Position numbers and translations under genes: made by a program. The notes beneath the pieces are model-generated. The model made no database searches. It had not been told where the DNA came from and was given only the letters and a program-made list of their open reading frames with translations. Shown in pieces: positions 1 to 64,000 of a DNA stretch of 64,000 nucleotides (position 1 is the first letter of the stretch; every line of letters starts with the position of its first letter). Location of the stretch: contig JABLTG010000088.1 of the NCBI GenBank assembly GCA_016618085.1, positions 19,302 to 83,301 on the forward strand, read 5' to 3'. The stretch is from Neovahlkampfia damariscottae. Lineage: Eukaryota; Heterolobosea; Selenaionea; Neovahlkampfiida; Neovahlkampfiidae.

Positions 1-63
1 TTGATGAAAGAACTTGATGAAGCAATTGCATACTCGAAGAATGTCAATTCAATTTTCCAATAA
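1..63 (+). CDS. 3' end of an unidentified protein-coding gene (partial)
   Basis: The first 63 bases read as one open frame in phase with base 1. They give a 20-residue tail that ends in NVNSIFQ followed by TAA at 61-63. The gene lies mostly outside the window, so its product cannot be named. It converges with the zinc-finger gene that ends at 179, and a short hairpin lies between them. The codon composition matches the neighbours, but an open frame this short could occur by chance. Confidence 0.4.
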   Translation: MMKELDEAIAYSKNVNSIFQ

Positions 64-139
64 ACTTTTTTATGGACATTCAGAGCATTTTTTGTTCAGA
101 TGTAAATTATATTTTTATTCCAATGCTCAAGGAATATTA

Positions 140-164
140 ATTCAATAACCATTTTTTATTGAAT
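140..164. repeat. Short perfect inverted repeat between convergent genes
   Basis: ATTCAATAA at 140-148 is followed by a short loop and the exact complement TTATTGAAT at 156-164. It sits between the stop codons of two convergent genes and could form a hairpin in either transcript. In such AT-rich DNA a 9-bp inverted repeat may be chance, so a role in 3'-end formation is only inferred. Confidence 0.35.
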
Positions 165-178
165 ATTTGGTTATGATT

Positions 179-1121
179 TTATTTTTTGGACATTTTGTGG
201 TTAGATTTATGCTTTCCATTGGATTTATTTGATTTATAACATTTTTGGCATAAATCATAATCTGAACAAACAGTACAATGAAATCTATGATTTTTTTGGA
301 TGATATCTGAACAAAAATCGCACATTGCAATCATTACATTTTTTGGTTTTAAATCATTTTCATAAATGAACGATTTTCCATCCAATGAATCATAAATATC
401 CAAAAAAAGTTCAAAATTCAAAATTGGTTTGTCTGAAATCAAAAATGAAAAAAAATAAATTTCAAACTGATAAAATTTTCAACTAAATCTTCTTTTGTAT
501 GATTATTACTTCCTAAAAATCGAATCGAGTTCAAAAAGTCAACAGCAAAGGTAAAACAATTGTTATTCAAAGAATGATATTTTTTTCCGTTTTTAACACT
601 AAAAATGAGTTAGTTTTTAATCTCAATTCATCTAACCAGTTATTTGTGAAATCTTCTAGAAGTAAATCCCATTCATTATCTGTCAAATGATTTTTCTGAA
701 TTGGATCATCTGGAATTGGAATATTGATACACCAATCCCAACCTGTTTTATCACATCTGTAACCACAATCATCAAAATTACAAACCATTCCTTTGCTACT
801 TGAAACTCCAACATGCAGTAATGAACTTCTTGTGTATTTTTTCATTGGACCAAAAGTACATTTTACAAGTAAACTCCGAGGTTGCACATATTCTTTTAAA
901 TTGGATTTTAATTTGATTCTTTTTTCTTTAATAATTTTTTTTTTGCAATTTGGACATTCTGTCAAATTGAGAAAATGAAAAAATTTTTTTGAACAATTCA
1001 CACAATCAGATGATAGAATTATTGAGTTACAAAATATGAGATTGTGGTCAGTTTTTGTTTTTTTTTGTTCTTTTAGAGATTCTTCAATGGCAAGACGTAC
1101 CTGTTCTTCTTCACTCAACAT
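179..1121 (-). CDS. UIM / MKRN2OS-like / ZZ zinc-finger fusion protein
   Basis: Three exons on the minus strand: 1121-637, 598-468 and 432-179. They are joined by introns of 38 nt (599-636) and 35 nt (433-467) and give about 289 residues in one frame. The N-terminus EEEQVRLAIEESLKEQ is a ubiquitin-interacting motif. A treble-clef-like CVNCSKKFF...CPNCKKK follows. The centre (FGPMKKYTRSSLLHVGVS, then KTGWDWCI and the NNNCFTFAVDFLNS block) resembles the vertebrate MKRN2 opposite-strand protein family (DUF4796). The C-terminus has CDFCSDII...FHCTVCSDYDLCQKC, a ZZ zinc finger. The UIM and ZZ suggest ubiquitin or N-degron recognition, which is inference. The ATG at 1121 is preferred because a GATTGG box lies just upstream, while the longer frame would start with TTG. 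Confidence 0.7.
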
Positions 1122-1391
1122 CTCTTTTTGTGAGGTCAACCAATCAGAGGTATTTATTATAAAAAGACTTTCACTTTATCTTTTTGGTTGAAATATACTT
1201 CATGTTTTTGTTAAGTCAGTCAATCAATTTGTTCCACCAATAAAAACATGTCACATCTTCCCAATCATCAGCAGTTTTTTCGTTCAACTTGATTCACTTG
1301 GATGAAAATCAATTTATTGATTATTTTTCTTTTTATCACCTTATGTACAGTATGACTACTGATTTTTTTTTCCACCAATCATTTATTAACA
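1122..1391. promoter_or_regulatory. Divergent intergenic region with two CCAAT-type boxes
   Basis: This 270-bp spacer separates the UIM/ZZ gene on the minus strand from the kelch gene on the plus strand. CCAATCA at about 1140-1146 faces the former and CCAATCA at about 1375-1381 lies 11 bases before the kelch ATG. The middle also holds ATCAATTTGTTCCACCAAT-like sequence. No RNA gene or third coding frame is visible. Confidence 0.5.
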
Positions 1392-2451
1392 ATGAGTGTA
1401 CAGATGAAAAACAGTGTTTCAATTTCAGACCTACCTGATTATAAATGGACAAAAATAGAAAACTTATCAAATGAATTACATCATACTCATGCTGCTTTTC
1501 ATTTTGAAAGCAAATTTTATTTTTTTTGTGCAACAAATCAAATTAAATATTTTAACAATTTAACTTTGGTGTTTATCTATGATGAAATAACCAAAAAATC
1601 AAAAAGAATATTTGTAAATACACCAAATACATGTTCTCATCACATTGGAACACGACACAAAAATTTCATTTATTTATTTGGTCATACAACTCTTAAATTT
1701 GATACAGAAAAATTAAAATTCATACAAATGAATGAAAAAGATCTACCAGAACCATCACAATATAGATGTCTTGCCAATGTTGGAAATAAGTGCTACATCT
1801 TTGGTGGTCAATTGTCGTCCAATTTTTTTATCAGAGATGAGACGCTTTTCAACCATTTATATGAATTTGATTTTGATAAAGAAGTATGGAATTTGATAAA
1901 ACCTGTTGGTGATATCATTCCAAAAGAACGAAGATATTCTTCAATGGTTTCAAAAAATGAAAATTTGTATATTTTTGGAGGAAGAGATCATGATACTAGA
2001 TTTAATGATCTTTGGAAATACAATACAATAACTAATAGATGGAATGAAATCCATCCAAATGGAAATTTAATTCCATGCAAAAGAGCAGCTCATTCAATGA
2101 TTATGAAAGAATTTTCAATTTTCATCTTTGGAGGAAATGGTGGAGATATGAGTAAGTAATTAAATGATTAATACAAAAGATAATGAATTATTTGAATTTG
2201 ATATTCTGAAGAATGAGTGGAAATTGATTGATGTAACAGGATCTATTCCTTCTAGGTATTGGCATGTCTCATTTTTAGACGAAATGAAAAATGAAATGTT
2301 TGTAAATGCAGGATGGACGAATGATGATGATTCTTATTTTTCTGATCTTCTTTGCATCAAGTTACCACCAAAACGAACAAATATTCAAGAATTAATATTT
2401 CAAAAAGCGATTATTGAAGGCTTGTATTTCGAAGATATTTTAATAAAATAA
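1392..2451 (+). CDS. Kelch-repeat protein
   Basis: Two exons, 1392-2151 and 2180-2451, are joined across a 28-nt GTAAGT...AAAG intron (2152-2179) and give 343 residues. The protein has successive kelch blades with the usual FGG motif and a downstream Trp: CYIFGGQLS, LYIFGGRDHDTRFNDLW, FIFGGNGGDM and a final NEMFVNAGW blade. A six-bladed beta-propeller is likely. Kelch proteins without BTB or F-box domains act as scaffolds, and no catalytic residues are visible. Without removal of the intron the frame stops at TAA 2158, just after blade four. A CCAATCATT box lies 11 bases before the ATG. Confidence 0.8.
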
Positions 2452-2521
2452 AGTTTTTTTTCTGACTTCAAATTTAAATTTACTCTTGATTGGATTCATG
2501 TTAATTGGACAATTTCTAACT

Positions 2522-2805
2522 ATGAGTAGTTTCACAGAGCTTGAAGTTTCTTGTCATGATTCACCTGATGATTGTTTTATAATATTGTATGATAAAGTTT
2601 ATGATGTCACAGATTGGATAGATGAACATCCAGGTAACTTTATTATTTGTTTATTTTTTTGAACTTTGAAAAAGGTGGAGCTGAATTAGTCACTGATGAT
2701 GCCGGAAGAGATGCAACAGAAACATTTGAATCTGCAGGACATGCTATAACAGGACACCATTTGAAATTCATGGAACAGTTTTACAAAGGAAATTTAGAAA
2801 AATAG
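2522..2805 (+). CDS. Small cytochrome b5-domain protein
   Basis: Exons 2522-2633 and 2675-2805 are joined across a 41-nt intron (2634-2674) and give an 80-residue single-domain cytochrome b5. The intron splits the heme-ligand motif HPGG (exon 1 ends HPG). The second heme histidine is in the ...AGHA... segment (TFESAGHAITGHH). There is no membrane anchor, so it should be a soluble electron carrier. The ATTGGAC box about 15 bases upstream and the fit to the domain start support the ATG at 2522. The gene is too short to show as one long open frame and is easily missed. Partners could include the NCB5OR-like reductase at 11724-12914, but that protein has its own b5 domain. Confidence 0.8.
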
Positions 2806-3031
2806 ATTTTTTTAAAATACAAATGATTTTAGCTTTCACTTGTTCACTTGAAGTTTTTTTTTAAATTTTTTCTCACTAAAATTTAATTTCATTTTGCGTT
2901 GAGAAAATCCGCAGAAAAAAATTAATTATGGATAATGCCAAAGAATGTCAAAAAATAATTCAACGAAATTCCATCCAAATGAGTTTTCAGTGAAAGAAAA
3001 GAAATAGATTTTGGCGCAGAATGAAAGCACT

Positions 3032-3436
3032 TTATTGTTTTTTTTTTGGTTCCCAAAGTTCGATTTTCTTTCCATCAACATCAATAATCCAACCAAAATT
3101 TCCATAAGATTCTCTCATAATATCACCAACTTGTTCAATCCCTTTATTTTTCAATTCAACCATTAATTCATCTAAATTTTCAACGATATAATTTATCATG
3201 AACTCTTGTTTTGAAGGATTAAAGTATTCAGTGTCATCTTTAAATGGTGACCATTGTGTTCCTCCTGATTTTTTTTCTTCTGATTTGAAATCCCAGAAAA
3301 ACATTTTGCCATATGAGTCAGTTTCCATGTTGAAATGTTCATCATACCATTTTTTTGTTTTTTCTGGATCCTTGCATTTGTAAAAGATCCCTCCAATCCC
3401 AATAATTTTTCCTTTTTTCTCTTCGGTTGTGGACAT
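3032..3436 (-). CDS. Glyoxalase/bleomycin-resistance (VOC) fold protein
   Basis: Intronless gene of 134 residues. It begins GKIIGIGGIFYKCKDPEKTK KWYDEHF and ends with DVDGKKIELWEP, the pattern of a VOC-superfamily domain. The terminal KIELWEP carries the metal-binding Glu position typical of glyoxalase-like proteins. Related stand-alone proteins include glyoxalase I and many uncharacterised VOC proteins, so the substrate cannot be told. The ATG at 3436 is preferred: the longer frame begins with TTG, and an ATTGG box ends 5 bases before this ATG, which implies a very short leader. Confidence 0.75.
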   Translation of the reverse strand: MSTTEEKKGKIIGIGGIFYKCKDPEKTKKWYDEHFNMETDSYGKMFFWDFKSEEKKSGGTQWSPFKDDTEYFNPSKQEFMINYIVENLDELMVELKNKGIEQVGDIMRESYGNFGWIIDVDGKKIELWEPKKKQ

Positions 3437-3581
3437 TTCTTCCAATAAATTGAAGCTTCTAAATTAAAGGCCAATGGAAATCAAACGTTTTTTAAATTTT
3501 TCTAGTTTTGCAACAAATCTTTTGTTTTTGAAGAAATAAAAATTGAAGCTTGTTTTTTTTTTTTCAAAGAAAAAAATTGAT

Positions 3582-3881
3582 TTATTTTTGTAATCCTTCA
3601 ATTGTTTTTTGTAAAGTTTCTACTTGTTTTTTTAATTCATCAATTTGTGAGTTTGATTTTTCAACATGTTGGTGAACAGTTTTTTTAATTTCTGTATGTT
3701 GGTCTTTATGTTCTTCATGTTGTTCTTCTAATCTTTTTAACTTTTGTTGGTATTCAACTTTAGCAATGTACTCATCTTCAATTCTTTTTTCTGATTCATT
3801 CATGATATGTCTTGATGAATAACTAAGGTATTGTGGTTTAACTTGAGTTTTTAAAGTTCTCTTTAACACGTTTTTGAGCAT
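3582..3881 (-). CDS. Mitochondrial IF1-like ATPase inhibitor (coiled coil)
   Basis: 99 residues in one exon. The N-terminus MLKNVLKRTLKTQVKPQYLS is basic, hydroxylated and free of acidic residues, as in mitochondrial presequences. The segment NESEKRIEDEYIAKVEYQQ then runs into a long coiled coil rich in K, E, Q and H. IF1 proteins have a short inhibitory helix followed by a His-rich coiled coil that mediates pH-dependent dimerisation at F1 (family knowledge). This protein matches in length, targeting and His-containing coil (EEHKDQH, VHQHVEK). Another small mitochondrial coiled-coil protein is possible. The ATG at 3881 is chosen because the longer frame lacks an upstream ATG, and CCAATAAAA lies about 20 bases before it. 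Confidence 0.55.
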   Translation of the reverse strand: MLKNVLKRTLKTQVKPQYLSYSSRHIMNESEKRIEDEYIAKVEYQQKLKRLEEQHEEHKDQHTEIKKTVHQHVEKSNSQIDELKKQVETLQKTIEGLQK

Positions 3882-4008
3882 TTTTGAAAAATTGATTTTA
3901 TTGGTCAAAAAAAAAAAAAACACCAAATTTAGAAAAGAAAAGAAAATATTCGAATTTTCAAATTATATTTAAATTTCAATATAAACTTAGTAAAATCATC
4001 AAATGATC

Positions 4009-5800
4009 TTAATCACAATCAATTTCATCTTTTTCGAAGAAATTTATTGGTGTTTCATTTTCTTCAATGATTTCGTCTTCATTTTTCAATTTGAATTTCA
4101 AAACAAATTGCTTCACCTTCTCTGATTGTTTATGAATTTGAACTTTTTCCATCTATTCAAAAAAAAATAAAAAAAATAAAAAAAAGTACAATATCATTCA
4201 ACAAATTTGAATCAATTTCATTCAAAAATTTGACATCAAAATTTTTTTCAACAATAAACTCCAAAAGAGTTGGATATAACTCAAATTCATATTGATTATA
4301 AATCTTCAAAATTTCCTTCTTTAAAATATTTTGTGAATTTTCATTCAATTTCAAAAAAATCTTTAAATGATTAAATACTAATATCTTTAAATGAGGTTCC
4401 GAGTTTTGAAGTGAATTTAATAATAAATCACTCAATTCATCTTCATTTTTATAAATTTTTTTTTTTATGATTGTTTGAATTGCAGATGATCTAACATAAC
4501 AATCTTGATCATTGACACTTTTGATTAACAATAGATTCATTTTATCTGATGTTTTGAAATTTGAATTTTCACATTGTTTGATGAATTCACAAGCAGATTC
4601 TCTTATTTCCCAATTCAAATTTTCAAAACTATCTTCAATAATTTTATTAATTCTATCATCCACTATTGAATGTTTTATCAATAAATTTAATGATTGTGAA
4701 TAAATTCTGGAGTTGTTTTGTTGACAAAATGAGATTAATAACTCAATAATTTCTTTAGGAATTCTTGATGACTTTTCAAGTAATTTCAAACAACTAATTA
4801 CAATTTTTTGATTGAAATGTGATTTTTTAGCACTAATTATCATTAAATCAAATGATTTTTCACTGAATGGTAAATTACATAAAGATAAAATCACATCAAA
4901 AGATTTCTTTGAATTTAAATTATTTTTCCATTCTTTTAACAAATCTTCAACTAAATCTGTTTTTATAGAATCTAAATATTTTATATTAATCGATTGAATA
5001 AGTTGATGAACACATTTTTTATCAATTTTGATCATATCGATAATTTTCAAAATTTCAATTTTTTCAATATTCATGTGATGAGTTAAAAAACATAAAATTT
5101 GAATAGATTTTAATAAGTTGATCTCATTTTCAATATAAAACAATAATTTATCAATGAATCCAAATTTCTTGATGATTTCAATTTTCTTATTACTTGCAAG
5201 AGAATTCAACATATCCATGAAATAATTGGATGAATTTTTATGTAAAAAATCAATCATTTCTGATATATCTGATTCATTTAAATATGAATAAATAGTTATA
5301 AAAAATTTGTATGATTCATTTCTGACATATTGATTCTTATCATTTAAACCATTTTTTAAAATATCAAAACCTGAATTGGAAAGAATCCAATCTCTTCCAA
5401 TCTGATGACTTTGACAAATTTTGATTATTGAATTGATTGAAGCAATTTTTAAAAGTGAAAAATCTTTTGGATCACATTCAAAAAAAATAATTTTTTTTAA
5501 ATTATCTGTCTGGAGGAATTCCGTGAAATTATTTTCTTCTTGGCAATATATACCTAAAATACGAATGCAAGTTGACATTACAAAAGGTTTTTGAGGTTTT
5601 AATCCTTCCAAAATATAATCTAATCCATTAATTAAATTAAAAATAGTTTTTCCGTTTTCAGTTGAATAAATCTCTTCAAAATATTCAACAAAAGCACTAT
5701 ATCTTGATTTATCTTCGCATTCAAGTGATTGTAATTCTTCTACAAAATGGTTCAAATTCAACAACAACGTCTTCTCCAAACATGTTTTTTGTTTTTTCAT
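4009..5800 (-). CDS. HEAT-repeat protein, BRAT1-like (alternative: PSMD5-like)
   Basis: Exon 1 (5800-4190) and a short last exon (4152-4009) are joined in phase 0 across a 37-nt intron (4153-4189) and give about 584 residues. The protein is an alpha-helical solenoid. The N-terminal half (TCLEKTLL, then MSTCIRILGIYCQEENNF and GRDWILSNSGFDILK) reads like the N-terminus of BRAT1, the partner of the Integrator nuclease INTS11. PSMD5, a proteasome assembly HEAT protein of similar size, is the main alternative. The separate last exon encodes a charged tail ending EKDEIDCD. A C-terminal Cys-containing tail would suit BRAT1, whose tail is reported to reach the INTS11 active site (from memory). The gene shares a 23-bp promoter with the glycosyltransferase. 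Confidence 0.5.
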
Positions 5801-5823
5801 TTTGATTGGACAATTGCAATAGA
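5801..5823. promoter_or_regulatory. 23-bp bidirectional promoter with one ATTGGAC box
   Basis: Only 23 bases separate the ATG of the HEAT-repeat gene (minus, 5800) from the ATG of the glycosyltransferase (plus, 5824). The spacer is TTTTGATTGGACAATTGCAA plus three bases. It contains one GATTGGAC, which reads as GTCCAAT on the other strand. Both transcripts must start within or beyond this spacer, so leaders are extremely short or each promoter extends into the opposite gene. Confidence 0.6.
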
Positions 5824-7980
5824 ATGTTTGGTGGTTTCGAAACAGTGAAGAAGTTGAAAAACCAAAAAATAATCTCCTGGTTTTTACTTGGAATATTATT
5901 CTTTTGTTTTTTTTTGCTGCTGATACACCTCAGACAAGACAAAATAAATCAGAAAACTTTGAACTTAAAAACTGAAACAACTTTTAGCATCAATAAACCA
6001 ATGATTGTACATATAACAAGAGAAAATCCAACAAATTATCCATATTCAAATCATTTAACAAAGGTTACTTCTTTAGCAAAATCTCAGTTATCAAAGAATT
6101 TTGATGTTTCAATTATTCTTCCACGATATACTTCAAACATTCAATTTTTCAGAGATGAAAAAAAAATAACTGAAATTAATTGGAATCATGAAAAAATATC
6201 TGTTTATCTCGTTAAATATGGAGAAATCAAGTTCTATAGAATTGGACATGGTGTGAAAATGCCATTAGATACAATTTGGGATTCAAAAGAAAAAACTTTC
6301 AAAGAAAAAAGCTTAAGAGAATTATTCTTCAGTATATGCACAACCAAACTTATTTTACAAATATATCTAGGAGAGTTGAAATTTGAAAAACACAAACTAC
6401 CAAGAAATATTGAATATGTTCATATTCATGGAGCTATTGATGGATTGATTGGTTTACAATTGAAGAAATACATGGGATCTGAATTACGACCTTCAATAAT
6501 CTTAACACTACATGGTAATGATATATATCATGATAAATTGATTGCTATTGAATATCTAGATCAATTTCAAGTTAGTGTTGTCTCTGTATATCCTATTTTC
6601 CCTTCAACATCTGTTTCAACTTTAAAAATAGGTTTATCGGTTGCGGATGCTATTACTTGTACTTCAGTTTCATTATATAATGAATTGATCTATGGATCAA
6701 TTGATTTCAAATATCGTGATATTTTGATGAAATTAAACGAACAGGAATTATTTATTGGAATTCCATTTGCTGTTTCAGATGAATTATCATTATCCAATGT
6801 CGCATATCGACTTGGTGTTTCAACAAGTGAAGAAGTTAGTTCATTAAAAGAAACTGCAAAAACGTACATTTTTAATAACAAAATTATTCAAGATGATAAA
6901 TTACCATTAGTTATTTATATTTCTGGAGTTGATTCAAAAGAGAGTTTTGATTTGTTCAAATACATTCCTAAATTATCAACAGAAATTAAATTCAATTTTT
7001 TGATTTTGAGAAATTCAGAAAGACAAGAAATGACGAAACAAAATTTTGAAGAATTACAAAAAATACACAATCACCAAAATATAAAATTACTTGATATTGA
7101 AACTTCAATGAAACATGGATTGGCTATTAGAGCTGCTGCTGATTTTGTTTTTAGTCCTTCAATGATTGCTGGAAATTCTATGAACGTCGCAGAATTGCAG
7201 TCTTTTGGAGTTATTCCAATTTGTACAAAGTCAGGAGGTCATAAAGATCTCGTTAGCACCAATAAGAACAAACAAAATGGTTATTTATTTAAAAAGGGAA
7301 ATAGAGAACACGATACTTATTCAAATATGAGATTTGCATTTCTAGAAGCTATTGGAAAATGGAATCGAATGACAACGAAAGAAAAAAATCGAATTCGGAA
7401 ATTAAATTATGATTCTACAATCTACTGGAGTAGCAATAACAACCCTTTAAATGATTTTTTGAACCTCTATAAACACTCAGAAAGACATGTTTCAAGGAGT
7501 GAAAATTCAGAAGAGAATTTTAAAGATCAATTTTATAGTCAGAATTTCGTTCAAAATTCATTATTTGATCCAAGTTTGAAATCTTGGATGCCTTATTTTG
7601 TTGGTTTTGAGTATTCAAAAGAGAATGGAATAAAATTGACATCTAACGAAGGGAAAGCAGGAGCTACTCAAATAGTTCGTTTGGACCAAAATTATCCAAG
7701 AAAAGTAGTAATTGGAGGTTGGAGTCGTGCTGAATTTGTATCTGGTGATTCTGACGCAAATTATGCCATTACTGCAGACATTAACTTTCGTGACAAAACA
7801 GTTGCAAAGAATTTTTTTATTCCATTTTCCACTGGAACACATGGATGGGAATTGAAATATTATTCGATCAGTTTTGAAAAACCAATTCAAAATATAATTT
7901 TGACTCTTTTATTTCACGATCATACTGGAACTGTTTATTTTGATAGAATTTATGTTGTTGAAGAATTTGAGAGAAAATAA
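5824..7980 (+). CDS. Type II membrane GT-B glycosyltransferase with C-terminal beta-sandwich-like domain
   Basis: Intronless, 718 residues. A short cytosolic tail is followed by a single membrane segment (SWFLLGILFFCFFLLLIHL, about residues 20-40), then a lumenal catalytic region. IVHITRENPTNYPYSNHLTK and DVSIILPRY resemble the start of GT4/GT5 glycosyltransferases. VHIHGAIDGLIGLQLKK and LTLHGNDIYHDK match the donor-domain pattern of starch-synthase-like enzymes. VFSPSMIAGNSMNVAELQSFG is the conserved C-lobe motif with its acidic residue near the nucleotide sugar. The last 120 residues (ending TGTVYFDRIYVVEE) look like a carbohydrate-binding jelly-roll. A Golgi or ER glycan enzyme is likely, with unknown donor and acceptor. 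The ATG at 5824 is used because the frame's earlier start is TTG inside the promoter box. Confidence 0.65.
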   Translation: MFGGFETVKKLKNQKIISWFLLGILFFCFFLLLIHLRQDKINQKTLNLKTETTFSINKPMIVHITRENPTNYPYSNHLTKVTSLAKSQLSKNFDVSIILPRYTSNIQFFRDEKKITEINWNHEKISVYLVKYGEIKFYRIGHGVKMPLDTIWDSKEKTFKEKSLRELFFSICTTKLILQIYLGELKFEKHKLPRNIEYVHIHGAIDGLIGLQLKKYMGSELRPSIILTLHGNDIYHDKLIAIEYLDQFQVSVVSVYPIFPSTSVSTLKIGLSVADAITCTSVSLYNELIYGSIDFKYRDILMKLNEQELFIGIPFAVSDELSLSNVAYRLGVSTSEEVSSLKETAKTYIFNNKIIQDDKLPLVIYISGVDSKESFDLFKYIPKLSTEIKFNFLILRNSERQEMTKQNFEELQKIHNHQNIKLLDIETSMKHGLAIRAAADFVFSPSMIAGNSMNVAELQSFGVIPICTKSGGHKDLVSTNKNKQNGYLFKKGNREHDTYSNMRFAFLEAIGKWNRMTTKEKNRIRKLNYDSTIYWSSNNNPLNDFLNLYKHSERHVSRSENSEENFKDQFYSQNFVQNSLFDPSLKSWMPYFVGFEYSKENGIKLTSNEGKAGATQIVRLDQNYPRKVVIGGWSRAEFVSGDSDANYAITADINFRDKTVAKNFFIPFSTGTHGWELKYYSISFEKPIQNIILTLLFHDHTGTVYFDRIYVVEEFERK

Positions 7981-8049
7981 ATATTTCATTCTTCGGATAA
8001 TTACTCTTTTTTTTTTGACCAATCATTTAACTTTATTCTGAAACTGACA

Positions 8050-8694
8050 ATGGATTCACTTGATGTTTTGTATATAATATTTTTTTGGTTCTCCGGTCCT
8101 ATATGGTTGATAATGTTATTTCTACCTTTTTGGAGAGGCACCATTCATATTGTACAGTCTCATGCAGTTTCAGGAATCATGTGTGTATTGTACACAGTTT
8201 TTTTTATATTAAGTTTTTTTTTGAATACTGATACTCAAAGTTCAAATGTATCAGGTTCTTTATTTGACTTACCAGGCTTTCAAAAATTGATGCAAAATAA
8301 ATACACAGCACTCACAGTTTCACTTCATTATTTACTTTTGGATTTGCTGATTGGAATTTGGATTTTTTTGAATAGTAGAAAGCATCAAATACCTCATTTA
8401 TTCATGATAATTATTTTACCAATCACTGCTGCTGCATCTCCAATTGGATTATCTATTTATTTGGTTTTGAGATTTTTGTTGACAAGAGAATATCGAATTT
8501 TTGATGAACATGAAGTTAAGAACAAAACATTTTGTTTCTTAGATGAAAATCTTTTGGAAAATGGAAAAATTAATTGGTTTTTCTTTTTAACCGTTTGGGT
8601 AGGAACAATTGAATTTTGGAAAAAAGTTTTATTTTTGGATAAACTGAAAAAAAAAGATGAAAACTTACCACTTGAATCAAATCATAGTGAATAA
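8050..8694 (+). CDS. ABA4-like (DUF4281) membrane protein
   Basis: 214 residues, single exon. There are four to five hydrophobic segments, including GPIWLIMLFLPFW near the start. The core HYLLLDLLIGIWIFLNSR followed by IPHLF and SPIGLSIYLVLRFLL matches the signature of ABA DEFICIENT 4-like proteins: a His-Tyr-Leu...Asp-Leu membrane helix, then a Pro-Gly-rich turn and a Leu-Leu-Arg end. In plants ABA4 is needed for neoxanthin formation. Many non-photosynthetic organisms carry homologues of unknown function, so no carotenoid role is claimed. CCAATCATTTAAC lies about 30 bases before the ATG. The gene ends 8 bp from the stop of the convergent DUF4116 gene. Confidence 0.7.
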   Translation: MDSLDVLYIIFFWFSGPIWLIMLFLPFWRGTIHIVQSHAVSGIMCVLYTVFFILSFFLNTDTQSSNVSGSLFDLPGFQKLMQNKYTALTVSLHYLLLDLLIGIWIFLNSRKHQIPHLFMIIILPITAAASPIGLSIYLVLRFLLTREYRIFDEHEVKNKTFCFLDENLLENGKINWFFFLTVWVGTIEFWKKVLFLDKLKKKDENLPLESNHSE

Positions 8695-8702
8695 ATACAG
8701 CT

Positions 8703-9143
8703 TTATCGAAATCTGAAAAACAAATTTTCTGTATGGATTTGTGTGAAAAATCGAAAGTATTTTTTTGATTTCCAGAATAATTCAATGTCTCGTTGAACTT
8801 CTACTGAAGAGAGATGAAAGATACTTGGATTAATGCTCAGTGCATCCAACACAAAATTTTTGTCGTTCCTTAATTCTTCAGAAGCGGCAAAAAAAACATT
8901 TCCTTTGAATTTTACAGCTTCAAGAACAATTTTCTTATTATTTTTAAGATTTTCAGAAGCTGAAAATAGAGCAACACCATCATTTTTAACGGCTTCCATC
9001 ACAATAGTTGGATTATTTTTTAACTCATCAGATGCATACCATAATTGAGTTCCTCTTTGTTTTACTCTTTCCAAAACACTGTTGTAATTTGTAAAGTCAA
9101 TTGGAATTATTTTTTTCTGTTGTTTTTTCATAGATTTGTTCAT
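8703..9143 (-). CDS. DUF4116-repeat protein
   Basis: 146 residues from the ATG at 9143; the longer frame starts with TTG. It contains at least three tandem copies of a motif of about 24 residues of the type ...LKNNPTIVMEAVKNDGVALF SASENLKNNKKIVLEAVK. This is the DUF4116 repeat, abundant in protists and giant viruses and of unknown function. The repeats probably stack as short helical pairs. Its promoter boxes (CCAATAAA and CCAATTCAC) lie in the last bases and 3' flank of the MFS transporter gene only 22 bp away, so the two transcription units overlap. Confidence 0.75.
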   Translation of the reverse strand: MNKSMKKQQKKIIPIDFTNYNSVLERVKQRGTQLWYASDELKNNPTIVMEAVKNDGVALFSASENLKNNKKIVLEAVKFKGNVFFAASEELRNDKNFVLDALSINPSIFHLSSVEVQRDIELFWKSKKYFRFFTQIHTENLFFRFR

Positions 9144-9165
9144 TTGTGAATTGGATAAATAAAAT

Positions 9166-10737
9166 TTATTGGTCAATTTTTTCTTTATCGTTCTCAGTGT
9201 GTTTTGAATAAAATTTCGTCAATGCATCAATATCCATAGGTAAAGTTAAAACAACCAAGAATGAGCAAACAATTAAAACAACTTTAGTTACAGAATGAAC
9301 GAATACCATTGCCCATTTGATTGCTTCTTTTGTTTCATTTCCATCAAAGAATGGAAAATTCCAACTCATCAATAAACCAGCAAGATATGGTCCCAACGAT
9401 CCTAATCCAGTTACAAAGATCATCAACCAAGAAATTGCAACGCCCCTTGCAGAAACAGGTACAATTTCTATCAACACTAAATTCATTGGAATTAAAATCA
9501 TGAATCCAAACTAAATGAAGAGTTCAGATTAAAATTAAATATCTTACAAATGCAGCAGGAAGTAAAAACAATAAAGATGGAACTTTGTGATCAATCAAAA
9601 GAGTTCCGTATGGTGTCGGAACTAAGAACAATGTGCTAACAAAAATAACAATTGCATAGCCTCTTTTTGTCAATTTTTGTAAAAATCCACATGCAAAACT
9701 TGAAATGAGTGATCCTCCAAGTCCTCCAATTGGTGATATCCATGAAAGCCATTGAGCAAGTTCTTGAGCTGTCATATCATGAATACGATTAAAAAATTCT
9801 GGATTCCATGTTTGATTTACTAAAGCTCCAGCCATGGCCATTCCTCCCTTTTGAAAAAAAAATTTAAATTTAATTGAAAAATACAGCAATTGCGCAAAGA
9901 AAAAAAGATGGTCTTTTTATAAGATAAATAAAGGTTTCAATCATTCCTAATGCCTCTTTTTCAGATTGAAATTCATCGGATTGACCTCTTTCAGGTTCAG
10001 CTACTGTAAAAAATATCAAAACTGCGAAAATAATTCCTGGGATTAATGAAAGATAATATAGTTCTCTCCAATTTGATGATCTATTGTCCAATAAAGCACC
10101 AAATCCGTAAGCAGCACCAGCTCCGAAAATAAATGACATACTTTGCAATCCGACAGCAATAGGTCTTGTTTTTGGTGTAAAGTAATCTGTCAACATTGAA
10201 AAACAAAGTGAGTTAATTCCACCCATTCCTGATATTAAAAAATTTAAAAAAAAAAAAACCACTATACCGATAGATACACCGACTTGACAATACACTAAAT
10301 GCCAAAATGATGTTGATGAAGGAGTCAAAGCGATAAAAATATTCCAAATAATAACAGAAGCAAATGTTAAATATTTTCTTGAATAGAGGTCTGTAGCCCT
10401 TCCAATAAAAACCCCTGATGTTAACATTGAAATGTTAAAAATAGGTCCTGTGATTAAACCAAATTCAGAATCGGTAATCTTTCAAAAAAATGTCAATTTT
10501 TTTTTTTGTTAGCTTCACCTTTAAATCATGAAGTAAACCTTTAGAAGCGACAAAAGTAAAGTTAGTGTGAAATATTTTTAACAATCCAACCGCAAACAAA
10601 ATGAATAAAATATAAAGTGCATACATGAATTCTGCTGCTTGGTAAATTTTACTTTTGGATTTTTTTTCTTCTGCGTAAACTCCATTCAAATTTCCAGCTG
10701 AATAAGATTCATCTTCTATTGTGCTGGTGCTGGACAT
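9166..10737 (-). CDS. Major facilitator superfamily transporter (Spinster-like)
   Basis: Five exons on the minus strand: 10737-10519, 10478-10268, 10228-9885, 9847-9548 and 9510-9166. Introns are 40, 39, 37 and 37 nt, and the protein has 472 residues. After an N-terminal cytosolic tail (SSTSTIEDESYSAG) come about 12 membrane helices. ITDSEFGLITGPIFN and the A-motif-like GVFIGRATDLYSRKYL between helices 2 and 3 match the Spinster/sphingolipid-transporter branch of MFS. GMGGINSLCFSMLTDYF is the helix-5 region. The substrate cannot be inferred. A CCAATG overlaps the start codon itself, an extreme case of the start-proximal box in this window. Confidence 0.8.
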
Positions 10738-10832
10738 TGGTCAAAAAACACTGTAGAAACCTTATTGGACAAAAAAAAATTATTCCATTAATCTAAAAAT
10801 CAGGTTTCTGGTATTTTACAAAATTTATACAT

Positions 10833-11595
10833 TTATTTAATTCGTTTTAGCATATCAGTGAATGAACTCTCCAATTGAGAAAATTTCTTCACATTTTTAA
10901 AATCAACATTTTTAAACTTCAAAAAGTGATGTGACAATTGTTTTTGGAAATCTGATTTCATTGCATCATTCATAAGTTTTTCATGTTTATTTTCTTCTTC
11001 ATAGTATACCAGTATATGTAGTTTTTCTTTTTCATTCTTTAGCAGTTTCAAAAGATTCTGTTTGAATATCTCGTCATCAAAATCAGATCTGATGGTTATA
11101 ACAAAGTAATAAGGATATTCTAGATTATTTTTTTCTCTTAAATTTGGTTAGTGTTCATTTTCTTACTTTAAACAACTCTTCAAATCTTTCAAATCATTTA
11201 CTTTTTCAATAGAAACCTCAAAAACATCATTATTAACTGGAATCCTGAGTGGTCCATCTAAAAATAATCAATATTCATTTTTTTACTTTCCTCATTTTCA
11301 AACACAATTGAAAACGCGTTGTAATATTTTTTGACAAGAATTTGATTACCACAAAGGAAAACTTTCATCAGTTTTTCACCAAATATAAATTTTGGATTCA
11401 TTCCAGGACCTAAATTATTAGAAGAAGTCAACAAAACATACTTAATATTTCAGGTTTTCCTTTAAAAGTGATAGAATTGAAGAAGCTTGAAAGTGATGCT
11501 TTTTTTTCAATCTTTTCTGATTGTTGGCCCATATCAAATTGTTCAGGTATATTTATCATTGATTTTGCTCTTTTACTACCCATCCTGTTGAACAT
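10833..11595 (-). CDS. Unidentified protein, four exons
   Basis: Exons 11595-11442, 11409-11287, 11257-11167 and 11136-10833 are joined by introns of 32, 29 and 30 nt and give 223 residues in one frame. I do not recognise the family. A basic, Ser-rich N-terminus (SKRAKSMINIPEQFD) is followed by a mixed alpha/beta region with FIFGEKLMKVFLCG and YPYYFVITIRSDFDDE, then a charged helical end (EEENKHEKLMNDAMKS). No membrane segment or cofactor motif is visible. CCAATCGG lies about 20 bases before the first ATG. A second ATG at 11583 is an alternative start. The consistent splicing supports a real gene. Confidence 0.6.
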
Positions 11596-11723
11596 CTTTT
11601 TCAAACTTTTGATCCGATTGGTTTAAAAATGTCCAATCGATTTAATGGACTAAAAAGTATCCAATCAGTTTGTTGGATTTTAACAGGAAATGAAAAAAAA
11701 TATTGAAAAATGTCACTTCATTT

Positions 11724-12914
11724 TTAATAGTCAAAAGATTCAACATGTATGTCTTCTTTTCCTAAAGCTTGAAAAGCTAAAATGCAAGTATCCATGAAAA
11801 AATCAGGTCCACAAAGAAAAATCTCTCGTTCTTTATAGTCAACAATTGTCTGTTCAAAAAACTCTTTGGAAACTCTTCCTTTAGAATAGCAAATTCTTTC
11901 TTCATTTTCAAATTTTTGTTCCGATTTTGTCAAGGTAAAAAATATTTTCAAATTTTTCAGTTTTTTTGAAATTTTTGATAATTCTTGATGAAATGGTATT
12001 TCAGTTGCTTCTGAGTGTACCATTATAATGTCTAAATTTGATAATGATAATTCATAAAGTCTACGAAGCATTGAAATAAATGGAGTAATTCCGACTCCTC
12101 CAGAGATGAATAAGATCTTTTTTGGAAGTTCTTTCATCATAAAAATACCAAATCTACCATCTACATCAACTAAATTTAATTGTGAACCAACTTTTAATTT
12201 GTCTAACATCCAATTAGAAACCAGTCCTCCTTCTTTCCGTTTTATTGTGACTTCTAATGATTTATTAGCTGGAGAACCTGTTAAAGTCCATGTTCTACTA
12301 TTTGATAAATCACCCATCCGAAATGAAAAAGTTGCATTTTGACCAGGAACAAAGAAAATAGGTTTATAAGTTGCAAAAATAAAACTTTTCACATCATTTG
12401 TCACATCTATAATTTTTTTACATTGAACGATACCATATTGTGATTTTGTTGCCAAAGGATATCCTAAAAAGACTTTGTTCAGAATTCCTTCACCATTGAC
12501 CCATTGATGGTATTTGTCTAATTTTTTTTAATTTTTTTTTTTTTTACCGTAAAGTGATGTACAATCTTTACCAGCACCTGACATTAATATATCAATTCCT
12601 CCAGGATGATATTCCAAATATCTTGTAATATCATAAACCTTTCCTCGAAAGATTGTCCAACAGTCATCAATTTGGTTATGTTTTTTTATTTCTGAAAGTG
12701 GTATTAAACCATTTATTGGTTTAACATTTAATTTATCAGCTAAAGCATACCAACCCATGAGAGTGAAACCAGGTTTTAAACCAACTTTTTTTCTGAGTGT
12801 TGGTGGTTTTTTTATATCCAATTCAGCATCTTTAAATCTTACTAAATGAGACTTTTTGGGTACTGAATCAGGAACATTGAAAGTAAATTCTTTTGGTTGT
12901 TTGTCTTCACTCAT
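11724..12914 (-). CDS. CYB5R4-like: Cytochrome b5 / cytochrome b5 reductase fusion, NCB5OR-like
   Basis: Exons 12914-12548 and 12517-11724 are joined across a 30-nt intron (12518-12547) and give 386 residues. The N-terminal block KPGFTLMGWYALADK and the cytochrome b5 domain (KKHNQIDDCW, heme motif YHPGG) align by eye with the N-terminus of human NCB5OR (CYB5R4). The C-terminal half is an FAD/NAD(P)H reductase: SRTWTLTGSP for flavin, GGVGITPFISML for NAD(P)H and FLCGPDFFM near the end. NCB5OR normally has a CS domain between the two halves. Here the b5 domain runs almost directly into the flavin domain, so the CS domain is missing. It should transfer electrons from NAD(P)H to heme acceptors in the cytosol or at the ER. 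ATG 12914 is preferred over the earlier TTG. Confidence 0.8.
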
Positions 12915-13063
12915 TTTTTTTCCGATGAACTCCACCAATAAGAACAAAGTTTTAAAGGAAATTTAGATGAAACTATAAATTAGTGATTTTGGATGATTGT
13001 ATTTCATGGCAGAATTCTTCATATTATTGAAAAAATGACCGGAACCAATCAAATTTCGAAAAA

Positions 13064-13609
13064 ATGTTTTCAAAAAAACTAACGACACTCTCAAAAAAAA
13101 TCAACTATTCAAAATCACTCAAAGGAACAAAGACAGCACAAAACCTTTGTGAAGCATTTGCAGGTGAATCTCAAGCAAACAGAAGGTAAAATAAGAAAAA
13201 GAAAAATTAACAATTAAAGATACACATACTTTGCTCAAAAAGCTGATATTGAAGGTAAAAATGATGTAGCTGCAATCTTTAGATCAACAGCTAATGGAGA
13301 AACAGGACATGCATTAGGTCATTTAGAATTTCTCGAAAAAGGAGGTTTCGGAGATCCAGCAGTAATTTTTTTCATTTTTTAAATAAAACATTCAAAAAGA
13401 CAGGACTTCAAATTGGAAACACTGAAGAAAACTTAAAATCAGCAATTGTAGGAGAAACACATGAATACACAGATATGTATCCTTCAATGGCAAAAGCAGC
13501 AAGAGAAGAAGGTTTTGATGATATTGCAGATTGGATGGAAACTTTAGCAATGGCTGAAAAAAGTCATGCTGGAAGATTTGAAAAAGCATTAAAAAATTTG
13601 AATGAATAA
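13064..13609 (+). CDS. Rubrerythrin (erythrin type) with mitochondrial-like presequence
   Basis: Exons 13064-13185, 13220-13361 and 13400-13609 have introns of 34 and 38 nt and give 157 residues. The diiron ferritin-like signatures are clear: EAFAGESQANRRY, then TANGETGHALGHLEFL, AIVGETHEYTDMYP and a final AEKSHAGRF. There is no C-terminal rubredoxin domain, so this is the short erythrin type. Such proteins detoxify peroxide, mostly in anaerobic bacteria and archaea, and a mitochondrial rubrerythrin has been discussed in Naegleria. The N-terminus MFSKKLTTLSKKINYSKSLK is rich in Lys and Ser/Thr and lacks acidic residues, as in a mitochondrial presequence. The introns show it belongs to the host genome and is not bacterial contamination. 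CCAATCAAA lies about 20 bases before the ATG. Confidence 0.85.
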
Positions 13610-13669
13610 ATTTTCAATTATCCAATCACACAACTGTTTTGTGATAACATTTAATGTTTATCATAAAAT

Positions 13670-14718
13670 TTATTCTTCTTCAAGTTTCTCTAATACCAAG
13701 TCAGTTTTTGATTTCCCAATATTTTGTTTTTTTCCAGCGTTATTCATGTAAGGTCTAAATACCCACTCAGATTCTGCATCTCTTTGATCAAGAGTACCAA
13801 GTTTAATTTCATATAATTGAAGTTCAAATCTTGGACCAACTTCTTTTAAAACAACTTTTCCTTTTTCTTTTTTATAAACATGATGTCTGAATGAAATAAA
13901 ATCATTATCATTTGCAAAAGTTACGATTCTTCTTGAATCTTCTTTTGGTACAGGAAATAAATATTTCAATATAGTAGCAACTCTTTCTCCTAATTTAGTT
14001 TTAAAATTATGAAAAACTTTTTTGGTTTAGAAAAGTATATTTTTGTTACTTAAATGTGGATATGCTTGACTAATGTTTGAATCAATATTAGTTTCATGTC
14101 TCATTACAGAATTAAAAATTGTGAAATATGCAGTTGGTCCATAAGGTAAATGACAAATGATCAAACCATCTGGTTCTCCACGATTTTCATTCAAAACTAC
14201 TAAATCAGTGAATCCATTTGTATTTCCTGCTTCTACTATTTGTCCTAAAGTTTGTGTTCCTCTATTTATTCTTTGAGAATTTGGAAAAAGATATTTTAAC
14301 TCCTTTGCAAATCTTTGAAGACGATCACTTGGATCATGTGCAGTTGTCAATAAAATTTTTGGATCTTCCAATCCAGCTTGTTGATATTCATCATCAACTT
14401 CAATTTCAAATTTTCTTTTTTTTGTTTCTTCGTCTGATAAAATAAAAGTTAATTTTTTTTTTTTTTTTTTTTACTTGTGATTCCAAATTCATTTTCTTTT
14501 GAGTATTCAATCAAATCTTTTTCTGAGATTGGAGTACCCTCTGTGAATTGTGTTAACAAAAGAATTATAAAATTTTACTTTCTAATGCCTCTCTTATTCT
14601 AACTTTTCTGTCCAAACGTTCTCTTTCATTTGATTGAACACTTTTTCTGTACAAATATTCTCTACGTAATCTTGCATTCCTACGAATCTAAAAATTAAAA
14701 ATTATCACTTCTTACCAT
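13670..14718 (-). CDS. IMP4: U3 snoRNP protein IMP4 (Brix domain)
   Basis: Five exons: 14718-14716, 14687-14579, 14540-14475, 14433-14050 and 14016-13670, with introns of 28, 38, 41 and 33 nt. The protein has 302 residues, close to human IMP4. The N-terminus (M)IRRNARLRREYLYRK is almost the same as in other IMP4 proteins. The Brix domain follows: PKILLTTAHDPSDRLQRFAK, DLVVLNENRGEPDGL, CHLPYGPTAYFTI, RYVFPVPK-type KYLFPVPKEDS and FISFRHHVYKK. IMP4 acts with IMP3 and MPP10 in early 18S pre-rRNA cleavage in the nucleolus. The first coding exon is only the ATG codon. CCAATCAAA lies about 30 bases upstream. Confidence 0.9.
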
Positions 14719-14767
14719 TTTTTTTTTTGTATCGAGGAAGTGATTTGATTGGAGGAAAAATTTTATT

Positions 14768-17173
14768 TTAAAATTTCCAAACAGTGTCATCATCGAGATA
14801 ATTATAAATAATTTCTTCTTCTTCTTCTTCAGTATCTGTTTCATATAAAACAGATTCTACAGTTTTTTTTATCATTTCTTCGGTGGTTGAATTTTCAGCC
14901 TCAAGAATTATTTCTTTTGGACAATCACACCCTTTATAATTGGAATTCTTTTTAACATGACCAATAAATTTGACCCAATTTTTATCAATTTTTAACAGAT
15001 TTGGATCACCCACTACTATTGATAATGCAATTGCTCGGGTCAAAGCAACGTTAAATCTCTTTGGATGATTTACAACACCAATTGAGTTCTTTTGATCCAT
15101 TGATAATCTCTTAGGATTACATCTAACTGTTGAAATAATTGTAATCAAACTTTCTTGACCTTGATAATCTTCAATGGTACCAACTCTGATCGCAGATAAA
15201 TTACAAGATCTCAATTTTTTTCTTATCAATTGAACTTGTTTTCTATATGGTGTCAGTATTGCAATATCAGTTGAATTCACATCCACAGTCAAACTATTTA
15301 ATAAATTCAATGTTAGTTTCACGACCATTGCAGCTTCTTCAGGATTTGTCCAACTTGGTGATTCACCTTCCCTCAATTCAGTTCCTTTGAGTCCATAAAA
15401 CAAAAGTGGACATTTTTTGTTATTCAATTCACTCCATTGACACATAGAATTTACAATTTTATCATTTCCATATTTTTCAAGTTTATTTGAATAGAAAATT
15501 TCAGAAGAAGTTTTGAAAATCTCTCCATGTGATCGGTAATTTTTTGTCAACATAGTGTGATAATTTGTTGAGTTTTGGTATAATTTATATTTTGACAATC
15601 GTTCTTGAAGTGAAACCTTCAATGGATTCCCAGGTGACCTAGTAATTGGATTCAATTGATTGTAATCACCTGCAAGTATAAACTGAGTTGATTCACCACA
15701 CAATTTGGAGCTCATCAAAATTTCAGGTTCAAATGCTTGTGCTGCTTCATCTACAATAATGTATTGAAAGTATCCTTCTTCTATTCCCATGAAATTCAAC
15801 AAATGAGTTGTGAATGTAGTTGAAATGATTATCTCACATTTTTGAATATAATATTTTGAAGGAAGTGAAAACATCCCAGTTGATGATTGAGAACAATATT
15901 GAAGAGTATCAGGTGGAGCTTGATCAGCTCCTCTTTGAAAACTATTCAATCTAAACATGTTAATTCCTTTCTCTTTTTGGAAATCTTTCAATCTGAGAGT
16001 GATAATATCTGATGCTGTATCAGAAGGTGTTGTAATTAAAATTCTCACATTTTCATTATAATACCAAGCTAGTTTAACTATTTCTATAAGGTTCCTCGTT
16101 TTACCAGTACCTGGTGGTCCGAATATTGAGTATGGAGCTCCAATGTGTGAATTTGACATCACATCACGACAAACTTTCTTTTGTTCTTCATTTAATTCTT
16201 TATCAAAAAATTTCAATTCAATAGGTTCAAAATTTTTTTCTTTAATTTTGTCTGGAAATAATTTATCAATTTGTTTGTATTCATTTATTGTATTGACCAT
16301 CATATCAAATATAAAATGTTTACAAAATGGGAATTGAATGTAAAATTTTTTCTTTTGAAGACATTTTGAAATTAATTGTTCAGAGAAACTAACAAAAATA
16401 CAATCAAATAGTTTTTGTTTTCCAATAATAAATCCAACAAATTCAGAAATAAAACCATCATTCAAATCTGGTGAAACTCTTACAACAACTGTATCACCAT
16501 AATTTAACTTTGGTTTGTCTTCAGAAAGCCCTGGAACCTTCACAACAAAATATTTTGATGATGATTTCCAAAAGATTTCATGATTGTATAAATTATATAT
16601 TTGCATATCTTTCAAATATCTTTCTCTTTCGACATTAACAAAATGAGTGAAGAAATTGATGTAATTTTTATGTGATAGTTTTTCATTTTTTTTGATGTTG
16701 GTTTTTCCGAAATATCTTAATGGCTCATAAAGCCAAGGTACTGGTGGAGGTTCAACAAAAAAAACTTCATTTGGTTTTGTGTTCCAATAATTCTTCCATT
16801 GAATTGGTATGAAAAAATTTGATGAAGGATCCAAAGGAGTATTTTTGTATTTTGAAATTGTTCCAGTGACTAATAATTTTTCAACAATTAAAACCTGATT
16901 GGAATCTTTGATAATAAAGTTAACTTCGGTTTTAATTTCTTTGTTTAGTTCTGGTTTTATGGTAATTTTCAATTCTTTTCTTTGTAATTTTTTAATTTTA
17001 AATTCTTCTGAAGAGAATTTGATAAAATCTGGTCCTACTAAAGTGAATTCTAAGTTTTTATTTTCTATATTTTCAAGAATGAACTCTATGGTTTTGTGTC
17101 CTGTATCATAGTCTACTCTCCCAAAATCAAAATTTTTAATTTCTTGATTGCTTTGAAAAAGCCTGAACTTCAT
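14768..17173 (-). CDS. MOV10/SDE3-type superfamily 1 RNA helicase
   Basis: Intronless, 801 residues. The N-terminal 250 residues form beta-rich domains, including an Ig-like region, as in MOV10. The helicase core has motif I FGPPGTGKT (about residue 350), motif II DEAAQAFEPE (about 480), motif III AGDYNQLNPI, NYRSHGEIF, GTIEDYQGQE (motif V) and PKRFNVALTRA (motif VI). These match the Upf1-like SF1B family and, in detail, MOV10/MOV10L1/SDE3. MOV10-family helicases remodel RNA-protein complexes and restrict retroelements, acting with small-RNA machinery in plants and animals. The C-terminus is acidic (ETDTEEEEEE). It is divergent with prohibitin; CCAATCATCACTCAATC lies 7 bases before its ATG. 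Confidence 0.85.
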   Translation of the reverse strand: MKFRLFQSNQEIKNFDFGRVDYDTGHKTIEFILENIENKNLEFTLVGPDFIKFSSEEFKIKKLQRKELKITIKPELNKEIKTEVNFIIKDSNQVLIVEKLLVTGTISKYKNTPLDPSSNFFIPIQWKNYWNTKPNEVFFVEPPPVPWLYEPLRYFGKTNIKKNEKLSHKNYINFFTHFVNVERERYLKDMQIYNLYNHEIFWKSSSKYFVVKVPGLSEDKPKLNYGDTVVVRVSPDLNDGFISEFVGFIIGKQKLFDCIFVSFSEQLISKCLQKKKFYIQFPFCKHFIFDMMVNTINEYKQIDKLFPDKIKEKNFEPIELKFFDKELNEEQKKVCRDVMSNSHIGAPYSIFGPPGTGKTRNLIEIVKLAWYYNENVRILITTPSDTASDIITLRLKDFQKEKGINMFRLNSFQRGADQAPPDTLQYCSQSSTGMFSLPSKYYIQKCEIIISTTFTTHLLNFMGIEEGYFQYIIVDEAAQAFEPEILMSSKLCGESTQFILAGDYNQLNPITRSPGNPLKVSLQERLSKYKLYQNSTNYHTMLTKNYRSHGEIFKTSSEIFYSNKLEKYGNDKIVNSMCQWSELNNKKCPLLFYGLKGTELREGESPSWTNPEEAAMVVKLTLNLLNSLTVDVNSTDIAILTPYRKQVQLIRKKLRSCNLSAIRVGTIEDYQGQESLITIISTVRCNPKRLSMDQKNSIGVVNHPKRFNVALTRAIALSIVVGDPNLLKIDKNWVKFIGHVKKNSNYKGCDCPKEIILEAENSTTEEMIKKTVESVLYETDTEEEEEEIIYNYLDDDTVWKF

Positions 17174-17331
17174 GATTGAGTGATGATTGGATCAATTTTT
17201 CTTTGATAATAATTGGCATTGATTTACTTAATTTGATTTTATGTTTAAAGTGTGAATTCAACTTCAAAATAACTATTTAAATTCCGCCAATCAAATTCAC
17301 TTTATCTTCACCAAATTTTTAGTGAGAAGTT

Positions 17332-18301
17332 ATGGACAGACTTTTGAAACTCACATCAAGATTAAGTTTAGCAACTGCTGTTGTTGGATCAATAGCATCC
17401 GTTTCATTGTATTCAGTTGATGGTGGTGAATGTGCTGTCTTATGGGTAAAAAAAAAAAAAATTAAATTGACTTTCGTTTCAGTCAATGAGAGAAGGTATC
17501 GTAAAAAATAAAACATATGGAGAAGGTCTAAATTGGGTAATTCCATTTTACCAAAAACCATATATTTTTGATATCAGAAAAAGACCGACAAGTATTTCAA
17601 CAAAAACAGGAAGCAAAGATTTACAAACTGTTAATATATCACTTCGTGTTTTATTCAAACCAGTTGTTGGTCAACTTCCATTCCTTTATTCTGAATATGG
17701 TATGGATTACGATCAAAGAATTCTTCCTTCCATTGGAAATGAAGTCATGAAGGCAGTTGTTGTAAGTTGTTGAATTTATTCATTTTTTTAGGCTCAATAC
17801 AATGCTGAAGAATTGATTACAAGAAGAGAAGAAGTCAGTAAAACAATTGCAAAAACACTTAGAGCAAAATCTAAACAATTTCATATTGAACTTCATGATA
17901 TTTCAATTGTAAAAAAAAAAAAAAATTAACACAAACTTTTTTAGACACATCTTGGATTTTCAAAAGATTTTACAAAAGCAGTTGAAGATAAACAAATTGC
18001 ACAACAAATTGCTGAAAGACAAAAATATATTGTTGAGAAATCAGGTCAAGAAAAATTAGCAACAATTATTAAAGGTGAAGGTGAAGCTGAGGCAGCTGCT
18101 TTAATTGCAAAGGCATTGGATCAAGGTCCAGGTTTTATTGAACTTAGAAAATTACAAGCTGCAAAAGAAATTGCTCAAACTTTATCAACAAGTTCAAACG
18201 TTACTTATCTTCCAAAAGATGTTAATCTTTTATTGAACTCTGCAATGACTCAATCAAGTCCACCTCCATCCAGTTCATACTCACAAAAACGTGGAAAATA
18301 A
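17332..18301 (+). CDS. PHB1: Prohibitin 1 (mitochondrial inner membrane)
   Basis: Four exons, 17332-17445, 17483-17761, 17792-17908 and 17945-18301, have introns of 37, 30 and 36 nt and give 288 residues. The SPFH domain includes VNISLRVLFKPVVGQLP, YDQRILPSIGNEVMKAVV and AQYNAEELITRREEVS. The C-terminal coiled coil has AEAAALIAKALDQGPGF and RKLQAAKEIAQTLS. The N-terminal hydrophobic segment (SLATAVVGSIASVSLYSVDG) anchors it in the inner membrane. Prohibitins 1 and 2 form ring assemblies that stabilise respiratory complexes and regulate m-AAA protease. The length and the YDQRILPSIGNE motif fit PHB1 better than PHB2. The presence of this gene shows a cristate mitochondrion. Confidence 0.9.
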
Positions 18302-18315
18302 AATTTTTGCAAAAT

Positions 18316-18462
18316 CTAATTTCTTTTCTTGTTATCCTGTTCTTCTCTTGTTGTTCTGATGAGAAAAACTAAAACTACCAGACAAATTAATAGAATTAAA
18401 ATATTATTAGCATTTGAAAATTTAACTTCATGAGCTACAGTAGAACAGTCCAGACATTTCAT
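18316..18462 (-). CDS. Small single-pass membrane protein (48 aa)
   Basis: A 48-residue frame from ATG 18462 to TAG 18316. MKCLDCSTVAHEVKF is followed by a strong membrane helix (ILILLICLVVLVFLIR) and a charged tail (TTREEQDNKKRN). It sits head to head with the coiled-coil gene, with 56 bp between start codons, and a CCAATCA box on its own strand lies in that spacer. These promoter features and the clean hydrophobic/charged layout argue that it is real. I do not recognise a family. The two N-terminal Cys residues (CLDC) could be lipidated or bind metal, but this is a guess. Confidence 0.5.
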   Translation of the reverse strand: MKCLDCSTVAHEVKFSNANNILILLICLVVLVFLIRTTREEQDNKKRN

Positions 18463-18518
18463 TGATTTTTTTTAAGAGTCATTGATTGGTCGTTTTTCTT
18501 CCAAACAATCAAATTGGA

Positions 18519-19725
18519 ATGAGCAAAAACCCTCAAATAACCAAAGACTTTCTTCAAAAATTTAAAAAACTAGATGAAAAAATACAACAATATGACGAAG
18601 TAGAAACAAAAATTATCCAACAACAAGCATACCTTCATGAGTTAGAAAGAGAAGTAACTGAAAAAACTCATATCCTCGAAAAAATTAGAGAACATGAGTA
18701 AAAAAAAAAAAAAAAAACTAAAAAAAATGAAAAGATTGAAAGAAGGAAAAATTGTACATGACCTCAAACATTTGACAATAAAATCCATTTTTGCAAGTTT
18801 ATCAGGAAAAAAAAAATCAATGCTTGAAAAAGAAGAAAAAGAATTTTTAAAAGCAAAACATGATGAAGATGTTGCTGAAAAAAATCTTTTTACTATTAAA
18901 ACTCAATTCAAATCTGCAAAAACTGACCTTCAAATTTTACAAGAAAAAAAAAAGAATCTAGATGAATTAAGAAGAGAAATGATAGAACATTTAAATCAAG
19001 TCCAAATACCAATAGATCCAAAACTTGAAGAAAATTTCAAAAATAGTCAAACACATTTGAACAAAATTGTGAAAGTCAGAATGCAATATGAACAGTGTTC
19101 TTGTCATGTTGATAGTGCAAAGTCAGATTTATATTCTTCCATTTTGTTATTGTCCAGAGCTGGTCAAGAAAATGCTTATTCAATGTATGACCCATTTTGT
19201 TATCCAGGTTATTTATCCGACTCATGGGTAATTTAACAAAAAATTATTATTAAGAAAAACTCTTAGGTATTTAGTGATATTGGAAAAGCAAAGAATTTTG
19301 TCCACAGTGCGACAATACATTTAAAAATAGCACAAGAAATATTACCAAATACTTTACATGTCAAAAATACAGAAATCTCATCTCCAGACACATTACTCTA
19401 TGATGCATTTTTTGATGATTATTATACTGAAATGATGATTGAAGATAACATTGAAACTTCAATTAACAATGTGCATAAATCACTGTCTTCAGTTGAAAAT
19501 GCATCAAATTATCTTCATAAAGTATTGGATAACATTGCAGAAGATTATAAAAATACAAAAAGGGAACACGAAGACAATAGATCAAAAATATTCAATTTGA
19601 AGAAGAAATATCTTCGTGAAGCATTAAACAATGAAAACCCAACTATTTCTCTTTCTGATCTTTTTGTTGAATATAAACATGATGAAAAAGATGAAAAGGT
19701 TTATACTCCTTCAGACACTTTTTAA
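18519..19725 (+). CDS. Long coiled-coil protein of unknown family
   Basis: Exons 18519-18697, 18735-19227 and 19267-19725 have introns of 37 and 39 nt and give 376 residues. The first 60 residues and residues 95-150 are coiled coil (QYDEVETKIIQQQAYLHELE; KKKNLDELRREMIEHLNQ). In the middle ILLLSRAGQENAYSMYDPFC is a more globular stretch, followed by further helices with ASNYLHKVLDNIAEDYKNTK. It resembles helical-bundle proteins that line membranes or septins, but I cannot assign a family. The poly-A-rich first intron would, if retained, create a Lys-only run. An ATTGG ends one base before the start codon. Confidence 0.6.
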
Positions 19726-19773
19726 TTTCTCCGGAGAAATATTCATCCAATAAAAATCTTGTTTTGAATCAAA

Positions 19774-20584
19774 ATGACTTACACTGTTTGTGTTTTGGGT
19801 AGTGAAAAAAGAAAATTTTAAACAAACTTTTTAGGATTGGATTCTGTTGGTAAATCAAGTTTTACTATTAGATACGCTCAAAAAAAGTTTATTTCTTCAT
19901 ATGATCCCACCTTTGAAGTTTGAAAAAAAAAATTAATATTTTTTGTTAGGAAGCTTTTTCGGTTGAATCAAAAGTTGAAGGCGAAGAATTTCATTTAAAG
20001 TTAATAGATACAGCAGGACATGAAATGTTAAGTCCTTTAAATAGGAAATGGCTTCTTGACGCAGATGCATTCATCTTTTGTTACGATATCACATCAAAAG
20101 ATTCATTAGTTGGACTTCAAAAATATATTGAGACAACACTTCATTATAATAGTGGAAAACAAATGAAATCACCAAATTTATCAGCTATACCTGCTGTAAT
20201 GATAGGCTGTAAATGTGATTTGGAAAATGAAAGAGAAGTTAGTAAAAAAGAAGGTGAAAAATTTGCCATTGAAAATCTTTTAAAATTACGCAACCCACCA
20301 AAAAAAGTGGATCCAAAAATGCCATTTTTCTTGGAAACAAGTGCGAAAAGTAAATTTGTTTTTTTTTTTTTTAAATTTTGAAAGAAAATATAAATATACA
20401 ACAAACTATTGAATCACTAATGAAACAGATTATGTCAGAAAGAGATTATTTACTTTCATTGAAAACGGAAACATCAAAAAAGAGTTTTTTCGGTAGTTTT
20501 ATCTCATCAGGAGGTGGTACATCATCCACTAGTGAGCTCTCTGAAATTGATGATTTTCTCAAAAAATCACCAACAAAAAAATAA
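19774..20584 (+). CDS. Ras-family small GTPase
   Basis: Four exons, 19774-19798, 19835-19917, 19950-20349 and 20385-20584, have introns of 36, 32 and 35 nt and give 235 residues. The P-loop is GLDSVGKSS and is split by the first intron. The switch I region SSYDPTFEEAF matches Ras (YDPTIED). Switch II has DTAGHEML, with His in place of the usual catalytic Gln61. G4 is GCKCDLE instead of NKxD, and G5 is ETSAK. An insert with KQMKSPNLSAIP lies before G4. The C-terminus is Ser-rich and ends KSPTKK without a CAAX box, so membrane attachment by prenylation is not expected. Loss of Gln61 and of Asn in NKxD suggests altered GTP hydrolysis or nucleotide affinity. Confidence 0.8.
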
Positions 20585-20649
20585 ATTTTCGATTTTTTAA
20601 AATCCATTTCGTTTACCAATCAAATCAAAACTCAAAAACAAAAACTTTG

Positions 20650-21246
20650 ATGCAAAAAACGGAAGAAAGTTTTATTTTAGCTTGTCAATTTGGAATCAAA
20701 GAAATAGTTGAAGAGAATTTAAATGATCCTTTTTATATTAATTTCGTAAATTATTTTGGCCAAACTCCTCTGATGGTTGCTATCAATGCGAATAAAATTG
20801 ATATTGCTCAAATGTTACTAAAATCAAATTTTATAAATATTAACCACAAAACCTACTTGGAAGAAAAGACTAGTTTGATGTATGCTTGTGAAAAAGGCTA
20901 TTCTGGAATAATTCAAATTCTTTTATCAAAAAAGGCTCCAGCTGAAGAGATTGATAGTTTTGGTAAAACAGCTCTACACTATGCTGTTATTAACAAATAC
21001 TTTGGTGTTGTACAAGTCCTTATTCGTTCAAATCCAAAAATAGTCAATATACAAGACAATGAAGGTAAAACTGCTTTACATTATGCTCTTTCTCAAAAAA
21101 TGATTGAAAAACCAATTGTAAATTTGTTATTAAATTCAGAAGCCGAAGATTTAGAAGATAATTCAAAAATCAAACCATCAGATTTAGTTTCAAAAGAATT
21201 AAAGTCTGAACTGAATTTTGAATTCAAAAAAAAAGAAAAAAAATGA
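20650..21246 (+). CDS. Ankyrin-repeat protein
   Basis: 198 residues, intronless, starting at ATG 20650 just after a TTG in the same frame. About five ankyrin repeats can be read: SFILACQFGIKEIVEE, GQTPLMVAINANKIDIAQML, KTSLMYACEKGYSGIIQILL, GKTALHYAVINKYFGVVQVL and GKTALHYALSQKMIEK. A basic tail (KKKEKK) closes the protein, and it ends with TGA, one of the few TGA stops here. Stand-alone ankyrin proteins are binding scaffolds. CCAATCAAATC lies about 35 bases before the start. Confidence 0.75.
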   Translation: MQKTEESFILACQFGIKEIVEENLNDPFYINFVNYFGQTPLMVAINANKIDIAQMLLKSNFININHKTYLEEKTSLMYACEKGYSGIIQILLSKKAPAEEIDSFGKTALHYAVINKYFGVVQVLIRSNPKIVNIQDNEGKTALHYALSQKMIEKPIVNLLLNSEAEDLEDNSKIKPSDLVSKELKSELNFEFKKKEKK

Positions 21247-21374
21247 ACAAGTAATTCATTTGTGTTCGAAAATCGTGAGTTATTTTCCACCAACAAATAT
21301 TGGTCTCAAATGTACATTTGATAAATTTTCTTTTCTCATTGAAGTCTAAGGTTTATTCATTTTCTTATTTAAAA

Positions 21375-22002
21375 TTAATGAGACCAGAACCTAATAACAT
21401 GATATATTCCAATATATGAAGCAAATATTACACCAGGAAAGAATCCAAACATTGTCAAAAAACAACATAAAATCAACGCTCTTATCCATCCTATTTCATA
21501 CCATTTTGTTACATGACCTTGTTGTGAAGGATCAGCTCTATTTTCAGGTTTTGATTCAAATTGTGAAAATACTTCATAATTCTTTGATCTTAAGCATGGT
21601 AAAGCAGAAACAATGATAGCCAAAGGAGGACAACAAAGAACTAAATAAATAGCAAGTGAAATCAAAAAAATGAACGAAATTAATACTATTGGTAAAATAC
21701 AACAACCAACCAGACAAAGAGAAAGACAAATCCATGGAAAATTTTGCAGCTCAAAATCACAATCACATAGAGAGTTCATTGCATCTTTTGGTTTTTTTAG
21801 TAATCATTATGAATAGTTTACCATCCATTTTATTTTCAATTTCACCACACTTATCCGAGCAACAACAACATTTCTCGTCCCAATCTTCACAGACAACGAA
21901 TCCAAAGTAATCACCAAGACCTTTTAATATATTTAATTATAGTTTAAAAAACAAACAGTCCTCATTCAAACAACAACAACATGAGTAATTATTTGGTTCC
22001 AT
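21375..22002 (-). CDS. Cys-rich small membrane protein
   Basis: Exons 22002-21957, 21920-21822 and 21784-21375 have introns of 36 and 37 nt and give 184 residues. The N-terminal part has clustered cysteines (YSCCCCLNED, EKCCCCSDKCG, CDCDFE). The C-terminal half has hydrophobic spans around ICLSLCLVGCCILPIVLISF, AIYLVLCCPPLAIIVSAL and GWIRALILCCFLTMFGFF. I do not recognise a family. Clustered Cys next to membrane spans suggests palmitoylation or metal binding, which is speculative. The spliced start is supported by a CCAATCA box about 30 bases upstream and by continuous phase across both introns. Confidence 0.6.
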
Positions 22003-22470
22003 GTTGTCAACAAAATGAAAAAGTTTAATAAAATGATTGGACAACGATTAAAGCGAAAAATAAAAAATTTTAATTAGTTCAGTTGTTATTTGCATAGTTT
22101 CTACAGGTGAAAAATAAAACAATTGAAGCGCATATAATCACAGGAAAAACCAAATGATGTCAAATGTATGGAAATTGATACACTTTGAACCTATCCTAAT
22201 TGATTCCACAAGAAATATGTTTGTTCATATCTCTTAAAAAATCAATGTATAAAATTTGGAAAAGGTATACATCAAAAATAAGCCAAAAGTGCAACTGATG
22301 TCAACTATCTTGCAATATTTGAATTGGAAACTATCATTGCATTATCAATATCACACCAAAACTTTAAATTAATTATTTTTCTTGGCAATGGTGATTGTTG
22401 TTGTGCCATCCAATAAGAACTGAAACTCCATCCAATTGACGAACGGATTTTCATTTGAACTCAAAAAAAA
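22003..22470. other. Intergenic region with no recognised gene
   Basis: This 468-bp divergent spacer carries CCAATCA near 22034-22040 (minus orientation) for the Cys-rich membrane gene. CCATCCAAT near 22428-22436 lies ahead of the plus-strand gene at 22471. The remainder is AT-rich, with stops in all frames and no tRNA-like or snRNA-like fold that I can see. A Sm-class or snoRNA gene cannot be excluded by eye. Confidence 0.4.
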
Positions 22471-23039
22471 ATGGAAGAAGACACTCAAGAAAAAATACAT
22501 GAAAATTCAAAAGAAGAACTCTTGCAAGAAGAAGAAAATCAAGAACAAAATGAACAAGAAAACAATGAGGATTCTCGTTTATTGACGAAAAAAGAAAAGA
22601 AAAGAGTTGACGAATTTGCAAAAAAATATATATATCCACATCGATCAGAAATTAAAAAACTAGCTGAAGAATTGAACGCACCATATTTTAGAGTACGAAA
22701 TCGAATAAATTCATACCGAAATCTAAATGGATTAACGAAACAAAAATTTGAAAAGAAGAGAGAAATGAAAACGATTTCATTGCCTTCAAATTATTTTGAC
22801 CAAAGTTTTTTAGACTCTCTAATAAAATACGTAGAAGCAAATTCAAAAATGAGAGAAAATGTACATATGAATGAACAAGCTCTATTAGTGCTAGGTAATA
22901 AAAAAATATTTTTGTACTAACTTTTAAAACAGCTTTATATTTGAAAGAAGAAATTCCAAATCTGAATAATAAAATCAAACCAAAAGAAGATGTTGTGATA
23001 GAAAAAAAAAAGAGAGGAAGAAAAATGAAAGTCAAATGA
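22471..23039 (+). CDS. Possible homeodomain-like DNA-binding protein
   Basis: Exons 22471-22894 and 22933-23039 are joined across a 38-nt intron and give 176 residues. The N-terminus is very acidic and Gln-rich (QEEENQEQNEQENNEDS). KKEKKRVDEFAKKYIYPHRS EIKKLAEELNAPYFRVRNRI has the spacing of a homeodomain-like three-helix fold (helix 1, LAEEL helix 2, and VRNRINSYRN as a helix 3 with the Asn position). The C-terminus KKKRGRKMK resembles an AT-hook. These features suggest a nuclear DNA-binding protein, but the match to the homeodomain is weak. It ends in TGA. It is convergent with NOP10, 80 bp away. Confidence 0.55.
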
Positions 23040-23119
23040 TTTCTTTTTTTTTGATTGTTTGTCAAATTGAATAGTTTGTGTTTCTTTTTATAATAAAAAA
23101 AATTTTATACTCAACATTT

Positions 23120-23342
23120 TTATAAAGGTTTTTCTGGAAGTTGTGATGGAAGAATATTGTGTTTTTTCTTTATTGCAACTCTATGTTTACTAAATTTATC
23201 TTCTGGAGTAAATCTAAATAATTAAGAAAAAAAAGAAAAAAAAATACCTAGCTGGATGGCCACTTCTTGTTGTTGATTTACAATCTGTGCATGTTTCGTG
23301 GATAGTGTATCTATCACAAGTGTTACAAAAACGAAGAAGCAT
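23120..23342 (-). CDS. NOP10: H/ACA snoRNP protein NOP10
   Basis: Two exons, 23342-23248 and 23213-23120, are joined across a 34-nt intron and give 62 residues, the normal NOP10 length. The N-terminus LRFCNTCDRYTIHETC forms the zinc-ribbon-like half. HPARFTPEDKFSKHRVAIK is the family signature (HPARFSPDDKYSRHR in animals). NOP10 joins dyskerin, GAR1 and NHP2 in H/ACA particles that guide pseudouridylation of rRNA and snRNA. The gene is too short for long-frame detection and becomes clear only after splicing. It shares a promoter region of 81 bp with mitochondrial Ffh. Confidence 0.9.
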
Positions 23343-23423
23343 TTTTTATCTTTTTGTGAAAATTAACAAGGATAAAGAGAGCAATTCTATTGGATGTTTT
23401 TCGTCCAATAAATTCTTTGCAAA

Positions 23424-25208
23424 ATGTTGTTGAAGAATTTTTTGAAAACCTCAACAAAATTTTTGACAAAAAATAATAAATTTGTTAACTTGAATCAATA
23501 CATCAATTTTCAAAATAAATATCAAAATTTTAATGTCAGATGTTACTCAACAATGTTTTCAAAATTATCCACTGGAATGAAAGATGCTTTTGGTTCATTA
23601 TCAGGTAGAACAACTTTAACAAAACAAGATGTTGAAAATTCTATTGAAGAAGTTAAACGTTCTCTAATTGACGCAGACGTTGCTCTTCCAGTTGTAAAAA
23701 AATTCATATCTGAAGTTCAAGAAGAAGCAATTGGATCAAAAGTAAAAGACTTACCAAAACTTGATGCCTTTGAAGAAATTGTGAAAAAAAAATTGACAAA
23801 ATTACTTGGAGATGATATTCCAGATTTGAATTTACCAAAACATCAAGAAATAGAAGTTATTGATGATGATATAAAGAGAATTGAAAAGAGAATACCCATG
23901 TCTTCTATTTTAGTCACTGGTATTCAAGGTGCTGGTAAAACAACAACTTCAGCAAAGTTAGCAAATAGACTAAAAAATCAAAAAATTTCAGTTATGTTAG
24001 TTTCTTTAGATACACGTAAGATTATGTGCATTACTCATTTCCTTTTAGACAGACCTGCTGCACAAGAACAATTAGAGATTTTAGCCAACAAAGCAAATAT
24101 TTTATCATTGCCAATTGTAGAAGGTGAAACACCAATAGAAATATCAAAAAGAGCTTTACAATTAGCAAAATTGAGTGACATAGAAATAATTATATTTGAT
24201 TCTGCAGGTAAAAAAGATATTATTTTTTTTGTGTTAAAACAATTCTCATAGGTAGAATGCATGTTGATGATGAATTAATGAATGAACTACAATCCGTTAA
24301 AGAAATTATAAAACCTTGCGAAACCCTTTTAGTTGCTGATTCTATGCTGGGTAATGACTCTGTAAATATTTCAAAAGAATTCAAAGAAAAAGTTGATATA
24401 ACAGGTATTATAATTACAAGATTAGACGGTGATACAAAAGGTGGTTCAACTATTTCCATGAAAGAAGTCACTGTAAAAAAAAAAAAAAATTAATTTTTTT
24501 TTTTCAAAGGGTGTTCCTATCAAATTTGTTGGTACTGGTGAAAATTTAGAAGATTTAGATAAATTCATTCCAGAAGGTATGGCTTCAAGAATTTTAGGTT
24601 CTACTGATATACTCAGTTTAAAACAAAAAACTCAAGAAATTATGGAAGCATCAGATTTAAATGAAACAAAGGTTAAAAAATTAGGTAAATTTTAATTGGA
24701 TTTTAAATTTCCATTTTTTATTAGAAAAGAAAATGAAAAGTGGAAACTTTGATTTTGAAATTTATACAGAACAATTAAATTCTTTAAAAAAAGCGGGAAA
24801 TCTTCAAAATTTTGCTTCTTTCATTCCAGGACTTGCAAATATGCAAACAGGTCAAATGAATACTGACGTATGTTAATTATATTTCTTATTCATTATTTTT
24901 AGTTTATAGATGTTCATTTGAGGTTCATAAACTTGATGACAGAAAAAGAGAAAAGAAATCCAAATATGTTCAAACAAATGGCTTCTTGTAGAATTGGTTT
25001 GGCAAAAAGAGCAAAAGTTCCTGTTGTTGAAGTAAATAAATTTCTGAAAATGTTCGAAAAATTAAAAGAAACATTTTCAAAATTTGGAGATTTGACAGAT
25101 CCTCAAAACGATTTTACAAAAATGATTCAAAACAATCCAAAGCAGTTCATGAAAACAGTTAAAGTAAAACCAGGACATCAACCAACTTTATTTGGAAGAA
25201 GAAAATAA
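23424..25208 (+). CDS. mtFfh: Mitochondrial SRP54/Ffh GTPase
   Basis: Six exons: 23424-24015, 24049-24207, 24252-24472, 24510-24684, 24725-24867 and 24903-25208, with introns of 33, 36-44, 37, 40 and 35 nt. The protein has 531 residues. The first 45 residues (MLLKNFLKTSTKFLTKNNKF and YQNFNVRCYSTMFS) are Lys/Thr/Asn-rich without acidic residues, as in a mitochondrial presequence. The bacterial-type NG domain follows: LSGRTTLTKQDVENSIEEVK, G1 GIQGAGKTT, DTHRPAAQEQL, DSAGRMHVDDELM, TRLDGDTKGGS and GTGENLEDLDKF. The M domain has MTEKEKRNPNMF and CRIGLAKRAKVPVVEVNKFL, placed like the RNA-binding helices of Ffh. Cytosolic SRP54 has a different M domain and no presequence. It may serve insertion of mitochondrion-made membrane proteins. 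Confidence 0.88.
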
Positions 25209-25265
25209 ATATTTTTTTTCAACAAAGTAAAAATGGAATTTTTATGTTTTTCGTTATCAAAATTT

Positions 25266-25849
25266 TTATTTTGTATGAAGATAAGTGTTTGGTCTTGAAG
25301 CACTGAAAGCTGTTCTGTATTTCTTTTCTCTTTTTGCAATTTTTGTTAATACTGGGAATTTCAAGTTTGGTTTGATAAATTGCATTGTATTGTTTCTTCT
25401 AACTTTGTCATCTTCAACTTCAGCAGTTTTGATAATGTGGATTGTTGAGAAACGAGCTCTATGACGTGAAGCCATTTCGAGGTACATTTGTTGAACAGCA
25501 CCTGTAAGTTGAGTATCTCTATATTCCTTGTACATATTGTGAATACCTGATCTACTGACATAACGGAGCCAAATTCCAAAATTTTTAACTTGGTCAATTG
25601 GTTCTTCAACTTCTTCAATTGCAACAATTTGTCCATTAGCTTTTTTAACTCTTTTTAAAGAGGATAAGAAATACCAACAACGACTTTTTGCAACAACTGT
25701 GTTAGGTGCGAAAATTGTCATTCTGTAAACTGGAGGTGATGGAACTTTTTTTGTTGGAATGAGTCTAGCTACAACAACATAATGTTTAAGTGGATTATTT
25801 GTGCTTTGTGAAACCATCTAAATGTTGGTAAGGAATTTGTAAGACTTAC
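25266..25849 (-). CDS. RPL18A: 60S ribosomal protein eL20 (RPL18a), with a 5' UTR intron
   Basis: The coding part is 25817-25266, 183 residues without introns. HYVVVARLIPTKKVPSPPVY RMTIFAPNTVVAKSRCWYF is the hallmark of eL20. GIWLRYVSRSGIHNMYKEYR and MASRHRARFSTIHIIKTAEV complete the family pattern. Immediately before the ATG there is TTTAG, and 32 bases earlier GTAAGT (25818-25849). A short intron therefore appears to end exactly at the start codon and lies in the 5' leader. The promoter box ATTGGTC is further up, at 25881-25887, with no ATG between it and the intron. Confidence 0.9.
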
Positions 25850-26208
25850 TTTTGTTTGTTTGTGAAGAAAAGTAAAACCGACCAATGATTGAACAATTCT
25901 CAGATTTTTATAATTGACCAATCAAGCCCAAAAAAACTTCAATGGAAATTCGAATTAAAAAAACAAAAAAATATAAAATTTAATTTATCAGAAAACAATT
26001 CCAAACAAACTCAGTTTAAAAGTGATCAGAGAGTCTACAAAAAAAAAATAAAAAAAGTGAAGTTTTCATTTGATCATTCCAGCACTAAGCCAAACATTAA
26101 CTGTCAAAACAAGATGAAAAATTAAAAAATAAAAGATGCATAACAGAATAACAAAATAAAATGATCAAAAAATTAAAAAACAAATAAAACGAATTAAATT
26201 TTTATTTT
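25850..26208. other. Intergenic region, possible unassigned transcript
   Basis: The segment has two CCAAT boxes, at about 25882 and 25918. The first serves eL20 in reverse. The second faces plus and would suggest another start, but the ATG at 25942 gives only 13 codons. A longer plus frame (25889-26125) has no ATG and a low-complexity Lys/Asn/Ser composition. No RNA gene is evident. I see nothing that can be annotated firmly. Confidence 0.35.
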
Positions 26209-29200
26209 TTAAAAAATATTTAAATCAGGTTTTTTGTACAATCTCAATAACAAAGAAGAAAATAAAACTATTAAACTTGAAGAAGACATCATCATAGCAG
26301 CCACTATCGGAGGTACCATAATACCAAAAAATGGATACAAAAGTCCCATTGCTAAAGGTATTAATATTACATTATATCCTAAAGCCCAAAAATGATTAAG
26401 TTTAATTCTCGAGAATGTCGTTTTTGATAAATCAATTGAAGTCAATACATCTGTTAAATCAGATTTAACTAAAACAATATCAGAACTTTCAAGAGCAACT
26501 TCCGAACCAGCACCAATTGCGATACCAACATCACTTTGAGCTAAACTTGGAGCATCATTAACTCCATCACCAACCATACCAACACAAAAACCTCTTTGTT
26601 GAAGTGATTTTATGATTTCTAATTTTTTGGCTGGTAATAAATCTGAAATTGCAATGTGAATTCCCAACTGATGAGCAACATGATCAACCATTTCTTTACG
26701 ATCTCCAGAGAGTAAAATCACTTTTATATTCATTTCTTTTAATTTTCGAACAACACTTTTTGCTTCAACTTTGATATTATCGGATAAAACAAATCCACCA
26801 ATCAATTTTTGGTCATAAGCAACAAAAATGTTCGTTTTGTTTTGTTCTTCAAATTTTTTTTTCATTTCTTTTATTGATTCAAGAGGTATTCCAAGTCCAA
26901 ATAAAAAGGATTCTGATCCAATATTGATTTTTTTTTCATTGATTTGACATTCAATTCCTTTGCCTGAAATTGAAATGAAATTCTTCACTTGAATAATTTT
27001 TCCATTTTCATTCTTTGAATATTCGACCAATGATTTAGCTAATGGATGTTGTGAGTTACTTTCTGCTGAATAAACCAATGAAAAGAATTCTTCTTTTGGA
27101 ATCAAATGTTGATGTATGTGATACTCAATGACTTTTGGTTTTCCCATTGTTAGTGTACCTGTTTTATCAAAACAAATTGCTGAGATTTGATGAGCAGATT
27201 CAAGTGATTCTCCTGATTTTATCAATACTCCAAGTTTTGCTCCTACACCACAAGCCACCATAATTGCTGTAGGAGTGGCAAGTGAAAGTGCACAAGGACA
27301 ACATATCACCAATACTGAGATTGCAAAACGAAGTGAAAAAATAAAAGGTGCAGAATCATATGGAATCAAAGATTCAGGTAATAATTTCGATTTTAACAAA
27401 AAGTACCATGTACAAAAAGTAACAAATGCTAAAAAAATAACAATTGGGATGAATATTTTTGATAATCTATCTGAATATTTTTGAATAGGTACCTAAAAAA
27501 TGATGACTAAATTTGAATTGATTTTACTTTTGAATTTTGTGATTCTTTTACAAGTTTAACAATTTGTGATAGCATTGTTGCAGATCCAATTTTTAAAACT
27601 TTCATGTACATCACTCCGTCATGATTTATTGTTCCACCAATTAATGAATCATTGATTTGTTTTCTTATTAAATTATCTTCACCTGTTATCATACTTTCAT
27701 CAACTGTTGATTCACCTTCAATACAAATTCCATCTACAGGAACTGATTCACCAGGTAATACCTTAAGAACATCTCCTTTTTGGACAAGTTCAATTTTGAC
27801 TTCTTCTTCAATTTTAATTTCATTTTGATCACCATCCAAAACAGTGCTCACAAGAATTGCAGATTTTGCTTGAAGTTGAACTAATTCTGAAATTGCATTG
27901 GATGTTTTTTTCTTTGCAATACTTTCAAGATATTTTCCAAGATTCATTAAAGTTATAATCATTGATGAAGTTTCAAAAAAATATTTTCTCACTTTCAAAC
28001 CAGAATTAATGAATGAAATATTTTTCTTACTTGATACTTCTGAAATAAAAGAATAAAATAAAAATAAAACTGAGTAAATATAAGCTGAATTTGTAGCCAA
28101 TGAAATCAAAACATTCATGTCTGCATAAAAATTCTTCAAAGATTTGATAGCTGAATAATGAAAATGAAAACCTCCATAAAAGTGTACAGGTGTAGCCAAA
28201 AGAAAAATGATAACTTCAACAAAACGATTTCCAATAACATCAGTCACAGCGTAATGATTAATAAATCCGAATAGAACAACAGGAATACAAAATATTAAAC
28301 TTAGAAAAAACCTTCTTTGCCATAAATTCACATCTGAAAAAGCATCAAGTGAATTATTTTTTTCATCGTTCATTAATTCTGCTGTGAATCCTAAAGATTC
28401 AATTTCGTTGATAATTTCTCTTGGACCAATTTTATCATTTAAATATTCAAATAAACCAACATTTGTCATTACATTAACAACTGCTTTTGTAATTCCAGTT
28501 TTACTTGACAAATGAGATTCTACTTTTGAAGAACAAGAAGAACAAGTCATTCCTTGAATGATTTAGAAAAAAAGAATGTTTCTACCTCCAATATTGATGG
28601 ATACTTTTTCAGTTTTTAAGTCATGAATTTTTGATGTGTAACCATAATTTTCAAGGTTTGAAATAATTTGTTCTGGTGTTATTTTCAAAGAGTCATATTC
28701 AATATAAGCAGCATATTCATTTGCATTCATTTCAACATTTGAAACTCCTGGTATTTTTTCAATTTTTTCTTGAATTCTTAAAATCAAAAGTGTGTTTTCA
28801 ATGTCAAAAAATTTTAAATTAACGTAAGCAATTTCAGGAATAGATACTGTAATTTCTTGTTTTTTTTCTTGTTTTGTTGGTTTAATGGGTTCTTGTTGAG
28901 TTTCATTTTCCATAACTTTAAAACCAAGATTATTGATGTTTGAATGAATTTCTGAGAGTTTCAACTCAACATTTGAAAAAATATGAACCATTTTATCTGG
29001 TAAATCAACTTCAACTTTTAAAATTTCTGCAAAATTCTCCAACAAAGAATCTGTAACTTTTTTAGAACAACTTTTACATTTCATTCCTGTGACTTTTATC
29101 GAAGTTTTTATCGGTTCACTTGATTTAAAACCGATTTTTGTTATTTTTTCAATAATCGAACCACCAGAAATAATAGAAGGATCAAATGAAATCTTGCCCA

Positions 29201-29321
29201 TTTTTTTTTCCAAAGAAATATCAACAGTTTGAACACCTTCAATTTCATTTAGTGTAGTAGTAACTTTATTTGAACAATTTTTACATTTCATTCCGTTGAT
29301 CAAAACAATCACCTCCTCCAT
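26209..29321 (-). CDS. Copper-transporting P1B-type ATPase (ATP7/CopA)
   Basis: Exons 29321-28586, 28552-27528 and 27492-26209 have introns of 33 and 35 nt and give 1014 residues. There are four ferredoxin-like metal-binding domains. Those with GMKCKNCS, GMKCKSCS and GMTCSSCS carry CxxC. The third, near residues 163-230 (VNLKFFDIENTLLI), has lost it. The transport motif is CCPC (ICCPCALSLATPT, about residue 651). Others are TGE in SMITGEDN, the phosphorylation site DKTGTLTMGKP, HPLAKSL, the nucleotide site GDGVNDAPSLAQ and a final helix with MMMSSSS. The pump exports Cu+ to the secretory pathway or out of the cell. ATG 29321 is used because the longer frame begins with GTG. Confidence 0.9.
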
Positions 29322-29442
29322 TTTCCGTGCAAAGAATCTCCGAGGCGTTGGCCAATGAAAATACACTGGAAGTTGATGAAAAATATTTCCTGAAAAATAT
29401 TTCTAATTCCGAAAAATTAGTGAATAAATTTATTTAATCTAG

Positions 29443-30466
29443 TTATTTGAACAAAAAAATTCCTCCGATGGTCAAACCGCCAATAGCCAATAAAATACAA
29501 ATAATAGCAACAATAACAAATACAACAACACTGATAATAATCATATATAAAACCCATTTTGATTTTTCTTGATGACTTTGAGCAACAACTATATTTCTTA
29601 TTCCTTCTTTTACAAGCTCATCAGCTCCCATAACGTTGTACTCAATATTATCAATTAAGTCATCTTGTTGTGCCACCAATTGAGCCATTGCAATGAACAT
29701 ATCTTGTAATTCAATCAAACTTTCTTCCAACATAACGACATCTCTTCGAGTTTCAACAGCTTCATCAAAATATGCATTTACTGTTTCTTTTTGTGATTTT
29801 GTCAATAATTTCTTTTTGTAGGCATCTTCACCGATTAAACTAGATTCCATTAATTCATCTATTTCTTTTTCTGTTAAATTTGGGTTTGTAATTTTCACTG
29901 ATCTTTTCATCCGGTCTTTATAATGTTTTTGGTATTCAGCTTGAACTTCTTGGTATTCAGTTACAATTTTACCAAATCTTTTCATCATTTGAATGTGTTG
30001 TGCTTCTCTCATTCTTATTTCCGCTGTATTTTTTTTTTTTAACTTTTTCTTTCGTTCTTCAGTGCCATTTCTAATTTTTTCAAGTTGACTTTGAACTTCT
30101 TTTATTTTTGTACTTGTGCTAGTGATCACCTTACTCAATTCTTCTTTAAGTCCTGAAGAGGTGAAATTTTTAGTTTCAGTTTTTTTTTACTATTTCTTTC
30201 AGTTGTTACAGACGCAGTCATTGCTTTTTTATGTATATCTTTCACTTGACTCGTTTTTTTTTGTAATACATCAATGTCAGCTTCAACAGAATCTATTTTT
30301 TTGTTGAATTCGGTCAATTCATGCTCAAGATCAGGATCCAACACATCTGTGTCTACTTCAAATGTTTTTGGAGGTAAACCATAGATCTAAACATCAGTTT
30401 TATTTTGAAGATTACTTCAAACTCAGGAACTATTGTATTTAGTTCATCAAATCGTGAAGTCGACAT
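29443..30466 (-). CDS. Syntaxin (Qa-SNARE)
   Basis: Exons 30466-30416, 30386-30191 and 30152-29443 have introns of 29 and 38 nt and give 318 residues. The N-terminal helices resemble a syntaxin Habc bundle (LDPDLEHELTEFNKKIDSVE; KRFGKIVTEYQEVQAEYQKH). The SNARE motif has ELQDMFIAMAQLVAQQDDLI with the central Gln, followed by DNIEYNVMGADEL. A C-terminal anchor rich in Ile/Val/Leu (WVLYMIIISVVVFVIVAIIC) ends the protein. This is the plasma-membrane syntaxin pattern (syntaxin-1/Sso). ATTGGTC lies about 6 bases before the ATG. Confidence 0.85.
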
Positions 30467-30668
30467 AAGTTGACCAATCATGAAACAGTAGTGTTGTGAG
30501 TTTTTTCTTTGAATTGAAAAAAAAAATTGTGTTTTATTGGGTCAAAAATCCAGTGAACAACAGAAATTTCAATATCAATTTGATAAGAATGAAAACCAAA
30601 CAATAAAGTAAAAATACCAATGTTCAACCCACAATTTTTATTGGCTGTCATATTTTTTTCCTGGCAAG

Positions 30669-32330
30669 ATGGACCTGCGCCAAAATCCAAAGAAGACTCA
30701 ATTTGAAGATTATTTTACAGATGATGAATTAGATACCTATGATAGTTCATCATCAGAAGAGGAAGAGGATTTGCCTGATGAAGAGCATGAAGAAGAAACC
30801 ATCAAACATCAATGTCCAAAAAAACAACCAGAAAATAGTTTTTTTTTTTTTATTTACAAAAAGTTTAGGTACCAAGCAGGATAAAACTCTTTTTGAAGTT
30901 TTAAAACAGTTGGGGTTTTCAATCACTCCAGATTATGATTATTCAAAAAAATATGACAAAACAGATGTTCACTGAGGTCCAACTTATAAAGCTAAAGGTT
31001 TAAAAAATACTCAAATTGATACAGTTTTCAAAAGGTTTTTTACTCCTTTTGTTCACAATATTTTGGAAGCTACAAATTCGAACTTGAAAAACAAAAATAT
31101 AACCACAAAGAAAACAGTTGATTCAAGTTACAGAAGAATCTATATGGTGTTGGTTGATTATATATTTTGTAAAAGGTCTTGTTCGAATCATGAAGTCGGA
31201 GAATTATTGGAAACATGATTCAACAGGAATTTTTGGAAATGAATTTATACAAAGAATATTGTCAAAAAAAAAATATCATTTTATTAATCATCATCTTCAT
31301 ATCCATTTTGAAAAGGCAGAAGAGAAGTTTCATCATTTATCAAAAGACTATTGGATACCATTTTTGATTCTCGGTTTGGATAATAAAAAGGAATATAAAA
31401 CCGGTATTAATTCATGGAAGATTGTAGACGAAAAAGGATTTGTTTTTTGTCTGGTTTTTGAAGATTCAAAAATTTACAAAAATTTTAAAGAAGAAAATTT
31501 TCCAATGATGAGAGCAGTTGATAAAATAGTTCCTTTTGGTGCATATACATATATTATTGAAGCTTGTAAATCTGGTGGTCTTGACAATGCTTCTTATTTG
31601 GTTGAGAAGAAAAGAAAGTTTATTATATCTTGTTCTGCTACACATCCAAAAGAACTTTGGAAACTGTTTTTTCATACCTTTGTATTACTAAAAGAAACTA
31701 AAGTAGTATATGGTCCAGAGTATGCAACTATTTGATACAATGCTAATACTGATTCAAACTCGAAAAAAAGCTTCATGAATTTTCTCACAAACATCCTTGA
31801 AGAAACTGAACCTGATATTATCAGTAGATGGAGTAAAAAAGAAAAAACAAAGATTAATATCAATACTTTGAAATTAATTAATTCTTATAATCTAGGACAT
31901 GGTTTTATTAATTCTTTCAAAGCACTAGTGGTTTCAGTAAAAAACATTGAAAAACAGGAATACAAACTAGGACAAAATTATTGGATTTGTTGTACACCTT
32001 ATTAAATAATTGCTTTATCATTTATACACATACCCAAGAAACTAAAGAAAGATATTCTTTAGCAGATTTTTATATGAAGTTCTTCCAAAATTATCTCCAG
32101 AAAAAAAAAAGAAAAGAAAATCAATTTATTCTCAAAGTAACAATAAATCACATAATATAGTGTTGCATGATATAGAACTGATGGATCATCCATCATTGTG
32201 CTACTTTTGCAATCACAGTACCAAGCATAAATGTGTTGATTGTTCCACTAAAAAAAAAGAAATTCCACTCTGTAATAATACATATTGTGTATTAAAGTAT
32301 CACAACAAGAACATTAATTTTATAAAATAA
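30669..32330 (+). pseudogene. Decayed piggyBac-type transposase
   Basis: The region is a mobile-element gene broken by mutation. It begins with an acidic N-terminus typical of PGBD proteins (FEDYFTDDELD, SSSSEEEEDLPDEEH) and has a possible short intron at about 30838-30869. The central region with YW...FGNEFIQRILSKKKYHF resembles piggyBac helix motifs. YNANTDSNSKKSF and a C-terminal zinc finger (LCYFCNHSTKHKCVDCSTK ... HNKN) match the piggyBac tail. Disruptions are an in-frame TGA at 30973, a frameshift near 31168, TGA at 31733 and further frame shifts after 32005. Upstream, ATTGGCTGTC resembles the host start box. TTAA-flanked terminal repeats could not be located by eye. Confidence 0.75.
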
Positions 32331-32698
32331 AATATTTCTGTTTCATTGAGAAATTGAATATGATTTGCCAAAATTTCAACAAATCAAAAGGAAATATTAG
32401 ATCTTAGAGCAACTCATGAGCAAAGGTTGGAATCCCGAATAACTATTTTAGTCACAAAATTAAAATAGTTTGGGATACTTTTGATCTTCATTTTGTTAGA
32501 ACTGGATTTGGAGTGACAAAATGAAGCATTATCCAGTCCTTTATGATTGTACAAAAAGGTTTACATGAAAACCCTATTTCGTATTTTATCTTTGACTCAT
32601 TTTCCTATTTTGTGGAAACAGAAAAGATCACCAAAGTGATAAATTCTTTATTTTTTTGATCAAACAATAATTGGTGGATCTCAGAAAAAACCAGAAAT
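32331..32698. other. Intergenic region with an imperfect hairpin
   Basis: This 368-bp stretch lies after the piggyBac remnant. At 32432-32476 an inverted repeat pairs AACTATTTTA (32441-32450) with TAAAATAGTT (32461-32470), and ATCCC with GGGAT outside, around a 10-base loop. It may be part of the element's end or an independent structure. ATTGGTGGATCTC near 32669 is the start box of the next gene. Nothing else is recognised. Confidence 0.4.
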
Positions 32699-33829
32699 AT
32701 GGGTTCTAAAATACATGCAAACAACAAATTGAAAAAAAGTAATAAACCATCTTGTGTCAGATCAGAAAGAGATCTGGCTGTAATTTCAGGAAACAATGAA
32801 AATGAAAACCGAAAAACCGGAGTGCTCAGATTGGACAAAATAAAAGACTCTCAATCAGAAGTATTGATTGAAAAATTGACACGAAAATATGAAACTAGAT
32901 TCATTTCAGAAATTCAATCATTTTCATGGGTATCTCGAAAAAGAACTAAAAATAGAAAACAATTGATCAAAGAGATTTCAGAATTCATTGAATTTTGGTC
33001 AATTATTCCAATTGAAATCATTGGATTAATTGTCGAATACATATCATTTGATTTTGATGATCAAGAGTTATTCACAAAAAATATGATCAAAAAACTCTAC
33101 GGGTATCAAATGTTGGACTCAAAAAGAAATAGTATCAGAATTTTCAATAGTATTTACTACAAATTCCAATGTCCTCTCCAAGGACAATTTTCAGGGTATT
33201 TGAATTTAAACCAATGCTATGCTAGATCTATGGTGAAACTAAAGAAAGAACAGAATTTCATTCCATGCATGAAGGATCTAGAATTGGATTGTGAGAAATG
33301 CTCATTACAGACTTTGAAAAAAACAGATTTATCACATTTGGAAAAAATCAGATTTGAGAATGTCACAAGAGAATCCATGGCATTTCTGCAAGAAACTTTG
33401 GAAAGCATGATTTCTTTAAAAGAAATATCAATCATTGCAAATCACTATAAAACTGTGAGAGTTCCAACAAAAATACTTTCAATTGAAAAAGTCAAACTAG
33501 AAGGATCTGTGATTCTTGATGAATCAGTTGGATTTGATCAGTATTTATGCAAATATTTATCATTGAATATCACAGTTATTTCTGATTCATCCATTATTCA
33601 AAGCTCAGAATTCCAAAAACATAATCAATTGCAAACTGTTTGTCTAGTTTACAATAAAGATGGTGTCTTAGATTTACGTTTAAAGAATTTCATTGCATCA
33701 CAAAAAGAACGAAAATTGAAGTTAATTTTAGTTCCAAAATATGTTTCTCATAATGAAGTTTTTATAAACGACTTACTTGAGATGTGCCCAAAACTTGAAA
33801 TTTCAAAAAGATCTTTGGATCCAACTTAA
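32699..33829 (+). CDS. F-box-like / LRR-like protein
   Basis: 376 residues, intronless. A Lys/Ser/Asn-rich N-terminus of about 100 residues is followed by FWSIIPIEIIGLIVEYISFD, which has the hydrophobic spacing of an F-box (IPxEIIxxIxxYI). The rest alternates Leu/Ile in a leucine-rich-repeat-like way (LDLRLKNFIASQKERKLKLI; LEKIRFENVTRESMAFLQE). An SCF-type substrate adaptor is possible but inferred. The ATG at 32699 follows an ATTGGTGGATCTC box by about 20 bases, as for other genes here. Confidence 0.5.
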   Translation: MGSKIHANNKLKKSNKPSCVRSERDLAVISGNNENENRKTGVLRLDKIKDSQSEVLIEKLTRKYETRFISEIQSFSWVSRKRTKNRKQLIKEISEFIEFWSIIPIEIIGLIVEYISFDFDDQELFTKNMIKKLYGYQMLDSKRNSIRIFNSIYYKFQCPLQGQFSGYLNLNQCYARSMVKLKKEQNFIPCMKDLELDCEKCSLQTLKKTDLSHLEKIRFENVTRESMAFLQETLESMISLKEISIIANHYKTVRVPTKILSIEKVKLEGSVILDESVGFDQYLCKYLSLNITVISDSSIIQSSEFQKHNQLQTVCLVYNKDGVLDLRLKNFIASQKERKLKLILVPKYVSHNEVFINDLLEMCPKLEISKRSLDPT

Positions 33830-33859
33830 AAATAAAAATTTATTCTTCTAAAAATTCAT

Positions 33860-36800
33860 TTAACCTCTAACACCTTCAAATAATTCTTGGAATTTATCAT
33901 AAACATATGAGAACACATTTTCATAAGAAGAATCAACTTTTTTTTTCATAAAGTCAACAGCTTCTTGTTCATTCAAATTATCACTGAAACGATGTCTCAA
34001 ATTTTTCATAACTTCAGGTTTGAAACATGGCAAACCAGATTGAATCATGACTTCAACAACAGGATAAATAGCTTCCATGTGATCTCTTGAAGCTAAATAT
34101 GCTCTATAAACTAAATCAACAAATAAATTGAATGGATCTGAGTGTTCTTTTGATTTTTCTTTTGTACCTTCTCCCATGATTAAAAGCATTTCTTTTGTCA
34201 ATTTGAAAGAAACAAATTGTTCAATACCAAATTTACCACCTGGTTGTGTATCAAATAAGAATCCAAAATCAATATGAATAACATGTCCATCTTCATCCAT
34301 AAGAATATTTCCATTATGACGATCTTTGACATTTAAAATATAAGAAACAACAGTATATGCAGCCATTGATTCAATGAAATTTCTTCTTGCATTTTGGAAT
34401 TCAACTGTATCCGGTTGTCCATATTTTGATAAAAAGTAATCATAAAGAGATCCATCTGTGAGTGCACCAACATCATGTCTACTGTTTGTATTCGGTACAC
34501 ATTCAATAACACCAGATCCTCTACCTGTTGTAATGACACGATAAGGATAAAGATATAATGGAAGTTTGATTTTTTGAAACATTCTTTTAAACATTGAAAT
34601 AATTTGTAATGCAAGACAATCTTGACGACAATCATCACCCATTTTAAAGATACATAAAACATCATTCTTTTCTGTAATTTTACCTTCTTGATCTGTTTTA
34701 TGAGTTTGAAATGATAAAAGAATTGGTACTTTCTTTGCTGACTTGAGAACTCTTGATTTTTGTGGATATAAAGAATCAATTTTATGTTCAACATTTGAAG
34801 GAAGATATAAATTTTTTGAAATTTTTCCTTTCAATTTTTCTGCAGCTGCAATTAAACCTTTCTTACGTTCATCTTGTTGTTCTTTTGGAATCAATCTTAA
34901 CTCACCAGAGATTTTTGTAACAGTATCAAAAAAGTCAAATTCTTCATGATAGAGTTTTTCTTGTTCAACTGAAAATGCATTTAGAATATCTAAAATTAAG
35001 TCATCTGCAATATCTCTCATTTCAAAATCACTTGGTGTTAATTTTTCTGTTTCATCTTCTAAATCTTCTTGACTAATTTGTTCAGTTCTTAATGACCACA
35101 TAAGTTGATGAGCAAACATATCAGATTGTTTAACAACACTTAACATGTATCTTCTTAAATATCCATCATTATCATGTCTTAAATTTTGAACCAATTGAGC
35201 CAAGTAAAACACAACTTCTTCTGGTGAAAATTGTCTCAATGTACGAATAGCATATTGAACAACAAGTGGATTTTCAGCAAATGGAGCATTTAAAAATTTT
35301 AACGCATTTGCCAAGGTTGTTGGTTTCCAATTCAATAATAATCTTAATTCTTTAATATTCTTTTTTGCATTATCAGGAGTGACTAAATAATCAACTGCTT
35401 CTGGAATATCAAGAAGAGATGATGCATTATGAAGTACTAATTCTTCAAGTTCTTTGCTAACATTCAAAAATCTAAAATGATAAGAAAGTTCTAAAGCAAG
35501 TCTTGGTGAAAATTTCCATGCTTCTTTTACATAAGAAACCCAATTATTTTTTGGAATATCTTTCAATGAAATTGTTTCTAAAGGTGATGGAAAATGAATA
35601 TATTGATTTGGTTTTTGTGGATTGAACCATAATTTAATTCTTTCAATTTCATTGTGAACAAGTTTTTCAAGTAAATCCATAAATTTACTGGATGTTGTTT
35701 TTGTAGATGTTGTTGAAATTTTTGATTTTCTTGAACTTTGAGATACATTATCTTTTGGTATCATTAATGATTCTGTTTTTGTTCGTCCAACAACAGATCC
35801 AGAAACTTGATGTGAAGATGAATTCTTTTCAGCTTTGATTCTTCTAACAAATTCTTGTAATACAGCAATATCATCTTTGACAATTTCTTCAGGTGTATCC
35901 AATTCAGGCCATGAAGGATGAATGGAGAACCAATGTAATGCAGCTGCATAAGTATAAGTACGTAATTCTTGAACAAGTTGAGAATCATCATTAAAATTTT
36001 TAGTAACATGAGCTCCAAGTAAACAAAATCTAAATCTTGTTCCCATTGAATGACGTTCTTTATTCATTCTTGGATATTCTTTCAATCCTTTCATTAAAAT
36101 TTTAACAAAAATATCTCTTCCTCTTGCTCTGACTAATTGATACATTTCAGATAAGTATTCAATTATCAATCGATGTGGAGATGTATCTGACATTTCATTT
36201 TGTTTATCTTCAATATTTGTTGCTAATTCAATCAATTCATATTCTTCTGTTCCATGAAATAAACCTAATTTTTGATCAACTGTCCATGAAAATGCACGAT
36301 ATAATTCAGTTAAAATTTTGATATCGGAATTTGGTTTTGATGAAGAAATCCATTTCCAACAAAATGTTGCTGCTTTCATTGATTCTTCTGTAAAGATATA
36401 AATTGGAATCCAAATGATGCATTGTAAAATTTCTAAATTAATTTCTTTTTCTGAAACTAAATAAGCAGTTGCTAATTGTAAATAATGATTGAATTTTTTA
36501 ACATCAAGTTTTGTTCTTCCACTTTTTTTGAAATTTTCTAAAGTTGCATAAAGAGGTTTCAAAAATAAATCAATTAATTCTCTTCCTTTTTTTCCAGAAA
36601 ATTCTTTGATTGAATGGATTTCACCAAAATGATATGATTTAACAGAAACTGATTGTGATAAAAGATATGATCTATTTTCATTTAAAACTGAAATACCTCT
36701 TAAAACGTCATTTGAATCTTTGCTGTTTAATGCTTCATCAGCTGACATTTTTAAAGCTAATGAATAACCACCATGTTTCATTGATCCCACAAATTGTTTT

Positions 36801-39451
36801 CTGAATTGAAATAAGTATTCTTCTAAACCTGATTTAGCTACATTTGGAGCATAACTCAAAGCATATTTCAACCATTCTGTAGTCAATTGTGTAAATACAA
36901 CTAAAATTGATTCTCTGTCACTCACATATTCAGGAAGTGCTAATTTAACTTCTGATTCTGGTAAGACAATTTCAACTAATTTTGTTGTTGTTCCAATAGC
37001 AGCTCCTTGACCAATAGCATTATGAAGATCAAGTAAAAACTTAAGACATTCAAAAGACCAATAGATATGACGGTGTTTATCTTGGATTTTTTTGATATAT
37101 TTTAAACTGTTTTTTCTAATGACACCATATCTACTACATAAACATTTAAACAAAAGAATAGTTTGATTTTCAATTAATTGTGAGTTTTCTTCATCAACAA
37201 CAGACATCCATTTTTCAAAAATTACATCAGAAAGAACACTTGTAAAATTATACATGTCCTGGTTAATTAAAAGACCTTGATCTTCTAAATAAGGAAAAAC
37301 GTGTTCTAATGATTTCAATGTTACTCCTCTTGATGCTTCTAAATGATAAACTGAAAGTAAATAAAGTGTATTTGAAATTGACAATTTTAAAATTGCAGAT
37401 CTACTTCCAGGTAATATATCAATGAGAGAATTATTCAATGAGTTCAATTTTTTGATATTAAAATCTGAAGTTAAAGTTTCATATTGTTGAATTGATTTTG
37501 AGAAATCAGTTGTAATTTTTCCTTTTAAAGAAGGAGCAAATTTTGCAATTTTAGTCATTGCTTCTTTTTGTTCAGGTAGTAATGATGAATTTTGATCAAC
37601 AAATTCATAAACGATACAATAAAACCACATAACTCTGAATGTTTTTTGAAGAATATAATCTGGTTCTTCAATAGAATGATGTGATTTCTCTAAAATTCTT
37701 CCAATAGGTGACAATAAAGTTGCCAAATGTGTTGTTAAATTTTTTTCTGGTGTTTTATTTTTTGAACTTTGATTTTTTGCTTCAATTGATCCACCTAAGT
37801 AATTAAACAATCCAAGTACTTTTAATAAAAGTGGAAGCATTCTTTCTTTTGAATTATCTTTTGCGGCTCTAAGAATAAATTCAGAAATATTTGAAGCAAG
37901 TGTTGTTGATTCAATATCTAAAATATTTTTGTAAATGCTTAAGACAGTTTCTATGATATCATTAAATTGTTCATTATGACTAACTGCTGAAAGTTTAGCC
38001 ATTAAAATAGTCATTTTTTCAATGTCTTTAAAATTCTTATCTCTTTTTGCTTTTGAAAATTGATTTGAAACAACTTGATAAATTAAACTTGAAACATTTG
38101 AATTATTAACGTAAACAGCAACTTTTGTTAACATTTCAACTAAAATTGTAGTAAGATCAGAATCATCTTTCAAATTGTAAAGTTTGTTTGAGGTTGAATT
38201 AATGAATTGTGTTGTAACATAAGGTCCATTATGAAATTCAATATCAAAACGAATAAGTTCACAAATAGCATCATATGTTGCATCATGGGAGTGTTTTGTT
38301 GATAAATAATCAACCAAGCAATCAAGACTACCTTCAATAAAGTTATTATCATTGAAACCAATATTTCTGATGGCTTGAATAACTGAATCTGTTAAACTTT
38401 CAGCAATTGGATTTTCACTTTCTGATAATTGTTTTAAAAGGTTTGAAAGGATTTCAAATGATTCTTTTGTCAATTCACTTTTTTGAAGCGCGCAAGTTGA
38501 AAATAATTCAACAGAAGCCATAAATAAGTTTGTGAGTGAATTTGATTTTGAGGCTTCTGGATTTGTTAAAAAATCTAAAGTCATATTTCCTCTGGCAATT
38601 TTAATAAATTTGATTGGTAAATCTTTCAAGTCTAAAGGTAAACATGTGATTCTTGTTAAAATGTTGACAGATAAAACCATTAATGATTTGATTATTCTTG
38701 ATTTTGATTTTTGTTTTGATTGTGTTTCAAGAAAACCAATAATTAATTGAACTAAAATTTCTACTTGTTTCATTTCAAGATTTGGTAAACCTTCACTTAA
38801 TGCTTTGAAAAGTCCAAATAGAATTCTAGGAAATCTTTTGTTTCCTTCATTAAAAAACTTTAAATCATCAGCAAATTTGGTTAAAATCATTGAGCATTCT
38901 TGTAAACATAAAACCAAACCTTCAGCAATTAATTCATTTCTTTTACTGTGTGAAAGTTTTGTTTCTGCACCTAATTTTCTGAGAGACATGTTTTTTGTTA
39001 AGGTCTTTGTTAAACTTTTTGCTGTGCTTCTGTGCTCAACTGGAATGTCTAATTCAGAAATTTGACGCATTGAACTCAAAAAGTTATAGGAGAAATTTTC
39101 TGGTGACATAGTTGATGATTCTTGCCAGATAAAGTGTGGTAACTTCTTTAAAATTTCAAGTAATGTTGGAAGTAATTGTTCGGAATATTTTCCGCCACTG
39201 AAAATGAGGTATTTTGCTGTTGCAAGGCATGCATCTTGTGCTTCATCAGCTAAAAGAAATCCAGTATCAATTTGATCTAATTCTTTTTCTTGGTTTGGTT
39301 TGAAATTTTCAAGTTGTGAGATTTCTGGACACATGTCTAATAAGAATTCAACTTTTTCCCATTTCGCTTCCTTTTGTTTTCCTAAAACTTCTGCAAGTTC
39401 AAGAAGTGCTAAATATCTGAAAGAGGTGTTTTTGCTTGGTTCTTTGTTCAT
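33860..39451 (-). CDS. PI4KA: Phosphatidylinositol 4-kinase III alpha (STT4)
   Basis: Intronless, 1863 residues, near the size of yeast Stt4. Most is helical solenoid. The PIK accessory domain is about residues 1270-1450 (LSLKDIPKNNWVSYV; FSPEEVVFYLAQLVQNLRHD). The C-terminal kinase has IFKMGDDCRQDCLALQII, GVIECVPNTNSRHDVG, the catalytic loop KDRHNGNILMDEDGHVIHID FGFLFDTQPGG and the LMIMGEG region, all typical of PI4KA. It makes PtdIns4P at the plasma membrane with TTC7/EFR3 partners. A second box, GATTGG, lies near its start. The absence of any intron in 5.6 kb contrasts with the neighbours. Confidence 0.93.
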   Translation of the reverse strand: MNKEPSKNTSFRYLALLELAEVLGKQKEAKWEKVEFLLDMCPEISQLENFKPNQEKELDQIDTGFLLADEAQDACLATAKYLIFSGGKYSEQLLPTLLEILKKLPHFIWQESSTMSPENFSYNFLSSMRQISELDIPVEHRSTAKSLTKTLTKNMSLRKLGAETKLSHSKRNELIAEGLVLCLQECSMILTKFADDLKFFNEGNKRFPRILFGLFKALSEGLPNLEMKQVEILVQLIIGFLETQSKQKSKSRIIKSLMVLSVNILTRITCLPLDLKDLPIKFIKIARGNMTLDFLTNPEASKSNSLTNLFMASVELFSTCALQKSELTKESFEILSNLLKQLSESENPIAESLTDSVIQAIRNIGFNDNNFIEGSLDCLVDYLSTKHSHDATYDAICELIRFDIEFHNGPYVTTQFINSTSNKLYNLKDDSDLTTILVEMLTKVAVYVNNSNVSSLIYQVVSNQFSKAKRDKNFKDIEKMTILMAKLSAVSHNEQFNDIIETVLSIYKNILDIESTTLASNISEFILRAAKDNSKERMLPLLLKVLGLFNYLGGSIEAKNQSSKNKTPEKNLTTHLATLLSPIGRILEKSHHSIEEPDYILQKTFRVMWFYCIVYEFVDQNSSLLPEQKEAMTKIAKFAPSLKGKITTDFSKSIQQYETLTSDFNIKKLNSLNNSLIDILPGSRSAILKLSISNTLYLLSVYHLEASRGVTLKSLEHVFPYLEDQGLLINQDMYNFTSVLSDVIFEKWMSVVDEENSQLIENQTILLFKCLCSRYGVIRKNSLKYIKKIQDKHRHIYWSFECLKFLLDLHNAIGQGAAIGTTTKLVEIVLPESEVKLALPEYVSDRESILVVFTQLTTEWLKYALSYAPNVAKSGLEEYLFQFRKQFVGSMKHGGYSLALKMSADEALNSKDSNDVLRGISVLNENRSYLLSQSVSVKSYHFGEIHSIKEFSGKKGRELIDLFLKPLYATLENFKKSGRTKLDVKKFNHYLQLATAYLVSEKEINLEILQCIIWIPIYIFTEESMKAATFCWKWISSSKPNSDIKILTELYRAFSWTVDQKLGLFHGTEEYELIELATNIEDKQNEMSDTSPHRLIIEYLSEMYQLVRARGRDIFVKILMKGLKEYPRMNKERHSMGTRFRFCLLGAHVTKNFNDDSQLVQELRTYTYAAALHWFSIHPSWPELDTPEEIVKDDIAVLQEFVRRIKAEKNSSSHQVSGSVVGRTKTESLMIPKDNVSQSSRKSKISTTSTKTTSSKFMDLLEKLVHNEIERIKLWFNPQKPNQYIHFPSPLETISLKDIPKNNWVSYVKEAWKFSPRLALELSYHFRFLNVSKELEELVLHNASSLLDIPEAVDYLVTPDNAKKNIKELRLLLNWKPTTLANALKFLNAPFAENPLVVQYAIRTLRQFSPEEVVFYLAQLVQNLRHDNDGYLRRYMLSVVKQSDMFAHQLMWSLRTEQISQEDLEDETEKLTPSDFEMRDIADDLILDILNAFSVEQEKLYHEEFDFFDTVTKISGELRLIPKEQQDERKKGLIAAAEKLKGKISKNLYLPSNVEHKIDSLYPQKSRVLKSAKKVPILLSFQTHKTDQEGKITEKNDVLCIFKMGDDCRQDCLALQIISMFKRMFQKIKLPLYLYPYRVITTGRGSGVIECVPNTNSRHDVGALTDGSLYDYFLSKYGQPDTVEFQNARRNFIESMAAYTVVSYILNVKDRHNGNILMDEDGHVIHIDFGFLFDTQPGGKFGIEQFVSFKLTKEMLLIMGEGTKEKSKEHSDPFNLFVDLVYRAYLASRDHMEAIYPVVEVMIQSGLPCFKPEVMKNLRHRFSDNLNEQEAVDFMKKKVDSSYENVFSYVYDKFQELFEGVRG

Positions 39452-39634
39452 GTATTGATAAAACGTTCTTATTCGTTAAAAAATCAACCAATCACTTAAA
39501 GAAGAAAAATGTTGTGTAAAATTCTGTTTAATTTTGTTTAAATATTTCACGAAATTTTTTTTTTTTTTTCCTCCAATTATTTTTTGTTTGGCTTCAACAA
39601 TTTTTTTCCACCAACAAAACAGCTCAATTAAAAC

Positions 39635-41344
39635 ATGGATCCTTATCGTTCCAAATATGCTCATATGGCACCATTTAAAAATTTAGGTCAAAACAAAAAA
39701 AATGATTCATTACTTTTGGGAAGGGTAAAACTAAAAAAACGAAAAAAAAATTAAAATTATTTTCCGCAGAATCCAGAAGATTGGCAAGAACTTTTTACTC
39801 AAGAAGGTCGTCCATACTATCACAACAAAGTAACAAAAATTACTCAATGGGAAAAACCAGAAGAATTACAAGTCAACAACGAAACCAATTCTCTTCAAAA
39901 TAAAATCCAAAGTTATGAGCAACAATACAGTTCAAGAAGATATGATGAAGTACCACCTGAAAGAAAAGGTACAATATCAGCATCTAGAGACAGAAGTATG
40001 TCTTATGAAAGAAGAAGTTACTCTCAAGAAAAACGTCATGAAATTACTCAAGAAGAACGTGAAGAAAAGTTTTTTAATTTATTAAAGGATTGTAAAATTA
40101 CATCTGATATGGATTGGAATCGTGCTTATAAATATATTTCTCAAGAAAAAAGATACAAAATTATTGATAGTGTAAATGAAAAGAAAGCTCTTTTTGCAAA
40201 ATACATTAATCAAAAAAAACAAAAAGAAAAAGAATTAAAAAAAAGTAGACAAAAAAAAGTTAAGGATGATTTTTTTGAATTATTATCAAAAACTCATTCT
40301 ATTTCAACAAATTCAACATATAAAAAAATTTTACCAATGATTGAAGATGATCGAAGATTTTTAGCTGTTGAAAGAGAAATAGATAGATTAGAATATTTTG
40401 ATGATTTTATTATTGATTTATATAAAAGAGAAAAAAGAACAATTGAAGAAATGAAATCAACTCAAAAATCATCTTTCAGAAAATTATTAGAAAGTAGAGC
40501 TAGAGCAGGTAAAATTACAACAAAAACTGTTTGGAGTGATATTTATGATGATTTTAGAGGAATGCCTGTTTATGAAAATTTAGAAAAATTAGATCGTTTA
40601 GATGTTTGGTTAAAATTTATTCGAGATTTTGAAATAAGAGAAGATGAAATAAAAATGAAAGAAAAACATAAAAAAAAGAAAAAAGAACAAAAACATCGTT
40701 CAATTTTTTGGAATTATTTAAAAAAATTAAATTTAACAAGACACTCAAAATACATTGATATCATTCAAAAAATTGATAAATTAGAAATTTATATTGATGT
40801 AATTGAACAATCAGGACCTCTTCCAAAAGATATTTTTGATGATTATATTCATGAATTACAATTGGAATATAAGGATGATATTCTATTTTTAAATAATTTA
40901 CTAAATGAAGCAAGAATTAATTTAGATGTTTTAAGTTTTAATTCTTATGATGAATTTTATAACTTTTTGAGATTAAAATTGAAAGATATGATTTCAAAAT
41001 TAAATGAAAATAATTTGAAAGATTTTTATATTTCTGAAATTGAAAATAAATCATTAAGAGATGATAAAAAGAAAAAACAATATTATCAAAAGTTCAAAAA
41101 ATTATTAAAAAATATACCTGAAATTCAATCAAATTCAACATATTTTGATTGTAGACATTTAATTGTCAATTCTTTAGAATTTGAATCTATTCAAACAGAA
41201 GATGAAAAAAAAAAGATATTTGATGAATATGTTGAAAAATTGAAAAAAAAAGAAGAAAAAAAAAGAAAAAGAGAAGAAGAAAGTATTGATTTGGAAGAAT
41301 TACAACGAAGAAAAAGACAAATTCTTGAAGAATTGAACAAATAA
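39635..41344 (+). CDS. PRPF40: Pre-mRNA processing factor PRP40 homologue (WW + FF domains)
   Basis: Exons 39635-39724 and 39770-41344 are joined across a 45-nt intron and give 554 residues. A single WW domain follows the N-terminus (DWQELFTQEGRPYYHNKVTK ITQWEKP). Then come FF-domain-like repeats with phenylalanine pairs: ERFFNLLKDC-type EEKFFNLLKDCKITSDMDWN, KVKDDFFELLSKTHSISTN, FRKLLESRARAGKITTKTVW and HRSIFWNYLKKLN. The C-terminus is a charged Lys/Glu/Arg helix. PRP40 bridges U1 snRNP and the branch-site protein BBP/SF1, so it fits a genome with many small introns. The start ATG 39635 follows CCACCAAC. Confidence 0.88.
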
Positions 41345-41346
41345 AA

Positions 41347-42322
41347 TCAAAATTTAATTTTGAAATCAATTTTTTGTTGAACAGATAAAATTACATCTTT
41401 TGAAATGCTGTTTCCTTTCACGTTCAATTCTTGAAGATTTGATTTGTTTATTACTTTTGATAGTTCAATAAATGCATTGTTGTTCAACCCATTTTCTTGT
41501 AAATCCAATTTTTTTAATGATTTTAGGGTTGATAGAATTTTGAGAAATGGAATGATGCCCTTGCATGAAAGGAAATTCTCAGAAAAATCCAAATGTTGTA
41601 AGTTCTCCATATCTTCATTCAATATCTCAAATAGTTAGGTTTTTGATATATCTTACTGTTTTGATTATTTGTGAATTAGGTTTTTTATAATTGAACCTTT
41701 CACATTCTTCAAGATATGTATTTAATAGTTCATTGGAAAATTGGGAATTGGAATCAATGAGACTTTCATTTTGAGATATTTGAAAATGGGGAAATCTTTC
41801 TTTAATTCTAATGACATCTGTTGGTTGATCAATATCATATCCACATGATTCCATGATGTCTAATTGCTTTTTGAATCCAATGTTTTGAATTTCTGTTGAT
41901 TTGATATTTGGAAAAAACGAAAATGCACTCTCTTGATTTTGAAAAATATCTGTTGGTTGGGAATTTGAATTTTGGATTTCAAAGATTTCCAGATCTTCAG
42001 CATATCCACCTTGGTACTTTTCCTCTTGAATATCTGATATTTGAAGTTTCGTTTTTTTCTCAACTTCTTTTATTCCAAATTTATTTTCTTTGACTCTCGG
42101 TTTGTCAATATCATGCTGGAAATCTAATTGAGATTCTTTTGTCTCTGGTTTCTTTGGAGAAATATTCCAAAAGTTTTGGAAATATTCTGATGACCCATTT
42201 GTTGATTTTTTTTCGTGGATGGCCGCATGATCATTTATTGGTTCTTCCTCATCCATGGAATCTTCAAATTCTTCTAAAACGAATTGAAGAAAATGTTCAT
42301 CTGGACCTATTTCTTTGTTCAT
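41347..42322 (-). CDS. Leucine-rich-repeat protein with acidic N-terminus
   Basis: Exons 42322-41657 and 41625-41347 are joined across a 31-nt intron (41626-41656) and give 314 residues. The N-terminal 220 residues are acidic and low in pattern (EFEDSMDEEEPINDHAAIHE). The second exon encodes typical LRRs of the RI-like class: LQHLDFSENFLSCKGIIPFL, LKKLDLQENGLNNNAFIEL and LQELNVKGNSISKDVI. The gene is tail to tail with PRP40, with 2 bp between stops. ATTGGAGGG lies about 20 bases before the ATG. The function is unknown; LRRs bind proteins. Confidence 0.65.
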
Positions 42323-42626
42323 TCAATATTATCCCTCCAATGATATTGTTCGGTTTTTTAACGAATGAAAATCGAAATAAAAGTTCAAAGAATTCAAAAC
42401 ACAAAGAAATATTTTCAAATGAGCAAGAATTTTCGGGTTTCTGAATCAGAAAATCGATTTGATTGGAGTTCTGAATTTGGATAATTTCCTTATTCTGATA
42501 AAACTGACACAATTCTCTTCGAAATGACTGTACAATAAATTTTTCTCATTTCTAAACTTTTTTCTTGAATAGTTTTATCCAATCAGTGTTGACATTTTAT
42601 CTTTTCTATTGGTCAGAATTGTTTGG

Positions 42627-43728
42627 ATGAAGACCTTCTTTGCTGCATTATTATGTATCGTTTTTGTGGTCTCTGCCCAAAATTTAGAATCTTATAATGT
42701 TGACAAGAGTTCAATAACCCTTTCAGGACTTTCTGCAGGTGGGTATTTCTCCGTTCAATTTCAAAGTAAAAAATTGTCTTTCTGACCTTCTTTATTTAGT
42801 CGCTTATTCATCATTAGTAAAAGGTGTAGGTGTAATTGCAGGCGGTCCTTACTATTGCTCACAATTTCAAATTCTCAGAGCTTTAAACGAGTGCATGGTA
42901 CGTCCTGCTGGAATAAACATCGAAACTTTGGTTAAATTTGCTAAAAAGAGTGCAAGTAACGGTGAAATTGATCCTTTATCAAACGTTCCAAATCAAAAAA
43001 TTCTTGTCATTCACGGAAATAGAGATACAACCATCAATATTGGTGTTTCAAAAAAACTTGTTGAATTTTATCGAGCTTTAGGTCATAGAAACGTAAAAAC
43101 TAAATTCGACATCCCTGCTGACCATGCAATGATCACAAACAAATACGGAAACAGTAAAAAACTCAAAAAATTCTAAAGAAACAAAAAAAAAAGGTTGTAG
43201 TCACAATGGGTCACCATATATCAATAACTGTAATTTTGATTTAGCTGGAGAAATATTAAAAACATTCTATGGATCTTTGAAAGATCCAAAAGCATCAATT
43301 GTTGAAAATGTAAAAAAACTTTCAAATTAATTTACCCGTAGTTACTTAAATAACCAAAAAGAATTCACTTCAACATTGGGCAATATTGGAATGGTTTATG
43401 TTCCAACTGAATGTAAAGATGGAACAAAGCAATGTAGATTACATATTGTATTTCATGGATGTCTCCAAAATTATGATAAAATTGGAGATGTCTATGCAAA
43501 GCATACAGGATATAATGAATGGGCCGAAGCAAACAATATCATAATTTTGTATCCACAAACCAAAGCATCATATTCACCAATGAATCCAAATGGTTGTTGG
43601 GATTGGTGGGCATACAGTGGAAGTAATGGTACGCTAAGTATTCATGTGTTTAACTTTTCTTAGCTTATCATAAAAAAGGAGCTCAAATGGAAGCAGTTAA
43701 AAAAATGATTGATAGAATTACAAAATAA
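42627..43728 (+). CDS. Secreted PHB depolymerase-like esterase, bacterial type, with an in-frame TAA
   Basis: Four exons, 42627-42765, 42800-43153, 43194-43628 and 43664-43728, have introns of 34, 40 and 35 nt. The N-terminus MKTFFAALLCIVFVVSAQN is a signal peptide. SGLSAGGYFSVQFQ is the serine-esterase nucleophile motif (GxSxG). GGPYYCSQ, HGNRDTTINI and DHAMIT mark the rest of the alpha/beta hydrolase. PYINNCNFDLAGEILKTFYG, VYVPTECKDG, HIVFHGCLQNYDKIGD, GYNEWAEANNI and NPNGCWDWWAY match bacterial polyhydroxybutyrate depolymerases. A TAA at 43328-43330 interrupts an otherwise continuous frame in the linker before the conserved QKEF...VYVP block. It could be a nonsense mutation, an unrecognised splice or a sequence error. 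Confidence 0.72.
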
Positions 43729-44296
43729 ATGATTTGATTTCCAGCTGATTCTTTCTTCTTATTAACTGTTGGAAAGCAGGTGTTTTGGTGCAATTGACAG
43801 AGGTGAAGCCTCCAGCATGCTTGGATATTAAATGGTGAATTTCCAAGAGTATCATAAATCTACTGTAAAACTATTGTTTTAAGAGAAACAAAAAGTTTTC
43901 AAATAAAATTTTTAGTCGATTTTTGATTCTGTTAATTCTAACAAATCTGGTGACCACCATGCACTAATATAAAGAGTGGCTAACTTTTGTTCCTTTTCTT
44001 AGTACTAATCCATGTTCTTTTTGAAATGAGTTTACAATGTTCATGTCAACATCTAAAATAATTTTTTCTATTGGAAACAAAACAAGTTTTCTGGATCAAC
44101 CAAAGGTTGCTCATTAAACTATGTGTTCATCCCTTATTTTTTTTTGAAAATACATAAATGATTGGTTTTGAGAAAATCTGTTGTTTTGTTTTAAAAAAGT
44201 TTATTTAATTGAATTCATTGGTGGAAAATTAAAACGCCAATGCAAAATTCTCCAGCTGTCCAAATCGCTATCAGCAATGAAGTTCACATTCTGATT
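43729..44296. other. Intergenic region with no recognised gene
   Basis: This 568-bp stretch lies between the esterase gene and the small membrane ORF. All six frames are short. ATTGG and CCAAT occur (for example near 44160 and 44249), but no ATG-led frame follows with a clear pattern. I see no tRNA, rRNA or repeat. It may hold decayed sequence. Confidence 0.4.
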
Positions 44297-44581
44297 CTAA
44301 GCTTCAAATTCTACAGATAGAGATGTATTATTTTTTCCAAATCGGCGGGGTTTGCAATTTAAATGTGGCTTTTCGGACATTTGTTGACCACTAAAACGGC
44401 CCCAGAAAAGTTGTTGATTATCATGTATTTGAGAAGGAGATAACTCAAGATTTGAACCACAGCAACTAGATTTTTCTATTCTTTTGCTAAATTCAATAAC
44501 TCCAGTATCGAGTGGACCAATTAATGATATAATCAAACCTGCTGAAGTTATTACGATTAAAATTGTTAGTTCGACTGTCAT
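44297..44581 (-). CDS. Hypothetical small protein with an N-terminal membrane segment
   Basis: 94 residues from ATG 44581. The N-terminus MTVELTILIVITSAGLIISLI could be a signal anchor. The rest holds SSCCGSNLELSP and HLNCKPRRFGKNN. No family is recognised. Unlike almost every other gene here it lacks a close CCAAT-type box before the ATG and lies in a gene-poor stretch, so it may be a chance frame. Confidence 0.35.
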   Translation of the reverse strand: MTVELTILIVITSAGLIISLIGPLDTGVIEFSKRIEKSSCCGSNLELSPSQIHDNQQLFWGRFSGQQMSEKPHLNCKPRRFGKNNTSLSVEFEA

Positions 44582-45193
44582 ATATTATAGTGATTTAAAT
44601 TGAATGTCATGAGTAATAATTTTTATTTTGCTTGTGAAGTTAGTTTTATTGTCAAGTTGGAGTTATTCAAATGCAAAAAAATTTAATTATTAACATAGTG
44701 TTTTACAATTAAATTTTCATCTTGTTAATGCTGTTAATGCTCAATAATTGATGATGAGATTTAATAAATTATCATGTTGTAATTTAAGTGTTAATTTTGG
44801 TGTTTTTGGAAGGGATTTTTCATTTTTATATACCAAACAATTTTTTTTCATCATTTAAAGTTTAAATTTAATTTTTTAATTAAATTCTATTTTTATCCCT
44901 TTAATTGTTTTAATATAATTGTTCATTTAATTGCCATGGCGAAGCAGAAAAAGGCGTCAGCTTTTATCGTCAGTTATTGTTGTAAGCGAACACCGAGAGC
45001 AACCAACAGGACCATGGGGGTTTATTGTTACAAAGGAGTGAATATATTGGAGTTACTCTTCCTCCAATAAAACAATTTTGTCAGTTATAAGTCGATTGAG
45101 ATTTAAGACAAAAATTTTTAATCAAAATCGACCTAAAATTAGGCCAAGACAACTTAATTTACTTGCTGGAATAATTGTCCAATCATAAACAAG
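44582..45193. other. Intergenic region with a GC-richer island at about 44935-45045
   Basis: Most of the 612 bp is AT-rich and empty. An island from about 44935 to 45045 is clearly GC-richer and includes CCATGGCGAAGCAGAAAAAG and CGAACACCGAGAGCAACC. It contains a 44-codon plus frame starting at 44936, but could also be a structured RNA gene. A 7-bp inverted pair GTCGATT...AATCGAC lies nearby at about 45091-45133. CCAATCA at about 45179 is the start box of the COMMD gene. Confidence 0.4.
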
Positions 45194-45880
45194 ATGCAAT
45201 TTTTGGAAATTGTTCCTCAAGGATTCACTCAAGCTGTTGAATCAATGAACAAAATCTCTAAAACTGATTTACTCAAAGACATGGTATTCACAATAAAAAA
45301 TAATTCTTTTTTCAAGGCAATTAAAGTAGTTTCACTTTTGAAAGGAAATGGTCTTGGAGTTTCTACAGAAGAATATCAACAAGTAAAAAAAACAAAAATT
45401 AAAAAAAAAGATTTTTCAAAACTACGAAATTGAATTAAAACAAAACGAAATTGAAAACGTAAAAACTTGTCTTTTGTTTATCTTTCAATCTGCTGAACAA
45501 AAAGAAGTTCCAGCTTCAAATTTTCCAAAATATTTAAGAAAATTCACTCAAATCACACCTACCAATATAAAATGTCTTTATGAAGTTTATGAACAATTCT
45601 CTCAAAACGTTTGTTTTCTAATTTTTTTAATTTTTTTTTTTACAAGACAAATTCGAAATTACTTTCTCTAGCGAAACTCAAAAATATTGAATGGAAATTA
45701 AGTGTTGGTATAGCTTCTGATTCTTGTTCTGATTTATCCTCTGGACAAGTTACTGTTCAATTTACAACTCAAGAAGATGATCAAACACTTAAAAACCATA
45801 CTTTTGATTTGACTTTGGATGAATTTCAAAACTTGCACAAACATTTTAATGATATGTCATTAATGATGAATAATTTATAA
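45194..45880 (+). CDS. COMM-domain protein
   Basis: Exons 45194-45382, 45411-45608 and 45647-45880 have introns of 28 and 38 nt and give 206 residues. The N-terminal helical domain is followed by a COMM domain with LKNIEWKLSVGIASDSCSD and a final Leu/Phe-rich HTFDLTLDEFQNLHKHFNDM. COMMD proteins form a heteromeric ring and join CCDC22/CCDC93 in the Commander complex for endosomal recycling. The number of the paralogue cannot be told. CCAATCATAAACAAG lies directly before the ATG. Confidence 0.8.
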
Positions 45881-45887
45881 AATTTAT

Positions 45888-46473
45888 TTAATTTTGTGTT
45901 CGATAATAAATCTCTTCGCAAATTTCATCGAGAAATCTGTAAAGTTGTTTTTGATCTTTTTCTTTAGTTGAAATCTTCCATTCATAAGTTTCAATATCTT
46001 TTGTTATTGATTCTGAAATCATGGTGTCTTCTGAATCCAAAGAAGATTCAAATATTTGTGTTTTTTTGTTTTTTTTGTTTTGTTGAGATAAATCATATTT
46101 TAAACCCAGAGTCAAATATTCTACTTGACCAGTGGTATTTTTAACAATTTCAGATATCCACTTTGAATTTACTGTCGCAAAGGATTTTGAGTCACTACTG
46201 TCATAACAAATTAAAAACAAATCAGCGTCTTTGTAAATGTTTTTCTTCAAATTATCAAAATTATTAATTCCTTCTGTATCTAGAAAACTCAGTTCATATT
46301 TTTTATTTTCAAAAATATGACTTAAAAATATTTGTTCATTTTTCTTTCAGGTTATTTTTTATTTCAATTCTTACTTTTTCTTGAGCTATTTCAGCAAGCC
46401 AGTTTAAAAAAGAAGACTTTCCCACACCCAAATCACCAAGAACAATGATATTTTGTTTGGTAATTTTGCACAT
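45888..46473 (-). CDS. Divergent Ras-like small GTPase
   Basis: Exons 46473-46375 and 46343-45888 are joined across a 31-nt intron and give 184 residues. The P-loop is GDLGVGKSSFL. G3 is FLDTEGINNF (DxxG kept). The strand after it, KDADLFLICYDSSDSKSF, is the usual Ras pattern. G4 should be NKxD but reads GLKYDLSQQN, so the Asn-Lys is missing. There is no prenylation box at the C-terminus. Nucleotide specificity may be relaxed. CCAATAAT lies about 20 bases before the ATG on its strand. Confidence 0.65.
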
Positions 46474-46541
46474 GATAAAATAAATATTATTGGTGGAAAA
46501 TAAAATCGAATGTTGAGTGGAAAATAAAAATTCAAAATTTT

Positions 46542-47054
46542 TTATATAAATACATCTTTTAAATTTGGACTTTTTGTGGCAATTGCTAAAATTTTCAAAC
46601 AAGAATCAATTCCTTTTGACGAAAATTTGTTCGATCTTAAAGAGATTGTAACCAGTGAAGAATTCTTCTCCAAAACTTCTGAAAAAATAAAAGCAGTATC
46701 ATCACCTAATTTATTCATGCTTAAATCTAAATGCTTTAAAGTGGAGTTATTTCCAACGGATTCATGTAAAGATCTAGCAATACTTTTACCTCCTTCGTCT
46801 GAAATACCATTACAACTTAGATTCAAATATTCAAGTGATTTATTTGATTTTAAGGAATTTGCTAGATACTGAGCTCCTTTATCCGCCAAATTATTGCATG
46901 TTAAGTCCAGGTATTGAATAGAAGAATTTTCCAACAAAAGTGAAGCGAGTACTTTCACGTCTTCTGATGTTATATTCAAATAACTTAATTTTAAATAGTT
47001 TGGATTTTTTTTTAGTTCTGCCTCAATGAAGTTTTTAAACGTTTCTTTTTCCAT
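46542..47054 (-). CDS. Leucine-rich-repeat protein (RNI-like)
   Basis: 170 residues, one exon. At least four ribonuclease-inhibitor-like LRRs: SIQYLDLTCNNLADKGAQYL, SLEYLNLSCNGISDEGGKSI, TLKHLDLSMNKLGDDTAFIF and SLVTISLRSNKFSSKGIDSC. The repeats follow the LxxLxLxxNxLxDxGxxxL rule. No other domain is present. It shares a 62-bp divergent spacer, containing one ATTGGTTC, with the small membrane gene at 47117. Confidence 0.75.
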   Translation of the reverse strand: MEKETFKNFIEAELKKNPNYLKLSYLNITSEDVKVLASLLLENSSIQYLDLTCNNLADKGAQYLANSLKSNKSLEYLNLSCNGISDEGGKSIARSLHESVGNNSTLKHLDLSMNKLGDDTAFIFSEVLEKNSSLVTISLRSNKFSSKGIDSCLKILAIATKSPNLKDVFI

Positions 47055-47116
47055 TCACAAATTTATTGAACCAATCACAGCTAAATTTATTTCCAACTTT
47101 TTTCAACAGTGTTTGT

Positions 47117-47399
47117 ATGTGGAAACTTTTTGAATTATTATTCAAATTTCCGTTTAAATCTTTAACTATGATGGGAAGTACTGCAAAGAATACAATATAT
47201 ATGATGTTTATTGTTCTGGCCATGGGTAATTTTTCCTTTTTCTTTTTTTAATTTTTTAGATTATTTACATTTACAAAATCAAATTTTAAAAAGTAAATAT
47301 AAGTTGATTTATGGAAAAAGTTATGTTCCACTTCACAAAAGATTATCTGATACTATCACTAAAGCATCGACCATTGCTATTGAAAATAAAAAAATTTAA
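47117..47399 (+). CDS. Small membrane protein (82 aa)
   Basis: Exons 47117-47225 and 47260-47399 are joined across a 34-nt intron and give 82 residues. MWKLFELLFKFPFKSLTMMG is followed by a membrane segment (NTIYMMFIVLAMDYLHL) and a short soluble tail (KYKLIYGKSYVPLHKRLSDT). The family is unknown. ATG 47117 is preferred because CCAATCACA lies about 45 bases upstream and the frame's earlier start is not an ATG. A second ATG at 47168 is possible. Confidence 0.5.
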
Positions 47400-47627
47400 A
47401 TTAGATTCTTCCCATAATATAATTTCAAAATTGAAAGATAAATTTTTATAGTTTTTTGAGTTTTTTTTTTGATGTTTGATGAGATTTCAAAAACAAGCAA
47501 GATCAACCTGCTGATCATTGATGATAACCTATTGTTTCCTGAATTTTTAAAAATCTTAAAAGAAAACAACCAACTTTTTGAATTCAAAAAAAAGTATGAA
47601 TTTTTTTTATTTTCAATTTTTATTTAA

Positions 47628-48142
47628 TTAACTTACATAATGAGCCAAAGGACAACCATTAGCATCCACGTAACGTGACGCAAATACTAAACCAAAAATA
47701 TCGGAAATGTACCATAAAACTTGAGTTACAGACAATAACAAAACAAATCCGATGAAAAGAACCCACATTGATCTAGATATACGATCAAAACGAGCTCTTT
47801 CAATAAAAACTCCGAGACAAAACCTAAAACAACTCATCAAACAAACAGTTGTCCAAATTGTAAGTTTAACTATTCCAGCAAAATCATAACCAAGATAAAA
47901 TCTAAAAAAAAAACTTGAAAAAAAAAGTATTTTTCAAACCTGTCTGCTCCAAATATTCCAAAAATAATGGACAGCAGTAGAGCTACTAAATAACTTTTTT
48001 GATGTCCAACGCATTGAGGTGGAATTCTTCCGTCCACTGAACCAAATGTTTTTTGCTCTTCTGAATGAACTACTATTGTCTTTGTTTGATTAATATAAAA
48101 AAAACTTACTGCCATCAGAAGTATCAACAAAATCAACTTCAT
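47628..48142 (-). CDS. TM2-domain membrane protein with signal peptide
   Basis: Exons 48142-47940 and 47901-47628 are joined across a 38-nt intron and give 158 residues. The C-terminal region begins KSYLVALLLSIIFGIFGADR then FYLGYDFAGIVKL, the TM2 domain core (KSxxxAxLLxxFxGxxGxHRFYLG). Additional membrane spans follow (WVLFIGFVLLLSVTQVLWYI). The N-terminus MKLILLILLMA is a signal sequence. A 30-nt GTAAGT...AAAG element at 48080-48109 keeps frame whether or not it is removed. Removing it gives a tidier signal peptide (148 residues in total). CCAAT boxes at -11 and -25 precede the ATG on its strand. Confidence 0.75.
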
Positions 48143-48193
48143 TTTCAACCAATAGACTGAACCAATCAAATCAGTTTTTCATTCTCAAAAAAG

Positions 48194-50267
48194 ATGAAGA
48201 AAAATGGAAAAGTGGTTGTGGGAAGTGATGACCCAAATGAAACAATATGGGTGAGCTGCAAATTAGGTGACATAGAAGCTGTTGATGAAAGACTCAAAGC
48301 TGGAGTAAATGTTAACAAACCAGATTCATATGGTAACACACCACTTTACTATGCTTGCCTTTGTGGACGTTATAAAATGGTGGAGTTTTTATTAGGTAAA
48401 GGAGCTCAGGATGACGGTGTTCAAAGAGCCTATTATAATGCTTTAACTATTGACATTCGTCATCTTCTTAAAGGAATCAAAACAAGTGTCAGAAATCCAG
48501 AGGAACCAAATTCTTTAAAACATAGAGAGGACGATGGACAACCATATAATTTCACAGTGCTGTTACCAATAGCAAAATCAAAATATGACGATGCTTTCTC
48601 TCCAATGAGGTAATAACTTATTTTCTTTTTTAATGATAAGTCCTGGAGTTTCACAATATTTTACAGATGTAGTTGTTAAAACTGATCCAAAATTGCAACC
48701 ACAAAAAGAGTATAAATGTCATTTATGCATTTTACTTCCAAGGTTATATTATTTATTCAACAAATATTTTAAAGATGTTAAATATGATGATGAAAAAGCA
48801 ATTGAAGATATAATCGAAAATAAATTAAAAGATAAATCAATTACCTTAAATTACAGACATGAAGTTGTTGGAATGATTCTAAAATATTTGTACACCAATG
48901 ATGAATATATTTTTATGTTATCAAAAGGCTTTGAATTAGACTTAATTCAAGCTTTATTGGATTTTGGACTCAATAAAGAAGCAAAAAGACTCATTAAAAA
49001 AGTAAAGAAGACATTTGAAACAGTCAATAATTTTCCAAATTACCCAATGACTGAACAATTATCTGCTGGAATGACTTCTGAAAAAAGAAAAAAATTTTCA
49101 AAGAAAGCAATTGAAACACAAATAAAAAAAGAGATTGAAAAACAAAATGAAGAATTAAAAAAGAAAAAAAAAGAATTATTATCTGAAAAACATAAAAAAA
49201 AATATTTTGAAGAAAAATATTCAATTTACTCAAAGGCTTCAGAAGACAGAATTAAATTGGAACACATCATGAGATATCTATCTGATGTTAAATTATATTC
49301 TAACGATTTGGAGAATTTCTATTATTGCCATAAGTAAAATGAACTGAACAAAAATTTATAATTTTTTATTAGAGCAATTTTGGCAGCAAGAAGTGCCTAT
49401 TTCAATATTTTATTAGGTGGTTATTTTAGTGAAGTTGGTGAATCAACATCCCTTGAAGTTTCCTATGACGCATTAGAAACTGTTGTTTTCTTTATTTATA
49501 CAGATCGTTGTATCATTGGATCAACCGCCATTGAAGTATTATCAGCTGCTCATCAGTTAAATTTAGATGGTTTAAAAAAGAAATCAGGAAATTATATCGG
49601 CAAAAATATTGATCATACCAATGCATTTGATATTTTCAAATTAGCAGATATGTATAATGCTCCAAAATTGAAATTATTATGTTCTAATTATTTTCTAACA
49701 CCTCAATATCAAAAGACAAATTTACCAGATCTGAAAGTTTACCCAGTTGATAAATCAACAAAATTCCATGATTACAAATGCATTTTGGCGTCTCATTCAA
49801 AATACTTTTTTGATTTGTTTTATTATGACGAAACTGAATACAAAGCAATTGATACTGATTTATCTACTGTCGCTTTGAGTTGGTTCCTAAAATGTTACTC
49901 TGGAAAGCATTCATTGGATAATTGTCCACCTAGAGAGTTATGCGAAATTTTGATATTTTGTGATAAACTTGGATTTGATGTACTTGGAAAAAAAACTAGA
50001 TCTCTAATGCAAGGATCACAAAGACCAATAGAATTATTGTATTTCATGTTTGAATTGAAATGTGAAGATGAATATTTGAAAGACGATCTTTGTTATCAAA
50101 TTGTTTCTCATTTTTATGGAAAGCATGCTATTAGACAAAATTTCAAAGATTTGGTGAGAAGAATTCATAAAAGAGATTTACTTGTTTGGAAAAAAGAACC
50201 AGTTCAACAATTGATCGCAAAATTTTCCGTTTATCAAAAAATTAACAATCCAAATTTATACAAATAA
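48194..50267 (+). CDS. Ankyrin/BTB protein, ABTB1-like
   Basis: Exons 48194-48609, 48641-49333 and 49373-50267 have introns of 31 and 39 nt and give 667 residues. Ankyrin repeats at the start (NETIWVSCKLGDIEAVDERL; GNTPLYYACLCGRYKMVEFL) are followed by two BTB domains. The first (FTDVVVKTDPKLQPQKEYKC HLCIL) is interrupted by a charged coiled coil of about 70 residues (IKKEIEKQNEELKKKKKELL). The second begins AILAARSAYFNILLGGYFSE, and a further BTB copy starts DLKVYPVDKSTKFHDYKCIL. A BACK-like C-terminus closes. ABTB1 proteins are Cullin-3 adaptors. It has a divergent 51-bp promoter with the TM2 gene. Confidence 0.75.
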
Positions 50268-50360
50268 ATAATTTTAATGATAAAATATCCAAATTCTGAT
50301 AATAATAATTCCACTCTTCAGAGGTTTATTTTATCCAATCATCAAACAATCTTTTTTTTC

Positions 50361-50687
50361 ATGAATGAAGGACAACAGAAGCAAGAAAAAGAACCATTTT
50401 ATATATACTTAGAAAATAGTCAATTGAATGAAAAGCTACAAAAATACATTTCAGATTTCATACAACACATTGCTTCTATCACAGAAAAAGAAGAAACAAC
50501 AACAAAAAGAGTGATTAGTTTTTTACCTGAAAGAAATGGAATTCTACTTCTAGGATTCAAATCATCAACTGTTAAAGTTATATACCACTTTTTAAAGAAA
50601 CTTGATGAAGAAAAAAGAAACATCAACTTTGAAGTAAATTTGGTTTTGGTTGAGAGTCATAAAATGACCTCTGGATTCAAATTTTAA
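50361..50687 (+). CDS. Hypothetical protein (108 aa)
   Basis: 108 residues from ATG 50361. The frame extends upstream to 50277, but the CCAATCATC box at about 50335 lies inside that extension and supports the later ATG. The sequence has helical, mixed content (LNEKLQKYISDFIQHIASIT; ERNGILLLGFKSSTVKVIYH). I do not recognise a family. The C-terminal half shows a beta-alpha-beta rhythm, like small nucleic-acid-binding folds. Confidence 0.5.
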   Translation: MNEGQQKQEKEPFYIYLENSQLNEKLQKYISDFIQHIASITEKEETTTKRVISFLPERNGILLLGFKSSTVKVIYHFLKKLDEEKRNINFEVNLVLVESHKMTSGFKF

Positions 50688-50764
50688 TGAAATAGATTTT
50701 TTACTTCAAAATTGATAAATTTAATTGTTCTCCACATTTTCTAAACCTCCAATCAAATACATTC

Positions 50765-52093
50765 ATGAAAATTGAAAACAAAACTAAAAACCAAAAAAAA
50801 GAAATCATAATTATAGGATCTGGAATGGCAGGTGTATCCACTGCAAGACATTTACAATCCAAACTAAAAGAAAAATCCACTAATTTCAACATAACAATTC
50901 TCGAAGGAAGAGAAAGAGTTGGTGGCAGAATGTGGACCACACATTTCCAAATTAAAGATAAAAAAATACCTGTTGATTTAGGTGCCACCTGGGTAGAAGG
51001 GCCAAGAAGCGAAGAAATTCAAGAACTTTGTAAAAAATTTGGAATCAATCTTGTTGACTCTCAATCACCTTCTCTTTACCTGGATTCAAAAAATGAGAAT
51101 GTTAACGAAACATATGTCAATAAAATGTATAAAATATTTCAAAAACATATGGAAATTGCAATGGAACGACCAAATAAAGACACAACTGTCAGAATAGCAC
51201 TTGAACGATATTTTAAAGAAACTGGACAAGACTTTGAAGATAAAGAATTACTTCAATTTTTTTTAAATCAAATTGAACTTTTTGAAGGTGGTTCCATTGA
51301 TGAAATATCAGCTTGGAGTTTAGATGATTCAGATAATGAAGATGAACCTTTTGGAATAGTAAAAGAAGGTTATGGAACTTTACTTGAAAAATATTCAAAA
51401 GGATTAAATATAAAGTTAAATCATATTGTTACTCATGTTGATTATTCAAATTCAAATGAGATTAGAGTTATCACAAATCAAGGTCTTTTTAAAGCTGATA
51501 TTATTGTTTGTACAATTCCTCTTGGATGTTTGAAAAATGAAACCATTCAATTTTATCCAAAGCTTCCAGAAAAGAAATTAAATGTTATAAAAAAGATGGG
51601 AATGGGTGTGTTGGATAAAACTGTGTTAGAATTTCCTTTCATTTTTTGGGATGAAAAATTATTGAAATTGAATCATTTTTGGAAACCAAAACACCGTGAA
51701 ATTGAAGAATTTTTCTGTATTAATGATTTACACAAGGGTTCTCCAATTATAGTAGCTTATTATTCTGCGAGCTTTGCAAAGGAAGTGGAGTTATTGAATG
51801 ATCAACAAACAGTTGAAAAAGTGTTAAATATTTTAAAAGAATTTTATGGAAAAGATATTCCGAATCCATTGAATTATTTCATCACAAGATGGAACAGAGA
51901 TCCATTTGCACGTGGTTCTTATAGTTTTGATACAGTAGGTTTGAAAGAAAAAGACCATGATATTTTAGGAGAACCAATAGAAAATCGTTTATTTTTTGCA
52001 GGAGAAGCATCAACTTCAAAATCATATTCATTTGTAAATGGAGCCTATTTATCAGGAAAAAGAGATGCAAAAAGAATTTCAAAATTATTTTAA
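50765..52093 (+). CDS. Flavin-containing amine oxidase (polyamine oxidase/LSD1 family)
   Basis: 442 residues, intronless. The N-terminal dinucleotide fold is IIIIGSGMAGVSTARHL with ERVGGRMWT, the conserved FAD signature of the MAO/PAO family. VDLGATWVEGP, VKEGYGTLLEKYS, IVCTIPLGCLK and the C-terminal FFAGEASTSKSYSFVNGAYL SG complete it. The KKMGMGVLDKTVLEF region resembles spermine oxidase and plant PAO. No SWIRM or Tower domain is present, which argues against LSD1. It oxidises polyamines or their acetylated forms, releasing peroxide; the location is uncertain and no targeting signal is clear. CCAATCAAATAC is directly upstream. Confidence 0.85.
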   Translation: MKIENKTKNQKKEIIIIGSGMAGVSTARHLQSKLKEKSTNFNITILEGRERVGGRMWTTHFQIKDKKIPVDLGATWVEGPRSEEIQELCKKFGINLVDSQSPSLYLDSKNENVNETYVNKMYKIFQKHMEIAMERPNKDTTVRIALERYFKETGQDFEDKELLQFFLNQIELFEGGSIDEISAWSLDDSDNEDEPFGIVKEGYGTLLEKYSKGLNIKLNHIVTHVDYSNSNEIRVITNQGLFKADIIVCTIPLGCLKNETIQFYPKLPEKKLNVIKKMGMGVLDKTVLEFPFIFWDEKLLKLNHFWKPKHREIEEFFCINDLHKGSPIIVAYYSASFAKEVELLNDQQTVEKVLNILKEFYGKDIPNPLNYFITRWNRDPFARGSYSFDTVGLKEKDHDILGEPIENRLFFAGEASTSKSYSFVNGAYLSGKRDAKRISKLF

Positions 52094-52124
52094 AATAAAC
52101 TAAATTTCTGTCCAATCACATCTT

Positions 52125-54159
52125 ATGTTCTCTTCCTACCCTATTTCAGTGAAAGAGCTTAATTATTATCCAGATGTGTTGTCACCACAAGAAATAAACT
52201 TGGAACCGACAGAAATCATAAAAAAAACCAAATTTTGTGATGCCACAGCAACTGGAAAAATAAAATATACAAAAGAAGACATGCAAGCATTTTTATCAAA
52301 TATTTTGAAAGAACCAACGATTTATTTAAGATATTTATCTTTATTAGAGATTAATATTGATGTTTTTTCATCTGGAGATGATCCACAAATTAAAGAATTC
52401 TGTGATTATTTTCATGAACAATTTCCAAGAACAACAATTGTCTTAAAAAAAATTGTTTCAACAAGTAATTTTAATTATAGAATTGAATAACCCTTTTTTA
52501 ACAGATCCAGTGCAAAGTGTGATTTACTCAAATGAAATTTTTTATCTTCAACAGTTATTGGATCTGCATCCAAAAATGTTTACAAACATTGATAAACTTG
52601 GTCCACTCTACTTTTATTGTTTTAATCAAAATTTGGAAGTGGATGAATTGATTTTAAAAATGTTGCCAGAAGAGTATTTAGTTCAATTATTCATGAATGA
52701 GAATGAATTTGGTCAGAATGTTTTTCATGTTTCAACTTTTGGTATAACACCATTTATACACGGTATAGAATTGTTATTAAAGTATGGAATTTCAAAATTA
52801 AAAGTGGATGCGATGAAGAAGTTGTTAATAAAAAAAGATAGAAACAATTATACTCCGTTACATGGAATTGTTCGTTTATTTCACCCAAATTTAATGGAAT
52901 TATTGAAGGAAAACGAATTAATTCCGACAAATTTCGGCTTATATTCTTATGCGTTGCATGAAATGTGCACAAAGCTTCCAATGATCAGATTTGTTAATTT
53001 TGAAAAATCTATGAAAATTTTATCAGAATTTGATGATCAATTTGAAAATATACATATTCTAGTTGCATTCAATAAAAAAGGAATGGAAAAAACTTTTCAG
53101 AAATATTTCAAAAATTTAGTTTTGAAAAATTTCGAATCAGGAAAAAAAATTGATACTCTTTTCAAAGGTACTACTGAAACCTATTGGGCTGTAATAAATG
53201 AAAGATATGACTATTTAGAAATATTTTTGAAATATGGATGTAATTTAAGTTACAATTTCAATGGTGATTTCACTTATCTCCATCTGGCTATTGCAAAAAA
53301 ATCAGAAAAATTAATTCAATTTTTGTTGAAAAATACAAAGAATATTTTGAACAAAAGAAACAAATTTGGGGACACTGTATTTCATATTGTATGCAGAAAT
53401 AGAGATATGAGGTTATTTAATATTTTACTCAACGAAAAAGATTTGGATATCAATTGTCAAACTAGTTGGGGATATACAGCTGCCAATATTGCATCTTCTC
53501 AAGGAAATAATGAATTGAAAGAAATATTGAAATCACACAACTGCATTGAGTACCCATCAATATTTGAAATAATGCCAATAGAAGTCATCAGAAAAATCGT
53601 GCTTTTCATTTTTGATTTCTCAACCACAGATGATGTTTCAAACTTAATGGCTTCATGTCAAAGATGGAATAACTTGATAAACTCAAAAGATTTATGGGTC
53701 GATTATTCAAAAATTCGTTTTCAATCAGAGACACTAATTGAGACACATTCAAGTTTTTGGGAAAGACATTCAAAATGGATTTTAGCTAATGGGATCGATA
53801 GAAATAGAATATTCTTCTTGAATTGTCCTGGAAATCGGATAAACACTGCTAGTTTAAGAGTTTTATATGCTGAAAAATATTTGAAACGATTTCCAAAATC
53901 AAAAAGAAAAAATCCAATTTTTGAGATGATTTCAGACATTGATACTTACGCAATTTTGAAAAAATTTCTTTATGAACACTTAAATTTTGATATGTTCATC
54001 CAAGGATTTATGAGTTGTTTTGAAAGAACATTTATTGATTCTCAAGGGATAGAAATGCCAAAACTGACAGGCAACTTCTTTTGGGACAATAATTTCACTC
54101 TTGCTGCTCAAATGGAAGACAAAATTTGTATTTTGGATTTTAAGAATTTCATCAAATAA
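52125..54159 (+). CDS. Ankyrin-repeat and F-box protein
   Basis: Exons 52125-52464 and 52505-54159 are joined across a 40-nt intron and give 664 residues. Ankyrin repeats cover the middle (NYTPLHGIVRLFHPNLMELL; FTYLHLAIAKKSEKLIQFLL; GDTVFHIVCRNRDMRLFNIL; WGYTAANIASSQGNNELKEI). An F-box follows at about residues 465-510: FEIMPIEVIRKIVLFIFDFS with LMASCQRWNNLINSKDLWVD. The C-terminus is helical. The arrangement suggests an SCF adaptor that uses ankyrins for target choice. CCAATCACA lies 13 bases before the ATG. Confidence 0.75.
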
Positions 54160-54218
54160 ATATTGAATTGTAAAGTTCAAGTTGGTAAAATAATCCGATT
54201 GGTCAGAATTCCGGAGAA

Positions 54219-54514
54219 ATGAGTTTTTTGTTGTCCACACTAACAAGAGGATTTGAAATGTTTTTTTCGTACAACAACGAGATTAAAGAACCACATCAAA
54301 TAAACAAAAAAAAACAAGAAATAAAAAATAAAGAACTGTATATTGCAGAAGAAGGAATCATTTGGTAGGACGAACTAAAATTCTAAAATTAAGGTTAAAT
54401 GGACAAAATAATCCTATAGGAGATCCAGATGAAAATCCAGAAGCATATATACCATTTTTACATGAACAAGCAAATGTATTAAATACCATTTTAATGAATA
54501 AGGACAAATTGTAA
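54219..54514 (+). CDS. Possible short gene with unresolved exon structure
   Basis: An ATG at 54219 follows a GATTGGTC box by 15 bases and opens MSFLLSTLTRGFEMFFS, which looks like a mitochondrial or membrane targeting segment. The frame stops at 54368. A second frame from about 54350 reads HLVGRTKILKLRLNGQNN and continues to TAA 54514. No canonical intron of the usual length joins them, so this may be a frameshifted gene, a longer intron (about 88 nt) or chance. The product is not recognised. Confidence 0.3.
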
Positions 54515-54809
54515 AATAATAAAATTTCTATCAACACAAGAAAAGTGTTCCAAAGAAGAGTTATGCACATTAAATAATTTCTTGTTGAGTCCAGTGCGGT
54601 TGAAGTGGCCAGAAGAAAATGAAAATAAATATTGACTCAGAATTGGAACCAAATATGGAAAAAAAATGTTCCAATATATATTTTGTACAACATTTTGCGA
54701 TTGATATTTGAATGAATTCCATAATTCATTCAAACATTTTCAAATGAAGAAAATTGAGTTCACATATGACATCGGTTTAAAGGTTATTATTTAACCTGTA
54801 TTATATCAA

Positions 54810-54880
54810 GCCCCAATAGTTTAGTGGTCGAATATCTCGTTGTGGCCGAGAAGATGCAAGTTCGATTCTTGCTTGGGGCA
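54810..54880 (+). tRNA. tRNA-His (GTG), copy 1
   Basis: 71 nt. Acceptor stem GCCCCAA pairs with TTGGGGC, with discriminator A. The anticodon arm TCTCG-TTGTGGC-CGAGA shows anticodon GTG. The T arm is GCAAG-TTCGATT-CTTGC. The base before the gene is A, so G-1 must be added after transcription. A T-run follows within a few bases, as for RNA polymerase III termination. An identical copy lies at 56273. Confidence 0.95.
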
Positions 54881-55172
54881 CTTATTTTTTTTAATTCCAT
54901 TTTGTTTTTGTGAAGTTTTTGATCAAACTATGCCACAGCTGGTGATCAGAAATTGGAACTCTTTTTTCATCTGTTTCGGTTGTGAAACATTCATGGGGAT
55001 GTTTGAGTTTTGAAATTATAAACTTCTTTTGAAGTATTTTTCTCATATTTTTTTTGATCAGAATACTATCATGGAGTACAGTAACATTGATTGTTTGATT
55101 ACAAGAAAAAGGAGATTTTGAGAAATGAAAATGATTGGTTCGGCTAAATCCAAAACTCGGGTAAACAAAAAC

Positions 55173-56156
55173 ATGAAAAGTTTAGATGAGATGGAGCACT
55201 ACAGAGTTTTGGATAACAAGTGCGCTTACTACAAATATTTAGCGAATACAGGAAAGAATTATCATTTACATATAGTTGAAGAAGAAGAAGAAGAGGAAGA
55301 ATTTACAATTTTTGCTTCTTTTTCGTTTGAACCTTCAACCTGGAATTCTCCATTTAATTTTTGTTTTATTCAAAATTTGAATGAAAATCAAGTCGTTTTA
55401 TCAAAAATAATTGCTCATGCAAAAAAAAAAGTTCTACCGTTACCTTTTCATTCCTTTTCAAAAAGAGATAATGAAACTTTGATAAATAATCATTTTTTAC
55501 CACAAGAAAAATTTACACACATGATTTATCACATACCTAATTTTGTTAAATCAAAATTACTACCTGATAATTACATGTACGGAGAAATTACATCAACACA
55601 TCGTCGAGAAGAAAATTGGACACGATGGCTTGACACATTAACATCTTCATACTCCAATTATAACAGATCCTCAATAAAAAAAGTACTCTCAAAAGCTATA
55701 TGTGGAAAGGATTATCCTCTGAGACATTTTTATATTCAAGAAAAAGATACATCTGAAATTATTGCTGTTGTATCACTTTTTTGTGAAGGTGGTGGTTCAT
55801 GTGGAATTTATAATATTGCAACTTTGGAAAATTATCGAAATCAAAAATTTGGAACTAAATTGTTGGAATACGTTCATTTTGATATTGCAAGAGATCAGCT
55901 TAATTGTTCATTTTCACTTGTTGAATCAAATTCAAGATCAATTTCCTACTTTCAAAAATTTGGATTTAAAACTATTGTCACTTCAACTACTTGGTTGAGA
56001 TTGAAAGAAGCTTCTTTTCCGGTGAGAAATATTGGGACTTTGGTTTTGATGACCAGAAATGGTGAAATTTGGATGTATGTATTGCTGGTTTTAGTATTTT
56101 TTGTATTCATTGCAGTGGTGAAAATGAGTCATGTGAGCGAAAGAATAAAATTTTAG
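55173..56156 (+). CDS. GNAT-family N-acetyltransferase with C-terminal membrane anchor
   Basis: About 327 residues from ATG 55173; the frame runs back to ATG 55125. The earlier ATG precedes a GATTGGTTCGG box at about 55133, so the later ATG is favoured by analogy to other genes. The GNAT core is near residues 205-260: IYNIATLENYRNQKFGTKLL is motif A, with the acetyl-CoA loop Q/NxKxG, and SFSLVESNSRSISYFQKFGF is motif B. The C-terminus has a membrane span (MYVLLVLVFFVFIAVVKM). The substrate is unknown. It lies between the two tRNA-His copies. Confidence 0.65.
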   Translation: MKSLDEMEHYRVLDNKCAYYKYLANTGKNYHLHIVEEEEEEEEFTIFASFSFEPSTWNSPFNFCFIQNLNENQVVLSKIIAHAKKKVLPLPFHSFSKRDNETLINNHFLPQEKFTHMIYHIPNFVKSKLLPDNYMYGEITSTHRREENWTRWLDTLTSSYSNYNRSSIKKVLSKAICGKDYPLRHFYIQEKDTSEIIAVVSLFCEGGGSCGIYNIATLENYRNQKFGTKLLEYVHFDIARDQLNCSFSLVESNSRSISYFQKFGFKTIVTSTTWLRLKEASFPVRNIGTLVLMTRNGEIWMYVLLVLVFFVFIAVVKMSHVSERIKF

Positions 56157-56272
56157 TCAAAATATTACTCATTGAACATTCAGAAAAAAAAATTAAAATT
56201 TGGAATTTTATTATGAAAAAAAGTCCTGAATTTTATCAGTTGCACGTTTTTTTTTTAAAGAATTCACATCAA

Positions 56273-56343
56273 GCCCCAATAGTTTAGTGGTCGAATATCT
56301 CGTTGTGGCCGAGAAGATGCAAGTTCGATTCTTGCTTGGGGCA
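56273..56343 (+). tRNA. tRNA-His (GTG), copy 2
   Basis: Identical over all 71 bases to the gene at 54810, including the ATCAA just before and a T-rich run after it. The two copies lie about 1.46 kb apart, flanking a GNAT acetyltransferase gene. Identity suggests a recent local duplication or gene conversion. Confidence 0.95.
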
Positions 56344-56740
56344 CTCATTTTTTTACCTATTTTTTCTTGGACAATCCAATTTTAAATCACCATTTTGTTT
56401 TATTGCTTGAAAGAGGAATTTGGTAAAAAAGAAATATCTTTATATAAAAGAAACTCTGACAGACCCAGTTTGACTTTTGTTTGAGTTTTTGTTATTTTCT
56501 TTTTCTTTTCCTTTGGTTTCCGTGGTTTTAATTTTGGTGTTGCTGTTCTTATTTCTTTATTTGTTTTTGAGTAAAAGCGACACATGGCATTTTATCATCA
56601 TCCACTTGTTTTGCTAAATTTTTTCTTCTTTGTTCTAATAGTTTCTTTTCTTTGGGGATGTCATTCAAATATAAAGCAAAGACATTTTTTTAAAATACAG
56701 CAGAATCGTCCAATCAACTGCCACTTGTTTACAATTCAAA
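56344..56740. other. Intergenic region with an unresolved minus-strand reading frame
   Basis: On the minus strand a frame from about 56680 to 56550 reads LEQRRKNLAKQVDDDK then MPCVAFTQKQIKK, and a second frame from ATG 56585 continues with Lys-rich KPRKPKEKKKKI. No ATG in frame or canonical intron joins these to a start near the ATTGGAC box at about 56708. Either a frameshift or an unusual splice is present, or the coding look is accidental. The plus-strand URB2-like gene uses the same box in the opposite sense. Confidence 0.35.
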
Positions 56741-59700
56741 ATGGATGACTTTCTTGCTTACCACCATGGTGTAAATAAAAGAAAATGGGACACAGAGCCA
56801 ACACAAAATATCAAAAAACCAAAATTTGAAACCAAAACTGTCCACAAAAGGCATGATAGAGAAACATTAGAAAAATTTTTATTTCCAAATCAAAAACTTG
56901 ATGATAGATCCACAGAAAAACTTATCAAACAGTTATCAAAATTAGTAAAATCAGACAACACTTCAAATTTTCCTTTAATTTTTGACTACCTCAATTCCAT
57001 TATTTTAACACAAGATGAAAACAAGTTAGACGTTTCAAATGAGTTGTTATGGAAATTATTCGTGAACTTATACAAAAGTGATGATGTGAAAGAAACTTAT
57101 TTTCCAAATTTTTCGTTTTGGTTAATTTTTCAAAAAATTACTTTGGCACTAAAAAATAAAAAAACAACAACACAATTACTTGATTATTTTATTGAAATTT
57201 TAGAAGAGTATTTATTATCATCAAAAACAAATCAATTTCATGATAATAAATCGAATATTGATGAATTTATTCCTTCTTTAATTTCGAGCTTCAGTATTAC
57301 CTCTTTAGATTTAGTTGAAAAGTTTCAAACGATTTTGGACTTATCATTAAAGTTATTAAAAAGTCAATATGACAAAATACTAGAAAAAGAGGAATTATAC
57401 AAATCAGTAATGAATTTAGTTGATTCATTATTCCTTCTATACTGCAAGTAAGAAATAACAAAATTAACACTTTTAGAACTTCATTAGAAAGTATAAGAGT
57501 ATCAGTCAAAAGTATATTATCAACAGGTATCTTTCATTGTGATATTGAAAGATTCAATCATGATATGTACTTTGTTTTTTCACAAGAAGAAAAAATTGTG
57601 TTTGATCCAAAGAGTTGTGATTCATCATATTTCTTAAGCACATTCATGAAAACATTTTCATACTCAAATGATAAAGCTGGTAAATTTAATCTATTTTATT
57701 TTATTTTCAGTCACTGAATTAGTTGATTTCATTTTACTTGAATATACAACTCATTATCGAGCATTTAATGAACAATTGAAAAAACAAAATATTCAATTTA
57801 GAAGTTATTCAAGTCATAAAATGGATGTATTATTTTTCAATATCTTCTTGGAAGCATGCATTCAAGCTCAAAAAAAATACAAATCGCAACCACTTTTACT
57901 CACAAAAGTAATCAAAGTTTTAATTGTGAAAAAGTTAAGTTTATCAATACAACATAATGAAAAATTCAATACTTTTACAAAATATTTAGTTGATAAAATG
58001 AGTGAATTTTCACCAAACAGTCAAGGTTTGAAACTATTTTTATTTTAATTTTCAATTTCAGAAACACTTAATCTTGTATCTATTTTTGGAGATCTTTTAA
58101 GAATTAACCATGATTTTTCATCGACCTTTCTTGATCAAGTAATGCGTATCATATTTCAAATGAATGAAAATTCAATCAATTCACCAGAAATGAATCAATT
58201 TTTTATAGTCTTTTTAAAAAATTATGTTGCTTATCGTCGATTGGATACTTTCATTGAAGGATACGCATTTGGAACCACAAAATTGAAAAAACCAACAGAT
58301 TCCATTTTAAAATCTGAAACATTTAGGAAGAAATTGTTTGAAGAATTTTCAAAATTACCTGGTGGTCAAATCATTCAAATTTTTGAATTATTCATCAAAA
58401 TCATAACAACAAGAATTGAAGAAGATGAAAAATTGAAAAAATCAAATGTTATTCCATTAATTCTTTGTCCATTTATAACGTTCATATTTTCAATTAAATT
58501 AAGAGATATTAATTATAAATCAATCTCTGGATTGGCCAATGAAACAAATGAGAAAATAGTTTATCCAATTTTGAAGAAGTTAATGAAAGATATTAAAAAA
58601 GATAATCAATTTTTATTTAGTTCAGTATTACAACTATATTATGCTTGTAAAAAAATTATCACAGATTCAGAAGAATTCTCATCTGAGGTTTATACCTTCA
58701 AAACTTTCAAAATCCAAAAATCAGGTTTTAATCAAAAAAAATGAAACTAATTAAGTTTAGATGCAATCATTCAAATAAATGATGAAAAGAAATTCAGATT
58801 TGACACATTTAACAAGAATGAAAGTTTATCTGAATTTATGAAAAATGAAACTGTTTCATTATCAGCAAAAGTAGTTTTGGTAATTCAAATATTTTTATTT
58901 CTAATGATTTTAGTGTCATATAATTTACTTAAGAATGAATGAAATATCAAAACAATTGAATATCAGAAAACATAATTTGATAACTTCATCTGAAAATTTA
59001 CAAGATGTTTCATCAAAAGAATGTAAAGATGAAATTGAATATTTGACAAATTGGTATCACAAATATTTTAATATATTGGAAATGGAATTCTCAAATACAG
59101 TCAATTTATTTTCTTCTGAAGTTTTAACTTGGAATGGATTGATTGAAACAGTCACTGAAGAAAACTACGTTGCAATTTTATGGAAATTATTTACAACAAA
59201 TATCAGAGTTTTAGGGTAAAATATATTATTGAAATATTAATTTTATAGTGATTTTATTTCAAAAGAAAACTTTTTTCAATTCACAAAATTTTTATTAAAG
59301 AGATTAACAATTACTCAACACTTAAAATCAAAAGAATTATATTTTACATCTCCATATGATGTTAATATTACAACAACTTTCTTGATGAAAAGAAAAGCTT
59401 TTTTTGATTTAACTATTCCAAGAGATTGTGTTTTTCTTTGTTTAGTTGAAGATGTGTCAAAAGAGATCATGAATCTTGTTTCATTATTTCATGATGATTC
59501 GAAAGATATTAAAAAATCAACTGATTTATTTGTTAAATTTGTTGGAAAAGACCTTCAACATGAAACAAATAATTTCAATTCTATCATCAAATCAAAATCA
59601 AATTTGAATACTGGACAAGTGTCCAATTTGGAAGTAATTCATTTTTTTTATTAATTTTTGGATGAAGCTCAATGATGACTTGGTTGCTGTACTGAAAAAT

Positions 59701-61541
59701 TTTCCAACTGAATATTTCTCGGAACGTCAAATTGTTAGTCTTATTAGATTATTATTTGTTGAACATTTTTATTTGAATTTGATGCTACAAAGCAAAATCA
59801 ATGAAGAATTGGAATCAAAAATTATTGAATCACAAATTAAAAAATTCAAAATTATTCTTCATTTGATTGAATGTGTTAATTTGAAACAAGTTTATTTTTA
59901 GATTTTACTAAAATTTTTAAAGTTGATTTCAGTGGAATTTTTGAAATTTTTTGTTGATTCAATTCAACTAATCAAAGAAAGAGATGACTATTTAACTGTC
60001 AAAAACTTGAAAATTCAATTATATTCACTGATCATTTCTCAAATGAGTGTCAACAAAAAAATGAATGAAACTTCAAACACCATTATCAATTTCATGATTA
60101 AGAGATTATCAAAGGAAAATAATGTAAGTTCATGATTATTCTTAATTCATTTTTAGATTTCACTTTCTGAATGCTTTCTTATCAGCTTAGCAAATTTCAA
60201 TAAATCAAAAACACAAGAGAAATCATTGATTGATGGAATTAAAAATTTTGAACCAAAAGTTCAAATGAATTCAGAGAATAAGTTGTCCTATCTCTGCAGT
60301 TATCTTGGATTTCACAGAAAAATTAACAGTCAAGCAAAGGAACTCGGTGTTTTATTCACAAATTTGAAAGAATTTCTTTCAACATCTAATGAAGATGAAG
60401 ATAAAAAATATTCAACAGATATTCTCATGGAATTCTTTTCAGAATATTGCACTGGTTATAATTTATATGAAGATGAATCAGTTTTCAATCTTCAATTTTT
60501 ATTCAATGCTCTTCTTTTGGTATCAAAAAATGTTAAACACAAGAAAAATGCTGAAATTGGAAAATTGGTAAATTCAGTCAAATTAGAGGCAGAGCAATAT
60601 GACAACCTTTTAGAAGTAGTTTTGAAACATATTCAAATTTCTTGTCAAAGGGCTGAATCTTCATTGAAATGGAGAAAATTAATTTCACACACAACAGTTT
60701 CATTAAATTTGTACGAAATTATTTTCAAAAATAGGCTTATCAAACCACATTTAATCGCCGAAACTATGAAAGTATTTGCAGATGTGGTTGTTATCTACTC
60801 ATCTATTGATGTAGATAACTTGAAAAAGAACCAAATTCAACAAACAGAATCAATCATCCAAACAACATTGGAAATGATGAACAATAGAATTTCTTCAGTA
60901 TGAATTTAATTTCAAAATATTAATATCTTCATAGATTGCGTCTGCATTTTCTAAAATTCCTCAATACTTCACAATGTCTGTCCTTCCACAAATTTTAACA
61001 ATTTTAATGAATGTAGCACAATCAGAGAATATTATGTCAATTGAATCATACAAATTGGTTTGTGATAACTTAAGAACATGTGCAAATATCCATTTGTTCT
61101 CACTAAAAAATCTTAACTCTTTATTTTTTATCATCAAATGTACCAAAAATAATTTTTTTTAACATTTTAGTTTTGTTGAAGAAATTATTCATTTTTACAA
61201 CTAAACAACTTCATGATGGTGAAGAATTGTTAATTGCAGCAAATTATCTCGGAAGGGTTTATAGTTTTCTTTCCCATAAATCTTACAAAGCTATTCATCA
61301 TTCAGTAGTTCAAAATTTTTTGATTGAAAGCTCCAAAGACTTAAAATCTCAAAAAATTATAATCTCAACAAAAACAGTCATCGATACACTTATTACTGTT
61401 GGAATGTTAAATTTGGTCAAATCAATGGATTCCAAAACGATAAATGAAGTATTTTCAAGTTTACCAGATAATATGAGAAATGAAAAGAATTTATTGTACG
61501 AAATCAAAGATAGAGTAGCTTCATTGAAAAGTTATCAATAA
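56741..61541 (+). CDS. URB2/Npa2-like nucleolar pre-ribosomal protein
   Basis: Twelve exons with ends at 57447, 57679, 58025, 58724, 58879, 59215, 59633, 59889, 60123, 60897, 61139 and 61541. Introns are 29-37 nt and the protein has 1477 residues, close to human URB2. The N-terminus is basic (VNKRKWDTEPTQNIKKPKFE), as for a nucleolar protein. The rest is alpha-helical solenoid. The last exon (ANYLGRVYSFLSHKSYKAIH; VFSSLPDNMRNEKNLLYEIK) resembles the conserved URB2 C-terminus, where a short LPxxxR element precedes a final helix. URB2 works with the large-subunit assembly complex in yeast. The assignment is tentative; another solenoid could look alike. The phase is continuous across all eleven introns. 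Confidence 0.5.
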
Positions 61542-61586
61542 AAAATTTTGAACTTAATTTTCCACCAACCAAAAAATAATACCTGA

Positions 61587-63074
61587 ATGGAAGAAGAAGA
61601 TGAAAAAGTTTGAGGAAAAAAATAAAATTAATTTGAATAGAATGAATGTTTAATTTGTTTAAACAACTGGAAATCAACAGGAGAACATCGTGTAGTTTCT
61701 TTAAAATGTGGACATATTTTTGGAAAAAGTTGTATTGAATTTTGGTTACAAAGCAACTGTAGTTGTCCAATTTGTAAAGAAAAAGCAGATATTTTAGATA
61801 TAAGAAACCTTTATCTTGGTACATCAACTTATAAAACTTCAATAAAAAGAATAAAACAAAGGAGTAAAACGGCCATTGAAACTATTGAAAAAAAGTTAAA
61901 ACTTGAAAGAAAAAAGAAAAAAGAGATAGATATGAAATATAAAAATATAAAAGAAAAATTAGTAGAAATGACTAATAAATCATTAAATATCACAAATGAG
62001 ACTTTGAAATCTTTCATTGAAGATAATTTTAAAACTGAAAATTTTTTCAAATTGGTGCAAGCTATGGATGTTGATTTTGTTGGAAATTATATTTGTTTTT
62101 TGAATGATCCTCTCGAAGTTGCGATTGCACATTCTCAAAAACCGTTGATTGTAAAATTGGATGTTTCCAATGATGTACAAGAACAATTGTTATTGAATAG
62201 TGGGAATTTAAAAATTGTTGAAATGAAATTCAATTTTTCAAAGAACTTATTGCTTTGTATTACAGAAGAGAATATATTATACTTTATAACGCCAACATTA
62301 AAAATTGTAAAAAAAATGACAATAGAACACAGTGTGAACTCACTTTCAATAAATGAATTCAATGATGATATAGTATCAATAGGTACCGTTGATGGATATA
62401 TACTTCCTGTTAATATCAATAAATTCAAATATTTGGAGAAAATCAAATTGAATGATCGAGCACGAGTAAGTTCAATTAAATATTTGGATAAACAACGAAT
62501 TTTGATTTCTCAAGGAAAATGTGGGTGTTTCATTATTGATGATAATAAGAAACTCAAGAAATTGAATTTTGGAATATCAGAAGGAGAGGATTTTTTTAAA
62601 GTTGATTTTGAAAAACATTCCAAAAATTGTCTGGTCTCTACAGGGAATATCGATCAGAATTTCAGAAAGTCAGTGGAACATATACTTTTTAAATCTGACA
62701 AAATTGATAGTTTCACTAGAATTTCTCAAAATGCTTTCATTTCTGAGGACAATGAAAGACCAACTCTGTTGCAAAGTTTAGGTATCGATTATCGTTCAAT
62801 GAAATCTCCATACACATTTTTTTCAACAGAATCAGATGAAAATAATGATGATGATATTATTTCAGTGCAGCCAATGTCATCCAAAACGTATTTAGTTTAC
62901 TCTGAAAAGAACAAAGTTCAATTCAAAAATGTCGAAAATCAACAAATTGAAATGATGGAAAATTTTCACACATCTATCCAAGATATTCAACATTTAAAAC
63001 ATTCACTAGGTTTATACATTGGTATATTAACAAAAGATGAATTTTGTCTGTATTTGTTGGAAATGGTGGAGTAA
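61587..63074 (+). CDS. RING/WD-repeat ubiquitin ligase, RFWD3-like
   Basis: Exons 61587-61607 and 61641-63074 are joined across a 33-nt intron and give 484 residues. The RING-type domain starts immediately after the intron: CLICLNNWKSTGEHRVVSLK CGHIFGKSCIEFWLQ then CPICKEKADI. A coiled coil (IETIEKKLKLERKKKKEI) follows, then WD-like beta repeats (VGNYICFLNDPLEVAIAH; VSSIKYLDKQRILISQGKCG). This order is that of RFWD3, an E3 for RPA at stalled replication forks. The WD part is short of seven clear blades. CCACCAACC and CCAAC-like boxes lie about 25 bases upstream of the ATG. Confidence 0.8.
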
Positions 63075-63142
63075 GGAGGAATCCATACCTAAATCATCAA
63101 AAATAATTGTTATTTTGGAATAATAGATAGAAATATTAGAGT

Positions 63143-63390
63143 TTATTTTTTCTTAAATTTATTCAATCCCATTTCAAAATCATTCCAATTTAAACCATCT
63201 TTTACATGGAAGCAAGTGACTCCAATATTACTTATGTCATGTATATTCCTCTCTTCGTCATCAAAAAAAAACATCTCTTCATAATTAATTTTGGATTCAT
63301 TTTTGAAATATTTAAAATGACTGATCTTCTTTCCTGGATAAATGGCAAAATAATGAAAGTAATCAGAGAGTTCAAATAAATTGTTTGGTC
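63143..63390 (-). pseudogene. Remnant of an MDP-1-type (HAD) phosphatase, C-terminal half only
   Basis: A minus-strand frame from about 63390 to TAA 63143 reads NNLFELSDYFHYFAIYPGKK ISHF, then MFFFDDEERNIHDISNIGVT CFH and a final MGLNKFKKK. This is the C-terminal half of magnesium-dependent phosphatase 1 (FFDDExRNIxDxSxLGVTCxH). The N-terminal catalytic DxDYTLW motif is absent. The frame is closed upstream by TGA, and it overlaps by about 15-20 bases the 3' end of the gene at 63372-63800 in another frame. It is probably a truncated duplicate. A frameshifted or alternatively spliced fusion with that gene is the other reading. Confidence 0.6.
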
Positions 63391-63800
63391 ATGCTTGGGT
63401 CATACTGAAAAAAATACATATCTGCAAAAGCTTTCAATTCTCTTAGAATATCACCTTTGGAGTCTTTGGACATATAACTTTGTTTAAAAAAGGATGTTCC
63501 AATATACATGAGTTCATCTCTGGTCATTTTATCAAAGTCGTCTGCTTTAAAGGGGATAGAGATTTTTTTTTTTGAATTTATTTCATCCCACGTTTGAAAA
63601 TTTGCAATAAATGAGTTCATTACATCTTTTTTCTTTTCAGAAAGAATTTTTTTATAAAATTCTTCTGGAATTCCAAACAATTTCAATTCATAAATCCAGT
63701 CTTCAACAACAGTATTTTTTAGAGGTTCTGAGCATTCATATTTTGTTGCTTTTGCTGGTTGGATTTCCAGTTCGTTAAATTTTTCTTTACTTGAATTCAT
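63372..63800 (-). CDS. Unidentified protein (142 aa)
   Basis: 142 residues from ATG 63800, preceded at once by ATTGGCCGTTGG. The composition is mixed: EDWIYELKLFGIPEEFYKKI, SIPFKADDFDKMTRDELMYI and GDILRELKAFADMYFFQYDP. EDWIYELKLFGIPEEFYKKI is reminiscent of SAM-like helices. It stops at TGA 63372, right where a different frame begins to match MDP-1 phosphatase. No family is recognised. Confidence 0.5.
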   Translation of the reverse strand: MNSSKEKFNELEIQPAKATKYECSEPLKNTVVEDWIYELKLFGIPEEFYKKILSEKKKDVMNSFIANFQTWDEINSKKKISIPFKADDFDKMTRDELMYIGTSFFKQSYMSKDSKGDILRELKAFADMYFFQYDPSMTKQFI

Positions 63801-63949
63801 CCAACGGCCAATGAATTGATGGTTATTGTGATAAAAGTGGCCAATTAGATTTAATTTTGCCAGTTATTTTTACTTGAAGTTGTTCAAGTTGAACAAAAAA
63901 GACCTTTTGTTCAACTAGAAAATACTGAAAAAGATCTCAAGTATTTAAA

Positions 63950-64000
63950 ATGTCCAAACAGCTCAAATTGGATTCGTTTTGGAAAGAAAAAAATGTTACT
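63950..64000 (+). CDS. Possible 5' end of a gene running out of the window
   Basis: An ATG at 63950 opens MSKQLKLDSFWKEKNVT and continues to the window edge. The nearest box, CCAATTAG at about 63841, is over 100 bases away, farther than usual, and another frame is open through the same stretch. The call is weak. Confidence 0.3.
   Translation, partial: MSKQLKLDSFWKEKNVT

Follow-up and report, generated by a model that had tools for sequence, protein, structure and literature searches.

A probable mitochondrial Ffh with a degenerate SRP-RNA-binding motif is encoded in the nuclear genome of Neovahlkampfia damariscottae

A mitochondrial SRP consisting of the bacterial-type proteins mtFfh and mtFtsY is known from Heterolobosea, Hemimastigophora, Alveida, and Goniomonas (Pyrih et al. 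2021, PMC8321541). Mitochondrial localisation was shown for the Naegleria gruberi proteins expressed in Trypanosoma, and the mechanism proposed in the same paper is one in which mtFfh, FtsY, and Oxa1 act without an SRP RNA (PMC8321541). This paper was the sole match in our literature search for mtFfh and, judged by title among the matches listed, the only one from 2021 on that treats mitochondrial SRP. The genome of N. damariscottae was used in PMC8321541 as well as in PMC8134430; if the assembly analysed here is the one used in the former, the gene described below may already be listed in the supplementary table of that paper.

We analysed a window of 64,000 nucleotides of N. damariscottae DNA, positions 19302-83301 of contig C294 in an assembly of 20.44 Mb and 307 contigs. 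A preliminary description of this window had proposed a mitochondrial bacterial-type SRP54. This identification is supported by the alphaproteobacterial placement of the protein in a tree and by an FtsY gene in the same genome; the idea itself is not new, since a mitochondrial SRP has already been published (PMC8321541). The gene is a good additional example of something rare but already known and does not represent a new system. It shares with the published mtSRP, as that paper presents it, an alphaproteobacterial affinity of Ffh, an N-terminal extension, introns, an FtsY partner, a mutated RNA motif, the presence of Oxa1, no bacterial SRP RNA found, and no MAP67 seen, the last as reported for Discoba (PMC8321541). 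Comparison with the published system, whose sequences were not aligned by name, demonstrated no difference, and nothing in our analysis departs from the published mechanism. The locus adds one more genome with an mtFfh and mtFtsY pair, in which the cytosolic SRP54 and 7SL RNA provide an internal control against which the loss of RNA contacts is clear. It is also consistent with the idea that a bacterial route for targeting membrane proteins was retained in the ancestral mitochondrion.

The gene occupies positions 23424-25208 on the forward strand, the coordinates first assigned to it, and consists of six exons and five introns of 33-44 nucleotides encoding 531 amino acids and a stop codon (Table 1). 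All five tiny introns seen earlier run from GT to AG and splice to one open frame, which contains each of the motifs originally listed (GIQGAGKTT, DTHRPAAQEQL, DSAGRM, TRLDGDTKGGS, and CRIGLAKRAKVPVVEVNKFL). An open frame is preserved by eight combinations of the splice sites that were tried. The last 488 residues of the chosen model are identical to an independent one, EukProt gene7598-11921_t (P0001), which begins at Met44 and thus lacks the N-terminal extension. In the same genome, the cytosolic SRP54 gene has four introns of 36-44 nucleotides and the FtsY gene has two, of 32 and 33 nucleotides, so introns of this size class are normal for the organism. The G+C content of the window is 23-32% per 2 kb. 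Downstream lies the gene for the cytosolic ribosomal protein eL20, which marks the contig as nuclear and eukaryotic, and mtFfh is thus a nuclear gene with spliceosomal introns amid eukaryotic genes. On the upstream side, a divergent gene on the reverse strand (about 23130-23342), Nop10-like by eye and with a small intron, starts about 80 bp from the start of mtFfh.

Table 1. Features of the mtFfh gene and its downstream neighbour (positions in the window)
Feature	Position	Strand	Remarks
Exon 1	23424..24015	+	Presequence, N domain, start of G domain; matches EukProt model from Met44
Putative mitochondrial presequence, residues 1-43	23424..23552	+	7 K/R, no D/E
R-C-Y-S-T, end of extension	23538-23552	+	Possible processing site after Tyr41
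P-loop GIQGAGKTT	23919..23945	+	In spliced gene model
Intron 1	24016..24048	+	33 nt, GT-AG
Exon 2	24049..24207	+	From inside H of HRPAAQEQL to inside G of DSAG
Intron 2	24208..24251	+	44 nt, GT-AG
Exon 3	24252..24472	+	From RMHVDD to beyond TRLDGDTKGGS
Intron 3	24473..24509	+	37 nt, GT-AG
Exon 4	24510..24684	+	End of G domain, linker
Intron 4	24685..24724	+	40 nt, GT-AG
Exon 5	24725..24867	+	First part of M domain; PF02978 at C294:44046-44156, E 0.003, under cut-off
Intron 5	24868..24902	+	35 nt, GT-AG
Exon 6	24903..25208	+	Remaining M domain, stop; PF02978 at C294:44225-44374, E 4e-5, over cut-off
Degenerate SRP-RNA-binding motif MASCRIGLAKRAK	24978..25016	+	Two-residue insertion, GSG replaced by RAK
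eL20/L18A, cytosolic ribosomal protein	25266..25817	-	PF01775, E 1.4e-19; downstream of mtFfh

The putative presequence ends in R-C-Y-S-T, which we take to resemble the R-x-Y processing motif and which sits directly before the start point of bacterial Ffh. Three of four eukaryote-like relatives of the protein (P0002-P0005) also have N-terminal extensions. Motifs in the corresponding place read R-N-Y-H-T in P0004, R-F-Y-A-A in P0005, and only F-H-T in P0003; P0002 is without this region. A stretch of 47 open codons with no D/E and at least seven K/R, thresholds chosen after seeing the sequence, arises by chance at about 2.5e-4 (60,005 random draws at local composition), and 212 of the 127,714 six-frame stretches in the window are comparable. 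Thus, the presequence of about 45 residues that had been proposed is favoured by composition and by the processing-like motif, but its amphipathicity is borderline (equalled in 106 of 2000 shuffles) and the EukProt model starts after it. Since that model is without the presequence, an automated localisation call made on it could miss mtFfh. Import of the protein into mitochondria is suggested by its sequence.

All three Ffh domains (N, G, and M) and the GTPase motifs are found in the protein, and the full Ffh layout reported at the outset is therefore present. The NCBIfam ffh model scores best (403 bits, compared with 221 for SRP54_euk and 209 for ftsY), yet falls below its curated cut-off of 473.2; the four nearest eukaryote-like relatives are likewise under this cut-off, at 342, 416, 408, and 409. 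Comparison with solved structures gave 280 bits for Bacillus subtilis Ffh, 220 bits for the plastid SRP54 NG domain, and 146 bits for mammalian SRP54. A structure predicted for residues 44-531 from an alignment of 11 sequences (mean pLDDT 76, pTM 0.62; the linker, finger-loop region, and C-terminus are weakly modelled) is closest to B. subtilis Ffh. A search for relatives of the M domain gave 14 matches among 164 candidates, namely the mtFfh gene and 13 others at 33-39% or lower identity; Helicovermis was among the latter, and P0002-P0005 were not recovered. The M domain had been called bacterial-like, which is correct for the fold but not for the RNA-binding motif. Thus, the protein shares with bacterial Ffh the NG GTPase and M domain, the fold, and the motifs, and differs from it in the presequence-like extension, the nuclear intron-bearing gene, and the loss of the Arg398 and G-x-G contacts.

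We identified five gene loci in the assembly with a PF00448 search: mtFfh on C294, the cytosolic SRP54 on C307, FtsY on C250, and two others on C15 and C256. The cytosolic SRP54 has mammalian SRP54 as its best solved match (568 bits), and the gene on C15 is SR-alpha-like by eye. The locus on C256 (L004 997-1908, forward strand) encodes a degenerate SRP GTPase (PF00448 E 1.2e-10 on the ORF) that, as judged by eye, has lost its second and third GTPase motifs; it looks like an inactive SR-alpha/FtsY-like paralogue.

A mitochondrial FtsY had been named as a partner to look for, and a bacterial-type FtsY is indeed encoded on C250 (L002 1474-2456, reverse strand). The predicted protein of 305 amino acids is identical to EukProt gene5206-8818_t and exceeds the NCBIfam ftsY cut-off (268.6 versus 260.7). 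In a tree of 25 rows it forms a 100/100 clade with four other proteins, the nearest of which is 81% identical over a fragment. It reads DLTRAAA at a site occupied by DTFRAGA or DTFRAAA in the bacterial FtsY rows shown. Its N-terminus is very short (MFSFLKK...), as in P0135 and P0136; the predicted protein has no long presequence, and its N-terminal amphipathicity is ordinary, being reached in 1246 of 2000 shuffles.

Oxa1/YidC (on C247, E 1.9e-17), bL27 (E 1.2e-23), and a phage-type RNA polymerase (E 8.9e-155) occur together with mtFfh and FtsY in this genome, and translation in the organelle is likely because these three are present. A six-frame PF02978 search for MAP67 or a second M-domain protein matched only the cytosolic SRP54 and mtFfh genes. 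This search has weak power for MAP67, since its link to the M domain was established by profile-profile methods (PMC8321541). Two loci for FeFe-hydrogenase (L012 and L013, on C169 and C242) suggest some anaerobic capacity and hydrogen metabolism.

We hold with high confidence that the gene encodes a nuclear mtFfh, an alphaproteobacterial heirloom of the mitochondrion that would be imported by its presequence and serve a route through FtsY and Oxa1 without an RNA. In this mechanism, the gene would descend from the alphaproteobacterium that gave rise to mitochondria and would now reside in the nucleus. The protein would be made in the cytosol and imported, losing a presequence of some 41 residues, and would act in the matrix without SRP RNA, the mitochondrial genome presumably encoding none. 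Mitoribosome products would be bound by its M domain through their hydrophobic signal sequences or first transmembrane segments, while its NG domain would pair with the mtFtsY from C250, both in the GTP-bound form. Joint GTP hydrolysis would then free the ribosome at the inner membrane, and the chain would be handed over to Oxa1 for insertion. The protein very probably works inside the mitochondrion, and its likeliest role would be to bring mitoribosomes engaged in membrane-protein synthesis to FtsY and Oxa1.

A different role is conceivable in which mtFfh acts mainly post-translationally, taking membrane proteins encoded in the nucleus from the matrix to Oxa1 much as chloroplast SRP54 does with light-harvesting proteins. 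Such a role is left open in the account of Pyrih et al. (PMC8321541), and the loss of the RNA parallels plastid SRP, where the M domain can mimic the effect of the RNA on complex formation (PMC5115805). The N. damariscottae protein is also like the seed-plant cpSRP54 in being presumably organellar and RNA-less, but the two differ in ancestry, a joint clade being rejected. However, the presence of bL27 and of a phage-type RNA polymerase suggests that the mitochondrial genome is expressed and that a cotranslational cargo probably exists, and we regard a mainly post-translational role as unlikely.

The preferred mechanism dispenses with SRP RNA, and the M domain bears directly on this point. We compared the RNA-binding motif in a MAFFT alignment of 57 rows, the plastid row being omitted since it has no M domain. 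In E. coli Ffh, the residues presumably in contact with SRP RNA are Ser397, Arg398, Arg401, Gly405, Ser406, and Gly407. Arg398, Arg401, Gly405, and Gly407 are present in all 50 bacteria. Among the five mtFfh proteins, Arg398 and Gly405 are replaced in every one and Gly407 in four, while Arg401 is retained in all. At the six positions, the N. damariscottae mtFfh reads M-A-R-R-A-K, whereas the cytosolic SRP54 of the same genome reads S-R-R-G-S-G, with the GSG intact. The motif is also longer in mtFfh (13 residues in 5/5) than in bacteria (11 in 50/50), and this two-residue insertion, found in all five mtFfh proteins and in 0/50 bacterial Ffh, is a possible family marker. In our reading, an alternative placement of the gap would alter the assignments of Ser397 and Arg401 and not the loss of G-x-G. 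Mutated RNA motifs in mtFfh have been reported by Pyrih et al.; we found no mention of the insertion in their account of the motif (PMC8321541).

Searches of the assembly with the bacterial small and large SRP RNA models gave no match at E values up to 10, with 52 of 142 candidates scored for the small model and 17 of 17 for the large. In 14 control genomes, the same models found matches in 13 and 11, which exceeded the cut-off in 9 and 3. The 7SL RNA that belongs with the cytosolic SRP54 was detected on C245, with the protist model at E 4.9e-11 (60 bits against a gathering score of 65) and, over its full length, with the metazoan model at E 2.2e-15 (65 bits against 70). Neither cox1 nor a 16-base universal SSU rRNA motif, with at most one mismatch, was matched in the assembly. 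Mitochondrial DNA and rDNA thus seem to be absent from it, and the search for a bacterial SRP RNA covered the nuclear assembly only. In Naegleria, rDNA is carried on a plasmid (PMC12482156).

One could therefore suppose that mtFfh still functions as a ribonucleoprotein as in bacteria, with an SRP RNA that is mitochondrially encoded or too diverged for the models. Room for such an RNA is left by the mitochondrial DNA not found in the assembly searched, by the fraction of candidates scored with the small model, and by the universally kept Arg401. We nevertheless judge it very improbable: contacts invariant in bacteria are replaced, two residues are inserted in the motif, and Pyrih et al. report that no bacteria-like SRP RNA gene was detected in mtFfh-bearing species (PMC8321541). 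More speculatively, the remodelled motif, with its insertion and the change from G-S-G to R-A-K, might be a gained basic patch that contacts the mitoribosome or FtsY directly and replaces the lost SRP RNA in speeding the encounter between Ffh and FtsY, a mitochondrial parallel to plastids. We put this forward as a tentative idea that is rather doubtful at present.

To place the protein, we built a tree of 58 whole proteins, rather than NG domains alone, comprising the N. damariscottae mtFfh, P0002-P0005, 45 bacterial loci, P0006, P0018, P0122, the cytosolic SRP54 of the genome, and four solved chains. P0002-P0005 are eukaryote-like by sequence, and no published mtFfh is in the alignment by name, which makes the tie to the published mtFfh clade an indirect one. 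A scan of bacterial and archaeal genomes had matched at least 588 stretches; the first 27 among the matches listed are, by title, alphaproteobacteria or unspecified Proteobacteria. The best 80 of 586 relatives were kept, 58 of them alphaproteobacteria by title and none a cyanobacterium, and from these the 45 loci were picked by hand for spread. Of the 45, 34 are alphaproteobacteria or, for three of them, titled just Proteobacteria. Sampling was thus steered by similarity to the query, with cyanobacteria left out and plastids represented by a single row of the NG domain only. In addition, P0005 forms a long branch within mtFfh, and several rows, including the N. damariscottae protein, are compositionally biased.

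Support of 100/100 unites the five mtFfh proteins in a clade, and this clade joins the alphaproteobacteria with 100/99, a value that stays the same after removal of the two cytosolic rows. A comparison with alphaproteobacterial, chloroplast, and cytosolic sequences had been proposed as a check, and this result supports the identification. The mtFfh clade lies inside or beside alphaproteobacterial Ffh, the alphaproteobacteria alone being supported by 42/21. AU tests rejected the union of mtFfh with the plastid row (p 0.0009), with three gammaproteobacteria (p 0.0012), and with ten Firmicutes (p 0.0003). On this tree and on the motif evidence we set aside identity with plastid SRP54, which does not group with mtFfh in a sample of one plastid sequence, NG domain only, and no cyanobacteria.

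Cytosolic SRP54 belongs to the same superfamily, and a grouping with it had been raised as a check on the identification. In the best tree, cytosolic SRP54 and mtFfh are apart with full support, but forcing mtFfh into one clade with the two cytosolic rows costs 10 log units and is not rejected at 5% (p 0.098). We think that this p value reflects a weak test affected by the long outgroup branch (1.57), since the genome has a separate cytosolic SRP54 and uniting the mtFfh of N. damariscottae alone with it is rejected at p 1.8e-33. With the caveat of the forced clade, identity with cytosolic SRP54 is set aside on the tree and on the motif evidence, the cytosolic protein having its own gene with the RNA motif intact, and the genome also carrying a 7SL RNA. 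Alphaproteobacterial affinity alone would also be compatible with contamination or with a recent gene transfer from a bacterium in place of a mitochondrial heirloom, but five spliceosomal introns and the neighbouring eL20 gene reject contamination, and the clade and two-residue insertion held in common with four eukaryote-like proteins, three of them N-terminally extended, leave this origin scarcely credible.

Elsewhere in the window, two tRNA-His genes with the same anticodon and on the same strand lie 1.4 kb apart (54810-54881 and 56273-56344), with an ORF between them (55122-56153). A single open frame on the forward strand at 61641-63071 encodes a RING finger and, after it, WD40 repeats that are matched weakly, below their cut-offs.
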